In this document: piece after piece, positions 1-64,000 of the stretch
Layout: every line of letters starts with the position of its first letter
Position numbering within the stretch: position 1 is the stretch's first letter
Origin: Kibdelosporangium philippinense
Lineage (GTDB): Bacteria; Actinomycetota; Actinomycetes; Mycobacteriales; Pseudonocardiaceae
Reading direction: 5' to 3'
Length of the DNA: 64,000 nucleotides
Assembly: GCF_021390435.2 (NCBI RefSeq)
Contig: NZ_JAJVCN010000002.1
Location: forward strand, 124,001-188,000
The notes under the pieces: generated by a model
What the model saw: only the letters and a program-made list of their open reading frames with translations
What the model was told of the DNA's origin: nothing
The model's database searches: none
Program-made: the position numbers and the translations under genes

Positions 1-2
1 CG

Positions 3-218
3 CGTGACGGGATCATGAACGCGATGAACCAGCTCGGCAAGGTGTCGTTCGACGGCCTGACCGACGACTACCAGTACGGCGCCGCCGAAACCCGCAACCC
101 GCCGCGGTCGAGCACGTTGTTCTCGGTCGACCCGACGAAGCCGTTCGGCCTGAAAACCGTGAAGTACAACATTTCCTCAGAGGCCGCCCGGACCTACGAG
201 TTCAAGAAGACCAGCTAG
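3..218 (+). CDS. C-terminal end of a solute-binding protein (partial)
   Basis: The reading frame is open from the left edge and stops at a TAG at 216-218, so only about 71 C-terminal residues are present. The tail (RDGIMNAMNQLGKVSFDG, then a YQYG motif and a short Phe/Lys-rich end) resembles the C-terminus of periplasmic branched-chain amino acid or amide binding proteins of ABC importers (Peripla_BP_6 type). The family call rests on this short tail only. Its 3' end overlaps the convergent TetR gene by 42 bases. Confidence 0.55.
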   Translation, partial: RDGIMNAMNQLGKVSFDGLTDDYQYGAAETRNPPRSSTLFSVDPTKPFGLKTVKYNISSEAARTYEFKKTS

Positions 219-749
219 CGAAGCACACGCGTTGGTGACAAGCGCGACGTCGACCTCGGCGTCGCGCAACAACCACTGCTGCAGCAATCCACGCGCGAGC
301 GCGGCGGCCGACATGGCCACACGCTCTGCTTCCCTTGTACCGCCAAGGGCTTCGGCGAGCGCGTCGACGATCGGGTCGGTGTCGAGCCGTTGGGCGAACA
401 CCTGGTCGCGCAGCACCAATGGCGCCAGTTCGAGTTCGAACCGGAACAGCCTTCGAGCGTCCGATGTGGACCCGATGGCCGCCATCGCCGCGCCGAAGCT
501 GCGTAGCACTTCAACCGGGGTTCTGCCGCTGAGCGCAAGCGCTTGCTCAGCCCGACAGTGCTGGATGGCCGCGAGGAACAGCTCCCGTTTGCCGCCGAAG
601 GCGGAGTAAACGGCGCCGGTCGTCAGGTCAGCCTTGGCCGCGATGGCCTCGACGGTCGCGGCCCGATACCCCTGCGCGGCGATCAGATCGATCGCCGCAG
701 TGATCAGCGCGCGACGGTTGCGCTCCTGCGTCTCAGCTCTGCTCGGCAC
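177..749 (-). CDS. TetR/AcrR family transcriptional regulator
   Basis: A 190-residue protein with the normal TetR layout. An N-terminal helix-turn-helix occupies about residues 10-57, with the family pattern A-x-D-L-x-x-G-A-V-Y-x-x-F-x-x-K. An all-helical ligand/dimer domain follows. It is divergent from the M14 metallopeptidase gene with only 26 bases between the start codons, and two AT-rich dyads lie in that gap. The likely role is auto-repression plus control of the peptidase gene. The inducer cannot be read from the sequence. Confidence 0.9.
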   Translation of the reverse strand: MPSRAETQERNRRALITAAIDLIAAQGYRAATVEAIAAKADLTTGAVYSAFGGKRELFLAAIQHCRAEQALALSGRTPVEVLRSFGAAMAAIGSTSDARRLFRFELELAPLVLRDQVFAQRLDTDPIVDALAEALGGTREAERVAMSAAALARGLLQQWLLRDAEVDVALVTNACASLAGLLELVGPGGL

Positions 750-755
750 GTTGAA

Positions 756-786
756 ATAATAGCACTATCTGGATAATGTCATTATC
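756..786. promoter_or_regulatory. Candidate TetR operator pair
   Basis: Two adjacent AT-rich elements lie in this otherwise GC-rich region. ATAATAGCACTATC is at 756-769 and the odd-length perfect palindrome GATAATGTCATTATC is at 772-786. The first, read on the other strand, resembles the second. They fill the gap between the divergent TetR and M14 genes, and the second covers the proposed ATG of the M14 gene at 776. Binding by the adjacent TetR is inferred from position and symmetry. Confidence 0.55.
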
Positions 787-1951
787 TGTGAGCGTTGGTT
801 TCCCAGGTCCAGACGATGTGAGCGCCGGTCTGGCGAAGTACAGCGAGCTGCGCGAGGTCGGAACGTCGAGGCTCGGCGAACCGATCACGATGATCAGCAT
901 CGGCGACGGTCCACGAAACGCGCTGGTCTTCGCCGGGCCGCATCCGAACGAGCCAATCGGATTCCTGACCGTGCTGGCCCTGGCGGAAACCGTCAGCGAG
1001 AACGACCTTGGCCACACGTGGCACATCATCGGCTGCGTGGATCCGGATGGCGCGCGGTTGAACGAAAGCTGGTACGCCGGGCCGCTCGATCGCAGGCGTT
1101 ACCTGCACGGTTTCTATCGGCCGCCGTTCGATGAACAGGTGGAATGGACGTTCCCTGACGGTCTGCCGGAGACCCGAGCACTGCGGAAGGTGATCGACGA
1201 GGTCCGCCCTGACCTGATGTGCTCGCTGCACAATGCCGAGCTCGGCGGCGTTTTCTACTACGTCAGCGAGGACCGGCCTGGGCTGGCCGACGCCCTCGCC
1301 ACCCTGCCGACTGGCGTTCCACTGCATGTCGGCGAGGCTGAAATGCCTGGGACACAACAGATCCGGCCTGGCGTTTTCCTCTTCCCCAGCCAGGAATCTG
1401 TGCCCGGGATGTCCAGCGTGCACTATGCGAGCCAGTACGGAACGTTCAGCCTGGTCATTGAAGTGCCAATGTGGTCGGACGAACGCAGCGCGGACACAGC
1501 GAGCTCAGGCGAGCAACGCGTGGACGTGCTTGCGACAGCAGCGGACATGATCGAGGACATCGACCGCATGCCTGACCTGCCAATCGCCGACTTTGTCGTA
1601 CAGGACTCGCCTTTCCTGAGGTCCTACGCGGCCCTTCGACCGAGAGCGGTGCATATCGCGAGCGCTATGCGAACGCACGCAACGGAAGGAGAAGCGACCA
1701 CAGCGGAACGGTTCGGATTCCACGAGACCGCACACATGCTGCGGCTTCGCGCGTGCACGACCGCACTGCGGATCCTCGATGGTGAGCTCGGGGTTGGCAA
1801 CCACCGAGCCACCATCCGACGTGCGCGCCAGGCATATGCCGAGCTGTTCGAGACTTGGCTGGCCGAGGAAAGCGCTGTGGCACAACCGATCCCGCTTGAC
1901 CGCCTGGTAGGGACTCAGCTCGGCGCGATCCTCACGGCTGCGAGGTCGTAA
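776..1951 (+). CDS. M14-type zinc carboxypeptidase-like protein
   Basis: A 391-residue protein with the zinc-binding pattern of M14 peptidases and AstE/AspA-like deacylases. H56 and E59 (AGPHPNEP) and H152 (CSLHNAEL) are the probable Zn ligands, and E229 (LVIEVP) is the probable general base. No signal peptide is visible, so it probably acts in the cytoplasm. The substrate is unknown; it could be a peptide, an N-acyl amino acid or an amide. The ATG at 776 is inside a palindrome, and an in-frame GTG at 788 is an alternative start. The gene ends five bases before the convergent Fn3 lipoprotein gene. Confidence 0.75.
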   Translation: MSLSVSVGFPGPDDVSAGLAKYSELREVGTSRLGEPITMISIGDGPRNALVFAGPHPNEPIGFLTVLALAETVSENDLGHTWHIIGCVDPDGARLNESWYAGPLDRRRYLHGFYRPPFDEQVEWTFPDGLPETRALRKVIDEVRPDLMCSLHNAELGGVFYYVSEDRPGLADALATLPTGVPLHVGEAEMPGTQQIRPGVFLFPSQESVPGMSSVHYASQYGTFSLVIEVPMWSDERSADTASSGEQRVDVLATAADMIEDIDRMPDLPIADFVVQDSPFLRSYAALRPRAVHIASAMRTHATEGEATTAERFGFHETAHMLRLRACTTALRILDGELGVGNHRATIRRARQAYAELFETWLAEESAVAQPIPLDRLVGTQLGAILTAARS

Positions 1952-1955
1952 CCGC

Positions 1956-2666
1956 TCAGGCCGCCTTTCCGGTCGTCTGCACCGCGATGTTGCTCGCCTC
2001 GCCGAACTTGAACGGAACCACCCGGTAGGTGGCCTTTTTCTCCGTCGGCTGGGTGGCCAGGCCATAGGTGTTGATGTTCGCTTCGGTCGTCGCGGCGATC
2101 TGGAAGTCCGCCGCACCGGCCGGTTTGCTCTCGACGAAGAAGCCTTCCTCGTCGGTGGTCCGGTCGGTCCAGGTCAGCTTGACGCCGTTGCGATCCGCCA
2201 TCGTCACGGTGAAGTCGGTCGGCGCGCCCTGGGGATCACGGGCGGACGCGGACGCGGCCGGGCCCGGCCTGGTCGAGGGTTCGAGCCAGTCCTGCGCCGC
2301 GTTCTCGTCCGACTCGCCGGGCGGCAGCGTGAGTTCGACCGCGGGCGACGGCGTCCCGTAGTACGCCCTGACCCGGTAGAAGAACTTGGTCTCCGGCATG
2401 AGGTCAGCGTGCTTGTACGAAGTCTGCCCTGGCGGGAGGTAGTCCAGGATTATGTACTCGCCGTTTTCCTGGTCGGAGTACTCGATCACTTGTCCCGCAA
2501 TGCTTTTGTCCACCACATGCCAGCTGAGGTCGACATTGAGCGGCGACGTCAGACTGGCCGTGAGGTCGGTTCGCGCGGGTGCCGGGGTATTCGGGGCATC
2601 GCTCGTGGGGCTGGCCGAGCAGCTGGCCAGCACCACGAGCGACACCGCCGCCAAGTACCTGATCAT
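1956..2666 (-). CDS. Lipoprotein with fibronectin type III-like domains
   Basis: The start is placed at the ATG at 2666, which overlaps the upstream stop as ATGA (translational coupling) and gives a clean lipoprotein signal peptide with lipobox LASC. The 236-residue product then has two Fn3-like stretches, about residues 25-115 and 140-230, each with the family Trp/Tyr pattern (for example VKLTWTDRTTDEEGFFVES). A Pro/Ala/Ser linker separates them. It is probably anchored on the outer face of the membrane as a binding or scaffold protein. It is cotranscribed with a secreted jelly-roll protein, which suggests a joint role at an extracellular polymer. Confidence 0.7.
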   Translation of the reverse strand: MIRYLAAVSLVVLASCSASPTSDAPNTPAPARTDLTASLTSPLNVDLSWHVVDKSIAGQVIEYSDQENGEYIILDYLPPGQTSYKHADLMPETKFFYRVRAYYGTPSPAVELTLPPGESDENAAQDWLEPSTRPGPAASASARDPQGAPTDFTVTMADRNGVKLTWTDRTTDEEGFFVESKPAGAADFQIAATTEANINTYGLATQPTEKKATYRVVPFKFGEASNIAVQTTGKAA

Positions 2667-3265
2667 CGCGTGTAGAAATGGATTCCGGTCCAGCTGACGT
2701 CGATCCCCGCCCTGCCGCTTTCGGTGCGGTAGGCGCCGACCTTGTCGTAGTGGCAACCACCGTTGCCGCCGATCGTGATCGGCGTCCCGCCATTGATCCA
2801 GATCTGGTGCTTTCCTCCCGAGTAGACGGTGTTCACCCGGATCGTGCGGCCGTTGGTCGCGAACTTGTCCGGGCGAAGCGTCTTCTTCCCGTTACGAACG
2901 GAGTAGAGGCTGCGGCCGCTGGTGACGGCCAGCATGAAGTCGGCATCCGAAGGGCCGAACGTCTGCTTCAGGCTGATCTTGTCGCCGCTCATGGTGTTGA
3001 TCCGGAACGAACCTTGGAACTGGTGGGTCCCGCCGCAGTACTCCTTGTAACGGCGTTCGGCGCGTTGGTCGCCGCTCGAGCTGCCGCAGGTGAGTCTGAA
3101 GCGGTCGCCACTGATGCTCCCGCAGCCCCGCTCCTGCGGACTGAAGCTGTTCGAGAAGTTCTTCCAGGAACCGCCGCCCTCCTGCGCGGTGGCCGCTGGT
3201 GCCGCGAGTACGAGACTGCCCGCCATGGCGAGCGCGGCGAGTAGATAAGCGGGCTTCTTTGCCAC
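2663..3265 (-). CDS. Secreted jelly-roll (polysaccharide lyase/lectin-like) protein
   Basis: The start is the GTG at 3265: it follows a GGAGG ribosome-binding site and begins a Sec signal peptide (basic N-terminus, hydrophobic core, AxA site near APAATAQE). The mature part of about 170 residues is rich in beta pattern. Its ending (RVNTVYSGGKHQIWINGG, then a HYDKVGAY motif and a terminal FY) resembles the concanavalin-like fold of PL7/PL20-type polysaccharide lyases such as glucuronan lyase. Four Cys could form disulfides. The enzyme activity and substrate are inferred and not certain; it could be a pure binding protein. Confidence 0.6.
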   Translation of the reverse strand: MAKKPAYLLAALAMAGSLVLAAPAATAQEGGGSWKNFSNSFSPQERGCGSISGDRFRLTCGSSSGDQRAERRYKEYCGGTHQFQGSFRINTMSGDKISLKQTFGPSDADFMLAVTSGRSLYSVRNGKKTLRPDKFATNGRTIRVNTVYSGGKHQIWINGGTPITIGGNGGCHYDKVGAYRTESGRAGIDVSWTGIHFYTR

Positions 3266-3512
3266 AGGTGTCCTCCGACAGGCGATCAAGGGATTCGTTG
3301 TCCGTGCGGAGAAAATGCCGCCTGGACGAGTGGCGGTGATGATGCCGAAAAACCGAGCGCCGGGAAAGTAGGCGATTTCTCCCGGACAAGGCGGACATCT
3401 GTCGGAGATATTGCACAACTCGGCGCGATCACGTATGGCCACGAGAACTCCCTGGACGCAGCCGAACGCCGCCAGTTAGACCAGTGCCACATGCGACAGT
3501 CGTCGCACCTTA

Positions 3513-3542
3513 CTGGCCCGTACGTCCGCACGGACGGGCCAG
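3513..3542. repeat. Nested inverted repeat in a 469-base non-coding stretch
   Basis: CTGGCCCGT (3513-3521) pairs with ACGGGCCAG (3534-3542), with a second dyad GTCCG/CGGAC nested inside. It lies between the end of the anti-sigma-like gene (3735) and the start of the secreted protein gene (3265). There is no T-run, so it is either a weak hairpin terminator or a regulatory dyad for the downstream minus-strand operon. Nothing else recognisable was seen in 3266-3734. Confidence 0.35.
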
Positions 3543-3734
3543 CGGCATGGCGAATTGTCGCCGACGGGAGTGTCTACTCGGTAAACGAAATCAACAGTTC
3601 AGTATCCGTCGAAACCGGACTCTGTGAATGCCGTTCAGCATTCCTGGCAATAGTTTTCCAGGTGCCGGAACAAGTAGACAGAGGAAGAAAACGCTGCCCC
3701 TTTTGACATCCGGCGCCCAGTGCCGCGAGGTCAT

Positions 3735-4628
3735 TCAGTCCATCAGGGCCTCGCCCAGTCGCGACAGCTGGTACTCGGTCAACGGCAACGTCGGCCTGCC
3801 CGGCCCAACGATGGGTCGCATGCCCCCAACTGGTTCGCCAAGGTCGCGAGTGCCGTAGTTCTGCAGGATCAGCTGGTAGGCCCGACCGTCGGACCGATAC
3901 ACCGACAAGGACAGTGAATAGAACGCTGATCCCTCTCCGCCCGGCTTGATCGGATAGATCTGGACGACCGCGCCCCGTGAACTGACCAAACGCTTGGGGG
4001 GTTCACAGTTGCTTTCGTTGAAGGCAGTGGCATCCGCCATGGCTGTCGGCCTGATACCGAACGTGCCGGTCGAGAGCATGAGGCTGCCAGCGCCGCCGCT
4101 GTCTGTGATGTCCACGAAGTAGTAACGAACTCCGGTATGGCTTTCCTCGAGTCGCGGTTCGCCGATCTGGGCGGGCGCGGCCACTTCCCGCAAGATCGTG
4201 ACCAGCTTCGTGGTCGCGTTCCACTCGGGGAAGATCCAGCTGGGACGCACTTCATCCGAGGACTGCGGTCCGCTGCACCCTGGCTGACCCGGCCCAGCGA
4301 CTCCAGGGAGTGGATTGAATGTGAACTCTGGTGCCTTCGTCGGCAGGTCCGCTCTGCGCCAGTTCACGTCCTTCGGAACCACCAACGGGATGTCAGTGGT
4401 CTGTGCCGGTTCGTTGACCAGGCTTGGCTTTCCGCCGAAGGTCATTGCCACGACACCAACGCCCGCGACGACTGCCATTGCCGCAGCCACCGACCCGATT
4501 TGCCGGAATCGCCTGCGGCGTAGGCCGCGCGGCATGATGTCCGACAGTTCCGTCTTCACCGTGGGCGCGGGTTGGCTGTTGAGCTCTACTCGCAGCGCCT
4601 CTCTCAGCTGCTGGTCGTCCAGCATCAT
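3735..4628 (-). CDS. Membrane-anchored putative anti-sigma factor
   Basis: The start is chosen at the ATG at 4628, which overlaps the sigma factor stop as ATGA; a GTG at 4634 is possible. The roughly 297-residue product has a short cytoplasmic N-terminus (about 40 residues, then a basic RRRR patch), one membrane helix (about residues 44-65) and a large extracytoplasmic domain of unrecognised fold. Arrangement and coupling with the upstream ECF gene are those of SigE-family sigma/anti-sigma pairs. No HxxxCxxC zinc motif is visible, so the sigma-binding mode would differ from ZAS anti-sigmas. Confidence 0.6.
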   Translation of the reverse strand: MMLDDQQLREALRVELNSQPAPTVKTELSDIMPRGLRRRRFRQIGSVAAAMAVVAGVGVVAMTFGGKPSLVNEPAQTTDIPLVVPKDVNWRRADLPTKAPEFTFNPLPGVAGPGQPGCSGPQSSDEVRPSWIFPEWNATTKLVTILREVAAPAQIGEPRLEESHTGVRYYFVDITDSGGAGSLMLSTGTFGIRPTAMADATAFNESNCEPPKRLVSSRGAVVQIYPIKPGGEGSAFYSLSLSVYRSDGRAYQLILQNYGTRDLGEPVGGMRPIVGPGRPTLPLTEYQLSRLGEALMD

Positions 4629-5128
4629 GCACACCTCGAAGCGGCCGTGACCTGCTCGTACGCCTCACGCAGCGTTTTGAGGCCGCGAGCGGTCTGGCTT
4701 TTGACCGTGCCCGTTGAACAGCGCAGCGCTTCGGCTACCTGCTCTACCGACAGGTCCTGGACTATCCGCAGAACCAGTACCGCCCGCTGTTTGGGCGGCA
4801 CCTTCTGCAGTGCGGCGATGAGGCTTGGCCTGTCCTCTGCCGCGTCGTGGTTGTCGACAAAGAGCTGTTCCGGGAGTTCAGCGACCAGGTGCTCACGCTT
4901 TCGGCCGCGACGACGGGTATCCAGGAACAAGCGGGTGACCACAGTTCGCAAGTACGCGTCCGGGTTGGTGTGGACCACCCGGGGCCAGTGCGAATACAGC
5001 CGCACAAAAGCATTCTGCGCGAGCTCTTCCGCTTCGGCCCAGTCGTAACACATCGCGTACGCGGTGCGTCTGGCGTAGTCGAAGCGTGCCGAGAAGAACT
5101 CGGCGAACTCCTTGTCGAATCGTGCCAC
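4625..5128 (-). CDS. ECF RNA polymerase sigma factor, SigE family
   Basis: A 167-residue two-domain sigma-70 protein. Region 2 spans about residues 8-75 (AEAEELAQNAFVRLY, then D-A-Y-L-R-T-V-V). Region 4 spans about 105-155 (P-x-x-Q-R-A-V-L-V-L-R, and a helix-turn-helix ending GTVKSQTARGLKTL). Length and motifs fit the actinobacterial SigE/SACE family of ECF factors. It is coupled by a 4-base overlap to the membrane protein downstream, which probably holds it inactive until an envelope signal arrives. Confidence 0.9.
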   Translation of the reverse strand: MARFDKEFAEFFSARFDYARRTAYAMCYDWAEAEELAQNAFVRLYSHWPRVVHTNPDAYLRTVVTRLFLDTRRRGRKREHLVAELPEQLFVDNHDAAEDRPSLIAALQKVPPKQRAVLVLRIVQDLSVEQVAEALRCSTGTVKSQTARGLKTLREAYEQVTAASRCA

Positions 5129-5163
5129 GGGGTCTCAACGCCGATACGAAACGGCGGGTTGCA

Positions 5164-6093
5164 TCAGCGAGACGAGCCAAATGCGCGAGTCGAGCGCAGG
5201 GGTGGTGCGGGGGCGTCGGTCACTTTGACCACGCGCATTGGGCGCAGTGTCGCGGTGTCCATGGGCGCGAGCAACTTCACGAGCCGACGGATCAGCAGGA
5301 TCGTGAGCACGGCCAACGCGGCACCGAGCAGGTCTGTCAGCGCCGCCAGTACAACCCCGTCCGCGTGGGCCTGCACGCCTTCACGGAAGCGCCAGATGAA
5401 CGTGACCGCCATCAGCACGCCGTCGACGATCCAGACGGCCCACCACCACAGGACCAGCTTGCCGGGTTTTGGGCGACCCGTTGATTCGCCGCGCTGGGCG
5501 GCGTGTTCGAGCTCGGCGAAGACCGATCCCGCGACGGCGAGGTTGATCCCTGGGATCAACATGCCCCAGAAGAACTGCTTGTCCGTACGGCCGGGTTGGT
5601 AGCCCGATACTTCCGTCGCGGCTTGCCGGGCCACGTAAAGCCACCAGATCGTCAGCGCGACCGCGATCGCACCGACGGCCAGGGCAAGGATCGCTCCTGT
5701 GTAGACGAATGTGTCCGAAACGGACACTGTGGTGCTGCTCAGTGCCCCAAATCGGCTCTGCAGCAACAAGATGTACCGCCAGAGCTCGGCGACGGTCGCG
5801 AGCACGGCCAAACCGGCGAGCAACCAGAGCATCGCGACGGCGTGCTTGGCGATGTACCGGACCCGGTCGACCGCCGCGGGCATCTCTGGCCGGGCGCCAG
5901 GAACCGACGTTGGCCAACGCCACGCCAGGCTGGGGAAACCCCACCTTGGCGGCGTCGGATACGCGGGCGGACCGGTGTACGGCCGCTTGCGCCGGTAGCC
6001 ACCTTGGCCGCGCTGGTACGCGCCGGGTGGCACGGTGGCCACCCAGCGGACTGGTTGCTGCGCGGGCGGTCTGCCCTGGTAGTACGGGTGCAC
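5164..6093 (-). CDS. DUF4328 family membrane protein
   Basis: A 309-residue protein. Residues 1-75 form a Pro/Arg/Tyr-rich cytoplasmic tail. Several predicted transmembrane helices follow (about 88-110, 130-155, 175-195, 215-240, 245-270). The central part matches the actinobacterial DUF4328 pattern (F-F-W-G-M-L-I-P-G-I-N-L and W-W-W-A-V-W-I-V). The function is unknown. It lies just upstream of the ECF sigma gene on the same strand with a 35-base gap, so it could be cotranscribed. Confidence 0.8.
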   Translation of the reverse strand: MHPYYQGRPPAQQPVRWVATVPPGAYQRGQGGYRRKRPYTGPPAYPTPPRWGFPSLAWRWPTSVPGARPEMPAAVDRVRYIAKHAVAMLWLLAGLAVLATVAELWRYILLLQSRFGALSSTTVSVSDTFVYTGAILALAVGAIAVALTIWWLYVARQAATEVSGYQPGRTDKQFFWGMLIPGINLAVAGSVFAELEHAAQRGESTGRPKPGKLVLWWWAVWIVDGVLMAVTFIWRFREGVQAHADGVVLAALTDLLGAALAVLTILLIRRLVKLLAPMDTATLRPMRVVKVTDAPAPPLRSTRAFGSSR

Positions 6094-6095
6094 GC

Positions 6096-6425
6096 CTAGA
6101 TGACCACCGGTTCGCCCTGCTCGCTGGTCATGTTCTTGCCCGCGGCCTGCCAGGACTGCATGCCACCGTCGACGTTGGTGGCGTCCCAGCCGTTGCCGTT
6201 GAGGTACGCGGTAACGCGCGCGGACCGGCCGCCGCTGCGGCAGATCACGTACACGTCCTTGTCACTCGGCAGCTCTTCGAGCCGCTCGACCAGCTCACCC
6301 ATCGGGATGTGCAGCGCTTCCGGGGCGTGACCGGCGTCCCATTCGTCCTGCTCACGTACGTCGAGCAGGGTCACGTCGGCCGGTACGTCCTGCACCGTCA
6401 CGGACGGCACGTTGGGCATAGTCAC
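6096..6425 (-). CDS. Rhodanese-like domain protein
   Basis: A single-domain rhodanese of 109 residues (GTG at 6425; ATG at 6419 is also possible). The active-site loop carries the catalytic Cys in CRSGGRSA, preceded by the family pattern LLDVREQDEWDAGHAPEALHIP. Family members move sulfane sulfur from thiosulfate or persulfides to acceptors, or act as persulfide carriers in the cytoplasm. It ends three bases before the DUF4328 start, so the two are probably cotranscribed. Confidence 0.92.
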   Translation of the reverse strand: MTMPNVPSVTVQDVPADVTLLDVREQDEWDAGHAPEALHIPMGELVERLEELPSDKDVYVICRSGGRSARVTAYLNGNGWDATNVDGGMQSWQAAGKNMTSEQGEPVVI

Positions 6426-6461
6426 GCCCCGAATGCTGCCACGATCCGCGTAGGTACGCCG

Positions 6462-8060
6462 TTAATGCTGGACAGCCTTCTCGGCACCCACGCCGGTGAG
6501 GGCTCGGACCTCCATCTCCGCGTACTTGGCGTCGTCGCGTTCCTTGGACAGGACCGTGCCGAGCCAGCCGAGGAAGAACGAGACCGGGATGGACACGATT
6601 CCGGGGTTGGCCAGCGGGAACAGGTCGAAGTTCGCGCCAGGGAACATCGCGGTGGCGGTGCCGGACACCGCGGGCGAGAACACGATCAGCAGGATGCACA
6701 CGGCCAGACCGCCGTAGATGCTCCACAGCGCACCCGAAGTGTTGAACCGCTTCCAGAACAGCGAGTACAGGATCGTCGGCAGGTTGGCGGACGCGGCGAC
6801 GGCGAACGCCAGTGCGACGAGGAACGCGATGTTCTGGCCGTTGGCCACGATGCCGCCGACGATCGCCACGGCACCGATGACCAGCGCGGTGATCCGGGCG
6901 ACGCGGACCTCCTGGTCCTTGTCGTCGACTTCGCCTTTCTTGATCACGTTGGCGTAGACGTCGTGCGCGAACGAGGCCGACGCCGTGATCGTCAACCCCG
7001 CGACCACCGCGAGGATCGTCGCGAACGCCACGGCCGCGATGAACCCGAGCAACACTGGCCCACCAAGCGCTTGGGCAAGCAGGGGCGCCGCCGAGTTGGC
7101 CTTGCCCGGCGCCGCGTTGATTGCCTCCGGACCGACCAAAGCGCCCGCGCCGTAGCCGAGGACCAGCGTGAACAGGTAGAAGATGCCGATCAGCCAGATC
7201 GCCCACACCACGGATCGACGCGCCTCTTTGGCCGTCGGCACGGTGTAGAACCGCATCAAAATGTGCGGCAGACCTGCTGTTCCCAGCACCAGGGCCAGAG
7301 CGAGCGAGACGAAGTCGAGCTGCGTCAGGCCGGTCTTGCCGTATTGCTTGCCTGGGTCGAGCACGGCCGCGCCCGCCTTGTCCGCGGCGCCGCCGAGCAC
7401 GGCCGAGAGGTTGAAGCCGAATCGCGCGAGCACCCAGACCGTGATGCCCGCCGCGCCGACGATCAGCAAGGCGGCCTTGATGATCTGCACCCACGTGGTG
7501 CCTTTCATGCCGCCGACCAGCACGTACACGATCATGATCAGGCCGACGACGGCGATCACCGCGCCCTGGCCCACCGGGTTGTTGATGCCGAGCAGCAGCG
7601 CGACAAGGCCACCGGCACCGGCCATTTGGGCGAGCAGGTAGAAGAAGCTCACGGCCAGCGTGGACACCGCGGCGGCCGCACGGACCGGGCGCTGGCGCAT
7701 CCGGAACGCCAGCACGTCGCCCATCGTGTATTTCCCGGTATTCCGCAGCAGTTCCGCGACCAGCAACAAAGCCACCAGCCAGGCGACAAGGAAACCGATC
7801 GAATAAAGGAAACCGTCGTACCCGTTCAGCGCGATCGCACCGGCGATACCGAGGAACGACGCGGCCGACAGGTAGTCGCCGGAAATGGCGATTCCGTTCT
7901 GCGGACCGGTGAACGCGCGACCGGCCGCGTAGTAGTCGGCCGCGGTACGGGTGTTCTTGCTCGCCCGGAACACCACGACCAAAGTGATCACCACGAAAGC
8001 GCCGAAGATCGAGATATTCAGCGCCGGGCTCGATCCCTCAAGCGCTTGGGCGAGCGTCAC
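6462..8060 (-). CDS. Cation/acetate (monocarboxylate) symporter, SSS family
   Basis: A 532-residue polytopic membrane protein of the sodium:solute symporter family with about 13 helices and the ActP/MctC signature (G-D-Y-L-S-A-A-S-F-L-G, then GYDGFLYSIGF). It should import acetate, pyruvate, lactate or propionate with Na+ or H+. Its GTG start overlaps the upstream DUF485 stop as GTGA. The small DUF485 gene followed by the SSS gene matches actP/mctC operons of other bacteria. A LytS/LytTR system nearby is the plausible regulator. Confidence 0.92.
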   Translation of the reverse strand: MTLAQALEGSSPALNISIFGAFVVITLVVVFRASKNTRTAADYYAAGRAFTGPQNGIAISGDYLSAASFLGIAGAIALNGYDGFLYSIGFLVAWLVALLLVAELLRNTGKYTMGDVLAFRMRQRPVRAAAAVSTLAVSFFYLLAQMAGAGGLVALLLGINNPVGQGAVIAVVGLIMIVYVLVGGMKGTTWVQIIKAALLIVGAAGITVWVLARFGFNLSAVLGGAADKAGAAVLDPGKQYGKTGLTQLDFVSLALALVLGTAGLPHILMRFYTVPTAKEARRSVVWAIWLIGIFYLFTLVLGYGAGALVGPEAINAAPGKANSAAPLLAQALGGPVLLGFIAAVAFATILAVVAGLTITASASFAHDVYANVIKKGEVDDKDQEVRVARITALVIGAVAIVGGIVANGQNIAFLVALAFAVAASANLPTILYSLFWKRFNTSGALWSIYGGLAVCILLIVFSPAVSGTATAMFPGANFDLFPLANPGIVSIPVSFFLGWLGTVLSKERDDAKYAEMEVRALTGVGAEKAVQH

Positions 8061-8410
8061 TTGTCCGCTCCTTCGATCTCCGCGCGGATCTTCTCGGCCT
8101 GTGGATCAAGCTTCCGGTTGGCGTACCTGACATACAAAGTCGTGATCACGAACGTCGACACGAACTGCAGAATTCCCAGCACAAGAGCCACGTTGATGTT
8201 GCCGAACAGCCGCGTCGACATGAAGTCGTGGGCGTAGTCGGCGAGCAGTACGTAAACCAGATACCAGACCAGGAAAAGCCCGGTCATGGGGAAGACGAAC
8301 CGGCGCAACCGGCGCCTCAACTCAGCGAAATCGGCGGATTCTTGAACTTCACGCCACCGTGCCGTGTCCGGCGGCAGCTCTTCGGTCCCTGTTCGCTCGT
8401 CTGCGCTCAC
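8057..8410 (-). CDS. DUF485 small membrane protein, symporter partner
   Basis: 117 residues, starting at a GTG at 8410 behind a GGGAGG site. An N-terminal cytoplasmic stretch of about 40 residues is followed by two membrane helices (FPMTGLFLVWYLVYVLLADY, then a second after SRLFGNINV) with the DUF485 pattern. DUF485 proteins accompany acetate permeases and are thought to assist or modulate them. It is translationally coupled to the downstream SSS symporter. Confidence 0.88.
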   Translation of the reverse strand: MSADERTGTEELPPDTARWREVQESADFAELRRRLRRFVFPMTGLFLVWYLVYVLLADYAHDFMSTRLFGNINVALVLGILQFVSTFVITTLYVRYANRKLDPQAEKIRAEIEGADK

Positions 8411-8673
8411 GTGAACCTCCCGCTAGTCCTGGTCGGACGTTAGGTACAAGCTGACCTTCCCGTAAGCGGCCGATCGGGCGCTGTCGCTCAGCCTGTTCGG
8501 CGATGCGACGAACGGTCATTATCGTCCGACGAGATGCCGTCATACCTTTTTCATGATCGCTATCGCACGAAAGAAGGAAGCTGGGATTACCCATTCGAGG
8601 GACGGTTAAACCCTGCGTAGAAATATTCAGTACGGCAACGACACGTTTTAGCCGACCCAGCGCAATGCTGGAT
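8411..8673. other. Spacer upstream of the DUF485-symporter operon
   Basis: 263 bases between the end of the second symporter gene and the DUF485 start, both on the minus strand. It must hold the promoter of the 8410-6462 operon. AT-richer patches occur near 8545-8560 and 8615-8625. I could not identify a convincing pair of LytTR direct repeats, a terminator hairpin or a small gene in it. Confidence 0.4.
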
Positions 8674-10482
8674 TCACCGACGGTGACGACCGTCCGCCAA
8701 CCGAGCCCGCTCCTCCGCAGTGCCGAAACGAGCCACATCGCGATCCCGGATGAAGCCAAGCGGATCGGGCGCGTGCATGCGCAGCAACGTCCGGCTGGTG
8801 TCGTGCGGCTGCCGCCTATGCGTCGCCTTGCTGACCATGATCACCACGAAGAACGCGATCGGCACCGTGATCAGCGCGGGCTGCCTGATGAACGACGGCG
8901 CCCAATCGCCGGTGTACCGGCTGACCCCGTCCAGCACGATCGCGCCGATCACCAATCCGCCACCGACGATCATCCCGGCACCGGCACCGACCCAGGTCAG
9001 CTTGCGCCACCAGATCCCAAGCAGCAGCACAGGACAGAACGTCGAAGCCGCGAGCGCGAAGGTGACACCGATGCTCAGCGAAATATCGTTGGGGCGCAAC
9101 ACCAATGCCAGCCCCAGCGGCACGACACCCGCGATGAGCGCGGCCCACCGGAAGTCACGGACCCGGCCGCGCAAAACATCCGTGGACAACACGCCGGACA
9201 CACTCACCACGAGCCCGGACGACGTCGACAGGAAAGCCGCGAACGCGCCAGCGGCGGTCACCGCGCCAAGGATCTCCCCGCCAATCCCCGGAACGATCTT
9301 CGCGGGCAACGCGGTGACAGCGGCGTCGGTCCGCCCGGTCACCAGCAACTCCGGCACGTACATCCGCGACAACGCGCCCATCAGCAGCGGGAACATGTAG
9401 AACAGCGCCAGCAGCAGCATGATGTGCAACGTCGTGCGACGCGCGGCCTTGCCGTCCGGGTTGGTGTAGAAGCGCACCAGGACGTGCGGAAGTCCCATCG
9501 TGCCAAGGAATGTCGCGAAGATCAGCGAGTACGTGGTGAACAGGTCGCCAGCGCCACCGGACGACGGCTTCCCCCAGCTTTCGTTGTCCGCAGGCGCCCC
9601 GACGACCACCGGAACAGCACTGCCCGCGTTGAACCGCAAGGTCGTGCCCGCGTCGACGGTCACTTCGCCGATCTCGGGCCGCCAGAACGCCTCACCGGAC
9701 GCGGGCGCGCCGTCGACCACACCATCCGCCCACAACCACACGGGTTCCTTGACCTGCAAGCGAACCGGTGTGTCCACGGTGACCGTCGTGGTCTCGGTGA
9801 ACGTCGGCGGAGTCTTGGCAGTCAGTTCCGTCTCGTTCATCCCGACGCCGCCACGCCCGATGAAAATGGCGCAGAGGATGAAACACGGCGCGGCGATCGC
9901 GAAAAGCTTGAGCCAGTACTGAAACGCCTGAACGACCGTGATCGCCCGCATGCCGCCGCCGAACACGTTCACCACGACGATGACGACCACGAGAACCATG
10001 CCAACCCATTGCGGGACAGGCATGATGCGTGACATGACCAGGCCGGCGGCCTGCAACTGCGGCAGCAGGTAGAGGATCCCGATGAAGATCACGAAGAACG
10101 TCGCCAGCTTGCGCAGCCCGGCCGAGCCGAGCCGCGCCTCGACGAAGTCCGGCAGCGTGTACGCCCCGGACCGCCGAAGTGGCGCGGCGACGAACAACAT
10201 CAACGCCAAATAGCCTGCGGTGAACCCGATCGGGTACCACAGCGCGTCGACGCCGTCCTTGAGAATCAGGCCCGCGACGCCAAGGAAGGACGCGGCCGAA
10301 AGGTATTCGCCGGACACCGCGGCGGCATTGCGCCTCGATCGCACGGTCCGCCGCGCGACGAGGAAGTCCTGAGTGGTGCTCGCGGCGCGTGAGCTCCGGA
10401 AACCGACATAGAAAGTCATCACCGCGACCAGCGCGATGCCGGACACGGCCCACAGGTTCAGCTCAACGGCCGTGCCACCCAC
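8674..10482 (-). CDS. Second SSS family symporter with an extended extracytoplasmic loop
   Basis: The start is placed at the GTG at 10482, seven bases after AAGGG, where the first hydrophobic segment (LWAVSGIALVAVMTF) begins; upstream in-frame residues are Cys/Ser-rich and implausible. The 602-residue product has SSS signatures (SGEYLSAASFLGVAG, and a GAYTLPDFVEAR loop). Compared with ActP it carries an insertion of about 80 residues (about 255-335) rich in Thr/Val between two helices, probably an extracytoplasmic domain. A monocarboxylate is the likely substrate. It is cotranscribed with the small membrane gene 10499-10930. Confidence 0.88.
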   Translation of the reverse strand: MGGTAVELNLWAVSGIALVAVMTFYVGFRSSRAASTTQDFLVARRTVRSRRNAAAVSGEYLSAASFLGVAGLILKDGVDALWYPIGFTAGYLALMLFVAAPLRRSGAYTLPDFVEARLGSAGLRKLATFFVIFIGILYLLPQLQAAGLVMSRIMPVPQWVGMVLVVVIVVVNVFGGGMRAITVVQAFQYWLKLFAIAAPCFILCAIFIGRGGVGMNETELTAKTPPTFTETTTVTVDTPVRLQVKEPVWLWADGVVDGAPASGEAFWRPEIGEVTVDAGTTLRFNAGSAVPVVVGAPADNESWGKPSSGGAGDLFTTYSLIFATFLGTMGLPHVLVRFYTNPDGKAARRTTLHIMLLLALFYMFPLLMGALSRMYVPELLVTGRTDAAVTALPAKIVPGIGGEILGAVTAAGAFAAFLSTSSGLVVSVSGVLSTDVLRGRVRDFRWAALIAGVVPLGLALVLRPNDISLSIGVTFALAASTFCPVLLLGIWWRKLTWVGAGAGMIVGGGLVIGAIVLDGVSRYTGDWAPSFIRQPALITVPIAFFVVIMVSKATHRRQPHDTSRTLLRMHAPDPLGFIRDRDVARFGTAEERARLADGRHRR

Positions 10483-10498
10483 TGGACAACCCTTCGGG

Positions 10499-10930
10499 CT
10501 ACTTCTCGACCATGTCGACGAAGTCGCGTTCGTGCCGTTCAGCCAGCACGTTGTACCAGTATCCGATACCGAACAGGACGGGGAAGGGGGCGACCCCCAA
10601 CAACAGCCACGGCAGCCGCACACCAGCCAGCGTGACATCGGAAATCGCTGGTACGAAGAAGAACAACACCGGAAGGCTGCAGAGCAGCACCACCGCGAGC
10701 AACGCAAGCCGTACAGCGGTACGGAATTGGATGCGGATGAAACCTCGGACTAGTTCTTCGCCGTAACTGGTCTGCTCTTCCAGTTCGACAACCGTACGCA
10801 GAACTGTCACCGGCGCACGGGAATCCGCGAGCACGACGCGTTTACGGCGGGGTGGTGGACCGGCGGCACCGTTCTCTTGCGGATCCTTCGGGGATCTGCC
10901 GGGCCCGGTGCCCGCCGAATGTCTACTCAT
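10499..10930 (-). CDS. Small two-helix membrane protein, symporter partner
   Basis: 143 residues: about 65 polar N-terminal residues, then two membrane helices (about 72-95 and 104-124) and a short acidic C-terminus (HERDFVDMVEK). The layout is that of the DUF485-type partner proteins of SSS symporters, although the sequence is divergent. It lies 16 bases upstream of the second symporter on the same strand, mirroring the DUF485-symporter pair at 8410-6462. It is probably a subunit or stabiliser of that transporter. Confidence 0.7.
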   Translation of the reverse strand: MSRHSAGTGPGRSPKDPQENGAAGPPPRRKRVVLADSRAPVTVLRTVVELEEQTSYGEELVRGFIRIQFRTAVRLALLAVVLLCSLPVLFFFVPAISDVTLAGVRLPWLLLGVAPFPVLFGIGYWYNVLAERHERDFVDMVEK

Positions 10931-10931
10931 G

Positions 10932-10970
10932 CACTGCTCCCGCTGTGGCTCTCACGTCGCATGAGCAGTG
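10932..10970. repeat. Inverted repeat in the leader of the symporter operon
   Basis: CACTGCTC (10932-10939) and GAGCAGTG (10963-10970) are perfect 8-base arms flanking 23 bases, directly upstream of the ATG at 10930. The left arm sits over the ribosome-binding region. It could be a leader hairpin or a spaced operator. It is unassigned. Confidence 0.35.
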
Positions 10971-11012
10971 ACACTGTGTTGAATGATGACCTCGCAAGCT
11001 CGCTCATGATCC

Positions 11013-11867
11013 CTAACTACCGAACCCTGCGCGCGGCGAGCGAACCAGCTTGTCCTTCAACTCCCGCGTGTGCCTGCGGCTCACCGGAAGCTCCTTCTCC
11101 TCGCTGCCGATCACGACGGTGTACCCGGACGCACCCATCCGCAGCTCGGTGATCAGGTTCAACGGCACCAGGTACGACCGGTGGATCCGCACGAACCCCA
11201 CCTTGCCCCAGCGCTCTTCCAACTGCGCCAACGGAATCCGGACCAGATGCGACCCATCCGATGTATACAGCCGCGCGTAGTCGCCCTGTGCCTCGACCCA
11301 CCGGACCGAGTTGCGGGCGACCAGTTTCGTGGTCCCGGCCAGTTCGACCGGAATCACCTCGTCGTCCCTGTTCTCCGGCACCGCAACCCCACCAGGAGCG
11401 GCGCCGGGAGCAGGCAGGTTGTTCAGCCGCAGCTTCGCGATGACCCGGTCGACCGCCTTGTCGACGCGTGCTTGGTCGTTCAGCGGCTTGAGCAGGTAGT
11501 CCACCGCACCGAGTTCGAAGGCGTCGACCGCCTCGTCGCCACCGACACCGGTGACGAACACCAGACACGGCGCCGGGTTGAACTCCGAGAGCACCCGGCC
11601 CATCTCGATCCCGGTCAGCCCGGGCATGTTCAGATCACAGAAAACAGCATCCACCGCGGGCATCCCGGCCTTGCGCCGGGTGACCAGCTCTTCGTCGTTG
11701 CCGCTGAGCACACGCAGTGCCTCGGCGGCGTCAAAGGCCGTCAGAATCTTGCGAACGTGCCGGTTGTTCTCCAGCCGCTCGGTGATCATCTCTATGCCGG
11801 CCTTCTCGTCGTCGACGCACAGCACGACGAGTCCGGCAGCGCTCTCGTTAGTCACGGTGGGGTGCAT
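11013..11867 (-). CDS. LytTR family response regulator
   Basis: 284 residues from the ATG at 11867. A receiver domain (about residues 12-130) carries acidic residues in LCVDDEK, the phosphorylated Asp in FCDLNMPG and a late Lys in LLKPL. A LytTR DNA-binding domain (about 180-275) has W-V-E-A-Q-G-D-Y-A-R-L-Y and F-V-R-I-H-R-S-Y-L-V. It is the partner of the LytS-type kinase at 14116-12830. LytTR regulators next to carboxylate transporters often control those transporters (for example BtsSR and YpdAB systems sensing pyruvate), so the adjacent symporters are the likely targets. Confidence 0.92.
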   Translation of the reverse strand: MHPTVTNESAAGLVVLCVDDEKAGIEMITERLENNRHVRKILTAFDAAEALRVLSGNDEELVTRRKAGMPAVDAVFCDLNMPGLTGIEMGRVLSEFNPAPCLVFVTGVGGDEAVDAFELGAVDYLLKPLNDQARVDKAVDRVIAKLRLNNLPAPGAAPGGVAVPENRDDEVIPVELAGTTKLVARNSVRWVEAQGDYARLYTSDGSHLVRIPLAQLEERWGKVGFVRIHRSYLVPLNLITELRMGASGYTVVIGSEEKELPVSRRHTRELKDKLVRSPRAGFGS

Positions 11868-11946
11868 CTTGCCTATCGCACCATCCTCATGTCCATGTTC
11901 ATCCCTACCGCCACCCTGCCGAGTGAAGTTTTGTGTACGAACAGGA

Positions 11947-12819
11947 TCACAGACCGAATCGTGACCAGGTAGCTCGTTGCTCGATCGCTTCGATCGCAGC
12001 GCCAAGCAACCCGGTCCCAATCGACGAAACGCCGGCACCGCCACCGACCCCCAGCCGGGCCAGCAACGGCCGTCGCGGTTCGGCGATCGAGATCTCGGCG
12101 TCGGGGAACCGCTCCGAGATCACGCCACGCAGCGAGCCAAGCCCGTCGACAAGACCACGCTCGACCGCTCCGGCCCCGGTCCACACTTCGCCGGAGAACA
12201 CGTCGTCGTGGTCCTTGCTCAACTTCTCGCCGCGCCGCTCGCTGACCCAGTCAACGAACTGCTTGTGCAGCTGGCCCTGCAGCCCGACCAGCCACTCGAC
12301 GTCCTCAGGCTTCTCCACCTGGAACGGGTCCAACCGCATCTTGTTCGTGCCCGCGGTGTGCACGCGCCGCTCGACACCCACTCGTTCCAACAGGCCGGAA
12401 AGACCGAATCCGGCACTGATCACGCCGATCGAACCGACCAGCGAGGTCTGGTGCGCGTAGATCTCGTCGGCAGCGCACGCCAGCCAATACCCGCCGGACG
12501 CGGCCACGTCCTCGCAGAACGCGATCACCGGCACGTTCGCCTTGGCGGCGAGCTGCCTGATCCGTTCGGCCACCAGCGCCGACTGGGTCGGCGCGCCGCC
12601 GGGCGAGTTGATCTGCAAAGCCACCGCGACCAGCCGGTCGTGGTCAAACGCCCTGGTCAACGCGGATTCAACCGAGTTGAGGTTGATCGCCCCCCGGCCG
12701 AGTGGCGACGGGGTCGGTGTGATCACTCCATGCAGCTTGATCACGGCGACGACGGGCTTGCGGTCGATCCGGTCGCCCAACCCGGGCAACCGGGACACCA
12801 GCTTCTCGGTCACGCTCAT
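11947..12819 (-). CDS. S49 family serine peptidase (SppA-like)
   Basis: 290 residues from the ATG at 12819, ten bases after the histidine kinase stop. The ClpP/crotonase-like fold is marked by QINSPGG, the catalytic Ser in EDVAASGGYWLACAADEI and the following SLVGSIGVI. A Lys further on (TNKMRLDP) is the probable general base of the Ser/Lys dyad. No N-terminal membrane helix is evident, unlike E. coli SppA. The size matches short SppA/SohB-like peptidases, which degrade signal peptides or membrane protein fragments. The position between kinase and regulator genes is unusual. Confidence 0.9.
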   Translation of the reverse strand: MSVTEKLVSRLPGLGDRIDRKPVVAVIKLHGVITPTPSPLGRGAINLNSVESALTRAFDHDRLVAVALQINSPGGAPTQSALVAERIRQLAAKANVPVIAFCEDVAASGGYWLACAADEIYAHQTSLVGSIGVISAGFGLSGLLERVGVERRVHTAGTNKMRLDPFQVEKPEDVEWLVGLQGQLHKQFVDWVSERRGEKLSKDHDDVFSGEVWTGAGAVERGLVDGLGSLRGVISERFPDAEISIAEPRRPLLARLGVGGGAGVSSIGTGLLGAAIEAIEQRATWSRFGL

Positions 12820-12829
12820 GACGAAAACT

Positions 12830-14116
12830 CTACGGACTCGGCGTGTGACCGTTGGCGGATGGCGAACTAGGCCCGGGGACCGGGGCATAGTCGTCGTCCG
12901 CTTCGGGATGTGAATAGTCCGGCAGCGCGGGCCGCACGCCGGGGAACGACTTCGGCACGCGCAGGATGACCTTCATCCCCGCGCCCGGCGCGGTCTCCAC
13001 CATCAGCGCGTACTCGTCGCCGAACACCGAACGCATGCGCTGGTTGATGTTGCCGATGCCGACGTGCGAGCCGGTCTTGTGGGCGTCACGCAGATCGGCG
13101 AACAGGCGGTCGGCGTCCATGCCGACGCCGTCGTCCTCGACGCTGATCAGCGCCTCGGAGCCGTTGTCCTGAGCGATCACGGTGACCGTGCCGCCACCGG
13201 GTTTGCGGGCGATGCCGTGGCGCACCGCGTTCTCCACCAACGGTTGCAGCACCAGGAACGGCACCACCACCGACAGGACCTCTGGGGCGATCTTCAACCG
13301 GACCGCGAGCCGGTTGCCGTACCGGGCGCTCTCGATGGTCAGGTAGCGATCGATGTTGCGAAGTTCCTCCGAAAGTGTCGTGAAGAATCCCGACGCCCGG
13401 AACGAGTACCTGGTGAAGTCCGCGAAGTCCTGAACGAGGTCGCGAGCCTGCTCCGGATCGGTCCGGATCAGCGAGGAGATCGTGTTCAGCGCGTTGTAGA
13501 CGAAGTGCGGCGAGATCTGCGCCCGCAGCGCCCGCGCCTCGGCCTGGGCCAGCTGCTGCTTGGCCTCGTCGAGTTTGGCCAGCTCAAGCTGGATGCAGAC
13601 GAACTTGGCCACCTCGTCGGCCATCCGCATCAGCCGGCCGGAGTTCATCCCGCCGACCACGATCAAGGCGCCTTCGACCGTGCCCTCCACGATCAGCGGC
13701 ACGATCACCGCGGTACGCATCGGGCAGCTGCCGCGCCTGCTGCACGGCAGGCTCTCGTGCTGGACGTGCTCACGCTGGCCGCGGGAGACCGCGGCGACGA
13801 TGTGGTCGGCCAGGTCCCGGTAGTGGTGATTGGCCTGTCCGTCCCATGACAGCAGCGAGCCGTTCGCGTCGCTGAGCCCGACCGCGACGCACTTGAGCAG
13901 CTCGACCAGGTGCTTGGCCGTCTGGTCGGCGGAGGCCTCGGTCAGCCCGCCGCGCAGCTCCGGCGCGGCTTTCGACAGCCGCTGGATGGCGTCTAGCTGC
14001 GCTTCATCGACCGACGTGCTCACCCGCCGGGTCCGGCACAGGAAGACGAAGAGGCCGAGCACAGCCAGCGTCGCGATGACGCCGAGGACGACTCGCTCGG
14101 TCAGGAACTGGACCAC
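12830..14116 (-). CDS. LytS-type sensor histidine kinase
   Basis: 428 residues: one N-terminal membrane helix (about 8-27), a GAF-like sensor region (about 60-190) and a His_kinase domain with the phospho-acceptor His in ISPHFVYNALNTI (about residue 215). An HATPase follows (L-V-E-N-A-V-R-H-G-I, then E-D-D-G-V-G-M and G-I-G-N-I-N-Q-R). A Cys-containing patch in the sensor region (SLPCSRRGSCPMRT) could bind metal or be redox-active. The C-terminal tail of about 40 residues is Pro/Ser-rich. It pairs with the LytTR regulator; the signal is probably a carboxylate, by analogy. Confidence 0.92.
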   Translation of the reverse strand: MVQFLTERVVLGVIATLAVLGLFVFLCRTRRVSTSVDEAQLDAIQRLSKAAPELRGGLTEASADQTAKHLVELLKCVAVGLSDANGSLLSWDGQANHHYRDLADHIVAAVSRGQREHVQHESLPCSRRGSCPMRTAVIVPLIVEGTVEGALIVVGGMNSGRLMRMADEVAKFVCIQLELAKLDEAKQQLAQAEARALRAQISPHFVYNALNTISSLIRTDPEQARDLVQDFADFTRYSFRASGFFTTLSEELRNIDRYLTIESARYGNRLAVRLKIAPEVLSVVVPFLVLQPLVENAVRHGIARKPGGGTVTVIAQDNGSEALISVEDDGVGMDADRLFADLRDAHKTGSHVGIGNINQRMRSVFGDEYALMVETAPGAGMKVILRVPKSFPGVRPALPDYSHPEADDDYAPVPGPSSPSANGHTPSP

Positions 14117-14206
14117 TTGTCAATGCTCTGGTACTCGGTACACACAGGCAAGCTCTGGGCCCGAGATTAGTAGACATCCGATGAATCTTTGAGGCAGGGT
14201 GTCCCC

Positions 14207-14956
14207 GTGCCGAGTGTTCGAGTGCCGACCGAGCAAGCAACCAGACGAGTCGCGCTGTTCGCGACCTGTCTGACCGACACGTTCTTCCCGGACACCGCGC
14301 GGGCGGTGGTCCGGCTGCTGGAGCGTCTCGGCTGTTCAGTGGAGTTTCCCGAGGCCCAGACGTGCTGCGGGCAGATGCATTTCAACACCGGCTACCGCGC
14401 CAAAGCCGCCCCGCTGGCCCGCAACGTGGCCACCGTGTTCGCGGGCTACGACGCGGTCGTCGTGCCGTCCGGGTCGTGCGCGGGCATGGTCCGACACGTG
14501 TACCCCGAGCTCGGCGTTGAACCGAGCCCGACCTATGAGCTGTCCGAGTTCCTGATCGACGTGCTCGGGGTCGAAGACGTCGGCGCATATTTCCCCCATC
14601 GGGTGACGTACCACCCGACGTGCCACTCGCTGCGGATGCTCGGTGTCGGCGAGAAGCCGCTGCGCCTGTTGCGTGCGGTCAAAGGCCTCGATCTGGTCGA
14701 ACTGCCCGCGGCCGAGTCGTGCTGCGGGTTCGGCGGGACGTTCGCGCTGAAGAACGCCGACGTGTCCTCGGCGATGCTCGCGGACAAGATGTCGTGCGTG
14801 CTGGACACGGGCGCTTCGGTGCTTTCGGCTGGCGACAACTCGTGCCTGATGCACATCGGCGGCGGACTGTCGCGGCTGCAGACAGGAGTGCATCCGGTGC
14901 ACCTGGCGGAGATCCTGGCGAGCACGGAGGAGGAGCCATGGACCGCAACCCGGTGA
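14207..14956 (+). CDS. lutA: L-lactate utilisation protein LutA (Fe-S oxidoreductase subunit)
   Basis: 249 residues from the GTG at 14207, which follows a GGCAGGG site; a TTG at 14189 is less likely. It has two CCG cysteine-rich motifs (AQTCCGQMHFNTGY and ESCCGFGGTF), each preceded by a conserved upstream Cys (LFATCLTD, and YHPTCHSL), typical of the LutA/YkgE/GlpC fold that binds Fe-S clusters. With LutB and LutC it oxidises L-lactate to pyruvate at the membrane. It is the first gene of lutABC, divergent from the LytS kinase gene, and overlaps lutB by 19 bases. Confidence 0.95.
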   Translation: MPSVRVPTEQATRRVALFATCLTDTFFPDTARAVVRLLERLGCSVEFPEAQTCCGQMHFNTGYRAKAAPLARNVATVFAGYDAVVVPSGSCAGMVRHVYPELGVEPSPTYELSEFLIDVLGVEDVGAYFPHRVTYHPTCHSLRMLGVGEKPLRLLRAVKGLDLVELPAAESCCGFGGTFALKNADVSSAMLADKMSCVLDTGASVLSAGDNSCLMHIGGGLSRLQTGVHPVHLAEILASTEEEPWTATR

Positions 14957-16365
14957 CATGGCTGGGCAGCCCGGCGTTCCCGACGGCCGCGCGCACGGCT
15001 TTGGGCGATTCGCAGTTGCGCCGAAATCTCAAGCACGCCACGGGTTTGATCAGGAACAAACGGTCTGCCGCGGTTGCCGAACTGCCGGACTGGGAGCAGC
15101 TGCGGCTGTCCGGCGAGGCGATCAAGGACGAGGTGCTGTTCAACCTCGACACCTATCTGCTGCAGTTCGAGGAGTCGGTCAAGGCGCGCGGCGGAGTCGT
15201 GCACTGGGCGGCGGACGCGGCCGAGGCGAACGAGATCGTGGTCCGGCTGGCCCGGGAAGCGGGCGCGGACGAGGTCGTGAAGATCAAATCGATGGCCACC
15301 ATGGAAATCGGCCTGAACGAAGCGCTTGAGGAAGCGGGGATCGCGCCGATCGAGACGGACCTGGCCGAGCTGATCGTGCAGCTGGGCAACGACCGGCCGT
15401 CGCACATCCTGGTGCCCGCGATTCACAAGAACCGAACGGAAATCCGGGACATCTTCAAGGCCACGATGCCCGATACCGCGGACCTGACCGACGAACCAGT
15501 CGAACTGGCGGCGGCCGCACGGGCCTTCCTGCGCCGGAAGTTCTTGTCCGCCAAGGTCGCGGTGTCCGGCGCGAACTTCGGCGTGGCATCGACCGGGTCG
15601 GTGGTGATCGTGGAATCGGAGGGCAACGGCCGGATGTGCCTGACCCTGCCGGAAACCCTGATCAGCGTGATGGGCATCGAAAAGCTCGTGCCCGCGTGGC
15701 AGGACCTGGAAGTCTTCCTGCAGTTGCTGCCCAGGTCCTCGACCGCGGAACGGATGAACCCGTACACGTCGATCTGGACGGGCGTGACGCCTGGCGACGG
15801 CCCGCAGAACTTCCATCTCGTGCTGGTGGACAACGGCCGCACCTCGACTTTGGCTTCCAAGGTCGGGCGCCAGGCCTTGCGCTGCATCCGGTGTTCGGCT
15901 TGCTTGAACGTCTGCCCGGTGTATGAACGAACTGGCGGGCAGGCTTACGGCTCGGTGTATCCCGGACCGATCGGTGCGATCCTGACGCCGCAGTTGGGCG
16001 GTGACATGGACGACAAGCACGCGGCTTCTTTGCCTTACGCATCTTCCTTGTGCGGCGCGTGTTTCGAGGTGTGTCCGGTCCGGATCGACATCCCGTCGGT
16101 TTTGGTGCATCTGCGTTCCGAAGCTGTGGCCGCGAAACCGTCCTACAGTCCCGAGGCGGTCGGGATGGCCGCGATGTCGTGGGTCATGGCCGGTCCTCGG
16201 CGGTTCCACGTGGCCCAAAGGCTTGCTACTTTCGGCCGGTTGATGGCGCGTGGTGGCAAGATCCGCAAACTGCCGTTCCCCGGTTCGAAGTGGACAGACA
16301 GCCGGGATCTGCCCGCACCCGCGAAGGAGTCGTTCAGTGCCTGGTGGAAGCGGACCCGTGGCTGA
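14938..16365 (+). CDS. lutB: Lactate utilisation iron-sulfur protein LutB
   Basis: 475 residues from the ATG at 14938, preceded by GGAGGAGG. The N-terminal LUD domain (about 60-300) includes KSMATMEIGLNEALE. Two [4Fe-4S] ferredoxin-type motifs follow: CIRCSACLNVCPVY at about residue 316, and CGACFEVCPVRID at about 370. A C-terminal LutB domain ends the protein. It forms the core of the LutABC lactate dehydrogenase complex. It overlaps both lutA and lutC, indicating tight translational coupling. Confidence 0.95.
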   Translation: MDRNPVTWLGSPAFPTAARTALGDSQLRRNLKHATGLIRNKRSAAVAELPDWEQLRLSGEAIKDEVLFNLDTYLLQFEESVKARGGVVHWAADAAEANEIVVRLAREAGADEVVKIKSMATMEIGLNEALEEAGIAPIETDLAELIVQLGNDRPSHILVPAIHKNRTEIRDIFKATMPDTADLTDEPVELAAAARAFLRRKFLSAKVAVSGANFGVASTGSVVIVESEGNGRMCLTLPETLISVMGIEKLVPAWQDLEVFLQLLPRSSTAERMNPYTSIWTGVTPGDGPQNFHLVLVDNGRTSTLASKVGRQALRCIRCSACLNVCPVYERTGGQAYGSVYPGPIGAILTPQLGGDMDDKHAASLPYASSLCGACFEVCPVRIDIPSVLVHLRSEAVAAKPSYSPEAVGMAAMSWVMAGPRRFHVAQRLATFGRLMARGGKIRKLPFPGSKWTDSRDLPAPAKESFSAWWKRTRG

Positions 16366-16948
16366 TTCCCGAGCTGTGATCCTCGACCGGATCCGTGCCG
16401 CTTTGGGCTCCCGTCCGGATGTTTCCGTCCCCCGGGACTATCAGCGCACCCGGGATTTCCCTTCGGTGCCTGACCTTTTCGCCGAACGAGTGGCGGACTA
16501 CCGGGCGATCGTGCATCGGGTCTCGGACCCGGTGCCTGCCATCCGGGAAGCCTTGGCGGGCAAGCGGATTGCCGTGCCTTCGGATGTGCCTTCCTCGTGG
16601 CTCGTGCCTTCGGTGACCTGGTTGCACGAGCCTTTGTCCAACGCTGACTTGGATTCCTGCGACGGGGTGCTGACCGGGTGCGCCGTGGGAATCGCCGAAA
16701 CCGGCACCATCGTGCTCGACGGCGGCGTCGCCCAGGGACGTCGGGCGTTGACTCTGCTGCCCGACTATCACCTCGTTGTCGTCCGGGCGGATCAGGTCGC
16801 CGGGACCGTGCCTGAAGCTTTGGCTCGGCTCGAGCCCACGCGTCCGTTGACTTTCGTCAGCGGGCCTTCCGCCACCAGCGACATCGAACTGGACCGGGTC
16901 GAAGGCGTACACGGCCCCCGCACCCTCGAGGTCCTGTTCGTGGGCTAG
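16358..16948 (+). CDS. lutC: Lactate utilisation protein LutC
   Basis: 196 residues from the GTG at 16358, overlapping the lutB end by 8 bases, with GGAAG upstream. It is an LUD-domain protein with the conserved segment ADLDSCDGVLTGCAVGIAET, then GTIVLDGG and a SGPSATSDIELDRVEGVHGP signature. Third gene of lutABC. No GntR-type LutR regulator gene is adjacent; the closest regulators are the LytS/LytTR pair across the divergent promoter. Confidence 0.95.
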   Translation: MADSRAVILDRIRAALGSRPDVSVPRDYQRTRDFPSVPDLFAERVADYRAIVHRVSDPVPAIREALAGKRIAVPSDVPSSWLVPSVTWLHEPLSNADLDSCDGVLTGCAVGIAETGTIVLDGGVAQGRRALTLLPDYHLVVVRADQVAGTVPEALARLEPTRPLTFVSGPSATSDIELDRVEGVHGPRTLEVLFVG

Positions 16949-17008
16949 TCCCCCAGCCACCAGGTCGGCACGGCGGACTGACCCGGTCTCCGCGTTTCGC
17001 AGCCACGC

Positions 17009-17467
17009 TCAGACGTCCGAAGGCGCGGGTATCGGACCGAAGTCATCGTCGATCGGTCCCGCCAACTGCTTGGCCAGCAGCGGATCGGCGTGAATAGCCG
17101 CAGTGCTCTGCCATTCTCTGATGGTCTGCGCGAGAACCGACCATTGCTCAAGTTCCGCGGATGCTTGAAACGCTCGCGCGAAGTCCGCAACGAACTGCGC
17201 CCGCTCGTCTTCGGGAAGGACTTCCGTCCACGGAAACTCGTCCTGCAGCGCGACCGCGACCACTTCCGCAGGCAAGTGGGCCAATACAGTGCGCAGAGCC
17301 CTGGCGGCGGCCACCGAACCCTCCGCAGCGCTGAGCACTCGGTCTTCCCTGGTCAGCAGGAGGGCTACGCCGTCACGCCTGCGCACTCGCACGTCGCCTT
17401 CATCGGCGAGTGCGGCAACGCTCTTCGGGTCGCGTTGCAGGTCGCTCCACTGCACCTCGGTAGCCAT
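17009..17467 (-). CDS. Phd-like antitoxin/hypothetical protein
   Basis: 152 residues. The N-terminal 50 or so residues (W-S-D-L-Q-R-D-P-K-S-V-A, then GDVRVRRRDGVALLLTRED) resemble a Phd/YefM-type DNA-binding fold. The C-terminal 100 residues are acidic and helical, without a recognised domain. No toxin gene adjoins it, since the neighbouring genes are lutC (convergent) and a DNA glycosylase. It could be a stand-alone regulator. The family assignment is tentative. Confidence 0.5.
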   Translation of the reverse strand: MATEVQWSDLQRDPKSVAALADEGDVRVRRRDGVALLLTREDRVLSAAEGSVAAARALRTVLAHLPAEVVAVALQDEFPWTEVLPEDERAQFVADFARAFQASAELEQWSVLAQTIREWQSTAAIHADPLLAKQLAGPIDDDFGPIPAPSDV

Positions 17468-17518
17468 ACATCAATTCTGAACTTTTTCAGAAGTCTGTGC
17501 AACTGTGGCCGGTGGACC

Positions 17519-18382
17519 TCACTTGAGCAGCTTGGACATCCGGCGGTCGGCGAGTGGCTTGCCGTTGGTCTGGCACGTCGGGCAGTACTGGAACGACTTG
17601 TCGGCGAACGAGACCTCCCGAATCGTGTCCCCGCAGACAGGGCACGGCAGCCCGGTGCGCGCATGCACCCGCAATCCCGAGCGCTTCTCACCCTTCAGGC
17701 GCGCGGCGGACTGGCCGACTGAGCGGTCGACCGCATCTTTGAGCACGGACAGCATGGCCTCGTGCAGGTGGGCGAGCGCGTCGTCGGACAGCTTGCCTGC
17801 GGTCGCGTACGGCGAAAGCTTGGCCGTGTGCAGGATCTCGTCGGAGTAGGCGTTGCCGATGCCGGAGAGCAGGCGCTGGTCGGTGATCGCGTTCTTCAGC
17901 CGCTCGGTCCGGCCGGTCAGCAGGTTCTTCAGGTCGTCGAGTGACAGGGACAGCGCGTCCGGGCCGAGGTTCTTGATCTGGGGGATCTGCTGGACGTCGG
18001 TCACGATCCAGACGGCAAGGCCTTTTTTCGTGCCAGCCTCGGTCAGGTCAAACCCAGGGCCTTCGCCGGGCGGGCCGAGGTGGACGCGCAACGCCAGCGG
18101 CCCCTTGCCTGGCTTGGGCGGGGCGGCGCTGAGGGTGTCTGCCCATCTGAGCCAGCCTGCTCGGGCCAGGTGGACGACCAGATGCAGGCCGTCGCAGTCC
18201 ATGTCGAGGTACTTGCCGTAGCGGCCCGCACCGGTCACGGTTCGCCCGTGCAACTCGGTCCATGGGGGTGTTGCCGTCTTCAGCACCTGCAAGGAGGCGA
18301 CGTCGACACGGTGGACGGTACGGCCTACCGCGAACTCACGCAGGTGATGCGCGAGCGCCTCGACCTCAGGTAGTTCTGGCAC
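17519..18382 (-). CDS. Fpg/Nei family DNA glycosylase/AP lyase
   Basis: 287 residues starting MPELPEVE: the N-terminal Pro and adjacent Glu are the catalytic pair of the family. K57 (GRYGKYLD) matches the conserved DNA-contact Lys. The helix-two-turn-helix region is near LSGIGNAYSDEI, and a C-terminal zinc finger uses CPVC and CPTC. It excises oxidised bases in base excision repair. The sequence does not show decisively whether it is Fpg (MutM) or an endonuclease VIII-type paralogue. Confidence 0.93.
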   Translation of the reverse strand: MPELPEVEALAHHLREFAVGRTVHRVDVASLQVLKTATPPWTELHGRTVTGAGRYGKYLDMDCDGLHLVVHLARAGWLRWADTLSAAPPKPGKGPLALRVHLGPPGEGPGFDLTEAGTKKGLAVWIVTDVQQIPQIKNLGPDALSLSLDDLKNLLTGRTERLKNAITDQRLLSGIGNAYSDEILHTAKLSPYATAGKLSDDALAHLHEAMLSVLKDAVDRSVGQSAARLKGEKRSGLRVHARTGLPCPVCGDTIREVSFADKSFQYCPTCQTNGKPLADRRMSKLLK

Positions 18383-18427
18383 ACCGACAGTCTCACCCGG
18401 ATATCCCCGGCTGTCACGAGATGGACC

Positions 18428-18679
18428 TCAGTCAACGAGGTCGCGGCCGGTGCCACCACCACATTCGAGTCGGTCAATGGCAGTGATCAGACGCCGCGCA
18501 TTCTCCGGACTCCGGAACAGATGAACCGTTTCCATGAGTGACCGATAGTCATCGTACGGAACGATCACAACGGGCTCATGTCCCGCACGAGTGATCACGA
18601 CTTCCTCGCGACCGTCAATCACAGGATCCAGAGTCTCGGCGTACCGCAGGCGACACTCGGAATCGCTCATCACCCGCAT
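18428..18679 (-). CDS. Phd/YefM family antitoxin without adjacent toxin
   Basis: 83 residues with the YefM pattern: an N-terminal MSDSECRLRYAETLDPVIDG stretch, the VVITRAGHEPVVIVPYDDYRSL core and a C-terminal toxin-binding helix (HLFRSPENARRLITAIDRL). In yefM-yoeB operons a toxin of about 84 residues follows at once. Here only 45 bases separate it from the convergently read end of nothing but the glycosylase promoter region, and no toxin-like frame is present. The start could also be the ATG three codons later. Confidence 0.8.
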   Translation of the reverse strand: MRVMSDSECRLRYAETLDPVIDGREEVVITRAGHEPVVIVPYDDYRSLMETVHLFRSPENARRLITAIDRLECGGGTGRDLVD

Positions 18680-18688
18680 AGCGTCAGT

Positions 18689-19129
18689 TCACTCCACCGG
18701 GTGGAGCGGGCCGTCGAAGCTGGGCATGGTGTCACGCTGGATGTCCCTGGCCACCTTGGCGACCTCCGAGCGGACGGTGAACATTCCGCGCACCGTGCCG
18801 ACCCACTTCTCGACGGGTGCTTCCGGCGTGCCGTCGCCGGTTTCGGCGACGAGCTTCCATGGGCGGCGCAGGGCCCAGCGGGCTGGGAAGAACAGGAAGA
18901 TCATCAGCAGGGCCAGTACGACCCACGCTGGCACCACGACGTCTTCCGGCATCCGGAACACCCAGATCAGACCGAGGATGACCACCAGAAAGGCCATCAC
19001 GATGCCTGCTCCGGGCCCGCCGCTCACGTCGTGCTCGAAGTCTTCGGCCGTCGCGGGCTTGCGGCCCCACTCCAGCTCGCCACGCACGGTCCACATGCGG
19101 CCATCTGCACCACGTACCAGGCGCGTCAT
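18689..19129 (-). CDS. Two-helix membrane protein of unknown function
   Basis: 146 residues from the ATG at 19129, which has a strong GGGAGGCG site; an upstream extension is possible but lacks one. A short N-terminus (MTRLVRGADGRMWTVRGELEW) contains a repeated W-x-V-R-G pattern. Two membrane helices (about 45-62 and 66-84) and a cytoplasmic C-terminal domain that includes WKLVAETGD follow. I do not recognise the family. It lies nine bases upstream of the YefM-like antitoxin gene, so the two may be cotranscribed. Confidence 0.65.
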   Translation of the reverse strand: MTRLVRGADGRMWTVRGELEWGRKPATAEDFEHDVSGGPGAGIVMAFLVVILGLIWVFRMPEDVVVPAWVVLALLMIFLFFPARWALRRPWKLVAETGDGTPEAPVEKWVGTVRGMFTVRSEVAKVARDIQRDTMPSFDGPLHPVE

Positions 19130-19245
19130 GCTCGTCGCCTCCCGCTCGACACGTCTGTATAGGCGCCGATCCACACTCGGCAATCGCGCACGGTTCAACG
19201 TTACCGTGTCGCCACTAGGCCCAGCGGGTGAAAGTCGATCGTCAC

Positions 19246-20655
19246 TCAGCGCGTCGGCTTGTCAGTGCTTTCCGCTGCCGCTGGTTCGGGTGCGTCGCTG
19301 GTGGTCTGCACCGGCTTTTTCGTCGAGGTCTGACTGGATGAGGGCGTCGGCTTGACCGTCGTGGTCTCTGTTTCGGACGCGAGTGTCTTGTCCGTGGTGC
19401 TCGTCGGGGGCGGGCAGGTCTCCGGCGGGCCGATCAACACGCTGGAGCCGTTCTCCGACTCGTCGGCGATGTCGCGTGGCCTTCCCGACGTGTCACCCGG
19501 GACCACCATCGTCTCGGTCTCGTGCGCCGAGACGGGCGCGGAGTCAGCCTGTCGTGCCGCTGGCGCGTCCTGGGCAGGTTCCGAATCCTGCGGCGCGGCA
19601 GCGCGTGCGGTCCCTGTCGACCGCAGCGAGGACGACAGTGCCCCGGCCACGCCGCCCATTTCCGGCAGTACGGATTCGGTGATCACCAGCTCGGACGGGC
19701 CTTGGCCGGTGAAGTCCAATGCGGCGAGGATTGTGCTGTCCGCGCCGGGCACCACGTTCATGCCGAGCACGCCAGCGGCGATGACCGACGAGCCAGCCAA
19801 GGTCAGTTTGGCGCCTGTGGACGCGACCAGGCCCTTGAGCGTGGCCCAGAACCCGGTCTTGTGCGCCACCAGCCCACCGAGCGCGACCGGGGCGGCCATC
19901 ATGCCCGCGTAGGACCGCAGCCCCGCGCAGACGTCCACCAGCTCGTCGTGTGTCGACTGACACGACGAACAGCTGACCAGATGGGCACGCACGCGGCGCC
20001 GCTCGGCGCCTTTGATCGTCCCGGCGGTGTACGCGCCGAGCTTTTCCAGAACCGACCGGCAGCCGGTCGATCCGTGATGCGTGGACAGATGCGCCTGGAG
20101 GTACGCGGCGCGCAGGCCACGGCGGGCGCGGCGGGCCAGCGCGGCGGTGGCGTTGGGGCTCAGGCCGAAGTTGTCCGCGACGACCGCGGGCTGCTCGCCT
20201 TCGACCTCGACCTTCCACAGCACGCTGCGCCAGCGCTCAGGCAGGCTGGTGAACGCCCGCGTGATCAGGTTTCGTTCGTGTGCCTGGCCGGACGTGTCCG
20301 GGTTCTCGCCCGCGCGATGCGACAGCACCTCGTCGGACACCGGGACGTCCCGGCGCCGCTCGCTCCACTCCCACGCCACTCGCCGGGTGACGATCAGCAG
20401 GTAGGAGCGGACGTTGTCGACGGGGCCGGAGCCGCGGCGAATCGCTTGCAGCACCCGGAAGAACGCTTCCGCAGTAAGGTCCTCGGCGTCCGCGCGATCG
20501 GCGGCGAGACTCCGCGCCAGCCGTCTCACGGCATCCGCGTGCCTTGAGAACAGCTCACCAAACGCGGCGTCTTCCCCGGCGCGCAGGGCGGCGAGCAGAT
20601 CCCGGTCGTGGAATTCCTCGCCAGCGTCGAGAGCAGGGTTGCCCGTTGCGGTCAT
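19246..20655 (-). CDS. Sigma-70 factor fused to an anti-sigma-like zinc-finger and membrane tail
   Basis: 469 residues from the ATG at 20655, with a GGGAGG site. Sigma region 2 spans about 15-85 (DAEDLTAEAFFRVLQAIRRG). Region 4 spans about 125-185 (LPERWRSVLWKVEVEGEQPA). Then comes a zinc-finger segment resembling anti-sigma HxxxCxxC motifs (AHLVSCSSCQSTHDEL, about 225-240), a possible membrane helix (AGSSVIAAGVLGMNVV) and about 150 low-complexity Ser/Thr/Pro residues. The layout implies an autoinhibited, membrane-tethered sigma factor whose tail may sense the envelope. Topology is inferred. Confidence 0.85.
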   Translation of the reverse strand: MTATGNPALDAGEEFHDRDLLAALRAGEDAAFGELFSRHADAVRRLARSLAADRADAEDLTAEAFFRVLQAIRRGSGPVDNVRSYLLIVTRRVAWEWSERRRDVPVSDEVLSHRAGENPDTSGQAHERNLITRAFTSLPERWRSVLWKVEVEGEQPAVVADNFGLSPNATAALARRARRGLRAAYLQAHLSTHHGSTGCRSVLEKLGAYTAGTIKGAERRRVRAHLVSCSSCQSTHDELVDVCAGLRSYAGMMAAPVALGGLVAHKTGFWATLKGLVASTGAKLTLAGSSVIAAGVLGMNVVPGADSTILAALDFTGQGPSELVITESVLPEMGGVAGALSSSLRSTGTARAAAPQDSEPAQDAPAARQADSAPVSAHETETMVVPGDTSGRPRDIADESENGSSVLIGPPETCPPPTSTTDKTLASETETTTVKPTPSSSQTSTKKPVQTTSDAPEPAAAESTDKPTR

Positions 20656-20917
20656 CCGGCTAGGTACCTCCCTCCGGATACACGCGAACGTTGAACAACA
20701 TGCCACATTCGGGCGTCGCCGAGTGTGGGTAGTGTGAAGACTCTTGGTGACATCCGACGATCGACGTGAGCCAGATAACCTGATCAGCTGCGCCGATCGG
20801 CGCACTGAATCGCTCATGTGTGGTGCGAATGAACTACACCCGCACGGGGGAGGTCATCCCGCCGAAAAACGCATGGCGAGCATCCGGTAGAGTGTCCTCA
20901 ACGTCGAAAGACGCCAT

Positions 20918-20990
20918 GCGGATGTAGCGCAGCTGGTAGCGCATCACCTTGCCAAGGTGAGGGTCGCGGGTTCGAGTCCCGTCATCCGCT
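20918..20990 (+). tRNA. tRNA-Gly (anticodon GCC)
   Basis: Cloverleaf of 73 bases. Acceptor stem GCGGATG pairs with CATCCGC, with T as discriminator base. D-arm GCGC/GCGC. Anticodon stem TCACC/GGTGA with loop TTGCCAA (anticodon GCC). T-arm with loop TTCGAGT. No CCA is encoded. U73 and GCC fit glycine. Confidence 0.97.
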
Positions 20991-21010
20991 CGCTCGCTCA
21001 GGGGACGTGT

Positions 21011-21103
21011 GCCTGCGGAAAGCGCAGGCCTTGTCGCTCGCCTTTACATCGGGGGGATGCCCCCGAACCCCCCAGCTTTACTGCAGGCGCTTCGCGCCCT
21101 TTT
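21011..21103 (+). terminator. Hairpins downstream of tRNA-Gly
   Basis: GCCTGCG (21011-21017) pairs with CGCAGGC (21023-21029) across a GAAAG loop. Further on, GGCGC (21086-21090) pairs with GCGCC (21094-21098) across TTC, followed by CTTTT. The second is a plausible factor-independent terminator of the tRNA transcript. A G-run/C-run dyad lies between them. The rest of 20991-21221 shows no gene. Confidence 0.45.
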
Positions 21104-21221
21104 GGCTACGGTTGGGTCTCGCTCGGGGTGGTTTGGCTTTTGGTTGCCAGTCGAAATTCCGGCTCTTTTGTCCACTGAGGACTAGCCTCGACTGTGCTGG
21201 GCTAGGTGGCGGAGGCTCTGG

Positions 21222-21566
21222 ATGTACAAGTGGAATGAGTTTCTTACGAGGCGGGCTGATCTCAGCAAGGAGCTGTTCGACCACTATTGGACGAACGTGC
21301 ATGCTCCGCTGGTCATGAGCATTCCCGAGGTCAAGCGGTACACGCTTCGGTATGTCCAGCAGCACAACACCGGGCTGGTCCTCGAGGGTGTCGCTGCCGC
21401 GCCTTATGACGGGGTGGTCGAGGTGTGGTTCGAGGACATGGCGGATTTCCAGGCGATCGCCAGTTCCGGGAAATGGGACGCCGCGCTCAAAGACGTCGAG
21501 AACTTCGCCGATGTCTCGAAGACCGCCGTGCTCAACACCACCGAGGAAGTCATCTACGATCAGTGA
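21222..21566 (+). CDS. EthD domain-containing protein
   Basis: 114 residues, a single ferredoxin-like EthD domain: MYKWNEFLTRRADLSKELF, the hallmark HYWTNVHAPLV, then YDGVVEVWFED. EthD-type proteins act in the cytoplasm in ether degradation, polyketide cyclisation or decarboxylation. The context (tRNA upstream, Ser/Thr-rich protein downstream) does not indicate a pathway. The ribosome-binding site GGCGGAGG is upstream of the ATG. Confidence 0.88.
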   Translation: MYKWNEFLTRRADLSKELFDHYWTNVHAPLVMSIPEVKRYTLRYVQQHNTGLVLEGVAAAPYDGVVEVWFEDMADFQAIASSGKWDAALKDVENFADVSKTAVLNTTEEVIYDQ

Positions 21567-21606
21567 CCTCGCGGCAGCCCTCCGGCTGTCCGAGGGGCCG
21601 GGTAGA

Positions 21607-21634
21607 CCAGGCCGTTTGTCGCATCTCGGCCTGG
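21607..21634 (+). terminator. Terminator-like hairpin after the EthD gene
   Basis: CCAGGCCG (21607-21614) pairs perfectly with CGGCCTGG (21627-21634) across a 12-base loop, 41 bases after the EthD stop, followed by CTGTTTGGG. The short T-run makes it a moderate terminator. Confidence 0.5.
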
Positions 21635-21709
21635 CTGTTTGGGCACTACGGTTAGTCAAATAGTCCTGTTTGGCTTGACCCGATCGGGGTAACCCGATAG
21701 GTGTAACGC

Positions 21710-22102
21710 GTGCTCGATCGACGAGGCGCGCCGTTACGTATGGTCGTGGGGGCGTTCCTAGGAGCTGCCGCTGCGGCCTTGTTCGCGGTCGGTGCCACGA
21801 GTAGCCGCACAGACAAGCCAGTGCCTGTGCGGCTGGAACACGTGGCCACGGACGGTACGACCTCGTCCGTCCCGCCTCCGGTGAGCGCGACGCAGATCAC
21901 CGACCAGACCTCATCGAGTTCCGAGTCGAGCTCCACCGCGTCCTCGTCCGGCTCGTCGAGCAGCTCCGGGTCGAGCTCGAAGACCACGACGACGACTCAG
22001 AAGACCGTCACCACGACCAAAGAGGTGACGAAGCCCTCGTCCACGACTCCGACGACGCAACCGACCACAACGACGACGAAGTGCACCACTTTGCTCTGCT
22101 AG
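21710..22102 (+). CDS. Ser/Thr-rich exported or membrane-anchored protein
   Basis: 130 residues from a GTG at 21710. An N-terminal hydrophobic segment (about 12-29, VVGAFLGAAAAALFAVG) could be a signal anchor. About 85 residues of Ser- then Thr-rich low complexity follow, ending in a CTTLLC motif with two Cys. This is typical of cell-wall spanning linkers that may be glycosylated. No domain is recognised and the reading frame is supported mainly by its composition. Confidence 0.5.
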   Translation: MLDRRGAPLRMVVGAFLGAAAAALFAVGATSSRTDKPVPVRLEHVATDGTTSSVPPPVSATQITDQTSSSSESSSTASSSGSSSSSGSSSKTTTTTQKTVTTTKEVTKPSSTTPTTQPTTTTTKCTTLLC

Positions 22103-22264
22103 TGGTGTGTCTCGGGACGTTGCTGGGTTTATTCGGCGGATCCAGGTTTTCGCTGGGCGTGCCGGACGAAGGTGCCTGTATCGGGTGTACCGGCGCCTTT
22201 GGCCGGTGCGTCCAGCGGGAAGCTGGGCCGTCGAGAAACCCGGCGAACGTTTCGAGACGCGCCA

Positions 22265-22534
22265 CTAGGTCGTCTTGAACGGATCGTGCTCGGTGATCAG
22301 CTTGTCGAGCCTTGCCTGGTCGACGCGCTTGTGCACGGCGTTGTCCTCCTGCTTGTCCCTGATGCACTTGGCCAGGGTGAACGCCGACGTGACGGTGTAG
22401 AGCAGGCCTAAACTCAGGAACCCGCGGACCCATGGATCGACGGGCAGCATGAAGACCCCGATGGTCACCGCGACGAGCGCGATGGCGAACGAAGCGACGG
22501 CTTGCGCGTAGAACGCTGGTGTATTCCTAGGCAT
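22265..22534 (-). CDS. YiaA/YiaB-type two-helix membrane protein
   Basis: 89 residues from the ATG at 22534. Two membrane helices (about 12-30 and 36-56) and a polar C-terminus match the YiaAB domain (FYAQAVASFAIALVAVTIGV, then WVRGFLSLGLLYTVTSAFTLAKCIRD). The function is unknown. It lies downstream of, and on the same strand as, the polytopic membrane protein at 24332-22590, 55 bases apart. Confidence 0.8.
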   Translation of the reverse strand: MPRNTPAFYAQAVASFAIALVAVTIGVFMLPVDPWVRGFLSLGLLYTVTSAFTLAKCIRDKQEDNAVHKRVDQARLDKLITEHDPFKTT

Positions 22535-22589
22535 GACCGAAGGGTCCTGTGACCAGGGCATCCCTGTCATGAGTAGTTCTACGCGCAGA

Positions 22590-24332
22590 TCATCGCAATG
22601 TGAACACGGCGATGTCGCCGGTGTCGGTCCTGGTGAGCGGCAAGTCCGCGATCGGCCGGGTCAGCGACCGGGTGTACGGGGTGCCCTCGAGCATCGGCTT
22701 GACCACGATGACCTTGTGGATCCCGTAGTGCTTCAACGCCGCGACGCTGCGGACGCTCGGGAAGGCCTTTGTCGCCGTGGTGAGCTCGGTCCACACCTTC
22801 GGGTAGTTGCCGGTGTTGCCGTTGGCGAGAACCGGAAAATCCTTGGTCGACCACAGCATCGGGATCGAGTCGCCGGTCAGGTCCATCGGCAGGACCACGA
22901 CCGGCCCACCGGGGTTGGCGAACTCCTGCTCGAGCCCGGCGGGCATGGCGGGCGGATGCGCGTACGGGAAGACCGGCACGGCCTCGGTCAGCGCGCCGAG
23001 CGCGGGCAAGATCATGATCAACCCGACGATTCGCTGTTTGTACTTGCGCCCCAGCGACTGCGCCATCCTGGTCACGGCACCGGCCGCGAGCAGCATCAAG
23101 AACAGGGTGGTCCACAGGATCAGCCGTCCTGGCGTGCGCAGCGCGTCCCAGCCCGGCATGAACTTCCACAGCAGCAGGTAGCTGAAGGTGCCGTGGAAGA
23201 AACTCGTTCCCAGCGCGAGGATTCCGCTGACCACTACGGCGATGCCGAGAACCACCCGGACTTTGCGCGGCCATGCACTGAATGCAAGTCCGATCGCCGC
23301 GAAGACGAGCAGGACCAGACCGGGGAAGATCCACTTCTCCCATGGCGCCGGTTCCATGTCCCACGTCCACGCGGTGAAACCGGTGTCGCTCCACAGCCAA
23401 GAGAAGTGCGATGTGGTGATGAATCCTTGCGGTGGCGGGGAATACGTCTTCAGCTCGTCCAGGGTCCGCTTGAACTGGTAGAGCTTCACGGCCGTCAGGT
23501 ACGGCTGCACCATCAGCAGCGTGATCGTCAGGAACACCACGACGCCGGCGCTGTCGGCGATCCACAGGCGTTTGCTGATCTGCGCACGCCTGCGCAGCAT
23601 CGTCACCAGCAGCACGACGCCGATCACGCCAAGGACGTAGAGGAACGGCAGTCCGGTCGCGAAGCCGATGGTGATCTGCCACGCCGCGATCAGCCAGCCG
23701 GCCAACGCCCAGCCGGGTCTGGCCAGTTCTGGCCGGAAACCGTGCCGCAGCGAGAAACCGTGGCCACGCGCGAGCGCGAACAGGGCCAGCGCGATCCCGC
23801 CTGTCGACAGCAGGTTCAGGTGGTGCACGTGGGCGAGACGCCATGGCGCCCACGCGAAGACGACCGCGCCGAGCGCGGCCGCGTGCCACGTGCCGCCGAG
23901 TTGGCGGACCAGCATGTATCCGCCGACGAACGCCAATGTGGCCGCGAAGATGAACACCAGGTTGTAGCGCAGGATGGAGTCGCTCGCGCCGGTGCCGCCG
24001 ACCAGGCTGAACGGCAGATAACCGAGCAGTGAGTCGGTGAACGCGAAGTTGTTCTCCGCACCCGCGAAGATGTTGCCGGTCCAGAAATCCCCGCCGTTGA
24101 ACAGGAAGTGGCGTGCCCACGCCAGTTCCCACGCCTGCAGCAACGGGTCGCCGAGGTCGAAGAGCACAGTGGACCGCAGATCGATGACGATCCGCCAGTA
24201 GAACGCCAGCGTCACGAGCAGCCCGGTCAGCACCACGAGCACCGGCTCACGCAGGCGTTGTGCCCGCGACACCGCTGGCAGCGCGGGTCTCTGCTTGGCA
24301 GTCTGTCGAGGGACGGCCGTTTCTGTGATCAA
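22590..24332 (-). CDS. Polytopic membrane protein, GT-C-like glycosyltransferase candidate
   Basis: 580 residues from a TTG at 24332 that follows AGGGGG; the frame extends upstream without a good start. About 12 transmembrane helices, with an early periplasmic loop carrying acidic residues (STVLFDLGDPLLQAWELAW) as in GT-C enzymes using polyprenyl-phosphate sugars. A soluble C-terminal portion (about 480-580) includes VVVLPMDLTGDSIPMLW. It resembles actinobacterial membrane mannosyl/arabinosyl-type transferases and YfhO-like proteins, but I cannot assign a donor. It is divergent from the SHOCT/glycosyltransferase operon. Confidence 0.6.
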   Translation of the reverse strand: MITETAVPRQTAKQRPALPAVSRAQRLREPVLVVLTGLLVTLAFYWRIVIDLRSTVLFDLGDPLLQAWELAWARHFLFNGGDFWTGNIFAGAENNFAFTDSLLGYLPFSLVGGTGASDSILRYNLVFIFAATLAFVGGYMLVRQLGGTWHAAALGAVVFAWAPWRLAHVHHLNLLSTGGIALALFALARGHGFSLRHGFRPELARPGWALAGWLIAAWQITIGFATGLPFLYVLGVIGVVLLVTMLRRRAQISKRLWIADSAGVVVFLTITLLMVQPYLTAVKLYQFKRTLDELKTYSPPPQGFITTSHFSWLWSDTGFTAWTWDMEPAPWEKWIFPGLVLLVFAAIGLAFSAWPRKVRVVLGIAVVVSGILALGTSFFHGTFSYLLLWKFMPGWDALRTPGRLILWTTLFLMLLAAGAVTRMAQSLGRKYKQRIVGLIMILPALGALTEAVPVFPYAHPPAMPAGLEQEFANPGGPVVVLPMDLTGDSIPMLWSTKDFPVLANGNTGNYPKVWTELTTATKAFPSVRSVAALKHYGIHKVIVVKPMLEGTPYTRSLTRPIADLPLTRTDTGDIAVFTLR

Positions 24333-24721
24333 CTGTCCCCCTGGAACAACCGGACACTGCGGGCACGCCGTCCGCGTGAACAGCGCACAACCCCGCGGCG
24401 ACAATACTTCACGGTTCCCGGTCGACCGATCCAGTCAGTCCTGTGCGAATGCAAAATGTCCAGTCCACTTGGCGCGTGCGGCCGACCGTTGACATCCCGA
24501 TGAGCCCATTTGGCCGACCGCCATGCACTATCCGTTGTAGAACAGTGGCAAGATTCACCCACAACGGTGAACGCATGGCCGATGGAGAGGATCCACCACC
24601 GTCCTTCCCGGCAGGGTGCCGACCTTGCCGATACACACATCCGACCCGGCTTTGGCCCACGACTGGCCGCTGGGAGCGAGAATCGGACTTGGCATCCGTA
24701 CCGGGATGAAGGGGCTGTCAC
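24333..24721. other. Divergent promoter region of the envelope-glycan locus
   Basis: 389 bases between the divergent starts at 24332 (minus) and 24722 (plus). It is less GC-rich than the flanking genes around 24430-24560. No hairpin, operator or small gene could be supported. Confidence 0.4.
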
Positions 24722-25711
24722 ATGAGTTGGCAGGACGAGCTGCAAAGCTTGGACGACCAGCTGTCCGCGGGCACCATTCGCGCCGAGGAATACCGCAAGA
24801 GGCGTGACGAACTGCTCGCGGCGGCATCGAGTGGCGCAGTGAGCCTGCGACGCGTGCAACGGCAGAAGTCACCGTCCATCGCCAAACCGTCGATCGCCAA
24901 CGCGTTCAACGGCGACACCAAACCGGACACCAGCAAGACCGCGGACGTGACGCAGCAGGTCCAGCCGGTCGGGTGGAACGCCACACGGCCCGCACAGCAC
25001 CAGCAGCAGCCACCGATGGGCATGCAGCCACCATCGGGACCGCCACCCATCATCGGCTCGGAGGTCTTCAGCACCCCGCCGACGGGACCTGCGAAGAAGT
25101 CCAGGGTGCCGAAGTTCGTGATCGCCGTCGTGGTGCTCGCGTTGGTGGCCGCAGGAACGTGGTGGTTCGCGTTCAGCGGCGGCAAGGACGACGAGAGCCC
25201 ACTAACGGTGCCGCAGACCACAGCGCCGAGCAGCGACCTGTCGATCGACAAGCTGCCCAACCCCACGGACTCGCCGCTGTCCACCTCGGGCGTGCTGACC
25301 GTCGACCAGCTGCAGACCTACAACATCATCCGGCCGGACGAGGCCGCGTACCTCAGCGCGACCGACCTGCAGAAGGTCTACTTCCGCAACGTCATCATCG
25401 GCACCCTGAACTATCAGATGTTCGCCTATCAGACCCAGACGGACACCGGCGGGCAACGAATCGTCTCCAGTGCGGTCGAGCGAGGAAAGCGGGCCAACAT
25501 GGTCCCCGCTTCGTACGAGGGTCTGCCTGCGAAGGTGACGTTGACCAAGATCCTCAACGACGGCGCGGCGATCTACGAAGCGGTGTATCCCATCGAGCGT
25601 GGGGCGGTGCGGTTGGTCATCCTGCAGACGGGGCCGAACAACGAACGGCAGCTGGCGACGACGATGAAGCGCGTGATCGAGACGACCACCGCGTCCATCA
25701 AGCCGAAATAA
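24722..25711 (+). CDS. SHOCT-like single-pass membrane protein (paralogue A)
   Basis: 329 residues. An N-terminal SHOCT-like helix pair (MSWQDELQSLDDQLSAGTIR, residues 1-37) is followed by a Pro/Gln-rich cytoplasmic stretch, one membrane helix (about 131-150, FVIAVVVLALVAAGTWWF) and an extracytoplasmic domain of about 180 residues. N-terminus and layout are shared with the next gene, so the two are tandem paralogues. The function is unknown. The operon continues into a large glycosyltransferase and an AlgX-like protein, which suggests an envelope scaffold or assembly role. Confidence 0.65.
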   Translation: MSWQDELQSLDDQLSAGTIRAEEYRKRRDELLAAASSGAVSLRRVQRQKSPSIAKPSIANAFNGDTKPDTSKTADVTQQVQPVGWNATRPAQHQQQPPMGMQPPSGPPPIIGSEVFSTPPTGPAKKSRVPKFVIAVVVLALVAAGTWWFAFSGGKDDESPLTVPQTTAPSSDLSIDKLPNPTDSPLSTSGVLTVDQLQTYNIIRPDEAAYLSATDLQKVYFRNVIIGTLNYQMFAYQTQTDTGGQRIVSSAVERGKRANMVPASYEGLPAKVTLTKILNDGAAIYEAVYPIERGAVRLVILQTGPNNERQLATTMKRVIETTTASIKPK

Positions 25712-25811
25712 CGTATCCGTATCCAGCGCATATCCAGCGGGCGACAGTCACGTCGGCGGTTAACCGAGCATGCGCAACAATGAGACCCGTTGAACGATTC
25801 TGGAGGGTCGG

Positions 25812-27143
25812 ATGTCCTGGCAGGAAGACCTCAGGCAGCTTGATCAGGCGCTTGCGGAGGGGCGGATCCACGCCGACGACTACCGCAAACGCAGGGACCA
25901 GCTGCTCGCGACGGCGACGGGAGCGACGACGCCCCCTGCGGTCTCCGAGCCGGCCAGCAACCCGTTCCAGGCTCAGCAGCCGCCTGCCCAGCAACCGGCG
26001 AGCGATCCGTTCCAGGCGCAACAGCCGCCGAGCAACCCCTTCCCGGCGCAGCAGCCGCCCAGCAGCAATCCGTTCCCCGCTCAGCAGCCGCCGAGCAATC
26101 CGTTCCCGGCCCAGCAGCCGCCGAGCAACCCCTTCCCGGCCCAGCAGCCGCCTGAGGTCACCCAGGTCCACCAGCCGGGCCAGCAGCCGAGCAGCGGGCC
26201 GTTCCCGCAGGCTTTCCGCTGGGAGCCGACGAACGACTCGACCCAGGTCGTCGGCCAGCAGCAGGCGGGCAACCCGGATGTGACGCAGGTCGTCAGCTCA
26301 CAGTCCGGTGGTGGTAGCGAGGCCGAGCGCACCCAGGTCGTCCGGCCGGTACAGCCGCCCGGCATGCAGCACCAGGCGCCGTGGCAGTCCACGCCGCCGA
26401 ACCCCAACCAGGGTTCGCAGTGGGGCGTCGAGGACCAGCCGATGCCGTCGCTGCAGCCGACGTGGCTCGCGCAGGGGCCGGAGGTCTTCGCCGAGGACAC
26501 CAAGTCCAAGGGCGGCAAGACCGCGAAGATCCTTGTCGCTGTCGTGCTGGTGATCGGCCTCGCGGTCGGTGGCTACTTCATCTTCGCCGGCGGCTCGGAC
26601 AACAACGAGCCCGGCGCCATCACCCCGCCGCCAACGCCGACGCAGCCGCCGACCACGACGGTGAAGCCGAGGGACAATCTGTCCATCATGGATCTGCCCG
26701 GCAAGGTCCGTGAGGACTACAACCGGATCACGACCTGGACAGAAGCCCAGCAAGTGAAATTCCTCACCACCGACGAGCAGAAGATCATCACCGACGCCGG
26801 TGCGGGCAAGGCCCGGATGTCGGAGTCCGCCACCCCCGAGGACCTGCACCCGTCGATCTTCACCGTCGAGACGACGTCGGCCGAGACCGCGTCCGCGACC
26901 AAGGACAAGCTGGGCGAGCAGCAGCTGATCTACGGACTGACCGCGATCCCGAACCAGCCGACCGGTGTGCTCGCGGCCAAGATCGACAAGTCGGACAAGA
27001 CACCCGCGGTGATCCGCGCGCACTACGCGCACAAGGGCACCCTGGTGCGGATCCAGGTCACCGGTGACGACCTGGTCACCGTGACCGAGCTGTACAACGA
27101 CATCCTGGCCGAGCAGTTGAAGATCCTGGCCGCGAATGGCTGA
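25812..27143 (+). CDS. SHOCT-like single-pass membrane protein (paralogue B) with PQ-rich repeats
   Basis: 443 residues. It begins like paralogue A (MSWQEDLRQLDQALAEGRIH). It then has repeats of the unit SNPFPAQQPP (residues about 49-114) and T-Q-V-V motifs. One membrane helix (about 238-256, ILVAVVLVIGLAVGGYFIFA) and an extracytoplasmic domain of about 185 residues follow. The repeats could bind cytoplasmic partners or be phosphorylated at the Thr residues; that is inference. Its end overlaps the glycosyltransferase start by 8 bases, which argues for coordinated translation. Confidence 0.65.
   Translation: MSWQEDLRQLDQALAEGRIHADDYRKRRDQLLATATGATTPPAVSEPASNPFQAQQPPAQQPASDPFQAQQPPSNPFPAQQPPSSNPFPAQQPPSNPFPAQQPPSNPFPAQQPPEVTQVHQPGQQPSSGPFPQAFRWEPTNDSTQVVGQQQAGNPDVTQVVSSQSGGGSEAERTQVVRPVQPPGMQHQAPWQSTPPNPNQGSQWGVEDQPMPSLQPTWLAQGPEVFAEDTKSKGGKTAKILVAVVLVIGLAVGGYFIFAGGSDNNEPGAITPPPTPTQPPTTTVKPRDNLSIMDLPGKVREDYNRITTWTEAQQVKFLTTDEQKIITDAGAGKARMSESATPEDLHPSIFTVETTSAETASATKDKLGEQQLIYGLTAIPNQPTGVLAAKIDKSDKTPAVIRAHYAHKGTLVRIQVTGDDLVTVTELYNDILAEQLKILAANG
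25956..26153 (+). repeat. In-frame tandem repeats encoding SNPFPAQQPP units
   Basis: Six imperfect units of about 30 bases within the paralogue B gene encode SNPFQAQQPP/SNPFPAQQPP-type decapeptides. Units vary at third codon positions and one contains an extra Ser. The tract may change copy number by slippage without shifting frame. Confidence 0.85.
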
Positions 27144-29913
27144 CGAACCCAGCGCCATCGCGTCCACGGCGTGCACGGTCGTCGCGCGCAACTACCTTCC
27201 GTTCGCGCGCGTACTGGCGAAGTCGTTCCTGGAACACCATCCAGGCCACGAGTTCGTCGTACTCGTGACCGATGGCGTGCCAGGGGGCGAAACCGAGACC
27301 GGCTATCAGCTGGTCGGTCCGGAGCTGCTGGACATCGACGAGGCCGACTATCTGCGGATGGCGACCTCGTACACCGCCGCCGAACTGGCCAGCGCGGTGA
27401 AACCGTTGCTGCTACGCAGTTTGCTCACCCGTAGCGACGTTGTCGTGTACCTGCACCCGGACATCCAGGTCTACGCGCCGATGCCCGAGGTGGCCGCGCT
27501 CGCGGCGAGCGATGACATCGTGCTCACGCCACGGTTTTTCAGCCCGCTTCCGCGTGACGGCAAGCAACCGGAAGAGTCGGCGATTCTCGCCGAGGGCACG
27601 TTCGACCTCGGGTTCCTCGCGGTCGGCAAGGGCGCCAGCGGTTTCCTGGACTACTGGGCCGAGCGGCTGCGCCAGAACGCGATCATGAACGCGGGCGAGC
27701 AGATGTTCGCCGACCAGCGTTGGGTTGATCAGGTCCCGGCCCTGTTCAAGCACACCGTGCTGCGGGACGCGGGATTCAACGTCGCCTACTGGAACCTGCA
27801 CGAGAGACCGTTGAGCCGGAACGCGGACGGCGCGCTGCTCGCGGGCGAGATCCCTGTGCGGTTCTTCCACTTCGCAGGCTACCGGCCGGAGAACCCGTGG
27901 CTGTTGAGCAAGCATTGCGAGCTCAAGCCGCGGATCCGGCTCTCCGAGCACCCCGAGGTCGCCACGCTGTCCGCGGCATACCGGGAATCGTTGCTGGCCA
28001 ACGGATATCGCGAGTCCGTCCGCTACGGCTTCGACCAGCTGCCGGACGGCACGAAGCTGACCAAGCCGTTGCGCCGGATGTTCCGCGAGGCGTGGATAGA
28101 AGCCGAAGAGCCGGACGCTGAACACATGCGGTTCAAGCGGGCCATCACCGAGATCCCGCCGCACCCGTTCGGGACCGACGGCGGCGCCGGTTTCCAGCGC
28201 TGGCTGGCCACACCGAGCTCGCCGTCGGAAGAAGCAGCCGGAATGAACCGGCTGGTGATGGCGATCTGGAACAAACGCACCGACCTGCAGCGCGCGTTCC
28301 CGTCGCCGTGTGGGCTGGACGCGGCGGCATTCCGCCAGTGGTGCCGGACCTACGGCGTGCAGGAGGCCAAGCTCCCGAAGTGGGCGCTGCCCAAGGAACC
28401 TCGCGCGTTGCGCGCCCCAGTCGACGAGTTCGGCGTGAACATCGCCGGTTACCTGACCGCGGAACTGGGTCTCGGCGAGATGGGCCGGATCATCAGCAAG
28501 GTCGTCGAACAGGCCGGTGTCCCGCTGGTGTCGGTGGTCGAGGAACACTCGCTGGCCTGCAGCACCGCGCTGGACCTGCCGCCGACCGCTGGCAGGCCAC
28601 GGTTCCCGGTCACCATCATGGCGGTGAACGGCGACCAGACCGACCTGCTGATGTCCAGCTACCCGGAGATCGGCCACGAGCGCTACCGGATCGGCCTGTG
28701 GGCGTGGGAACTCGAGGACTTCCCGGCGTCGCAGCACGGCGGCTACGACTTCGTCGACGAGATCTGGACGGTCAGCGAGTTCTGCGCCAAGGCGTTCGCC
28801 AAACACACTTCGGTGCCGGTGAAGGTGATCCCGGTGCCTGTGCTGGATCCAGGTCTGCCACCGCGGCCGCCGCGTGCGTCCGGCAAACCGGTCCAGTTCT
28901 TCTTCGCCTTCGACTACAACAGCACTGGCCAGCGCAAAAACCCTTGGGGCGTGGTCAAAGCCTTCAAGAAGGCATTCGACGGCCGCACCGATGTCAAGCT
29001 GGTCATCAAGGCCACCAACGGTCAGCTGCACGCCGCCGCGGTGGAACGCTTGCTGCACGAGATCGGCGGCGACCCGCGGATCGAACTTCTCGAGCGGTAC
29101 CTCAGCGTTGCCGAGCTCAACAAGCTGTACGCCGACAGCGACGGATACGTGTCGTTGCACCGCAGCGAAGGTTTCGGGCTGACCGTCGCCGAGGCGATGA
29201 TGCGCGGAATGGCCGTCATCTCAACGGATTACTCCAGCACCACGGAGTTCTTCAACGCGGATGTCGGCTGGCCGATCCCGTACAAGATGGTCGAAGTGGG
29301 CAAGGGCTGGCCGCCGTATCAGGAGCACGCGCTGTGGGCGGATCCCGATCTCGACGCCGCCGCGGCCGCCATGCGGGAAATCGCCGACAACCCGACGGAA
29401 GCCGACCGGCGTGGCCGCGCCGCGCGGGAGTACGTGCTGCGCCACCGTTCGCCGGAGGCCGCCGCTTCCTGGGTGAAGATTCAGCTGCAGGAGGCGTACC
29501 GGCATTGGCGGACCGGCGAGTCTGAGCGGCCAACGCAGTCCTTGGCTGTGACCGATCCCGTGCTCCGGCCGCTGGCTGACGCGCGTGAAGCCGTTCGGTG
29601 GCGTGCCGAAACAAACGCCCCGTCACGCATGCCGCTCGCGCCCGCGTTACGTCGCATGGTCCTTCGCCTGATCGACCACTACGACGTGCACCAGCGCAAG
29701 GTCATGGGCGCGCTGACCGACGGCGTACAGACCGCGCTCGACCGGCTCAACCGCCGGTTCGTGGACACGACCGACGCGCAGAACATCCGGATCGATCTGC
29801 TGGAAAACCAGGTCTCCGACCGGATCGAGCAGCTGACCGAGCAGCTCGGCAAGGTGGAACGGATGCTGGACGAACGCCTCGCCCGCAGGGAGTCCGATGA
29901 TCACGGATCTTGA
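27136..29913 (+). CDS. Two-domain glycosyltransferase (GT-A-like plus GT-B/GT4)
   Basis: 925 residues. The N-terminal part (about 10-300) resembles a nucleotide-sugar transferase fold with an acidic motif DVVVYLHPDIQVYAP at about residue 100. After a linker, residues about 425-790 form a GT4-type domain beginning FGVNIAGYLTAELGLGEMGR. Its EX7E-type motif EGFGLTVAE is at about 677. A helical, probably coiled-coil C-terminus (about 840-925) closes it. Such bifunctional enzymes usually add two sugars to a lipid- or wall-linked glycan. It overlaps the upstream SHOCT gene and precedes an AlgX-like gene. Confidence 0.82.
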   Translation: MADEPSAIASTACTVVARNYLPFARVLAKSFLEHHPGHEFVVLVTDGVPGGETETGYQLVGPELLDIDEADYLRMATSYTAAELASAVKPLLLRSLLTRSDVVVYLHPDIQVYAPMPEVAALAASDDIVLTPRFFSPLPRDGKQPEESAILAEGTFDLGFLAVGKGASGFLDYWAERLRQNAIMNAGEQMFADQRWVDQVPALFKHTVLRDAGFNVAYWNLHERPLSRNADGALLAGEIPVRFFHFAGYRPENPWLLSKHCELKPRIRLSEHPEVATLSAAYRESLLANGYRESVRYGFDQLPDGTKLTKPLRRMFREAWIEAEEPDAEHMRFKRAITEIPPHPFGTDGGAGFQRWLATPSSPSEEAAGMNRLVMAIWNKRTDLQRAFPSPCGLDAAAFRQWCRTYGVQEAKLPKWALPKEPRALRAPVDEFGVNIAGYLTAELGLGEMGRIISKVVEQAGVPLVSVVEEHSLACSTALDLPPTAGRPRFPVTIMAVNGDQTDLLMSSYPEIGHERYRIGLWAWELEDFPASQHGGYDFVDEIWTVSEFCAKAFAKHTSVPVKVIPVPVLDPGLPPRPPRASGKPVQFFFAFDYNSTGQRKNPWGVVKAFKKAFDGRTDVKLVIKATNGQLHAAAVERLLHEIGGDPRIELLERYLSVAELNKLYADSDGYVSLHRSEGFGLTVAEAMMRGMAVISTDYSSTTEFFNADVGWPIPYKMVEVGKGWPPYQEHALWADPDLDAAAAAMREIADNPTEADRRGRAAREYVLRHRSPEAAASWVKIQLQEAYRHWRTGESERPTQSLAVTDPVLRPLADAREAVRWRAETNAPSRMPLAPALRRMVLRLIDHYDVHQRKVMGALTDGVQTALDRLNRRFVDTTDAQNIRIDLLENQVSDRIEQLTEQLGKVERMLDERLARRESDDHGS

Positions 29914-29939
29914 CCGCTTATTCGGGCTAGGGTGAGGAT

Positions 29940-31232
29940 ATGGCGCAATCGACGCTGCCTCCCGTGCACGAGGCGTGGCTGCCCCGCGAACACACCCTCT
30001 ACCGGCCACGGCATGGTGTTCGGCAGCTGACGGCGATCATTTGCGCCCTTGTTTTCTTCGGCCTTCCGGCCATTTCCTGGGTATTAGGTTTACGTCCGAC
30101 CGAAATAGAAAACCATCGGCTCGCGTCATTTCCGAACCCCGGTGACGGCTGGGCGTTCTTCACGAATTTCAACGGCTGGTCGAACGACCACCTGCCCTTC
30201 CGCAAGGAAGCGATCGACGCGGTGAACGGCATCAGCCGAGGTGTGTTCGGCGAACCACCGAACCTCGGTCGCAGCCCACAGTCCTCCGGCCCGGTCGCCG
30301 TGGTGCCCGGACCGCAAGGCAGCGACAAACGCCAGATCAACCCGGGTGTGACGGTCCCGCTGGCGATCGAGGGCAAAAACGGCTGGATGTACTACGGCGA
30401 CGACGTGGTCAGCCGCTGCAACCAGGCGCGGGACCTGCGTTCCACAATGGACTCCATCCGCAAGCTGCGGGAAGGCGTCGAAGCATCCGGCCGCAAGTTC
30501 GTGCTCGTGGTGGCGCCGGACAAGACGACGATCGTGCCGGAGAACCTGCCGAACACCTTCGCGGGCAAGGACTGCCTGCAGAAGGTGAACAACGAGCTCT
30601 GGCCGCTGCTCACCGCCGAGAAAGGCGTGCTCGACCTGCGCGGCGAGCTGCAGGCCAGAGGCCAGCAGCTCGGCAAACCGGTCTATCCGCCACTGGACGG
30701 CCACTGGTGGGACGAAGGCGGCCTGGTGATGACCCGCAGGCTGGCCGAGGCGATCCACCCGACCATCACCCGGAAATGGGTGACGCAGCCGGTCAAGGAG
30801 TACTCGATCGGGGCGGACACACCGCCGCTGATCGGCCTGACCGGGACAAACACGGGCTTCTCGTACTCGCTGAAGGCGGATGGCGAGCGGGACCAGACCC
30901 GTGACCTCTCACCGGAGTTCAGGACGCCGGTCCAGGTGGGGCACGCGACCGGGCAGGGGACCGTGACGGAGTCGGTGGGAATGCTCAGCGACTCGTTCAC
31001 CATCCGGGCCTTGCGTTATCTCGCGGCTTCGTTCGGTGACTTGACCGTGCTGCACTACGCGACGACGAAGGATGACAACGGCAAGGCCGCCGGGGAGATG
31101 CTGGCCCAGAACGATGTCGTGGCCGTGGAGATCGTCGAGCGGACGATCGCGTCCGGCAACAGCCAGGTGCTACAGCCCGAGGTGGTCGCGGGGATCGTGA
31201 AGGAACTGAAGGACCGGCCGATCCGCCGGTAG
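29940..31232 (+). CDS. AlgX/AlgJ-like SGNH acyltransferase
   Basis: 430 residues with one N-terminal membrane helix (about 30-52) and an extracytoplasmic SGNH-type domain. It shows the family blocks ENHRLASFP, NDHLPFRKE and GKNGWMYYGDD. The Asp/His dyad is in DGHWWDEGG (about residue 252) and the probable nucleophile Ser is in LSDSFT (about 348). AlgX/AlgJ proteins O-acetylate exopolysaccharides outside the membrane. Here it follows the glycosyltransferase by 26 bases, so it probably acetylates the glycan made by this locus. No MBOAT acetyl donor (AlgI-like) is in the window. Confidence 0.78.
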   Translation: MAQSTLPPVHEAWLPREHTLYRPRHGVRQLTAIICALVFFGLPAISWVLGLRPTEIENHRLASFPNPGDGWAFFTNFNGWSNDHLPFRKEAIDAVNGISRGVFGEPPNLGRSPQSSGPVAVVPGPQGSDKRQINPGVTVPLAIEGKNGWMYYGDDVVSRCNQARDLRSTMDSIRKLREGVEASGRKFVLVVAPDKTTIVPENLPNTFAGKDCLQKVNNELWPLLTAEKGVLDLRGELQARGQQLGKPVYPPLDGHWWDEGGLVMTRRLAEAIHPTITRKWVTQPVKEYSIGADTPPLIGLTGTNTGFSYSLKADGERDQTRDLSPEFRTPVQVGHATGQGTVTESVGMLSDSFTIRALRYLAASFGDLTVLHYATTKDDNGKAAGEMLAQNDVVAVEIVERTIASGNSQVLQPEVVAGIVKELKDRPIRR

Positions 31233-31257
31233 GCAAGGTGCGAGGACCAATGCCACG

Positions 31258-31309
31258 CCGTGAAGGCCACCTTCGCGGCATCTAACGCGCGTAAGGAGGC
31301 CCTCGCGCA
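31258..31309. repeat. Dispersed palindromic repeat, family R1, copy 1
   Basis: A dyad module GCCGTGAAGGCCACCTTCGC is followed by ATCTAACGC and a second module AAGGAGGCCCTCGC. Read on the other strand it aligns end to end with the in-coding copy at 59151-59203. It lies just after the AlgX-like gene. Confidence 0.7.
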
Positions 31310-31447
31310 TGCCAGGAACTTAAGGTTCGGAGTTCGATCGAGACTGTAGCCGGGGGCGGGCGGTTGACCTGCGATGATCTGTGGCTGGCGTGGGTGGGGT
31401 GTGGCCGCCCGGGCGAGGGGTGCGGGCATTGCGTGACGTTCAGGGGT

Positions 31448-31497
31448 GTGAGGGCCGAGTTGGGTGCGTTGAACGCCGTGAAGGTGGCCTTCACGGC
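31448..31497. repeat. Dispersed palindromic repeat, family R1, copy 2
   Basis: GTGAGGGCC, then a short linker with GCGTTGAACGCC, then GTGAAGGTGGCCTTCACGGC. Same order and length as the copy inside soxA, opposite orientation to copy 1. The right-hand module is a near-perfect palindrome. Confidence 0.7.
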
Positions 31498-31636
31498 AGT
31501 GCGTTCCGTGGTAGGTGGGGCTGGTGTGACATGTGTGACTGACGAGGCGAATTTCTGTCCTTAATGGACCTTGAGGTGCGCGGAAGCGGTCAGCCCGCGG
31601 ACTTGGTCAAGTTCCGGCATTTGCATCTAACGCGTC

Positions 31637-31683
31637 AAAGGAGGCCCTCGCGCGTCTAACGCCGCGAAGGTGACCTTCACGGC
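31637..31683. repeat. Dispersed palindromic repeat, family R1, copy 3
   Basis: AAAGGAGGCCCTCGCG, linker GCGTCTAACGCC, then GCGAAGGTGACCTTCACGGC. The left module is inverted relative to copy 2, so modules appear able to flip. The remaining DNA of 31233-31809 contains no gene I can support. Confidence 0.65.
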
Positions 31684-31809
31684 ACAACAGTCACCCGATT
31701 GGGGAGTGCTTGCGCGTGTCGGCGCGGTGTTACCCAGATCACACACTCAACCGGCGCAGCCTCGTAGGCGTCCAAAGAACGTAAGACCCACCACCCCGAC
31801 GGAGGCCTC

Positions 31810-31908
31810 ATGTGGGTTCATGTCGCGCTCGTGGCTCTGGTCACGGCGTTCTTTCTCGGCCGGTTAGTGCACGTGTTGCTCAAACGGCCCGGTAAGAACA
31901 AGGTCTAG
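31810..31908 (+). CDS. Very small single-pass membrane protein (32 aa)
   Basis: An ATG at 31810 behind a GGAGG site encodes 32 residues. One hydrophobic helix (VHVALVALVTAFFLG) is followed by a basic tail (LLKRPGKNKV). Start signal, amphipathic balance and positive-inside charge support a real membrane miniprotein. No relative is recognised. It ends four bases into the convergent gamma-glutamyltransferase-like gene. Confidence 0.5.
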   Translation: MWVHVALVALVTAFFLGRLVHVLLKRPGKNKV

Positions 31909-33695
31909 CGACCCACGGCATACCCTTGCATTCCACGTGGATTCGCGGCTGCGCGCAGCATGCCATCCGCCGGATCACGCGATACCGCTGACATCCGGCC
32001 CAATACCCAAGGGCCCGCGTCGGTCACCAGGTGACCGCGCTCTCGAAGCTCAGTCATCGCGGCCTCACCAATCCGTGACTCCACCACCAGCTCACCAGGT
32101 TGCCAGTAGCGCGGGAAAAACGAGCTCGGAAACGCGCCGGAATGCCAGTTCGGCGCGTCGATCGCTTCCTGCATATTCAGTCCGGCGCCGATGTGAGCAA
32201 GCCAGAAACACAGCTGCCATTGGTCTTGCTGGTCTCCGCCGGGTGTGCCGAACGCGAGTCGGGGCACGCCGTCCCGCAACGCCATCGAGGGCGAGAGGGT
32301 GATTCGTGGTCGGTGACCTGGGCACAGTGAGCTGGCGAAATGGTGTTCCAGGGTGAACATCTGGGCGCGTGAGCCGAGGCAGAAGCCCAATGACGGGATG
32401 GTCGGCGAGGACTGTAGCCAGCCGCCGGACGGGGTCGCCGAGATCATGTTCCCGGCCGCGTCCACCACATCGACGTGCACGGTGTCGCCGCGGACAACTC
32501 CGCTGTTGCCAACCGTCGGCTCGCCCAGTGCACCGGAAATCTCGTCTGCTGGCACGAAATACGGCACCGCGAACGCAGGAAGCCTGGGTGGTTGGCCGCC
32601 GGGTGAGCCTGGACGCAGTTCGTACGAGGCCTGCTCTGTCACGAGCGAACGCCGGTTGGCGGCGTATTCCTCGGACAACAACGCGGTCAACGGCACGTCT
32701 GGGCAGTCGCCGTACCAGGCTTCCCGGTCGGCGAAGGCCAGTTTGGCGCATTCGATCGCGAGGTGGATGGTCTCCGCGGTGGGTATACCGTCTATATAGG
32801 ACAGTCGGTCGGTGAAGCCGTCCAGTAGACGCAACTGTTGCGCCAGGACCGGTCCTTGGGTCCAGGCGCAGCACTTGACCAGCGTCCACGGGCCGAAGTC
32901 CACTGTGAGCGCGTCCTCGTAGGACGCTTGCCAGCTCGCCATGTCCTGGCCGGTCAGGACTCCTGCGTGGTCGCGTCCGGAGTCGTCACGGAAGGTGTTG
33001 CGCGCGAAGGAATCGATCTCTTCCGCGACGAAACCTTGGTACCAGGCGCGCCGGGCGGCCTCGATTTGCGCGTCCCGGTCCGTGCCCGCGCTTTCGGCTT
33101 CGGCCAACAAGCGTTCCCAGGTGTCGGCGAGCGCCGGGTTGCAGAAGCGCGAGCCTGCGGCGGGCGAGCGACCGTCGGGCAGCCAGAGTGCGGCGGAGCT
33201 GGGCCAATGGTCCTTGAACAGGTCGGCGACCGCGTCGATTGTTTCCGGAATCCTTGGCACGATGGGGAATCCGTGCCGGGCGTAGCCGATTGCCCGGTCG
33301 AGCACGTCCCGCAAACGTTTGGTTCCGTAGTCACGCAACAGGATCAGCCAGCCATCCCACGCGCCGGGGACGGTCGCGGCCAGCAATCCGCTGCCAGGAA
33401 CGAGTTCCAAGCCGAGGTCACGGTAGTGCTCGATGGTCGCTGCCGCTGGCGCCACGCCCTGGCCGCACAACACGCGCGGCCGTGGCTCCCCCGCGGCTTG
33501 GAACACCGCGGGCACTTCGCCGCCGGGGCCGTTCAGGTGCGGTTCAACAACCTGCAGCACGAAACCCGCGGCGACCGCGGCGTCGAACGCGTTGCCGCCG
33601 TCCTCCAGCATCGCCATTCCCGCCGCGGAGGCCAGCCAGTGGGTGGAGGCGACCATCCCGTGTGTACCGGCCAGCTCGGGGCGAGTCGTGAACAT
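31905..33695 (-). CDS. Gamma-glutamyltransferase family protein
   Basis: 596 residues of the Ntn-hydrolase GGT family: an N-terminal MVASTHWLASAAGMAMLEDG block, LNGPGGEVP, and the probable autoprocessing/nucleophile Thr at about 405 in GDTVHVDVVDAAGN, followed by PSGGWLQSSP. No signal peptide is visible, unlike classical GGT, so it is probably cytoplasmic. The exact substrate (glutathione, gamma-glutamyl amines or an acyl compound) is unknown. A standalone gene next to UDP-glucose dehydrogenase. Confidence 0.88.
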   Translation of the reverse strand: MFTTRPELAGTHGMVASTHWLASAAGMAMLEDGGNAFDAAVAAGFVLQVVEPHLNGPGGEVPAVFQAAGEPRPRVLCGQGVAPAAATIEHYRDLGLELVPGSGLLAATVPGAWDGWLILLRDYGTKRLRDVLDRAIGYARHGFPIVPRIPETIDAVADLFKDHWPSSAALWLPDGRSPAAGSRFCNPALADTWERLLAEAESAGTDRDAQIEAARRAWYQGFVAEEIDSFARNTFRDDSGRDHAGVLTGQDMASWQASYEDALTVDFGPWTLVKCCAWTQGPVLAQQLRLLDGFTDRLSYIDGIPTAETIHLAIECAKLAFADREAWYGDCPDVPLTALLSEEYAANRRSLVTEQASYELRPGSPGGQPPRLPAFAVPYFVPADEISGALGEPTVGNSGVVRGDTVHVDVVDAAGNMISATPSGGWLQSSPTIPSLGFCLGSRAQMFTLEHHFASSLCPGHRPRITLSPSMALRDGVPRLAFGTPGGDQQDQWQLCFWLAHIGAGLNMQEAIDAPNWHSGAFPSSFFPRYWQPGELVVESRIGEAAMTELRERGHLVTDAGPWVLGRMSAVSRDPADGMLRAAANPRGMQGYAVGR

Positions 33696-33728
33696 AGCTC
33701 ATCATTTAAGTCACGCGGTTCGATCGAT

Positions 33729-35018
33729 TCAACCGGAGCCGGATGGCCTGCCGATCGCTGTCCAGCGCAGCCCTGCCTTGCCGAGGTCGTTTCCATCCAG
33801 CAGGTCACGGGTGTCCACGACGGTGAACCCGTCCATCAGCTCGGCCACTCTGGTCCAGTCCAATGTGCGGAACTCCGGCCATTCGGTCAATACGACCACC
33901 GCGATCGCGCCTTTGACTGCCTCGTAAGGATCATCGACCAGCCGCATACCCGGCAATTCGCCCGTAATGGCCGGGTCGTGCGCGGTGATCTCCGCGCCTT
34001 CGGCCACCAGCGCGTCGGCGATCCGGATCGCGGGCGAATCCCGCAGGTCATTCGTGCCAGCCTTGAAGGCAAGGCCGAGCAAGCCGATCCGCGCGCCACG
34101 AATGGTCCCGTCGCAGGCCGTCCTGATCCGTGCGACCACGTCTTCCTGCTGGCGTTCGTTCTGCTCGATCGCCGACCGCAGCAACCCGAAGTCCAGCCCG
34201 GCCTGCTCCGCGACGTGCAGCAACGCGTTGGTGTCCTTGGGCAGGCACGATCCGCCCCAGCCCGGTCCCGGCTTGAGGAACGATCGGCCGATCCGCGGGT
34301 CGAGGCCCATTCCCTCGGTCACCTCACGGACATCCGCGCCGACCCGGTCGCACAGTTGCGCGATCGCGTTGACATAGGACAGTTTCACCGCCAGGAAGCA
34401 GTTCGCGGCGTACTTGACCATCTCGGCGCTGGCTGCGTCGAGCACGAGCGTCGGCGCTTGCAGTTTCGCGTAGAGATCGCCAACCCGTTGTGCTGCTTCG
34501 CGATCCGCCGAACCAACGACGATCCGGTCGGGGTGCAGGAAGTCGTCGACCGCGGTGCCTTCGCGCAAGAACTCGGGATTGGCCACGATCGGCACGTTCA
34601 CCATGTGCCGCAAGCGTTCCGCGGTTCCCACCGGGACTGTCGACTTGGTCGCCACCGCGCATCCGGGCGGCAACAAGTCGCCGACCTCGGCCAGCACGGA
34701 TTCGACCGCGCGCAGGTCAGCGGCGCCGTCCGCGCCCATTGGCGTGGGAACGCAGAGAAAAAGCACTTCGGTGTCGGGCGAAACGGCATTGCTGGCACCG
34801 AGTACGAACTCGAGGTTGCCTGCCGCGAGTCCCTTGGTGACCAGCTCGTCAAGGCCCGGCTCGAGGATGTCCACGTGGCCCTGTCGTAACCGGTCGACTT
34901 TTGCCGAGTCGATGTCCGCGCAGACAACGTGATGTCCCAACGCCGCCAGGCAAGCACCGGTGGTGAGGCCGACATAACCGGTGCCGACCACTGCGATCTT
35001 TCGCTGCACCCGAACCAC
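33729..35018 (-). CDS. UDP-glucose/GDP-mannose dehydrogenase family protein
   Basis: 429 residues. The N-terminal NAD-binding fold (VVGTGYVGLTTGACLA), KSTVPVGT and EFLREGTAVDDF are followed by the catalytic C258 in GGSCLPKDT and the C-terminal UDP-binding domain (GLAFKAGTNDLRDSPA). It oxidises UDP-glucose to UDP-glucuronate, or a related sugar, with two NAD+. The start is a GTG at 35018; another GTG at 35009 is possible. It could supply uronic acid precursor for the glycan locus upstream, but is not in its operon. Confidence 0.92.
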   Translation of the reverse strand: MVRVQRKIAVVGTGYVGLTTGACLAALGHHVVCADIDSAKVDRLRQGHVDILEPGLDELVTKGLAAGNLEFVLGASNAVSPDTEVLFLCVPTPMGADGAADLRAVESVLAEVGDLLPPGCAVATKSTVPVGTAERLRHMVNVPIVANPEFLREGTAVDDFLHPDRIVVGSADREAAQRVGDLYAKLQAPTLVLDAASAEMVKYAANCFLAVKLSYVNAIAQLCDRVGADVREVTEGMGLDPRIGRSFLKPGPGWGGSCLPKDTNALLHVAEQAGLDFGLLRSAIEQNERQQEDVVARIRTACDGTIRGARIGLLGLAFKAGTNDLRDSPAIRIADALVAEGAEITAHDPAITGELPGMRLVDDPYEAVKGAIAVVVLTEWPEFRTLDWTRVAELMDGFTVVDTRDLLDGNDLGKAGLRWTAIGRPSGSG

Positions 35019-35147
35019 CCCATCCTGTCAGTGGCACCGTCGCAGCCGGAGTTGACCTACGTAGAAACTTCAGCTGGCGAGCTCGAATACTCCATGCGAC
35101 GTACGCGGCTGGCTCTCCCGGCTCGCTCCGACATAGGGTCCCGCTGC

Positions 35148-36110
35148 ATGGAGCACCGACATCTCGGTGAGTCCGGGCTCGTGGTCAGTGCCGTCGGACT
35201 CGGTTGCAACAACCTTGGCCGGCCGGGCACACCAGCGGAGTCCCTCGCCGGTTCCAGGGCCGTCGTCGGCGCCGCACTCGACGCCGGAATCACGTTCTTC
35301 GACGTCGCCGATGTCTACGGCGCGCCGCGTGGCCGCAGCGAAGAGCTGCTCGGCCAGGCGTTATCCGGTCGGCGAGACCACGCGGTGATCGCCACCAAGT
35401 TCGGCGTCGACATGCAAGGCGGCAACGGCCCTGACTTCGGCGCACGCGGTTCGCGGCGGTACGTCCGGCGCGCGGTCGAATCGTCGCTGCGGCGCCTCGG
35501 CACCGACTGGATCGACCTGTACCAGCTGCACCGGGCGGACCCGAAGACACCGATCGGCGAGACCCTCGGCGTGCTGTCCGAGCTGATCACCGAGGGCAAG
35601 ATCCGCTACGCGGGGGTCTGCAACCTCGCCGGCTGGCAGATCGCCGACGCCGCGTGGACAGCCAAGACCCAGCACGTGTCCCAGCCGATCGCCGCGCAGA
35701 ACCACTACTCCCTGCTCGAGCGCGAGGCCGAGCGGGACGTCAACCCGGCCGCCCGACGGTTCGGCCTCGGCGTGCTGCCGTACTTCCCACTGGCCAACGG
35801 CCTGCTCACGGGCAAGTACCGGCGGGAAACCGAACCACCGGCAGGAACCCGGCTGGCAGGCAGGCGCAAGCTGCTCGCCGACGCGCCGTGGGACCGGATC
35901 GAGCGGCTGCAAGCGTTTGCGGACGAGCGCGGCATCTCGATGACCACGCTCGCCATTTCTTGGCTGACCGCGCAGAGCCCGGTCTCGTCGGTGATCGCGG
36001 GCGCGACCACACCCGAGCAGGTCGCCGAGAACGCGACCGCGGTCAAGTGGCGGCCGTCAGCCGAGGACCTCGCTTACATCGACGAGATCTGTCCCCCGGG
36101 CCGCCGCTAG
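35148..36110 (+). CDS. Aldo/keto reductase
   Basis: 320 residues from the ATG at 35148. The catalytic tetrad is visible: D52 and Y57 (FFDVADVYG), K84 (ATKFG) and H128 (LYQLHRAD). C-terminal NADPH-binding motif (SSVIAGATTPEQVAEN). It reduces carbonyls with NADPH; the substrate is unknown. The frame is open upstream but without family sequence. It overlaps the convergent PIN toxin gene by four bases. Confidence 0.92.
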   Translation: MEHRHLGESGLVVSAVGLGCNNLGRPGTPAESLAGSRAVVGAALDAGITFFDVADVYGAPRGRSEELLGQALSGRRDHAVIATKFGVDMQGGNGPDFGARGSRRYVRRAVESSLRRLGTDWIDLYQLHRADPKTPIGETLGVLSELITEGKIRYAGVCNLAGWQIADAAWTAKTQHVSQPIAAQNHYSLLEREAERDVNPAARRFGLGVLPYFPLANGLLTGKYRRETEPPAGTRLAGRRKLLADAPWDRIERLQAFADERGISMTTLAISWLTAQSPVSSVIAGATTPEQVAENATAVKWRPSAEDLAYIDEICPPGRR

Positions 36111-36520
36111 TACTCGGCGCCAGGAAACGCCACGGGCACTCCCGCCTCGCGCGCTGCCTCGACGAGGAATTTGTCGTACGTGAGCACGGCATCGACGATG
36201 TTGCCAAGGTCAAGGACAGTGGCCAGGTGAATCGCGTCCAACGTGCGCAACCGACGCGGCGGGACCACAGTCGCGTCGGCGAGGACGGGCGGCGTGATCT
36301 CCACGATGTCCACTTGGTTGGCCAGAAAGGCTTCAGCCGCGGGCACAACAGTTGGGTTGATCAGGTTCAGCAGCCGGATCAACTCAACGCCAAGCAATGC
36401 GGACGAGAGGAGCCGCAGCTCTGGCTGACTGGCCAGCCACTGCCGTAGGTCGAGCGATTCCCGCTCGGCCACGAACAGCTTCGCCACCGCGGACGTGTCG
36501 ACGTAGATCCGGGTGGGCAT
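36107..36520 (-). CDS. vapC: PIN domain ribonuclease toxin (VapC-type)
   Basis: 137 residues with the PIN acidic set: D8 (YVDTSAVAKL), E46 (GVELIRLL), D95 (LDAIHLAT) and D116 (LTYDKFL). VapC toxins cleave specific RNAs with Mg2+. Its ATG at 36520 directly abuts the stop of the antitoxin gene (TGA then ATG), so the two form one operon. Confidence 0.92.
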   Translation of the reverse strand: MPTRIYVDTSAVAKLFVAERESLDLRQWLASQPELRLLSSALLGVELIRLLNLINPTVVPAAEAFLANQVDIVEITPPVLADATVVPPRRLRTLDAIHLATVLDLGNIVDAVLTYDKFLVEAAREAGVPVAFPGAEY

Positions 36521-36817
36521 TCAGCGGTCGCCTCGCAGCTCGTCGAGCCAGTCAGCCGAGTCCCGGCCGCTGCTGTTCTCCGCGGGCTCGGGCAGGTCGG
36601 CCACGTCGAACGGACGCTTCGCCTGCCGGATCACACCGGCGGCGACCAGCTGCTCATACCGGTCGCCGACCGCGGGCACGATCCGCGCGATGGGCTGCCC
36701 GCGGTCGGTAACCGTGACGGTGATGCCCGCTTTCACCAGCGCCAGGACACGCGAGGTCTTCTGGGAGAGCTCGCGCATCCCGACCTCTGGCTGTTCTGGC
36801 TCAGTGGGAGCTGTCAT
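36521..36817 (-). CDS. Phd/YefM-type antitoxin of the PIN toxin
   Basis: 98 residues. The N-terminal Phd-like DNA-binding fold (VGMRELSQKTSRVLALVKAG, then TVTDRGQPIARIVP) is followed by an acidic, disordered C-terminus (PENSSGRDSADWLDEL) expected to wrap the VapC toxin. Phd-type antitoxins paired with PIN toxins are common in actinobacteria. A palindrome nine bases upstream is the likely autoregulatory operator. Confidence 0.9.
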   Translation of the reverse strand: MTAPTEPEQPEVGMRELSQKTSRVLALVKAGITVTVTDRGQPIARIVPAVGDRYEQLVAAGVIRQAKRPFDVADLPEPAENSSGRDSADWLDELRGDR

Positions 36818-36825
36818 GGACCAAT

Positions 36826-36843
36826 GTTACCACATGTGGTTAC
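36826..36843. promoter_or_regulatory. Candidate antitoxin operator overlapping the folD stop
   Basis: GTTACCACATGTGGTTAC has a perfect 12-base core (ACCACATGTGGT) and 16 of 18 symmetric positions. It is nine bases before the antitoxin ATG and includes the folD stop codon (36840-36842). Binding by the VapBC-type complex is inferred. Confidence 0.6.
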
Positions 36844-37676
36844 ATGTCTTCACTTCTCCGGATCGCCGCTGACACGGTCTGTTCGAGCAGGACTGCGATG
36901 GTCGTCGGGCCGACTCCACCTGGCACCGGCGTGATCAGGCTCGCGTCGTCCGCCACCTGATCGAAGTCCACGTCACCGACATTGCCCTCGTTGTAGCCCG
37001 CGTCGATCACCACGGCGCCGGGCTTGATGGCGGTGATGAAGTTGGGCTTGCCGACCGCGGCAACCACGATGTCCGCGGTCCGGACGATCTCGTCGAGATT
37101 CGCGGTCTTGGAATGGCAGATCGTGACGGTCGCGTCCTTCGCGAGCAGCAGCATCGCGACGGGCTTGCCCAAGATCGGGCTACGGCCGATCACGGCCGCG
37201 TGCTTGCCCTTCAGGTCGACGTCGTAGGCCTCCAGCAGCCGCATGATGCCGCCAGGCGTGGCCGAGTGGAATCCCGGCTCACTGAAGGCCATGGCGGCGA
37301 AGGAGTGCATGGTGACGCCGTCGACGTCCTTGCCAGGCGCGATCGCCTCGAACGCCGCCCGCTCGTCGATGTGCCCGGGCACCGGGTGCTGCAGCAGGAT
37401 CCCGTCGACCCCGTCATCCTCGGAGAGCTTGGTGATCTCCGCGACCAGCTGCTCGGTCGTGGTCTCCGCGGGCAGCTGCACGAACCGGGACTCGATGCCC
37501 GCCTTGGCGCTACGGTTGCGCTTCATCTTCACGTAGGTGACCGACGCCGGGTCCTCGCCGACGAGAACAGCGGCCAAGCAGGGCTTACGCCCGGTGCGCT
37601 GCTCGAATTCGTAGGCCCGCTTCGTGGTCTGCTCGGTGATGTCGCGGGCGACATCAGTGCCGTTGATCAATGCCAT
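36840..37676 (-). CDS. folD: Methylenetetrahydrofolate dehydrogenase/cyclohydrolase FolD
   Basis: 278 residues from the ATG at 37676, after GAGGAG. Catalytic Y48 and K52 (TYVKMK), the folate-site motif DGILLQHPVP (actinobacterial variant), the NADP motif GRSPILGKPVAMLLL and PGGVGPTT. It converts 5,10-methylene-THF to 10-formyl-THF. The nearby dimethylglycine and sarcosine oxidases release methylene-THF and PurU hydrolyses formyl-THF. FolD may therefore serve that route as well as housekeeping needs. Confidence 0.96.
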   Translation of the reverse strand: MALINGTDVARDITEQTTKRAYEFEQRTGRKPCLAAVLVGEDPASVTYVKMKRNRSAKAGIESRFVQLPAETTTEQLVAEITKLSEDDGVDGILLQHPVPGHIDERAAFEAIAPGKDVDGVTMHSFAAMAFSEPGFHSATPGGIMRLLEAYDVDLKGKHAAVIGRSPILGKPVAMLLLAKDATVTICHSKTANLDEIVRTADIVVAAVGKPNFITAIKPGAVVIDAGYNEGNVGDVDFDQVADDASLITPVPGGVGPTTIAVLLEQTVSAAIRRSEDM

Positions 37677-37903
37677 ACAGCGACTCCTCGTAGTGCGGAA
37701 ATCGCCCAGGCGCGCGGCAGGCTCGGTGGGGCCGCTCCCCGGTGGTGATCCACCCGAACGCCAGTCACGACCCGAGCTCCATGGTAAGGGCTGTGTCAGA
37801 CCTGAGTAGTAGCAATCGGTGAGCCGAGCAGTCCCTCGGACGGACATGAAGACCGCACTCTCGGCCGACGCGCCCGTGGCCTGCGAAGACGACCATTGAT
37901 GAC

Positions 37904-38038
37904 ATGTTCGAGGTACTGGCCATCGTGCTCGCATTCGTGGTGCTGGCCGTGCTCGCAGCAGTGCCCTTGGTACTGCTGCTGCACGCGACCGACCACAGGC
38001 AGCCCGTTAAGGACGTCACAACACACGACCGCGCCTGA
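37904..38038 (+). CDS. Small single-pass membrane protein (44 aa)
   Basis: ATG at 37904, 44 residues. One long hydrophobic helix (EVLAIVLAFVVLAVLAAVPL) is followed by a hydrophilic His/Asp/Arg-containing tail of about 18 residues. The ribosome-binding site is weak. It lies 42 bases upstream of the SDR gene on the same strand. No family is recognised. Confidence 0.45.
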   Translation: MFEVLAIVLAFVVLAVLAAVPLVLLLHATDHRQPVKDVTTHDRA

Positions 38039-38080
38039 CCGATAGCCTCTCTCCGGGTCGGAGTCCGAAGGAGAGCAAGC

Positions 38081-38836
38081 ATGCAGGTCAGCGGTATCGC
38101 GGCGGTTGTCACCGGTGGGGCGTCGGGTCTTGGCGGAGCGACCGCCGAGGCACTGGCGAAACAAGGCGCCCAGGTGTTCGCACTCGACTTGCCCGGCGCG
38201 ATCTCAAAGGCACCAACGGTCGACGGCGTGACATACGTGGCGGCCGACGTCACCAGCCCTGCGGAGGTCCAAGCCGCCGTCGACCAGGCAGCCGCTTCAG
38301 CGCCATTGCGGGTCGCGGTGAACTGCGCCGGAGTGGGCACGGCCGGACGGATCCTGTCCAAGAAGGGCATCCATGACCTGGACGTGTACCGCAAGATCAT
38401 CGAAATCAACCTGATCGGCACGTTCAATGTGTTGCGGCTGGCGGCTGACGCGATCGCCAAAACCGACGCGGACGACAACGGCCAGCGTGGCGTCATCATC
38501 AACACCGCCTCGATCGCTGCTTTCGACGGACAGATCGGCCAGGCCGCTTATTCGTCTTCCAAGGGTGGCGTGGTCGGTTTGACGCTTCCCGCCGCTCGGG
38601 ACCTCGCCACTTCCGGGATTCGGGTGATGACCATCGCTCCCGGGGTTGTCGACACCCCGATGCTGGCTGGGGTGAGCGACGAGTTCCGGGCCGCGCTGAG
38701 CGAAGGCGTTCCGTTCCCGAAGCGCCTTGCCCTGCCTGCCGAGTACGCCAAGCTGGCGTTGGCGATCATCGACCACGACTACCTGAACGGCGAGGTCATC
38801 CGCATGGATGGCGCGTTGCGAATGGCACCTCGCTAA
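38081..38836 (+). CDS. Short-chain dehydrogenase/reductase (3-hydroxyacyl-CoA dehydrogenase-like)
   Basis: 251 residues. TGGASGLGGAT cofactor motif, N-C-A-G-V, and the catalytic Ser-Tyr-Lys set in NTASIAAFDGQIGQAAYSSSKGG. The overall pattern (SKKGIHDLDVYRKIIEINLIGTFN interrupted by family positions, then PFPKRLALPAEYA) matches the HSD17B10/type II 3-hydroxyacyl-CoA dehydrogenase group, which oxidises short acyl-CoAs with NAD+. GGAGAG lies upstream of the ATG. Confidence 0.9.
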   Translation: MQVSGIAAVVTGGASGLGGATAEALAKQGAQVFALDLPGAISKAPTVDGVTYVAADVTSPAEVQAAVDQAAASAPLRVAVNCAGVGTAGRILSKKGIHDLDVYRKIIEINLIGTFNVLRLAADAIAKTDADDNGQRGVIINTASIAAFDGQIGQAAYSSSKGGVVGLTLPAARDLATSGIRVMTIAPGVVDTPMLAGVSDEFRAALSEGVPFPKRLALPAEYAKLALAIIDHDYLNGEVIRMDGALRMAPR

Positions 38837-38864
38837 GAAGCGACAAACCCCGCCATCAGGGGCG

Positions 38865-38987
38865 CCCTTGATTTCACGTTACCGCAGGGGTACGACAATT
38901 CCGGGTTTCGCGCGCCTTGCACCGCAACAGCAATTCCCCAGGGGGACCCCTGATTTTACGATACTCCGGGGGTACGACAGTTTTGGG
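38865..38987. repeat. Dispersed repeat family R2, two partial copies
   Basis: Two related blocks in direct orientation: 38865-38905 (containing GCAGGGGTACGACAATTCCG) and 38946-38987 (containing CCGGGGGTACGACAGTTTTG). Between them is CGCAACAGCAATTCCCCAGG. The complement of 38924-38981 aligns along its length with 58417-58476 inside soxA. No gene is present in 38837-39053. Confidence 0.65.
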
Positions 38988-39053
38988 CGATGGCGCGCTA
39001 TCCGTTGGCTGGCAAGGCAATGCGGCGTTTCACCGGGCCGCATTGCCTCACCA

Positions 39054-40169
39054 CTAAGCCAGCTTTGCCGTGAGCCACTCGTGGAAGGCGACGATGTGGT
39101 GCTCGCTCGGTACCAACACGCCACCTCTCGCGTAAGCCCGTGACGACATCGCGGGCTGACACCGCTCACACGCGTCAAAGTCCTGCACGTTCACCCGGTG
39201 GAACAGCTCGACCGAGCGCGACACGTCCTTCCCGCTGGCCACCACTTCCTTTGTATAGAGCCAATCGCAGATCACCACCGTCCGGTCCTCGGACATCGGG
39301 AACATCCGGTGGAAGATCACGTGGTCGGGCACCAGGTTGATGAACACCTGCGGGTTCACCGTGATCGCGTAGTACTTCCGGTCCTGCTCGTCCCCTACGC
39401 CGCCGATCTTGGCGAAGCCTGCGCTGCCGTCGACCGTGAAGCCCTTGGCTTCTTCGGCGAAAGCCGCGCCGTGGCCGACGTAGTACTGTGCCGCGTAGCC
39501 GTCGGCGAATTCGGGCAGGACTTCGGTCAGTTCCGGGTGGATCGTCGCGCAGTGGTAGCACTCCATGAAGTTTTCGATGATCAGTTTCCAGTTCGCCTTC
39601 ACGTCGTAGACGATTCGGCGGCCGACGTCCAATGTGTCGACTTCCCACTGGTTGATCATGTCCGCGTCGCCGAGGCGGTCCCTGGCCGCGCCGGTCACCG
39701 TGTCCTCAAAGGACGGTGGCGTGTCGGCGAGACAGACCCAGGCATAGCCGAGCCATTCGCGAAGATGCACGGGGATCAGGCCGTATTCGACTCGGTCGAT
39801 GTCGGGCATCTTGGTCAGGTTCGGCGCGGCGACCAGCTTGCCGTCCAGGCCATAGGTCCAGGCGTGGTAGGGGCATTGCAGGTTTCGCTTGGCCTCGCCG
39901 GAGTCTTCGACGCACAGCTTGGCGCCGCGATGTCGGCAGACATTGAGAAACGCGCGCAGTTGGCTGTCTCGGCCACGGACGACCAACACGCTTTCTCTGC
40001 CGACGGTCACGGTTTCGAACTTGCCGGGGGTGGCGATGTCCGCTGATCTGGCCACCGCGAACCACATCGATTCGAAGATCCGCTCCTGTTCGACCCGGAA
40101 GATCGACGGATCCGTGTAGTAGTGGCCGGGCAGCGTGGCGAGCAGGCTGGGCGGCAGGCTGAGGGTCAA
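39054..40169 (-). CDS. Rieske non-heme iron oxygenase, alpha subunit (betaine-type demethylase candidate)
   Basis: 371 residues from a TTG at 40169 (overlap TTGA with the reductase stop). Rieske [2Fe-2S] ligands are in CRHRGAKLC and CPYHAWTYG (residues about 78-102). Mononuclear iron ligands are in NFMECYHCATIHPEL (about 205) with a late Asp (QDFDACERC). The group includes GbcA, which demethylates glycine betaine to dimethylglycine with release of formaldehyde. The context (betaine importer, GMC oxidase, dimethylglycine and sarcosine oxidases) supports glycine betaine; stachydrine or carnitine remain possible. Confidence 0.85.
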   Translation of the reverse strand: MTLSLPPSLLATLPGHYYTDPSIFRVEQERIFESMWFAVARSADIATPGKFETVTVGRESVLVVRGRDSQLRAFLNVCRHRGAKLCVEDSGEAKRNLQCPYHAWTYGLDGKLVAAPNLTKMPDIDRVEYGLIPVHLREWLGYAWVCLADTPPSFEDTVTGAARDRLGDADMINQWEVDTLDVGRRIVYDVKANWKLIIENFMECYHCATIHPELTEVLPEFADGYAAQYYVGHGAAFAEEAKGFTVDGSAGFAKIGGVGDEQDRKYYAITVNPQVFINLVPDHVIFHRMFPMSEDRTVVICDWLYTKEVVASGKDVSRSVELFHRVNVQDFDACERCQPAMSSRAYARGGVLVPSEHHIVAFHEWLTAKLA

Positions 40170-41305
40170 CTCAACACCCCTTCGGACGCAAGCTCACGGC
40201 GCCAGCGGCCGAACACACGCGGCTGGTCGACGGCGAGCACGGCAACGGGCCGCGAGTCGCGGCGGTAGACGGCGGCGAACGACCCTTCCACTGAGCCTTC
40301 GACGACTTCGACTTCGTCACCGTCACGACGGTGACCGGCGAACTGCAGACGTGCGCCGTACTGGTCGGACCAGAAGTACGGCACCGAGAACCGTGCGGCG
40401 TGCACGCTTGTCCGGCCGAGCAAGCTCGCGGCGGCGATCTTGGGCTGCTGCAACGCGTTCGTCCAATGTTCCAGGCGAATCACCGCACCCGCGTGGTCGT
40501 TGAACGAGGACGCGCAGTCCCCCACAGCGACGACCTGCGGGATGTTCGTGACGCACCGCGCGTCCGTGACCACGCCTCCATCGACCACCAGACCGGATCC
40601 GGCCAGCCATTCGACGTTGGGGATCGCGCCGATTCCAGCGACCACGATGTCCGCTGGGATCTTGCGGCCGTCAGCCAACGAGACCTCGTGCGCTGTCACC
40701 CCGGACACCGTCACACCCGTGATCAGAGTGACGCCGTTGCGGGCGTGCAATCCCGCGCACGCGGCGCCCATCTCCGGGCCGAGCGGTCCAGCCATCGGTG
40801 TCGGCAAGGTTTCGATGACCGTGACGTCGAGTCCCAGCTGACGTGCGGTGGACGCGACTTCGGCGCCGATGAAACCCGCACCGATCACCACAGCAGATCC
40901 GCCATGGACGAAAGCAGAACGCAAGGCCACGGCGTCGTCGAGTGTCCTGAGCGTGTGAACGCCAGGCATTTCGCGAGCACGGGCACCCGTCGCCAGTACG
41001 ACTCCATCCGTGACGATGCGCTCGCCGGAATCAAGAACAATGGCGCGCTCGGCAGTATCCAGCGAAACCGCGCGGGAACCCAGGCGCCAGTCGAGGTCCA
41101 GGATTTTGTCGTCCGGCGTCATCAGCGAGATGTCGTCGACAGACGCTGTGCCGCCAAGGAATTCCTTGGACAGCGGCGGCCGGTCGTAGGGCTCGTGCGA
41201 CTCGTCGCCGAGCACGATGATGCGGCCCGCGAATTCCTGCGCCCTTAACGCACGCGCGGCTGAGAGGCCGGCGAGTGACGCGCCGACCACGGTGATGGTG
41301 CGCAT
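40166..41305 (-). CDS. FAD-dependent ferredoxin reductase of the Rieske oxygenase system
   Basis: 379 residues of the pyridine nucleotide-disulfide reductase type: FAD motif VVGASLAGLSAARALR, PYDRPPLSKEFL, NAD motif VVIGAGFIGAEVAS, then V-A-V-G-D-C-A and the C-terminal reductase domain. It should pass electrons from NAD(P)H to the Rieske ferredoxin encoded just upstream. Start and stop overlaps (TGATG, TTGA) tie the three genes of this operon together. Confidence 0.92.
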   Translation of the reverse strand: MRTITVVGASLAGLSAARALRAQEFAGRIIVLGDESHEPYDRPPLSKEFLGGTASVDDISLMTPDDKILDLDWRLGSRAVSLDTAERAIVLDSGERIVTDGVVLATGARAREMPGVHTLRTLDDAVALRSAFVHGGSAVVIGAGFIGAEVASTARQLGLDVTVIETLPTPMAGPLGPEMGAACAGLHARNGVTLITGVTVSGVTAHEVSLADGRKIPADIVVAGIGAIPNVEWLAGSGLVVDGGVVTDARCVTNIPQVVAVGDCASSFNDHAGAVIRLEHWTNALQQPKIAAASLLGRTSVHAARFSVPYFWSDQYGARLQFAGHRRDGDEVEVVEGSVEGSFAAVYRRDSRPVAVLAVDQPRVFGRWRRELASEGVLS

Positions 41306-41622
41306 CAGGTAACTGCCGGGACCGGAGCTACGACGACATAGATGTGACCGTCCTGGACGACCACCTGATGGGTACGTACTGGAACTTTGGCTGGCGGTCC
41401 GGTGGGCTTACCGGTCCGCAGGTCGAAACACGAGGCGTGCAACGGGCACTCGATCAAGCAGCCGTCGAGCCAGCCGTCGGCCAACGAGGCGTCTTGATGG
41501 GTGCACGTGTCGTCGATCGCGTACAGCTCACCGTCGACGTTGAACACGGAGATCGGGGGTTCTCCGTCAAGCCGGACCGCCTCGCCAGGGTGGATGTCAC
41601 CCAGCGCGCAGACTGGAATCAT
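41305..41622 (-). CDS. Rieske [2Fe-2S] ferredoxin of the oxygenase system
   Basis: 105 residues with both cluster motifs, CTHQDASLADG (Cys, His) and CPLHASCFDL (Cys, His). It carries electrons from the FAD reductase to the oxygenase alpha subunit. Pseudomonas GbcAB has a single fused reductase, so this is a different three-component arrangement. It is the first gene of the minus-strand operon, and two copies of the proposed IclR motif end 12 bases before its ATG with GGAGG in between. Confidence 0.92.
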   Translation of the reverse strand: MIPVCALGDIHPGEAVRLDGEPPISVFNVDGELYAIDDTCTHQDASLADGWLDGCLIECPLHASCFDLRTGKPTGPPAKVPVRTHQVVVQDGHIYVVVAPVPAVT

Positions 41623-41634
41623 GTTCGGGCCTCC

Positions 41635-41670
41635 GTTGTGCGATACACAACATGTCGTGCGATAAGCAAC
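41635..41670. promoter_or_regulatory. Tandem candidate IclR operators, oxygenase/IclR divergent promoter
   Basis: GTTGTGCGATACACAAC (41635-41651) and GTCGTGCGATAAGCAAC (41654-41670), centres 19 bp apart. The first has perfect 6-base arms GTTGTG/CACAAC. They lie between the divergent ferredoxin (41622) and IclR (41745) genes, and the first runs directly into the ferredoxin ribosome-binding site on the minus strand. Confidence 0.7.
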
Positions 41671-41744
41671 AGAGTGAGGCTTACGCGGGGACGCGTCAAG
41701 ACTTCAACCAGGGGAACTACGTGACCCGTGAGTAGAGTTGCGAC

Positions 41745-42533
41745 ATGGGGAACGAAAAGCCCGCAACAGTCCCAGCACAGTCGACACCTGTGCAGTCCGT
41801 GGACCGTGCGCTGGCGATCCTGGACATCTTGGCCATCCGAGGGGAGGCCGGGGTCACCGAGATCGCGGCCGAACTCGATGTGCACAAGTCCACGGCGTTC
41901 CGGCTGATCGGCGCACTGGAACAGCGCCGGCTGGTCGAACAGGTGGCCGAGCGCGGCAAGTACCGCCTCGGATTCGGGATCGTCCGGCTCGCCGGCGCCA
42001 CCACGGCCAGACTCGACCTGCCAAGAGAGAGCCAGCCCGTCTGCGAGCGACTCGCCAACGAGCTGGACGAGACCGTGAACGTGGCGGTCCTCGACTCCGG
42101 GCAGGCGACCAACATCATCCAGGTCTACGGCACCGCCGCCGTGACCACGAGAAACTGGATCGGGCAGAGAACCCCGCTGCACGCGACCTCAAGCGGGAAA
42201 GTCCTGCTGGCGTGGGCCGACGAAGACCAGTTGACCACCGCGATGGACACCCTGGAGCGCTACACACCTGCCACGATCACCAGCCGCTCGAAACTGCTGT
42301 CCGAACTTGACCTGATCCGCGACCGAGGGTGGAGCAGCACCAACGAGGAACTGGAGATCGGCCTGAACGCGATCGCCGCACCGGTCAGGGGCAGCAGCGG
42401 CGAAGTGATCGCCGCGGTCAGCGTTTCCGGACCGGCCTATCGGCTCACCGTCGAGTCGTTCGCGACGGTGGCCGAGAAGCTCTGCATTGGCGCGGCCGAA
42501 ATCAGTTCACGTGTGGGCTATTTCGGCGAATAG
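41745..42533 (+). CDS. IclR family transcriptional regulator (paralogue 1)
   Basis: 262 residues. A winged helix-turn-helix (about 20-85, V-Q-S-V-D-R-A-L-A-I-L then [20 protein letters not shown]) is followed by the IclR ligand domain (RTPLHATSSGKVLLAW, then GLNAIAAPVRGSSGEVIAAV). It is very similar in the DNA-binding part to the second IclR at 47290, so both may read the same operators. It is divergent from the Rieske oxygenase operon across two candidate operator copies. A likely ligand is choline, betaine or a product of the pathway. Confidence 0.92.
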   Translation: MGNEKPATVPAQSTPVQSVDRALAILDILAIRGEAGVTEIAAELDVHKSTAFRLIGALEQRRLVEQVAERGKYRLGFGIVRLAGATTARLDLPRESQPVCERLANELDETVNVAVLDSGQATNIIQVYGTAAVTTRNWIGQRTPLHATSSGKVLLAWADEDQLTTAMDTLERYTPATITSRSKLLSELDLIRDRGWSSTNEELEIGLNAIAAPVRGSSGEVIAAVSVSGPAYRLTVESFATVAEKLCIGAAEISSRVGYFGE

Positions 42534-43704
42534 ACACCCTCACCGCCGCGATGGTGCCGAGCGTGAGAACGGCGCCGAAGCCGATCATTGTCGGCGCCAT
42601 CGCGGCGTACTCGATGACGATGCTGAACGCGATCGATGGCAAACCCATGCCAATGTAGGAAATGACGAAGAACGCGGCGAGCACACCCGCCCGGGACGCG
42701 GGCTCGGCTGCCATCACGGTCTGCGTAACCGCACCTTTGAACAGCAAACCTGCGCCGCCGCCAGCCAAAGCCGCGCCTGCCAGAAATGTTCCGAGTGCTG
42801 GGTCGGCCAATGCGATAGCCGTCACCGCGAGGCCGATTGGGAAAAGCCAGGCTCCGATCACCAGTTGGTGGCGGCTAACCGCGAGTTGACCGACGGCCGA
42901 CGCGGCGAATGCGGTGAAGGGCGCGAGGCCGAGGATGAAGGTTGAGGTGATTCCGAGTTCACCTCGGACCATCACCGAGCCGAGGGATGAAAACACCCCC
43001 AGAACCGCGAACGCGAAGAATCCGATCATCGCGGCGCTGGCGAAAGCGGCTTTCTGTCCTGGTTCCAAAGCGAACCTGCTGGGCTGTTCGACCAGTTCGG
43101 TGTCCACTGTCTCCGGTGACGAGAGGACCATGACCAGCAGGATTGCCATGATCACGGCAAGCACCACATAGGACGTCACCAGTGGCGCGGGCACCCATTG
43201 GGCCATGACTCCCGCGAACAGTGGGCCGACCGCGAGGCCGCCGAGATTCGCTGCTGTGGCAACCAGTCCTGGCACCGGTGAACCGGTCCTTTCCGGATAC
43301 GCCTCGTGATACAGGTCCGTGAGGTACGGGGTCGCGGTCGAGGCCATCAGTCCAAGCGCCACACCGGTCAGGATGCGGCCGACCATCAGGCCTGGAATGT
43401 CCGGCCAGGCCGCCAGCACGATTGCCGAGGCGATCCCGACCAGCAGGGCGGGCGCGATGATCCGCCTGCGGCCGAAGCGGTCGGACATGTGGCCGAGCAG
43501 GACGAGGCTCAGCGCGGTGCCGACGACCATGATCGCGAAGGCGACGGTCACTGTGGTCGCGCCGAAGTGGTCGCGTGCCTGGTAGAGCGGCCATAGCGGG
43601 GTTGGTGCGGTGCCGAAGGCCATCAGGGACAGGACGGCCACGGCGACGAACCAGAACCCTGGCGCGTGCTTGATCCGCGGTGGACGTACAGCGAGAACGG
43701 TCAT
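42502..43704 (-). CDS. MFS family transporter
   Basis: 400 residues from the ATG at 43704, with 12 predicted helices. The MFS loop motif is GHMSDRFGRRRII (between helices 2 and 3) and a second half follows after VEQPSRFALEPGQKAAFA. It belongs to the drug/metabolite exporter-like group; the substrate is unknown. It is divergent from the LysR gene with 90 bases between, and its 3' end overlaps the IclR gene by 32 bases. Confidence 0.85.
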   Translation of the reverse strand: MTVLAVRPPRIKHAPGFWFVAVAVLSLMAFGTAPTPLWPLYQARDHFGATTVTVAFAIMVVGTALSLVLLGHMSDRFGRRRIIAPALLVGIASAIVLAAWPDIPGLMVGRILTGVALGLMASTATPYLTDLYHEAYPERTGSPVPGLVATAANLGGLAVGPLFAGVMAQWVPAPLVTSYVVLAVIMAILLVMVLSSPETVDTELVEQPSRFALEPGQKAAFASAAMIGFFAFAVLGVFSSLGSVMVRGELGITSTFILGLAPFTAFAASAVGQLAVSRHQLVIGAWLFPIGLAVTAIALADPALGTFLAGAALAGGGAGLLFKGAVTQTVMAAEPASRAGVLAAFFVISYIGMGLPSIAFSIVIEYAAMAPTMIGFGAVLTLGTIAAVRVSIRRNSPHVN

Positions 43705-43794
43705 GGTCGTACTTAAGAACATCCAGGCCAGCGATAGTTCATTTCTGACAGAGCAAGAAGAGATGACAATCAGCTCCGTGAGAGATACTGAGGC

Positions 43795-44736
43795 ATGGAG
43801 CTGCGCAATCTCCGGCACTTCGTCGCTCTCGCCGAGGAGCAGAGTTTCACCAACGCGGCGAGCCGGGAGCTGATCGTCCAGTCCGGTTTGTCCTCTTCGG
43901 TGCGGGCGCTGGAGAAGGACGTGGGCGCCCGGCTGTTCGTGCGCGGCAGCCGTCCGGTCCGGCTGACCGCGGCAGGCGAGGCGCTACTCGTGCAGGCCAG
44001 GCACACCCTGGACGCGGCGGCCGCGGCACAGCAGGCCGTCCAGGACGTCCAAGGTGTCCTAGCTGGACGGTTGCGGGTCGGCGCGCTGAACAGCGTCGGG
44101 CACACGCTGCCGTTCACGACCTGGCTCGCCGAGTTCGCGCTGGCACATCCCGGCGTCCACATCACTGTGGTCCAGGAAGGCGCGCAGCAGATGCTGGACA
44201 TGGTCGACAACGGCGAACTCGACTGTGCGCTGGTGCCCGCGACCAGCGATACCCGCCTGGTCGTGCTGCCTTTGGTCGTCGAGCCGCTTGTGCTTGCCTG
44301 CGCACCGGATCATCCACTTGCGACCAACACCGCGATACGACTGTCGCAACTGGACGGCGAGCGATTCGTGGAACCACCCAGCGGCTGGGCGATTCGCGCG
44401 ACGCTTGACGACGCGTTCCGGGCCAACGGGCTGACCAGGCAGATCGCCTGCGAGGTCTACGGCTGGGAACCCGTGCTCGACCTCGTCCGGGCCGGTGTCG
44501 GGATCTCGCTGCTGCCGGGCGGATTGGACTTCAGCAGGCCGAGCTGGCGGGAGCTGCGACTGATCCCGCTCTCGGACGTACGGCTGGACCGCCGGATCGA
44601 CTTCGTCTACCCGAAAGGCGCCGCCGCCAGCCCGGCTACCAGGCGTTTTGTCGAGTTACTTGAACACAACCGTGCGATGGCCGTTGAGCAGGACGCGGCG
44701 CTCGACGTGCCACTGGACGGCTCTGGACAGGGCTAG
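43795..44736 (+). CDS. LysR family transcriptional regulator
   Basis: 313 residues: N-terminal LysR helix-turn-helix (MELRNLRHFVALAEEQSFTN, then residues to about 60) and a type 2 periplasmic-binding-like effector domain. It probably controls the divergent MFS gene and itself. Its last 81 bases overlap the convergent purU gene, encoding a C-terminal tail ([16 protein letters not shown]) beyond the usual LysR end. Confidence 0.92.
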   Translation: MELRNLRHFVALAEEQSFTNAASRELIVQSGLSSSVRALEKDVGARLFVRGSRPVRLTAAGEALLVQARHTLDAAAAAQQAVQDVQGVLAGRLRVGALNSVGHTLPFTTWLAEFALAHPGVHITVVQEGAQQMLDMVDNGELDCALVPATSDTRLVVLPLVVEPLVLACAPDHPLATNTAIRLSQLDGERFVEPPSGWAIRATLDDAFRANGLTRQIACEVYGWEPVLDLVRAGVGISLLPGGLDFSRPSWRELRLIPLSDVRLDRRIDFVYPKGAAASPATRRFVELLEHNRAMAVEQDAALDVPLDGSGQG

Positions 44737-45501
44737 GCATTCGGCGTCCCGGCCGATCACGGCGAGCTGGTTGGCGTCCTGGGTGTGGTCGACCCTGATC
44801 ACCTCCTGCTCGATGATCGGGCCTTCGTCCAGGTCGGCCGTGACGTAGTGGGCGGTGGCCCCGACCACCTTCACGCCACGCTCGAAGGCCTGGTGATAAG
44901 GCTTGGCGCCCTTGAAACTGGGTAGGAACGAGTGGTGGATGTTGATCACCCGGCCTTCCAGCTTCTGACACAGGTCGTCCGAAAGGACCTGCATGTAGCG
45001 GGCGAGCACGGTCAGCTCGATGTCGTGCCGCTCGATCAGCTCGAGCAGTCTTGCCTCCGCCTCGGCTTTGGTCTCGCGGGTGACCGGGACGTGCTCGAAC
45101 GGGATGCCGTAGGTGTTGGCCAGCGGTTCGAAGTCGCGGTGGTTCGACACGATCAGCGGGATGTCGATTCCCAGCTGGCCGGTTCGCCAGCGGTAGAGCA
45201 GGTCGTTGAGGCAGTGCCCGAACCTGGAGACCATAATCATCACGCGCGGCCGTTCATCCACCGCGTGCAGCTGCCATTCCATGCCGTAGACCGTGGCGGT
45301 CTTGGCGAAGGAGGCACGCAGGGTCGCCAGGTCGACAGGTTCTCGACGAGCGGCGAGGTGCACGCGCATGTAGAACCGTTCCGAGTCGAACTGCCGGTTG
45401 TCCACGATGTCGCAGCCGTGTTCCAGCAGGAACCCGGAGACGGCGTGCACGATCCCGAGCTGCTCGGGACAGGTGAGGGTCAGCACGAACTCATCGCTCA
45501 C
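44656..45501 (-). CDS. purU: Formyltetrahydrofolate deformylase PurU
   Basis: 281 residues from the GTG at 45501, six bases after AGGAGG; an ATG at 45531 would put the operator motif in the coding region. N-terminal ACT domain ([20 protein letters not shown]). The formyltransferase-type catalytic domain has Asn, His and Asp positions in [26 protein letters not shown] and [16 protein letters not shown]. It hydrolyses 10-formyl-THF to formate and THF, which keeps folate available when demethylation of dimethylglycine and sarcosine loads it. purU genes occur in sox operons of other bacteria too. Confidence 0.95.
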
Positions 45502-45512
45502 GACATCCTCCT

Positions 45513-45529
45513 GTTGCGCACTGCGAGAC
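45513..45529. promoter_or_regulatory. Candidate IclR operator at purU
   Basis: Read on the minus strand, GTCTCGCAGTGCGCAAC ends directly at the AGGAGG site of purU. It matches the right half of the other sites fully (GCAAC, preceded by CG) and the left half only partly, so it is the weakest member of the set. Confidence 0.5.
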
Positions 45530-45601
45530 ATGCCACGTAGTCCGCAACAGTGTCGCCAGCAGAGCAGTTGGTCTCAGAGTCAACCCCAGCTAGCCTGCTT
45601 A

Positions 45602-45638
45602 TGCTTCGCATTACGAACAGCGTTGGGTATTACGCAAC
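45602..45638. promoter_or_regulatory. Candidate IclR operators at the GMC oxidoreductase gene
   Basis: GTTGGGTATTACGCAAC (45622-45638) lies seven bases before an AGGAGGG ribosome-binding site. A weaker dyad TTCGCATTACGAA (45605-45617) is centred 19 bp upstream, reproducing the tandem spacing seen at 41635-41670. Confidence 0.65.
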
Positions 45639-45652
45639 ACAAGGAGGGTGCG

Positions 45653-47293
45653 ATGAGCTTCGACTACATCATCGTCGGCGGCGGGTCGGCCGGCTGCGCA
45701 CTGGCCAACAGACTGTCCGCGGACCCCTCCACGAAGGTCCTGGTCCTCGAAGCGGGCAGGCCGGACTGGATCTGGGACATCTTCATCCACATGCCTGCCG
45801 CGCTGACCATGGTCATCGGCAACCGGTTCTACGACTGGAAATACAACTCCGAACCGGAGCCGTTCATGGGCGGGCGCCGGGTTTCGCACGGCCGCGGCAA
45901 AGTACTCGGCGGTTCCAGCAGCATCAACGGCATGATCTTCCAGCGCGGCAACCCGATGGACCTGGAACGCTGGGCCGCCGATGACGGCATGAAGGACTGG
46001 GATTACGCGCATTGCCTGCCGTACTTCAAGAAGATGGAGAACTGCCTGGCCGGCGGGGACGCCTGGCGCGGTGACGACGGCCCGTTGAAACTGGAACGCG
46101 GCCCGGCGACCAATCCCCTCTTCGGCGCGTTCTTCGAGGCCGTGCAGCAGGCGGGCTATCCGCTTACCAAGGATGTCAACGGTTTCCAGCAAGAGGGCTT
46201 CGCAAAGTTCGACCGGAACATCTACAAAGGACGGCGCCTCTCCGCGGCCCGCGCGTACCTGCACCCGGTCCTGGACCGTCCCAACCTGACGCTCAAGTGC
46301 TACACGCACGTGAACAAAGTCCTGTTCGAGGGCAAACGTGCGACCGGTGTCGAGATCAGCCGGTTCGGTCGCACGAAAACCGTACGCGGCAAGGAGATCA
46401 TCCTCTGCGGCGGCGCGATCAACACGCCTCAGCTACTCCAGCTCTCCGGGATCGGCAACGCGTCAGAGTTGCAGGCTCTCGGCATCGACGTGGTCAACGA
46501 CCTGCCCGGTGTCGGTGAGAACCTGCAGGACCACCTTGAGGTCTACGTCCAGCACGCCTCGAAGAAGCCGGTCTCGCTGAACCCCGCGTTGAAGTGGCGC
46601 AACCGTCCCATGATCGGTCTGAAGTGGTTGCTGGCCAAGAAAGGCCCGGCCTCGACGAACCACTTCGAAGGCGGCGGGTTCGCGCGCAGCAACGAAGACG
46701 TGGCCTACCCGAACCTGATGTTCCACTTCCTGCCGCTTGCCGTGCGCTACGACGGGTCGCAGCCGACCGCTGGCCACGGCTACCAGGTGCACATCGGCCC
46801 GATGTACTCCGACGTCCGCGGCACGGTGAAGATCAAGTCCACGGATCCGCGCGAGCATCCAGCCCTGCGGTTCAATTACCTGTCGACCGAGCAGGACCGG
46901 CGGGAATGGGTCGAGGCGATCCACGTCGCGCGCGAGATCCTCAAGCAGCCCGCGTTCGCCGAGTTCAACGACGGCGAGATCTCCCCCGGGCCGGATGTGT
47001 CCACCGACGAGGAGATCCTGGCGTGGGTGGCCAAGGACGCGGAGACCGCGTACCACCCGTCGTGCACAGCGAAGATGGGCATCGACGACATGTCCGTTGT
47101 GGACCCCACGAACATGCGCGTGCACGGGGTCGAGGGGCTGAGCGTGGTCGACGCGTCGGTCTTCCCGTACGTCACCAACGGCAACATCTACGCGCCGGTG
47201 ATGATGGTTGCGGAGAAAGCAAGTGACCTCATCCTGGGCAATACTCCGCTGCCGCCAGCCGAGGCCACCTTCTACCGCCACCACAAGCCATGA
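45653..47293 (+). CDS. betA: GMC family oxidoreductase, choline dehydrogenase-like
   Basis: 546 residues from the ATG at 45653. FAD motif [17 protein letters not shown], the GMC signatures [17 protein letters not shown] and [15 protein letters not shown], and the C-terminal active-site His and Asn in [12 protein letters not shown] and [12 protein letters not shown]. Choline dehydrogenases of this group oxidise choline to betaine aldehyde and often on to betaine. No betaine aldehyde dehydrogenase gene is in the window. Its stop overlaps the second IclR start as ATGA. Confidence 0.85.
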
Positions 47294-48066
47294 GTGTCAA
47301 TGGCGAGAGCGGCAGCACGATCCAGTCCGTCGATCGGGCGTTGACCGTGCTGCAGCTGCTCGCCCGGTACGGCGAACTCGGCGTCACCGAGATCTCGGCC
47401 AAGCTGAAAGTGCACAAGTCGACGGCGTTCCGCCTGGTCACCACGTTGGAGCTGCACGATTTGGTCGAGCAGCACACCGATCGCGGCAAGTACCGGCTCG
47501 GCGTCGGCATTCTCCAGCTGGCCGGTGCCACCACGGCCAAGCTCGATCTGGTGCAGCGCGCGAAGCCGGTGTCCCAACGGCTTGCCGAGATCGTCGGCGA
47601 GACCGTGAACATAACGGTGTTGTCCGGGCATGAGGCGCTGTACGTCGATCAGGTCGCTGGTTCGGCGGCGCTGCAGTTGCACAACTGGGTCGGCCAGCGG
47701 ATCCCGTTGCACGCCACGTCCAACGGCAAGGTCTTGCTGGCGACCGTGTCCGGTCCCCGGTTCGACGAGCTGACGACCGGGCCTCTGAAGCGCTTCACGG
47801 ACAAGACCGTGACCAGCCGGGACGCGCTGCGCAGACAGGTCGACGAAGCACGCAACCGCGGCTACGCGGTTGCCGTCGACGAGCTTGAGGTCGGGCTCAC
47901 CGCCATCGCCGCACCAATCTGCGGTGCCGATGGAACCGTGGTTGGATCGATCAGTGCATCAGGGCCCGGATTCCGCATTACCGCAGATCGGATACCGGAT
48001 GTTGCCGCCAAAGTGGTGGCCGCCGGACGGGATGTGTCCCGCCGTCTGGGATGGCATGGCCACTAG
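47290..48066 (+). CDS. IclR family transcriptional regulator (paralogue 2)
   Basis: 258 residues. Helix-turn-helix near [20 protein letters not shown] and IclR ligand domain ([19 protein letters not shown], then [20 protein letters not shown]). It is cotranscribed with and coupled to the choline dehydrogenase-like gene and closely related to the IclR at 41745. It probably controls the betaine genes through the shared 17-bp motif, acting with or against paralogue 1. Confidence 0.92.
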
Positions 48067-48124
48067 ATAAACCCATTTGAAACATACGGCGGTCTTGACT
48101 ATGGACCGTCCCTGGAATGATGGT

Positions 48125-48160
48125 GTTCCATGCACGGAACTCAGGTGCACGATACGCAAC
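48125..48160. promoter_or_regulatory. Candidate IclR operators covering the ABC transporter start
   Basis: GGTGCACGATACGCAAC (48144-48160) matches the other sites; 19-20 bp upstream is the dyad GTTCCATGCACGGAAC (48125-48140), which includes the ATG at 48130. If the ATG is used, both sites are in or at the coding start; an in-frame GTG at 48145 does not change this. Confidence 0.6.
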
Positions 48161-49185
48161 AACCGGTCATCTCCGTCCGGAACCTCTGGAAGGTGTTCGG
48201 ACCCAAGGCCGCCCGGGTCCCCGGCTCCGAAGAGCTGGGTGCGCTGTCCCGGCGCGAACTGCTGGACCGCACCGGCTGCACGGCCGCGGTCCGTGACATC
48301 GATTTCGACGTCGCTCCCGGCGAGGTCTTCGTGGTGATGGGCCTGTCGGGGTCGGGCAAGTCGACCCTGGTGCGCTGCCTCACCCGGCTGATCGAGCCGA
48401 CAGCAGGCGAAGTGATCTTCGAAGGGGAAGACATCCTCTCCGCCGACCCGAAGCGGCTCAGAGACCTCCGGCGCAACAAGTTCTCCATGGTGTTCCAGCA
48501 CTTCGGCCTGTTGCCGCACCGGTGCGTCTCGGACAATGTGGCGTACGGCCTTGAGATCCGTGGCGTGCCGAAGGCCGAACGGACCAAGCGCGCCAAGGAA
48601 GTCATCGAACTCGTCGGCCTCGGCGGATACGAACTGTCGTACCCCGATCAGCTTTCCGGCGGTATGCAGCAACGGGTCGGGCTGGCGCGTGCGCTCGCCG
48701 GTGATCCGGACGTGCTGCTGTTCGACGAGCCGTTCTCCGCACTCGACCCGCTGATCAGGCGGGACATGCAGAGCGAGGTGATCAGGCTGCACCGCGAGGT
48801 CGGCAAGACGATGGTGTTCATCACCCACGACCTGTCCGAGGCGCTCAAGCTCGGCGACCGCATCCTGATCATGCGGGACGGCGCACTCGTACAGATCGGC
48901 ACGGGCGATGAACTCGTTGCCGCGCCCGCGGATGACTACGTGCGCGACTTCGTGCGGGACGTGCCGCGCTCGCACGTGCTCACGCTGAAGTGGATCATGC
49001 GTGCGCCGCGGGACAGCGATCCGCTCGACGGTCCCGAACTCGGGCCGGACGTAGTCGTGCGCGAGGCGACGCGCAGTGTGCTGGCGGCCGAGAAGCCGGT
49101 GAAGGTCGTCAAGGACGGTGAACTGCTCGGCATCGTCGGCGACGAGGAGATCTTGTCGGTCATCGCCGGAGGAAGTGACTCCTGA
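48130..49185 (+). CDS. Quaternary amine (glycine betaine) ABC transporter ATP-binding protein
   Basis: 351 residues: Walker [10 protein letters not shown] (about 71-79), Q-loop FQHFGLLPH, signature [16 protein letters not shown], Walker [12 protein letters not shown] and switch FITHD. An N-terminal extension around [17 protein letters not shown] and a C-terminal CBS-like remnant ([20 protein letters not shown]) match OpuAA/ProV proteins. It energises uptake of betaine or choline. First gene of a three-gene importer operon; the stop overlaps the permease ATG. The start is uncertain (48130 or 48145). Confidence 0.92.
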
Positions 49186-51149
49186 TGGTGGCTACCTCAC
49201 GGGTATCACCGACGCTGCCCAAGGTGAACATAGTCGTGCGCAACCGCGGCAGGCTCGTGCTCGGCATCCTCGCGGTGTGGTTGGTGCTGTGGGTGTTCCT
49301 GCGCGGAATGCACACGCTGGCCCTCGGCGGCGCCCAGCTCACGTCGGTGCACCACTGGTTCAACGACCTCAACGACGTGATCGGCGCGAACCGCAACTCC
49401 AACCCGATCTTCCTGTACTTCTTCAACTACATCCGGCTGTTCATCGACAACTTCGTCGTGTTCCTGCAGTCGATCATCGCGCAGCCGTCGTTCGGCCGGC
49501 CGTTGCCGCTGATCGGCTGGTTCGGTGTGGTCGCGCTGGTCGGCTTCGTGTCCTACGCGGTCGCCAACATCCGCGTCGCGCTGCTCGCCGCGGCCGGTTT
49601 CTTCTTCCTTGGCCTGCAAGGGTTGTGGCGCGAAAGCATGGACACGCTCGCGCTCACCCTCGCCGCCGTGATCATCTCGTTGGTGATCGGCATCCCGCTG
49701 GGCATCTGGGCGGGTCTGTCCGACCGGTTCAACCGGATCATCACGCCGGCACTGGACTTCATGCAGATCATGCCGTCGTTCGTGTACCTTGCGCCGCTGA
49801 CGCTGTTCTTCCTGATCGGACCGGCGTCAGCGACCATCGCGACCCTGATCTACGCGGCGCCACCGGTCATCCGGCTGACGGCGCACGGGATCAGATCGGC
49901 GCCACACGACACGGTCGAGGCAAGCGAATCCCTTGGCTCGACGAAAACCCAGACACTGACCAAGGTTCTGCTGCCCGCGGCCAAACGGACCATCGTGCTC
50001 GGCGTGAACCAGACAATCATGGCGGCGCTGGCGATGGTCACCATCGCGGCCCTGATCGACGCTCCCGGTCTCGGTAAGACGGTCATCAAGGCGTTGCAGA
50101 CATTGGACGTCGGTACGGCGTTCAACGCGGGCCTGGCGATCGTGGTGATGGCGATCGTGCTCGACCGCGTCACCACGGCCGCCGCCACCCGTGGGCGCAG
50201 CCGTCCAAACAGGATCGTCCTGCTCGTGGGGGCCGCGTTGACGGCCTTCGCGGTCTGGCTGTCGTACACCTACGTGTGGGCGGCCGAGTTCGACTCCCAG
50301 TGGGACATCGGCAGCACGATCGTGTTGTGGGCGACCGACGTGACCGACTGGGTGCAGTCGAACTTCGCGCCGATCACCAACGGCGTCAAGGACTTCTTCA
50401 CCTTGGTGCTGATCGATCCGCTGCAGGCCGTGCTCGCCGACTCGCCGTGGTGGCTGGTCACGGCCGCGATCGTGGCAATTTCAGTGGTGATCGGCAATGT
50501 CCGCGCGGCGATCGTTTCCGCGGTCTGCTTGGCATTGCTTGTCGCGACGGGATTGTGGTCCGACGGCATGACCACGTTGGCTTCACTGCTTGTTGCCACA
50601 GTGTTCACGATGATCATCGGACTGGTCGTCGGTGTCTGGATGGGACGCTCGCAGCGAGCCGACCGGGTGATCCGGCCAGTGCTCGACGCGGCACAGACCA
50701 TGCCGCACTTCGTGTATCTGGTGCCGTTCCTGGCTTTGTTCTCGGCAAGCAGGTTCACCGCGATCGCCGCGGCGGTCGTGTACGCGGCACCGGTCGCCGT
50801 GAAGATCGTCGCGGATGGCATCCGTGGCGTGTCGGCGACCACAGTGGAGGCAGCGGTAGCGTCCGGGTCGAGCAATTGGCAGACGATCACCAAGGTGCAG
50901 CTGCCGATGTCGGTCCGGGCCGTCACGCTGGCCACCAACCAGGGGTTGATCTACGTGCTTTCGATGGTCGTCGTCGGTGGCTTGGTCGGCGCCGGTGCGC
51001 TCGGCTACGACGTCGTCGCGGGGTTCTCACAGGGCCAGCTCTACGGCAAGGGGCTCGCGGCCGGCATCGCGATTGTGCTGCTCGGGGTGATGCTCGACCG
51101 CCTGACGCAGGCGGCGGCCAACCGGACGCAACGAGGAGGTTCACGGTGA
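49185..51149 (+). CDS. Glycine betaine ABC transporter permease, tandem-duplicated
   Basis: 654 residues made of two homologous permease domains in one chain (about 60-330 and 370-640). Each has its own BPD_transp_1 core and EAA-type loop (TVEASESLGSTKTQTLTKVL, and TTVEAAVASGSSNWQTITKV). ProW-type permeases normally have one domain and work as dimers; this fused form supplies both halves. It overlaps the ATPase gene upstream and the binding-protein gene downstream (GTGA). Confidence 0.92.
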   Translation: MVATSRVSPTLPKVNIVVRNRGRLVLGILAVWLVLWVFLRGMHTLALGGAQLTSVHHWFNDLNDVIGANRNSNPIFLYFFNYIRLFIDNFVVFLQSIIAQPSFGRPLPLIGWFGVVALVGFVSYAVANIRVALLAAAGFFFLGLQGLWRESMDTLALTLAAVIISLVIGIPLGIWAGLSDRFNRIITPALDFMQIMPSFVYLAPLTLFFLIGPASATIATLIYAAPPVIRLTAHGIRSAPHDTVEASESLGSTKTQTLTKVLLPAAKRTIVLGVNQTIMAALAMVTIAALIDAPGLGKTVIKALQTLDVGTAFNAGLAIVVMAIVLDRVTTAAATRGRSRPNRIVLLVGAALTAFAVWLSYTYVWAAEFDSQWDIGSTIVLWATDVTDWVQSNFAPITNGVKDFFTLVLIDPLQAVLADSPWWLVTAAIVAISVVIGNVRAAIVSAVCLALLVATGLWSDGMTTLASLLVATVFTMIIGLVVGVWMGRSQRADRVIRPVLDAAQTMPHFVYLVPFLALFSASRFTAIAAAVVYAAPVAVKIVADGIRGVSATTVEAAVASGSSNWQTITKVQLPMSVRAVTLATNQGLIYVLSMVVVGGLVGAGALGYDVVAGFSQGQLYGKGLAAGIAIVLLGVMLDRLTQAAANRTQRGGSR

Positions 51150-52102
51150 AGAGGACTCTGGCGGTCAGTGTTGTCGCCGCATTGGCATTGGCCGGCTGCA
51201 GCGGTGCGAAGGTCGGAGAAAGCAGCGGTGGCGGCGGATCGCAGGCATCGTGCGGCGAGTTCAAGATCGCGATCAACCCATGGGTCGGCTACGAAGCCAA
51301 CGCGGCGGTGATCGCGTACGTCGCCGAGAAGAACCTCGGTTGCCGCGTGACCAAGAAGGACCTGAAGGAAGAGGTGGCCTGGCAGGGTTTCGGCACCGGT
51401 GAGGTCGACGCGGTCGTCGAGAACTGGGGCCACGATGACCTGCGCAAGAAGTACATCGACGACCAGAAGATCGGCGTCTCTGCCGGATCGACCGGGGTGA
51501 AAGGCCAGATCGGCTGGTACATCCCGCCATGGCTGGCGAAAGAAAAGCCAGAGCTGTTGGACTGGAACAACCTGAACAAGAACGCGGACCTGTTCAAGAC
51601 CTCGGAATCCGGCGGGCAGGGCCAGTTGCTCGACGGCGACCCGTCGTTCGTGACCAACGACGAGGCACTGGTCAAGAACCTCGGCCTGAACTTCAAGGTG
51701 GTCTACGGCGGCAGCGAGACCGCGTTGATCCAGGCGTTCCGGCAGGCCGAAGAGCGCAAGACGCCGTTGATCGGCTACTTCTACTCGCCACAGTGGCTGT
51801 TCTCGGAGCTCAAGCTGGAAAAGGTGAAGCTGCCGCCGTACGCGCCGGGTTGCGACGCGGTCGCTGAGAAGATCGCCTGCGACTACCCGGACTACGACCT
51901 GGACAAGATCGTCAGCAAGAAGTTCGCCGACGCCAACGGCCCCGCCTACCAGCTGGTGAAGAACTTCACGTGGACCAACGACGACCAGAACATCGTGGCC
52001 AGGTGGATCGCGGTGGACAAGATGTCCCCGGACGCAGCGGCGAAGAAGTGGGTCGAAGCCAACCAGGACAAGGTCAAAGCCTGGCTGCCTGCCCAGTCGT
52101 AA
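51146..52102 (+). CDS. Glycine betaine ABC transporter substrate-binding lipoprotein
   Basis: 318 residues from the GTG at 51146 after GAGGAGG. Lipoprotein signal peptide with lipobox LAGC, then an OpuAC-type binding domain (KIAINPWVGYEANAAVIAYV, and VVENWGHDD). Several Trp/Tyr/Phe residues (NPWVGY, ENWGH, GWYIPPW, PQWLFS) could form the aromatic cage that holds a trimethylammonium group. A C-terminal terminator-like hairpin follows at 52121. Confidence 0.93.
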   Translation: MKRTLAVSVVAALALAGCSGAKVGESSGGGGSQASCGEFKIAINPWVGYEANAAVIAYVAEKNLGCRVTKKDLKEEVAWQGFGTGEVDAVVENWGHDDLRKKYIDDQKIGVSAGSTGVKGQIGWYIPPWLAKEKPELLDWNNLNKNADLFKTSESGGQGQLLDGDPSFVTNDEALVKNLGLNFKVVYGGSETALIQAFRQAEERKTPLIGYFYSPQWLFSELKLEKVKLPPYAPGCDAVAEKIACDYPDYDLDKIVSKKFADANGPAYQLVKNFTWTNDDQNIVARWIAVDKMSPDAAAKKWVEANQDKVKAWLPAQS

Positions 52103-52120
52103 GCGTTTTCCCAGCGTGCG

Positions 52121-52168
52121 CCTCGTGAGTGGTTATCGGGGTTAGAACTCTGCTAACCACTCACGAGG
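52121..52168. terminator. Strong bidirectional hairpin
   Basis: CCTCGTGAGTGGTTA (52121-52135) and TAACCACTCACGAGG (52154-52168) are perfect 15-base arms around an 18-base loop. It separates the convergent binding-protein and PadR genes and contains the PadR stop codon. The competing inner pairing GGTTAG/CTAACC is also possible. There is no clear T-run, and this may be another dispersed palindromic repeat that serves as terminator. Confidence 0.65.
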
Positions 52169-52679
52169 GGATTTGCTTCTCGGCCCACAGGGCCCAGTCG
52201 CGGTAGGTCGCGCTGCCGCGCAGGCCGAACTCAAGGACCACCCGGCCTGACGTGTTCTCCGGGCATGGTTCTTCCTCGGCGATCAGCTCCGCCAGCTTGC
52301 TGAGCTCCTCATGCTGCTGTGCCGCCAACTCGGCTTGGTGACGCAGGAACGCGGCCGCTTTCTCCGGTGAGACCAGGTGCAGGAAGAACGCGCGCAACAG
52401 CATCCCGTTGCGGCGCAATGGTTCCGGCTCGACTTCGGTCATCCAGTGCAGCAGGGCCGCCCGTCCGTCTTCGGTGATGGCGTATTCCTTGCGGCCGCGC
52501 GGCCCCTCGGCGGCCACTTCCACCAGGCCTTCGTCCGCCATCTTCGTCAGTTCGCCGTAGACCTGGCTCTGGGTCGCCGACCAGACGTAGGCCAGGGAGA
52601 CCTCGAAGCGTTTCATCAGGTCGTATCCGCTGGCCGGACCCGCGGTGAGCAGGCCGAGCACGGCGTGCCGAAGACTCAT
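52161..52679 (-). CDS. PadR family transcriptional regulator
   Basis: 172 residues from the ATG at 52679 (MSLRHAVLGLLTAGPASGYD, typical PadR start). Winged helix (to about 80, with SQVYGELTKMADEGLVEV and GRKEYAITEDGRAAL) and a C-terminal helical dimer domain. It is divergent from the carotenoid-oxygenase-like gene over an 83-base region with two GACATGTC palindromes, and is probably its repressor. Ligands of PadR are often phenolic compounds. Confidence 0.92.
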   Translation of the reverse strand: MSLRHAVLGLLTAGPASGYDLMKRFEVSLAYVWSATQSQVYGELTKMADEGLVEVAAEGPRGRKEYAITEDGRAALLHWMTEVEPEPLRRNGMLLRAFFLHLVSPEKAAAFLRHQAELAAQQHEELSKLAELIAEEEPCPENTSGRVVLEFGLRGSATYRDWALWAEKQIPS

Positions 52680-52705
52680 ACCGATGATTTTGACATTCCA
52701 GCATT

Positions 52706-52742
52706 GACATGTCGAATTCTGACCTTCTAGTTTTGACATGTC
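52706..52742. promoter_or_regulatory. Candidate PadR operators and promoter
   Basis: The palindrome GACATGTC occurs at 52706-52713 and 52735-52742, 29 bp apart. Each is preceded by TT, giving TTGACATGTC, and a related TTTTGACATTCC sits at 52688-52699. TTGACA at 52704-52709 is a consensus -35 box, with TAGTTT 18 bases later as a weak -10 for the plus-strand gene. The palindromes would overlap -35 and start site. Confidence 0.55.
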
Positions 52743-52762
52743 ACTCCTGGAAGGAGATCGAG

Positions 52763-54052
52763 ATGCCCGCGTACCTGGAAGGCCTGCTCGCCCCGGTTGC
52801 CGACGAGATCGAGGCGGTCAGCCTGCCGGTCACCGGCGAGCTGCCTGCCGAACTGACCGGCCGGTACTTCCGCAACGGCCCGAATCCCCTGCCTGGCCAG
52901 GATCCTGGACACTGGTTCGGTGGCGACGGGATGATCCACGGCGTCCGGATCCGTGACGGCCACGCCGACTGGTACCGCAACCGGTGGGTGAAGACCGCGA
53001 AACTGGCGGGCGCCCAGTACCTCACCGACAACGGGCTTGACCGGACCGCCGTCAACGCGAACACGAACGTCATCCGGCACGCGGGCAAGATTTTCGCCCT
53101 GGTGGAGTCCGGTTTTCCGTACGAGATGACGCCCGAGCTGGACACGGTCGGCCCGTGCGACTTCGGCGGCAGGCTGACCACCGCGATGACCGCACACCCC
53201 AAAGAGGACCCGGTCACCGGCGACCTGCACTTCTTCGGCTACGGCTTCATGCCGCCCTACGTGACCTACCACCGGCTGTCCGCCACAGGCGAGCTGGTGG
53301 AAAGCCGGGACATCGACGTGCCGGGCGCCACGATGATGCACGACTTCTCGATCACCGAGAACTACGTGATCTGGCTGGACCTGCCCCTGGCTTTCGACTT
53401 CGAGCTGGTCGGCAAAGGCATGCCCTACCAGTGGAGCGACAGCTACGGCGCCCGGATCGGCGTGATGCCCAAGGGCGGCGAGGTCCAGTGGTTCGACGTG
53501 GATCCGTGTTACGTCTTCCACGTCGGCAACGCCTACGAGGACCAAGGCCGGATCGTGCTGGACGCGGTCAGGTACTCGCGCGGCAAGTTCACCGAGCTCT
53601 GGGGCCAGATCAGCGGCGAGACCAATCCGGCGGCGAGTGCGGTCGGATCCGGCCTGTACCGATGGATCCTCGACCCGGCGACCGGCAAGGTCGTCGAGGA
53701 GCTGCGGGACGACCGGGACATCGAGTTCCCGTCGTTCAACGAGGAGCACCTCGGCCGCCCGAGCAAGTTCCTCTACACGGTCACCGACAACGCGATCGTC
53801 AAGTACGACACGGACACGGGCCGCAGTCACGTCAACGACCTCGGCAAGAGTCCCGGTGAGGCGGAGTTCGTCCGCAAACAGGACGCCAAGAGCGAGGACG
53901 AGGGCTGGCTGATGTCCATCGTCACCGAACAGGACGGCGGCGGCTCTGAGCTGCTGGTTCTCGACGCGCAAACGCTTGGCTTCACCGCGTCGATCACGCT
54001 GCCGCGCCGGGTTCCCGCAGGCTTCCACGGGAACTGGCTGCCGGACGCTTGA
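52763..54052 (+). CDS. Carotenoid/stilbene cleavage oxygenase family protein
   Basis: 429 residues from the ATG at 52763 after GGAAGGAG. RPE65/CCD beta-propeller family with the four iron-binding His in MTAHPKED, MMHDFSITENY, CYVFHVGNAY and GFHGNWLP, and the N-terminal GRYFRNGPNPLP block. These enzymes split a C=C bond of carotenoids, stilbenes or related phenolics with O2. It lies inside the betaine region but is controlled from a divergent PadR promoter, so its role there is not obvious. Confidence 0.9.
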   Translation: MPAYLEGLLAPVADEIEAVSLPVTGELPAELTGRYFRNGPNPLPGQDPGHWFGGDGMIHGVRIRDGHADWYRNRWVKTAKLAGAQYLTDNGLDRTAVNANTNVIRHAGKIFALVESGFPYEMTPELDTVGPCDFGGRLTTAMTAHPKEDPVTGDLHFFGYGFMPPYVTYHRLSATGELVESRDIDVPGATMMHDFSITENYVIWLDLPLAFDFELVGKGMPYQWSDSYGARIGVMPKGGEVQWFDVDPCYVFHVGNAYEDQGRIVLDAVRYSRGKFTELWGQISGETNPAASAVGSGLYRWILDPATGKVVEELRDDRDIEFPSFNEEHLGRPSKFLYTVTDNAIVKYDTDTGRSHVNDLGKSPGEAEFVRKQDAKSEDEGWLMSIVTEQDGGGSELLVLDAQTLGFTASITLPRRVPAGFHGNWLPDA

Positions 54053-54075
54053 CACCGGGACTCCCCACGAGCCAC

Positions 54076-54115
54076 GCTTGTTGCGCAAGCTGCATGGTGT
54101 TGCGAATAGTGCACC
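54076..54115. promoter_or_regulatory. Candidate IclR operators upstream of the dimethylglycine/sarcosine operon
   Basis: Read on the minus strand, GGTGCACTATTCGCAAC (complement of 54099-54115) matches the site at 48144-48160 in 15 of 17 positions. A second dyad GCTTGTTGCGCAAGC is at 54076-54090 with centres 24 bp apart. Together they lie 26-65 bases before the GTG of the DMGO gene. Confidence 0.65.
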
Positions 54116-54140
54116 CACATGGTGAGCGCAGGAGGCTGGT

Positions 54141-56534
54141 GTGGCCGGACCGAAGGTCGTGATCATCGGGGCCGGGGTGGTAGGAGCCGCCCTCGCCGAC
54201 GAACTGACCACCAAGGGCTGGACCGACGTCACGGTCGTCGATCAAGGCCCGCTGCCGACACCCGGTGGTTCGTCTTCGCACGCGCCCGGCCTGGTATTCC
54301 AGGCCAACGGCTCCAAGACGATGACCGAACTGGCCCGCTACACCGTTGAGAAGCTGGTCGAGCTCGACTGCTTCCTGCAAGTCGGCGGCCTGGAAGTGGC
54401 GCTGACGCCGGAACGTGAGCAGGAGCTGCACCGCAGGCTCGGCTGGTTGACCTCGTGGGGCGTCGAGGGCACGGTCCTCGACGCGGGCGAGACGCAGAAG
54501 CTGTACCCGTTGCTGCGCGAGGACAGCGTCCGCGCGGGCCTGCATGTGCCGACCGACGGCCTGGCCAAAGCGGTCAAGGCCGTCGAGGTGCAGCTCAAGC
54601 GTGCCGCGGACCGAGGCGCGAAACTCATGGAGCGCCACGAGGTCCTGGACATCAAGACCGAAGGCGACCGGGTCACCGGCGTCGTCACCGACAAGGGTGA
54701 GCTCGCGGCGGACATCGTGGTCTGCTGCGCCGGGATCTGGGGCCCGAAGGTCGCGGGCCTGGTCGGGATGACGTTGCCGCTGGTCCCGCTCGCGCATCAG
54801 CTCGCGTGGACCGGCCAGGTCCCGGCGATCGCGGGCCAGCAGGCCGAAGCGGTCCGGCCGATCCTGCGGCACCAGGACGCGGACCTGTACTACCGCGACC
54901 GCTACGACACGATCGGCATCGGCTTCTACGGCCACCAGCCGATGCCGATCGACGTGCACGACATCGCCAGCGTGGACAAGGCCGAAGTCATGCCGTCGGT
55001 GCTGCCGTTCACCGAACAGGACTTCGAAGAGGCCTGGCACGAAACCCGCTGGCTGCTGCCGTCGACCAAGGACGCCAAGATCGAGGAAGGCATCAACGGC
55101 CTGTTCTCGTTCACCGTCGACGACATGCCGTTGCTCGGCGAATCCCCCACTGTCAGCGGGTTCTGGGTCGCCGAGGCGGTCTGGGTCACGCACTCCGCCG
55201 GTGTCGCCAACGCGATGGCCGAGTGGCTGGTCGAGGGCTACTGCAAGTCCTACGACCTGCACGAGTGCGACGTGAACAGGTTCGAGAAGCACCACCTGGC
55301 GCCGGACTACGTCAAAGCCCGTGGCTGCCAGAACTTCGTCGAGGTCTACGACATCAAGCACCCGCTGCAGCCGATGGAAGCGCCTCGGCCATTGCGCACG
55401 AGCCCGTTCTACCAGCGGCAGAAGGAACTCGGCGGCTACTTCCTCGAAGCCAACGGCTGGGAGCGGCCGCAGTGGTATGAGGTGAACCTGGATCTGTTGC
55501 AGGACCGGCAAGTTCACCAACCCAACGCGTGGGCCGCGCAGTACTGGTCGCCGATCGCGGCCGTGGAAGCGCAGATCACCCGCGAGCGCATTGCCCTGTA
55601 TGACATGACGGCCTTGAAGCGGCTGATTGTCGAAGGTCGTGGCGCGGCGGACTTTCTGCAGCGGATGACCACGGGTGACGTGAACAAGTCTGTCGGTTCG
55701 GTGACGTACTGCCTGCTGCTGGACATCGACGGCGGCATCCGCAGTGACGTGACCGTGGCGCGTTTGGGCCGCAACGAGTTCCAGGTTGGCGCCAACGGAA
55801 ACCTGGACCTGGACTGGTTCACGCGGCACTTGCCGGAGGACGTGTCCGTGCGTGACATCACCGCGAGCACGTGCTGCCTGGGCCTCTGGGGTCCCAAGGC
55901 GCGCGAGCTGATGCAGCCGTTGACCGACATTGACCTGACCGCGCTGAAGTACTTCCGTGGCAAGCAGGGTTACGTCGGCAACGTGCCAGTCACCGCGTTG
56001 CGTCTGTCCTATGTAGGCGAACTGGGGTGGGAGCTGTACACCACCGCTGACATGGGTTTGAAGCTGTGGGACACGCTGTGGGCCGCAGGTGAGGAGTACG
56101 GGCTGATCGCGGGCGGCCGGGCGGCGTTCAACAGCCTGCGCCTTGAGAAGGGCTACCGCTCGTTCGGCACGGACATGACCTACGAGCACGATCCGTTCGA
56201 GGCCGGTCTCGGGTTCGCGGTGAAGATGTCCAAGGACTTCATCGGCAAGGACGCGTTGAACCCGGACGAGCCCAAACGCAAGCTCACGTGCTTGACCTTG
56301 GACGACACCGTGATGGGCAAGGAGCCGGTGTTCGACGGCTCCCAGTGCGTCGGGTACGTGACCAGCGCGTCCTACGGCCACACGATCAACAAAGGCATCG
56401 CCTACGCCTGGCTGCCGACCGAGCTGACCACACCGGGCCAGACTGTCCACATTGGATACTTTGATCGCCGGATCGAGGCGACGGTCGCGCAAGAGCCGCT
56501 GTTCGACCCCACCATGACCCGGTTGAGGGGATAG
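54141..56534 (+). CDS. Dimethylglycine oxidase (FAD and folate-dependent)
   Basis: 797 residues from a GTG at 54141 after AGGAGG. The N-terminal FAD oxidase domain has [17 protein letters not shown] and the probable FAD-linking His47 in GGSSSHAPG. From about residue 430 a GcvT-type folate-binding aminomethyltransferase domain follows. Size and layout match Arthrobacter dimethylglycine oxidase (about 830 residues). It oxidises dimethylglycine to sarcosine and H2O2 and passes the carbon to THF as methylene-THF. First gene of the operon with soxBDAG. Confidence 0.9.
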
Positions 56535-56536
56535 GC

Positions 56537-57739
56537 ATGGAGCACCCCGACTGGCTCTGGCGCACTCCGGAGCCGAAGAAGTCCTATGACGTCATCATTG
56601 TCGGCGCCGGCGGCCATGGCCTGGCCACGGCGTACTACCTTGCGAAAAACCACGGCATCACGAACGTGGCCGTGCTGGAAAAGGGCTGGCTGGCAGGCGG
56701 GAACATGGCCCGCAACACCACGATCATCCGGTCCAACTACCTGTGGGACGAGAGCGCGGCGATCTACGAGCACGCGCTGAAACTGTGGGAAGGCCTGCAG
56801 GAGGACCTGGAGTACGACTTCCTGTTCAGCCAGCGCGGCGTGCTCAACCTCGCGCACACGCTGCAGGACATCCGGGAGGGCACGCGGCGCGTCAACGCCA
56901 ACCGCCTCAACGGCGTCGACGGCGAATGGCTCACGCCGGACGAGGTCGCCAAGGTCTGCCCGATCGTCAACATCTCGCCGGACGTGCGGTATCCCGTGCT
57001 CGGCGGAACATGGCAGCCGCGCGCCGGGATCGCCAAACATGACTACGTGGCCTGGGCTTTCGCGCGTAAGGCCGACCGGTACGGCGTCGATCTGATCCAG
57101 AACTGCGAGGTCACGGGCTTCATCACGGACGGCAACCGGGTGACCGGCGTGCAGACGAATCGTGGCCCGATCCTGGCCGGTCGCGTTGGACTCGCGGCCG
57201 CCGGTCACTCCAGCGTGCTCGCGTCCACCTTGGGCATCCGGCTGCCGCTGCAAAGCCATCCCTTGCAAGCGCTTGTTTCGGAGCTCTTGGAACCCGTACA
57301 CCCGACCGTGGTCATGTCGAACCACGTGCATGTCTACGTCAGCCAGGCGCACAAGGGCGAACTGGTGATGGGCGCGGGCATCGACTCGTACAACTCCTAT
57401 GGCCAGCGCGGTTCGGTGCACGTGATCGAGCAGCAGATGGCCGCGGCCTTGGAACTGTTCCCGATCTTCGCGCGGGCGCACCTGATCCGGACGTGGGGCG
57501 GGATCGTGGACGTCACGCCGGACGCGTCGCCGATCATCGGCCGCACCCCGGTGGAGAACCTGTTCGTCAACTGCGGCTGGGGAACCGGCGGTTTCAAGGC
57601 CACGCCAGGCGTTGGCTGGGTCTTCGCGCACACGTTGGCGCACGGCGAGCCGCACGCGTTGAACGAACCTTTCACCCTTGAGCGCTTCACCTCGGGCGCT
57701 TTGATCGACGAACACGGCGCCGCGGCCGTCGCACACTGA
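56537..57739 (+). CDS. soxB: Sarcosine oxidase beta subunit
   Basis: 400 residues, full length for SoxB. FAD motif [31 protein letters not shown] carries H168 at the position that binds FMN covalently in heterotetrameric sarcosine oxidases; C-terminal [18 protein letters not shown] and [13 protein letters not shown]. It holds the active site for sarcosine demethylation. It starts two bases after the DMGO stop. Confidence 0.95.
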
Positions 57740-57747
57740 GGAGAGGC

Positions 57748-57990
57748 ATGCTGCTGATCAGTTGTCCCTGGTGCGGCGAGCGCGAGGAGACCGAGTTCCA
57801 CTACGGCGGTGAGGCTTTCGTCGCCTACCCCGCCGACCCCGATTCACTGTCCGATGAGGAATGGGCGCAGTACGTGTTCTTCCGTGACAACCCCAAAGGC
57901 GACTTCGCCGAGCGATGGGTGCACACCGCCGGGTGCCGCCGCTGGTTCAACACCGTCCGCAACACCGTGACCAGCGAGTTCACGTCATGA
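57748..57990 (+). CDS. soxD: Sarcosine oxidase delta subunit
   Basis: 80 residues. Zinc ligands C6 and C9 (SCPWCG) and H59 and C63 (VHTAGCRRWF) sit exactly at the positions used in characterised SoxD. Small structural subunit of the tetramer. The stop overlaps the soxA ATG as ATGA. Confidence 0.95.
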   Translation: MLLISCPWCGEREETEFHYGGEAFVAYPADPDSLSDEEWAQYVFFRDNPKGDFAERWVHTAGCRRWFNTVRNTVTSEFTS

Positions 57991-60689
57991 GGCTGTCAGA
58001 GGGCGGCTCCATTGACCGCACGAAACCGCTGCACTTCACCCTGGATGACGTCTCCTACACCGGATTCGAGGGCGACACGCTCGCTTCGGCCATGCTCGCC
58101 AACGGGATTATCGAGGTCGCGCCTTCGCTGTACAAACACCGGCCGCGCGGGGTTTTCGCTGCTGGCGTGGAGGAGCCGAACGCGCTCGTCCAGGTCGGCT
58201 CGGAGCCTTCACTGCAGGCGATGACCGTCAAATTGACCGACGGCCTGGTCGCGCGCACGCTGTCCGGGATCGGCCGCCTCACGGCGGATCCCGAGGAACC
58301 CAGGTACGACAAGCGTTTCACGCACACGGACGTCCTGGTGATCGGCGCGGGCCCGGCGGGCCGGACGGCAGCGAAGACGGCCGCATCGGGTGGCGCCAGA
58401 GTCATCCTCGTAAAAATGTCGTACCCCTCCGGTAACGTTAAATTCAGGGGGACCCCCTCGGGAATTGCTGTTGCGGAAGAGGCTGGCGAGCTGCGGATAC
58501 TGCACGGGGCCACGGCTTTTGGGTATTACGACAGCAACTACGTGCTCGTGGCGCAGCACCAAACCTTGTGGCACATCAGGGCGCGCCGCGTGATCCTGGC
58601 GACCGGCGCGCACGAGCAGCCGATCGTGTTCGAGAACAACGACCGCCCCGGGATCATGCTGGCTGGCGCGGTTCGCACGTACATCACGAAGTACGCGGTC
58701 CTGCCCGGCCGTAAAGTCGTTGTCTTCACCACGAACGACAGCGCCTACGGGACCGTGGCCGCACTGGTCCAAGCCGGTGCCGAGGTGACAGTCGTCGACT
58801 CGCGGCCAACGCCGCCGGACCTGGCCCCCAAGGGTGTCGAGGTGATCAGTGGCGTGATCACCAATACCGAGGGCTCCGGACGGATCACGGCCGTGTCTAC
58901 AGAGGACCGGCGGATCGAGTGCGATCTGCTTGCGGTGTCTGGTGGTTGGCAGCCCGCGGTCCACCTGTTCAGCCAGTCCCGTGGCACGCTGCGGTGGAAC
59001 GGCCAAGCGTTTGTTCCGGACCAGGCGGCGCAGGCGAACCGGGTGATCGGCGCGGCGAACGGCACGTTCAACCTCGAAGCAGCCTTGATCGAGGCCGCCG
59101 AGGCAGGCGCCGAAGCCGCGAACCTGGTGGGCTACCCCGTGCCAGACTCGGCTGTGAGGGCCTCTTTTGGTGCGTCAGACGCCGGTAAGGTGGCCTTCAC
59201 GGCACATCCAGTCCTCCTTGTGCCAGGCAACCCGCAGACCCAATTCGTCGACCTGCAGCGTGATGCCACAGTGGCAGACGTCCAGCGCGCAGTGGCCGCA
59301 GGTATGCGTTCCCCCGAACACGTGAAGCGATACACAACCATCGGCACCGGAGCCGACCAGGGCCGAACTTCGAACATCCCAGCCCTCGGCGTCATCGCGG
59401 CAATCCTGGACACGACCCCGGGCGAGCTCGGCACCACAACCTTCCGGGCCCCCAGCGTCCCGGTCTCCTTCGCCCTGATGGCAGGCCGGGACCGAGGCAA
59501 ACTGCACGATCCCGTTCGCACAACACCCATCCACAGCTGGCATGTCCGCCACACAGCGGAGTTCGAGAACGTCGGCCAGTGGAAGCGCCCCTGGTTCTAC
59601 CCTCGGGAAAACGAGGACATGGAAGCCGCGGTCCTGCGGGAATGCCATGCGGCCAGGACCGGCGTCGGCATGCAGGACGCGAGCACTCTCGGCAAGATCG
59701 AGGTAGTCGGCACGGACGCGGGCGAGTTCCTGAACCGCATGTACACCAACGCTTTCAAGAAGCTGGCCGTCGGCTCAGCGCGATACGGGCTCATGTGCAA
59801 AGCCGACGGCATGGTCTTCGACGACGGCGTGACCATGCGCCTGGCCGACGACAGGTACTACGTCACGACCACCACCGGCGGCGCGGCGAACGTGCTGGAC
59901 TGGTTCGAGGAGTGGTCCCAGACCGAGTGGCCTGAGCTGGACGTCCGGTTCACCTCGGTGACCGAGCAGTGGTCAACGATCGCGGTCGTCGGCCCGCAGT
60001 CCCGCGCGGTGATCGGCCTGGTGGCGCCAGAACTCGACGTGTCCAACGACGCCTTCCCGTTCATGACTTTCCGGGAAACGACACTGGTCAACGGCATCCC
60101 TGCGCGAATCGCCCGCATCTCGTTCTCCGGCGAACTGGCCTTCGAGGTCAACGTCGCCAGCTGGTACGGCCTCGCGGCGTGGGAAGCGATCTACGAGGAA
60201 GGCAAGCCGTACGACATCACGCCATACGGCACCGAAACCATGCACGTTCTCCGGGCGGAGAAGGGTTTCCCGATCGTCGGCCAGGACACCGACGGCACGG
60301 TCACCCCGCATGACCTGGGCATGTCGTGGATCGTGTCCAAGCAGAAGCATTTCGTGGGCAAGCGCTCGCTCAGTCGGCCGGACACCGCCCGGCCCGACCG
60401 CAAGCACCTGGTCGGCCTGCTGCCGGTCGACCCGACGGCGCTGTTGCCAGAAGGCGCCCAAATGATCGCCGAGGGCACCGACCTCACCCCGCCGGTCCCG
60501 ATGGAAGGGCACGTGACCTCGAGTTATCGCAGTGCGGCCTTGGAACGCACGTTCGCGCTCGCGTTGATCCGCAACGGCCGTAACCGGATCGGCGAAACAC
60601 TGTTGGCGCCGCTTGGCGACCGCGTGATCGCCGCGACGGTGACCGAGCCGGTGTTCTACGACAAGGAAGGTGCCCGTCGTGACGGTTGA
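57987..60689 (+). CDS. soxA: Sarcosine oxidase alpha subunit, interrupted by two dispersed repeats
   Basis: 900 residues from the ATG at 57987; typical SoxA has about 960-1000. An N-terminal small domain (FTLDDVSYTGFEGDTLASAM) precedes an NAD/FAD domain with VLVIGAGPAGRTAAKTAA and a C-terminal folate-binding GcvT domain (from about residue 510). After ARVILV, the residues MSYPSGNVKFRGTPSGIAVA come from a dispersed repeat and replace the usual acidic end of the second beta strand and the GGxLL region. Residues SAVRASFGASDAGKVAFTA come from a second repeat in the linker. The frame is intact. Activity of the alpha NAD/FAD site is uncertain. Confidence 0.9.
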   Translation: MRLSEGGSIDRTKPLHFTLDDVSYTGFEGDTLASAMLANGIIEVAPSLYKHRPRGVFAAGVEEPNALVQVGSEPSLQAMTVKLTDGLVARTLSGIGRLTADPEEPRYDKRFTHTDVLVIGAGPAGRTAAKTAASGGARVILVKMSYPSGNVKFRGTPSGIAVAEEAGELRILHGATAFGYYDSNYVLVAQHQTLWHIRARRVILATGAHEQPIVFENNDRPGIMLAGAVRTYITKYAVLPGRKVVVFTTNDSAYGTVAALVQAGAEVTVVDSRPTPPDLAPKGVEVISGVITNTEGSGRITAVSTEDRRIECDLLAVSGGWQPAVHLFSQSRGTLRWNGQAFVPDQAAQANRVIGAANGTFNLEAALIEAAEAGAEAANLVGYPVPDSAVRASFGASDAGKVAFTAHPVLLVPGNPQTQFVDLQRDATVADVQRAVAAGMRSPEHVKRYTTIGTGADQGRTSNIPALGVIAAILDTTPGELGTTTFRAPSVPVSFALMAGRDRGKLHDPVRTTPIHSWHVRHTAEFENVGQWKRPWFYPRENEDMEAAVLRECHAARTGVGMQDASTLGKIEVVGTDAGEFLNRMYTNAFKKLAVGSARYGLMCKADGMVFDDGVTMRLADDRYYVTTTTGGAANVLDWFEEWSQTEWPELDVRFTSVTEQWSTIAVVGPQSRAVIGLVAPELDVSNDAFPFMTFRETTLVNGIPARIARISFSGELAFEVNVASWYGLAAWEAIYEEGKPYDITPYGTETMHVLRAEKGFPIVGQDTDGTVTPHDLGMSWIVSKQKHFVGKRSLSRPDTARPDRKHLVGLLPVDPTALLPEGAQMIAEGTDLTPPVPMEGHVTSSYRSAALERTFALALIRNGRNRIGETLLAPLGDRVIAATVTEPVFYDKEGARRDG
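58417..58476 (+). repeat. Repeat family R2 copy inside soxA
   Basis: About 60 bases (starting TGTCGTACCCCTCCGG and ending GGAATTGCTGTTGCGG) aligned with the complement of the intergenic copy at 38924-38981. It is read in frame in soxA as a 20-residue segment immediately after the first Rossmann strands. Confidence 0.7.
59151..59203 (+). repeat. Repeat family R1 copy inside soxA
   Basis: GCTGTGAGGGCCTCTTTTGG, then TGCGTCAGACGCC, then GGTAAGGTGGCCTTCACGGC. Same module order and length as the complement of 31258-31309 and as 31448-31497. It is read in frame as part of the linker before the PVLLVPGN segment. Confidence 0.7.
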
Positions 60690-61221
60690 ATCACTCCGTC
60701 GTAGCCCGCTGGCGGACTACCCGGGCATCACCGAGATTCCGTTCCTGACCATGGTCAACGTCCGGGTCATGCCGACAAGCGACGCCGCCGCCAGGATCTG
60801 CGCGAGGCTTGGCGGCCCGTTGCCGGTGGTGCCGAACTCCGTGGTGGAAGCCGGTTCCCGGCACATCCTCTGGCTCGGCCCGGACGAGTGGCTCGTGGTC
60901 GGCCCGGACGGCGACGCGGAACTGCCCGGGCTGCTGCAGGAGCCATCAGCGTCCATTGTGGACGTATCGGCGAACCGGACGACGATCGAAGTGCGCAGCC
61001 GTGACCTGTTGGAACACGGCTGCACGCTGGACCTGCACCCGAGGGCGTTCCATGCTGGCCGGTGCGCGCAGACCACGATCGCCCGGACCCAGGTGATCCT
61101 CTGGCAGACGTCGGACGAGCCGGTCTATCGCTTGCTCGTGCGCGGCTCGTTCGCGACCTACCTTGCCGACTGGTTGTCCGACGGCAGCTCGACAACCGGA
61201 AGCACGTCGTCGATCGGCTGA
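60679..61221 (+). CDS. soxG: Sarcosine oxidase gamma subunit
   Basis: 180 residues from the GTG at 60679, eight bases after AAGGAAGG; a GTG at 60670 is too close to that site. SoxG pattern: EIPFLTMVNVRVMP, LWLGPDEWLVVGPDGD, VDVSANRTTIEV and LDLHPRAFH. Related to the folate-binding domain of GcvT. It completes the soxBDAG tetramer and overlaps the soxA end by 11 bases. Confidence 0.93.
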   Translation: MTVESLRRSPLADYPGITEIPFLTMVNVRVMPTSDAAARICARLGGPLPVVPNSVVEAGSRHILWLGPDEWLVVGPDGDAELPGLLQEPSASIVDVSANRTTIEVRSRDLLEHGCTLDLHPRAFHAGRCAQTTIARTQVILWQTSDEPVYRLLVRGSFATYLADWLSDGSSTTGSTSSIG

Positions 61222-61982
61222 CGCGTGGTCCGGTAGCGAACCCGCTGCCACGCGATCAAGAAAGAGATGCCCATCAAGACCAACACAACCAATTGGGCAA
61301 TCGACGCGACAGATTCGCCGAGCGAGTTGATCACGTTCCGCCCGGCGACGAACAGCACAACGCACGCCAGCGCCGCCGCGCCCGTCGCAAGCCAGAACTC
61401 GGACATGAAGGACCGGCCGGTGCGCCACGCGTCGAACTGGCTCACGTCCATCGCACGCACCACCGCAGCCACATCCGATTTGCCGATGTCATCAAGGAAC
61501 CCAGCGGGCGACATCCGCTGTTCGTGCTGCTGCACGTACCGCAGAACCGTGGCCTCGTCCGCACCGAGAGCGGTCGCGATCCGGTTGGCCGCGCGCCCCT
61601 GCTTGGCTTGCCCTTGTTTGGATGTCGTCAGCGCGGACAGCAAAGCGAGCCCGGGTCGCTGCACCTTTCGTCCACTTAGTCCGATCATCAGGTCGCGAAC
61701 GGCCTTGTCGCCGCCCCATTCCCAGCCAAGCGACACCGCGCCGGAGAACGCGTAGATCAGGCTGGCGTTGTCGTCCCACGCCACCGCCACAGCGGACTTC
61801 CGGCTCTGCCGGATGAATCCGTAGACCCACTGCAGGGCGATAGATCCGCCCATCCGATCACGCGACACGATGACTGTCCCCGAACGAACCGGGACCGCTA
61901 CCCCTGACGCGATCCCGCTCTTGTGTAGCGCCGCACGTACGTCATCGACGGGCGCGGGCAACCAGATGAGCATTCTCGCCAT
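61158..61982 (-). CDS. Membrane protein of unknown function with two C-terminal helices
   Basis: 274 residues. A soluble N-terminal part of about 195 residues (MARMLIWLPAPVDDVRAALH, then WDDNASLIYAFSGAVSLGWEWGGDKAVRDL) is followed by two membrane helices (about 202-220 and 228-247) and a cytoplasmic tail. I do not recognise the family. Its last 64 bases overlap the convergent soxG end. Confidence 0.65.
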   Translation of the reverse strand: MARMLIWLPAPVDDVRAALHKSGIASGVAVPVRSGTVIVSRDRMGGSIALQWVYGFIRQSRKSAVAVAWDDNASLIYAFSGAVSLGWEWGGDKAVRDLMIGLSGRKVQRPGLALLSALTTSKQGQAKQGRAANRIATALGADEATVLRYVQQHEQRMSPAGFLDDIGKSDVAAVVRAMDVSQFDAWRTGRSFMSEFWLATGAAALACVVLFVAGRNVINSLGESVASIAQLVVLVLMGISFLIAWQRVRYRTTRQPIDDVLPVVELPSDNQSAR

Positions 61983-62027
61983 GGCACCAACGCTATCCCG
62001 GCCTTCTTCTTGTTTTCTTGCGCAAGA

Positions 62028-63689
62028 TCAGAGGTCGCCGACGTAGGGGATCTTGTTGACCTCAGGCGAGGACATCCACTGCCGCAGGATCATCGTCGCG
62101 CGGACGTCGTCCTCGTTGTACACGTACAGCCGGTCTCGCTGGTCCAGTTTCGATTCGCCGCCGTCCATGCCGACCGCGTCGCGGTACCACCGCATCGAGT
62201 TCTCGCCGCTGGCTTCGGAATCGCGCCAGCTGAAGCCCGCGGCCGGGGCGATGATTTTCAGTCCTTTGCCCTGTGCGCACAGGAACTGGTCCTGGACACT
62301 GCGGAACAGGTCGAACCACGCGTCCGAGTCGATGAATTCCTGGACCTGGTGTTCGGTCGGGATGCCCGGCTGGCCTTTGAACCTGCGGGCCGACGCGAGC
62401 AGCCAGCGGTTCTCGGCGAGTTCGTTGTAGCAGTAGGCGCGGAAGGTCAGGCCGCGGGCACGAGCGCGCAGCCGGACACCCATCAGCCACTCCCAGAACT
62501 CGGCGAACGAACGCGCCTCATCCTTTGTCGGCAGCGGGTCCCAGGTCGCGAATGCGCGGTAGCCCTGTTCCTCGCCGACATCGGCGCCGCTGAGCAAGAC
62601 GCCCCACATGTACGCGCCCGCGTCACCGAAGCTCTCCATGTCGACGTCGACCTCGACATCCGCGCGGGGCACGACCACTTCGGGCACCCGGCGGACCATC
62701 GTCAGGTCACGCAGCCACGCCTTGGCCAATGCGATCGCGTCATCCGAGGGCAGCCCGACCAGCTGCAAATCCGTCCCCATCTGAACGTCTGCCAGCTCGT
62801 CGACGGTCTGGATGCCCGCCGCTCGCAACGTCACCGCGTCCTCGCCGCGCGCCACGAGGCTGACGTCACGCTTCTCCATCAGCGTGACCTCGCAGACCGG
62901 CCACCACGGGCAGCTGCGGCATTCCAAGATCCGCGATGGCCGCGCCAGCGGTTGTCCCCCATTGGCGGCTGCGGCGGCGACAGCCAGACGGTCGGAGAAT
63001 CGGTTGTCGTACTCCGACAGTGCCGTGCGGCCGCCTGGCCAGGTTGGCGCCTCCAGGTCGTGCCACGCCACGACGTCCGCGTCCAGGCCGATCACGCCGC
63101 CGACCGCGCGTCCGGACGCCGCGTAACCAGAGGCCTGCAGCATCCGCCAGGCGTGCGCGAGCCTCATCTGGTCACGCGGTTGCGGCCGGATCTTGCGCAG
63201 CGGGTCCACGCGGCTGCCGTTCGGCATCGGCTCGCCCAGCGGCGACGTGCGGGCGCCCTGCCCCGGGTCGGTCACTTTGTGCCGGACGACCAGCACTGGC
63301 ACGTAGCCCTTGTCGCTCTTGACCAGGAGATCGATCGAACCACGGCGTCCGCCGCGGGGGTCACGCGGCAGCTGCGCGGCCCAGATGAACCGGGCGCCCG
63401 CAGTCAGCATCGCCAGCGTCGCCTGCTCGCGATCGGATCCACGCAGGTCAGCGCCAGTGGGGATCTCCATCCAGTCCGGGCCGACCAGGCGCGCCACCTG
63501 GTCCGCGACCGTGCGGCGGTGCGCGGTCGCGTCCGCTTTTCGCTGCTGGCCGGTGGGGTCGGGGGCGGCTTTCGGGACGTCTCGCATGGCCGGGTCGTGT
63601 TCCAGGTGCACGCGCCGCCGGCAACGGTTGACCACACCAGCGTCGAGCAGCACCGAATCCGTCACAGTAAGCACTTTAGGCGAGGCCAT
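62028..63689 (-). CDS. TM0106 family RecB-like nuclease
   Basis: 553 residues from the ATG at 63689; the ribosome-binding site is weak. The N-terminal PD-(D/E)XK-like region (about 20-240) includes SIDLLVKSDKGYVPVLVVRH. A Cys cluster (NRCRRR near the start, then CRSCPWWPVC at about 260) could bind an Fe-S cluster as in AddB/RecB-like nucleases. A C-terminal RNase H-like domain (VDMESFGDAGAYMWGV, YCYNELAE, YNEDDVRATMIL) follows. Role in DNA repair or processing is inferred from the family. Confidence 0.85.
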   Translation of the reverse strand: MASPKVLTVTDSVLLDAGVVNRCRRRVHLEHDPAMRDVPKAAPDPTGQQRKADATAHRRTVADQVARLVGPDWMEIPTGADLRGSDREQATLAMLTAGARFIWAAQLPRDPRGGRRGSIDLLVKSDKGYVPVLVVRHKVTDPGQGARTSPLGEPMPNGSRVDPLRKIRPQPRDQMRLAHAWRMLQASGYAASGRAVGGVIGLDADVVAWHDLEAPTWPGGRTALSEYDNRFSDRLAVAAAAANGGQPLARPSRILECRSCPWWPVCEVTLMEKRDVSLVARGEDAVTLRAAGIQTVDELADVQMGTDLQLVGLPSDDAIALAKAWLRDLTMVRRVPEVVVPRADVEVDVDMESFGDAGAYMWGVLLSGADVGEEQGYRAFATWDPLPTKDEARSFAEFWEWLMGVRLRARARGLTFRAYCYNELAENRWLLASARRFKGQPGIPTEHQVQEFIDSDAWFDLFRSVQDQFLCAQGKGLKIIAPAAGFSWRDSEASGENSMRWYRDAVGMDGGESKLDQRDRLYVYNEDDVRATMILRQWMSSPEVNKIPYVGDL

Positions 63690-63736
63690 TGACGACCGAG
63701 ATGCTGCTATTGCCCCACGACAGTAGGTTGGTGGCC

Positions 63737-64000
63737 ATGAGCGCGACGAAGCGAACTCCACGGATCAATCCGCGCAGTGCGAAAAACGCCGTCGCCGTCG
63801 CCAAGGTGATCGGCCCGGTGGTCGTTCCGGTGCTCATCCCCTTCGCCGCGAAAGCCGCGGCCACACTTCGTAACCTCAAGGACAACCGGCGCGCCCACAA
63901 ACTCGGTGTTCCCGTCGCTGACCTGGCGAAATACACCGGCCGAGGCGCTGCACTACACGCTCGGATCGCCGGTCTCGCCGAGGTACTGCAAGAGCTGAAG
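63737..64000 (+). CDS. DUF6474 family protein (partial, runs off the right edge)
   Basis: The first 88 residues are present and the frame is open at the edge. A basic N-terminus (MSATKRTPRINPRSAKNAVA) is followed by a hydrophobic stretch (VIGPVVVPVLIPFAAKAAA) and the family motif DLAKYTGRGAALHARIAGLA. Conserved in actinomycetes, function unknown. Divergent from the nuclease gene with 47 bases between. Confidence 0.75.
   Translation, partial: MSATKRTPRINPRSAKNAVAVAKVIGPVVVPVLIPFAAKAAATLRNLKDNRRAHKLGVPVADLAKYTGRGAALHARIAGLAEVLQELK

Follow-up and report, generated by a model that had tools for sequence, protein, structure and literature searches.

Small repeats fused in frame into protein genes are known from several bacteria, most strikingly from Rickettsia, and the review that describes them sees nothing out of the ordinary in such fusions when MITEs inside genes produce them (PMC10969869). 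The Rickettsia palindromic elements (RPE), as portrayed in excerpts of two sources, are short dispersed repeats of 105-146 bp with long stem-loops (PMC2229807), which lie between genes and are also fused in frame, and tolerated, in genes for conserved proteins (PMC2229807, PMC10969869). REP elements (repetitive extragenic palindromes) measure 20-40 bp in the section of the source that we use (PMC3733652). As REP criteria we took an intergenic position, a palindromic sequence, a length of 20-40 bp, a GTAG or CGTC end tag and a RAYT transposase. Coding palindromes have reportedly been found in Wolbachia and M. jannaschii as well. In Rickettsia, genome decay provides a ready excuse for repeats inside genes; the case described here concerns two metabolic enzymes of an actinobacterium with a 12 Mb genome. 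One of its repeats is shared by 7/7 Kibdelosporangium-type genomes and missing from both genes in a relative, is read in two directions, and has grown from one to four copies in one gene. With this combination, one can test whether repeat segments inside genes are carried along neutrally, help the proteins as linkers, or persist as DNA sites for some other purpose.

We refer to the two repeats as R1 and R2, and to the whole stretch of DNA analysed, 64,000 nucleotides long, as the window. Like RPE, both are dispersed and occur in frame in conserved genes, namely soxA and genes for a biotin carboxylase, an FAD/Fe-S oxidoreductase and an NRPS adenylation domain. Unlike RPE, R1 is only about 52 bp long and R2 about 76 bp, the latter with a weak consensus fold only, both in a 12 Mb genome, and R2 has multiplied in tandem to 2-4 copies within a coding gene, a behaviour that the cited RPE passages do not mention. 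Membership of the RPE family thus fails on size, and the likeness is one of description; what we see is an RPE-like situation in an actinobacterium. R1 shares with REP elements its near-palindromic sequence, its mostly intergenic position, its scarcity between divergent genes and its frequency between convergent ones, but is longer. Like MITEs, R1 and R2 are small and apparently non-autonomous, and the ends of R1 are inverted; unlike MITEs, R1 shows no target duplication, judged by eye, at its one clean insertion (in the oxidoreductase gene). Among the titles and abstract openings searched, no report of repeats inside Kibdelosporangium genes was found, and the text of PMC8097209 does not mention sarcosine oxidase.

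The genome around the window comprises 12.05 Mb in 8 contigs, and the window holds genes for all four subunits of a sarcosine oxidase (Table 1). The alpha subunit SoxA scores 1115 bits against TIGR01372, below the cut-off of 1164, and has the expected Pfam domains Fer2_4, Pyr_redox_2, SO_alpha_A3, GCV_T and GCV_T_C. Its nearest solved chains, 1vrq_A and 2gag_A, are alpha subunits of heterotetrameric sarcosine oxidase and align over nearly the full length at 51-52% identity in a structure-based match. Unlike these chains, SoxA lacks the acidic residue and the GG loop throughout the genus, and here it also carries two repeat-derived segments. Both lie within one open frame (57915-60689, the start probably at 57987), so neither shifts the frame, as the first-pass annotation had read it. 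That annotation had also called the protein about 60-100 residues shorter than usual and suggested that flanking codons may have been lost with the repeats. The length is borne out, since the median of 39 other SoxA is 993 residues, 93 more than here; a tie to the repeats mostly fails, as the R2 place accounts for only about 12 of the missing residues, the bulk lies in three other loops that are short genus-wide, and R1 adds 5 residues relative to congeners.

Table 1. Positions of the sarcosine oxidase genes, the repeat copies and the diverged tract, numbered from the first letter of the window.
Feature	Position	Strand	Basis and remarks
R2 element in soxA, residues 143-167	58413..58487	+ (sense)	profile match E 7e-19; same place in 7/8 congeneric genomes; residues 146-166 with pLDDT<50
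R1 element in soxA, near-palindrome, residues 390-407	59154..59205	+	profile match E 7.5e-13; RNA fold z -3.6; soxA of the 7 congeners lacks it; residues 396-400 with pLDDT<50
Intergenic R2 copy	38912..38983	-	profile match E 5.5e-19
Second intergenic R2 copy, partial (profile positions 2-47)	38856..38900	-	profile match E 2.5e-10; 11-base spacer
Intergenic R1 copy	31256..31304	-	profile match E 2e-12
Intergenic R1 copy	31448..31498	+	profile match E 1e-14
Partial intergenic R1 copy	31647..31685	+	profile match E 5e-10
Tract enclosing R1, synonymous sites very highly diverged in this genome only	59040..59517	+	42/60 four-fold sites changed
soxA, sarcosine oxidase alpha subunit, 900 aa, holding R1 and R2	57987..60689	+	TIGR01372, Pfam and nearest solved chains
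soxB, beta subunit	56537..57739	+	TIGR01373, 654 bits, above the curated cut-off of 529
soxD, delta subunit	57748..57990	+	PF04267
soxG, gamma subunit	60670..61221	+	PF04268; TIGR01375, 99 bits, under the cut-off of 144

Self-comparison of the window reproduced the pairs noticed in the first-pass annotation, matching the R2 block in soxA to an intergenic block at 38.9 kb (38922-38984 versus 58412-58476, 83%, E 2e-9) and the R1 block to those at 31.3-31.7 kb (31444-31498, 82%, E 9e-8; 31257-31304, 83%, E 1e-6). Profiles built from genomic copies, 76 bases long for R2 and about 52 for R1, give the borders listed in Table 1. At these places, outgroups carry a native loop in place of R2 and congeners an unrelated linker in place of R1, in each case between matching flanks, which supports the proposal that repeats moved into a coding gene; repeat-free homologues with the same residues were not seen. 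Across the whole genome, the R2 query returned at least 43 matches at E<=1e-3 (40/47 candidates scored), and an R1 arm pattern with one mismatch allowed returned 245 against 0 for the reversed control, where a single R1 element can yield two arm matches. Both repeats are therefore dispersed, and chance matching is excluded.

Seven congeneric genomes were compared with that of this strain (G000), giving eight in all. By identity over 600 bases of the soxA locus, they include Kibdelosporangium aridum (G005), K. persicum (G001), K. banguiense (G007) and Actinocrispum wychmicini (G006), together with records filed as Actinosynnema sp. ALI-1.44 (G003) and Rhodococcus rhodnii NRRL B-16535 (G004). 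Beside the at least 43 R2 matches in G000, there are 42 in G005, 49 in G004, 13 in G002, 12 each in G001 and G007, 8 in G003 and 2 in G006. Within the family, R2 was detected at E 1e-5 in 19/297 genomes (with at most three candidates scored in each), namely all eight of the genus and eleven others that match only inside its first 54 bases. The R1 arm is patchy across Pseudonocardiaceae, with 0-13 matches in the congeners, against 245 here; a different genus has two genomes with 358 and 365.

Placement relative to genes was counted in G000 over the window and 80 stretches chosen around copies among the matches listed, a non-random sample of 1.63 Mb in which our own coding-potential script called the genes (coding fraction 0.83). 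There, 106 of 113 distinct R1 elements are intergenic, 4 lie partly over a gene end and 3 inside genes; the corresponding numbers for 50 R2 elements are 46, 2 and 2. A further 80 stretches from the other seven genomes, likewise among the matches listed and leaving out soxA, the carboxylase gene and two places on small G004 contigs, hold 106 R2 elements (100 intergenic, 4 partial, 2 inside) and no R1 at E 1e-3. R2 has convergent neighbours in 23/50 cases and divergent ones in 5/50, both in-gene copies counted. R1 lies between convergent genes in 32/108 cases and is scarce between divergent genes (15/108), whose gaps make up 28% of intergenic bases. The fold z of R1 is -3.0 for the consensus and -3.6 for the soxA copy, and R2 gives -0.85 and 0.10, the consensus fold of 123 copies being a 3-pair stem only.

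R2 occupies identical soxA codons in seven of the eight genomes, so its presence in soxA is old. Six of these seven copies have in common a base that differs from the family consensus, and six, all except that of G007, lie closest to another soxA copy when compared with the 143 other elements retained, which fits a single old insertion. Actinocrispum soxA has a short connector without R2, and the repeat profiles gave nothing better than E 0.3 against Actinocrispum loci. The first-pass annotation had noted that this SoxA lacks an acidic residue, which we take to contact the NAD ribose, and a GG motif that are normally present. The alignment, which 45 of 53 loci entered, agrees: the acidic residue is kept in 39/39 other SoxA and GG in 37/39, and either is present in 0/7 Kibdelosporangium/Actinocrispum rows. 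The further suggestion of an alpha-subunit NAD site inactivated by the repeats is not supported, since both are missing from all eight genomes, repeat-free Actinocrispum included. Actinocrispum branches first in the soxA tree (with 89 at the node uniting the other seven and 100 at that of all eight) and, given also the two R2 matches in its whole genome, the NAD-site loop was probably lost before R2 arrived. This order hangs on one repeat-free lineage and a node of 89, and a loss of R2 in Actinocrispum is possible.

In contrast to R2, R1 is found in soxA of this genome alone, where it stands in place of a proline-rich linker. The native linker residues there are substituted rather than simply interrupted. 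Around it, 480 bases differ from both sister strains at 42/60 four-fold sites, a density reached in 0/10000 permutations. The part of soxA after R1 has dN of 0.070 and 0.085 and dS of 1.31 and 1.51 relative to the two sisters, so that the protein remains alike. Since the linker residues are replaced and the surrounding bases oddly diverged, R1 may have arrived as part of an imported tract. We also considered whether R1 insertion generally causes local hypermutation and rejected this, as the oxidoreductase gene with R1 shows no comparable tract.

Outside the repeats, soxA has dN/dS of 0.05-0.22 relative to the two sisters (0.09-0.13 in the folate domain), and pN/pS of the codons flanking R2 is 0.20 in soxA and 0.15 in the carboxylase gene, which indicates purifying selection on these flanks. 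The gene remains open and its flanks constrained, which suggests that the repeats are tolerated, one of the two outcomes that had been proposed. Within R2, pN/pS is 0.92 in soxA and 1.04 in the carboxylase gene, values that come from 23-24 codons per gene and from pooled, non-independent pairs, with intervals of 0.47-2.68 and 0.57-2.67. Synonymous divergence is lower in R2 than in the flanks, with pS of 0.225 versus 0.427 in soxA and 0.170 versus 0.442 in the carboxylase gene (intervals non-overlapping), and four-fold divergence of the flanks exceeds R2 divergence in 21/21 pairs for soxA and 21/21 for the last carboxylase copy, the pairs again being non-independent. A pN/pS near 1 together with synonymous divergence of roughly half that of the flanks or lower is suggestive of R2 being conserved inside genes by its DNA letters, not by its peptide. 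As the main force keeping in-gene copies alike, gene conversion was rejected, since similarity to the same gene of other genomes (0.81 for both soxA and carboxylase) is higher than to other copies of the own genome (0.77 and 0.74).

The AlphaFold model of SoxA, built with 46 sequences, has a mean pLDDT of 86.7 and a pTM of 0.58, and its lowest confidence falls inside both repeat segments: the two longest stretches below 50 sit within R2 and R1 (Table 1), and a third, 506-508, lies outside. Low pLDDT is also expected from few aligned relatives, and the R1 segment is only partly below 50. The best structural match of the model is 1vrq_A (TM-score 0.51), at an rmsd of 13.8 over the whole chain, which means that the relative placing of domains is not reproduced.

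Of the two R2 copies counted inside genes of this genome, the other sits in a gene for a biotin carboxylase that also has a biotinyl domain; it is read there in frame, in the antisense direction, immediately before the biotin carboxylase C-terminal domain. Copy number at this place is 1 in G000, G003 and G007, 2 in G002 and G004, 3 in G001 and 4 in G005, and the Actinocrispum carboxylase has none. The repeat periods there (102, 123, 111, 111, 102, 105 and 126) are multiples of three in 7/7 cases, against 10/33 elsewhere; these seven periods are not independent, some probably being common by descent. The two frames in which R2 is read inside genes are also the two most often open, in 112/123 and 108/123 copies outside soxA and carboxylase.

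We consider it likely that R1 and R2 are mostly intergenic dispersed repeats that land in genes and survive there in frame in loops and linkers, and that soxA lost its loop first, then gained R2 and, much later, R1, with the enzyme still selected. By the time of the ancestor shared with Actinocrispum, the alpha subunit would already have been without its NAD-site loop; R2 would then have entered the leftover connector before the Kibdelosporangium radiation, and R1 the linker that precedes the folate domain. The enzyme would have stayed under selection throughout and carried both segments as flexible loops, while within genes R2 may evolve as a DNA element, with selection or copying acting on its letters.

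Several other explanations bear on parts of this history. It is conceivable that the R2 insertion itself deleted the acid/GG loop in the ancestor of all eight genomes and that Actinocrispum later lost R2; the stretch replaced and R2 overlap for the most part, and the Actinocrispum connector is even shorter, as expected from a deletion through the repeat. However, this requires an extra event, and the Actinocrispum genome has hardly any R2 (2 matches versus 8-49), with none in its carboxylase, so we regard this order as unlikely. More weight is due to the idea, quite plausible although we would not expect it to prevail, that the R1 block came by homologous import of a tract of about 500 bases from an unsampled relative. 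The diverged tract encloses R1, native linker residues are replaced, and the second R1-bearing gene has no tract of this kind; yet a search with 59206-59560 among 390 family genomes (two candidates scored per genome) found no close donor, the best being congeners at 76-79%, and within the genus R1 is abundant in this genome only. That soxA is instead a decaying gene gathering repeats seems very improbable. Decay might be read from the two repeats in a single gene, from the TIGR01372 score and from a terminal branch of 0.151, three times those of the sisters (0.051 and 0.050), although the branches of G006 and G007 are longer still; against it, the frame is open, dN/dS outside the repeats is low, soxB, soxD and soxG are present, and the extra divergence is in large part synonymous and located in one tract.

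The remaining two readings concern what keeps R2 in place. The enzymes might benefit from the repeat-derived peptides, for instance as flexible linkers whose copy number is tuned; in favour of this, one could point to the retention of R2 in two genes of 7/7 Kibdelosporangium-type genomes and to the variation from 1 to 4 copies at the junction in the carboxylase; since pN/pS of R2 is close to 1 in both genes and model confidence is low at the segments in SoxA, we judge this quite doubtful. Somewhat less remote, and put forward tentatively, is that R2 serves as a DNA site maintained on the chromosome, bound by a protein for instance, which is kept by its letters even in genes; genes that had taken it up would have to translate it, and within the carboxylase it would multiply in frame like a coding satellite.

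The origin of the repeats was approached from several sides. No Rfam match at gathering score fell on R1 or R2 in five stretches including the window (two matches elsewhere were a tRNA and a ZTP riboswitch), and with its weak consensus fold R2 was rejected as a structured RNA. One DUF222 gene of this genome, from the DUF222/HNH (13E12-type) family, has an R2-like start upstream (E 0.018); an origin of R2 from this family was rejected, as no more than 2/39 DUF222 loci have the 5' motif in their start region, and just one of the two is R2-like. DUF222 was the sole candidate origin searched, and no parent transposon or mobilising enzyme was found for either repeat; searches of plasmids, phages and viral contigs, one of them with an exact core pattern, gave no R2 match. 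Beyond soxA and the carboxylase, R1 forms a clean insertion in the FAD/Fe-S oxidoreductase gene of this genome; all 6 homologues aligned, of which the two closest reach 79%, lack it. Further candidate in-gene copies are an antisense R1 in a protein without a Pfam match in this genome, an antisense R2 in a phage-tail-sheath-like gene of K. banguiense, and a sense R2 in the NRPS adenylation domain of K. aridum.

R1 and R2, two mostly intergenic dispersed repeat families, are also read within coding genes other than soxA, the sarcosine oxidase alpha subunit gene that hosts one of each. The R1 copy in a FAD/Fe-S oxidoreductase gene of this genome uses the same reading frame as that in soxA. In-frame R2 copies number one to four in the biotin carboxylase gene across seven genomes, and none was found in the Actinocrispum biotin carboxylase gene. 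Within soxA itself, R2 occupies its place in two relatives whose genes are 89% (L175, recorded as Rhodococcus rhodnii NRRL B-16535) and 83% (L171, recorded as Actinosynnema sp. ALI-1.44) identical to that of this strain; both record names are apparently wrong.

Features located in the window or in other loci (L-numbers)
Feature	Location	Strand	Remark
ZMP/ZTP riboswitch	window 37697-37778	-	Rfam RF01750
R1 in FAD/Fe-S oxidoreductase	L117:10002-10053	-	clean insertion
Biotin carboxylase gene	L109:8997-10835	-	also L224-L231; R2 in frame
R2 within NRPS adenylation domain	L269:3956-4023	+	K. aridum; in-frame reading
R2 within phage-tail-sheath-like gene	L276:4057-4102		K. banguiense; antisense reading

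Around R1 in soxA (window 59040-59517), synonymous divergence is very high and restricted to this strain, with a conserved protein; no donor was found among 390 genomes of the family. The R1 arm, a search pattern allowing one mismatch, gave approximately 360 matches apiece (one element can give two) in two genomes of one other Pseudonocardiaceae genus, and its distribution across the family is patchy. A 364-base repeat lies inside the window (41849-42212 versus 47379-47742, 70% identity).
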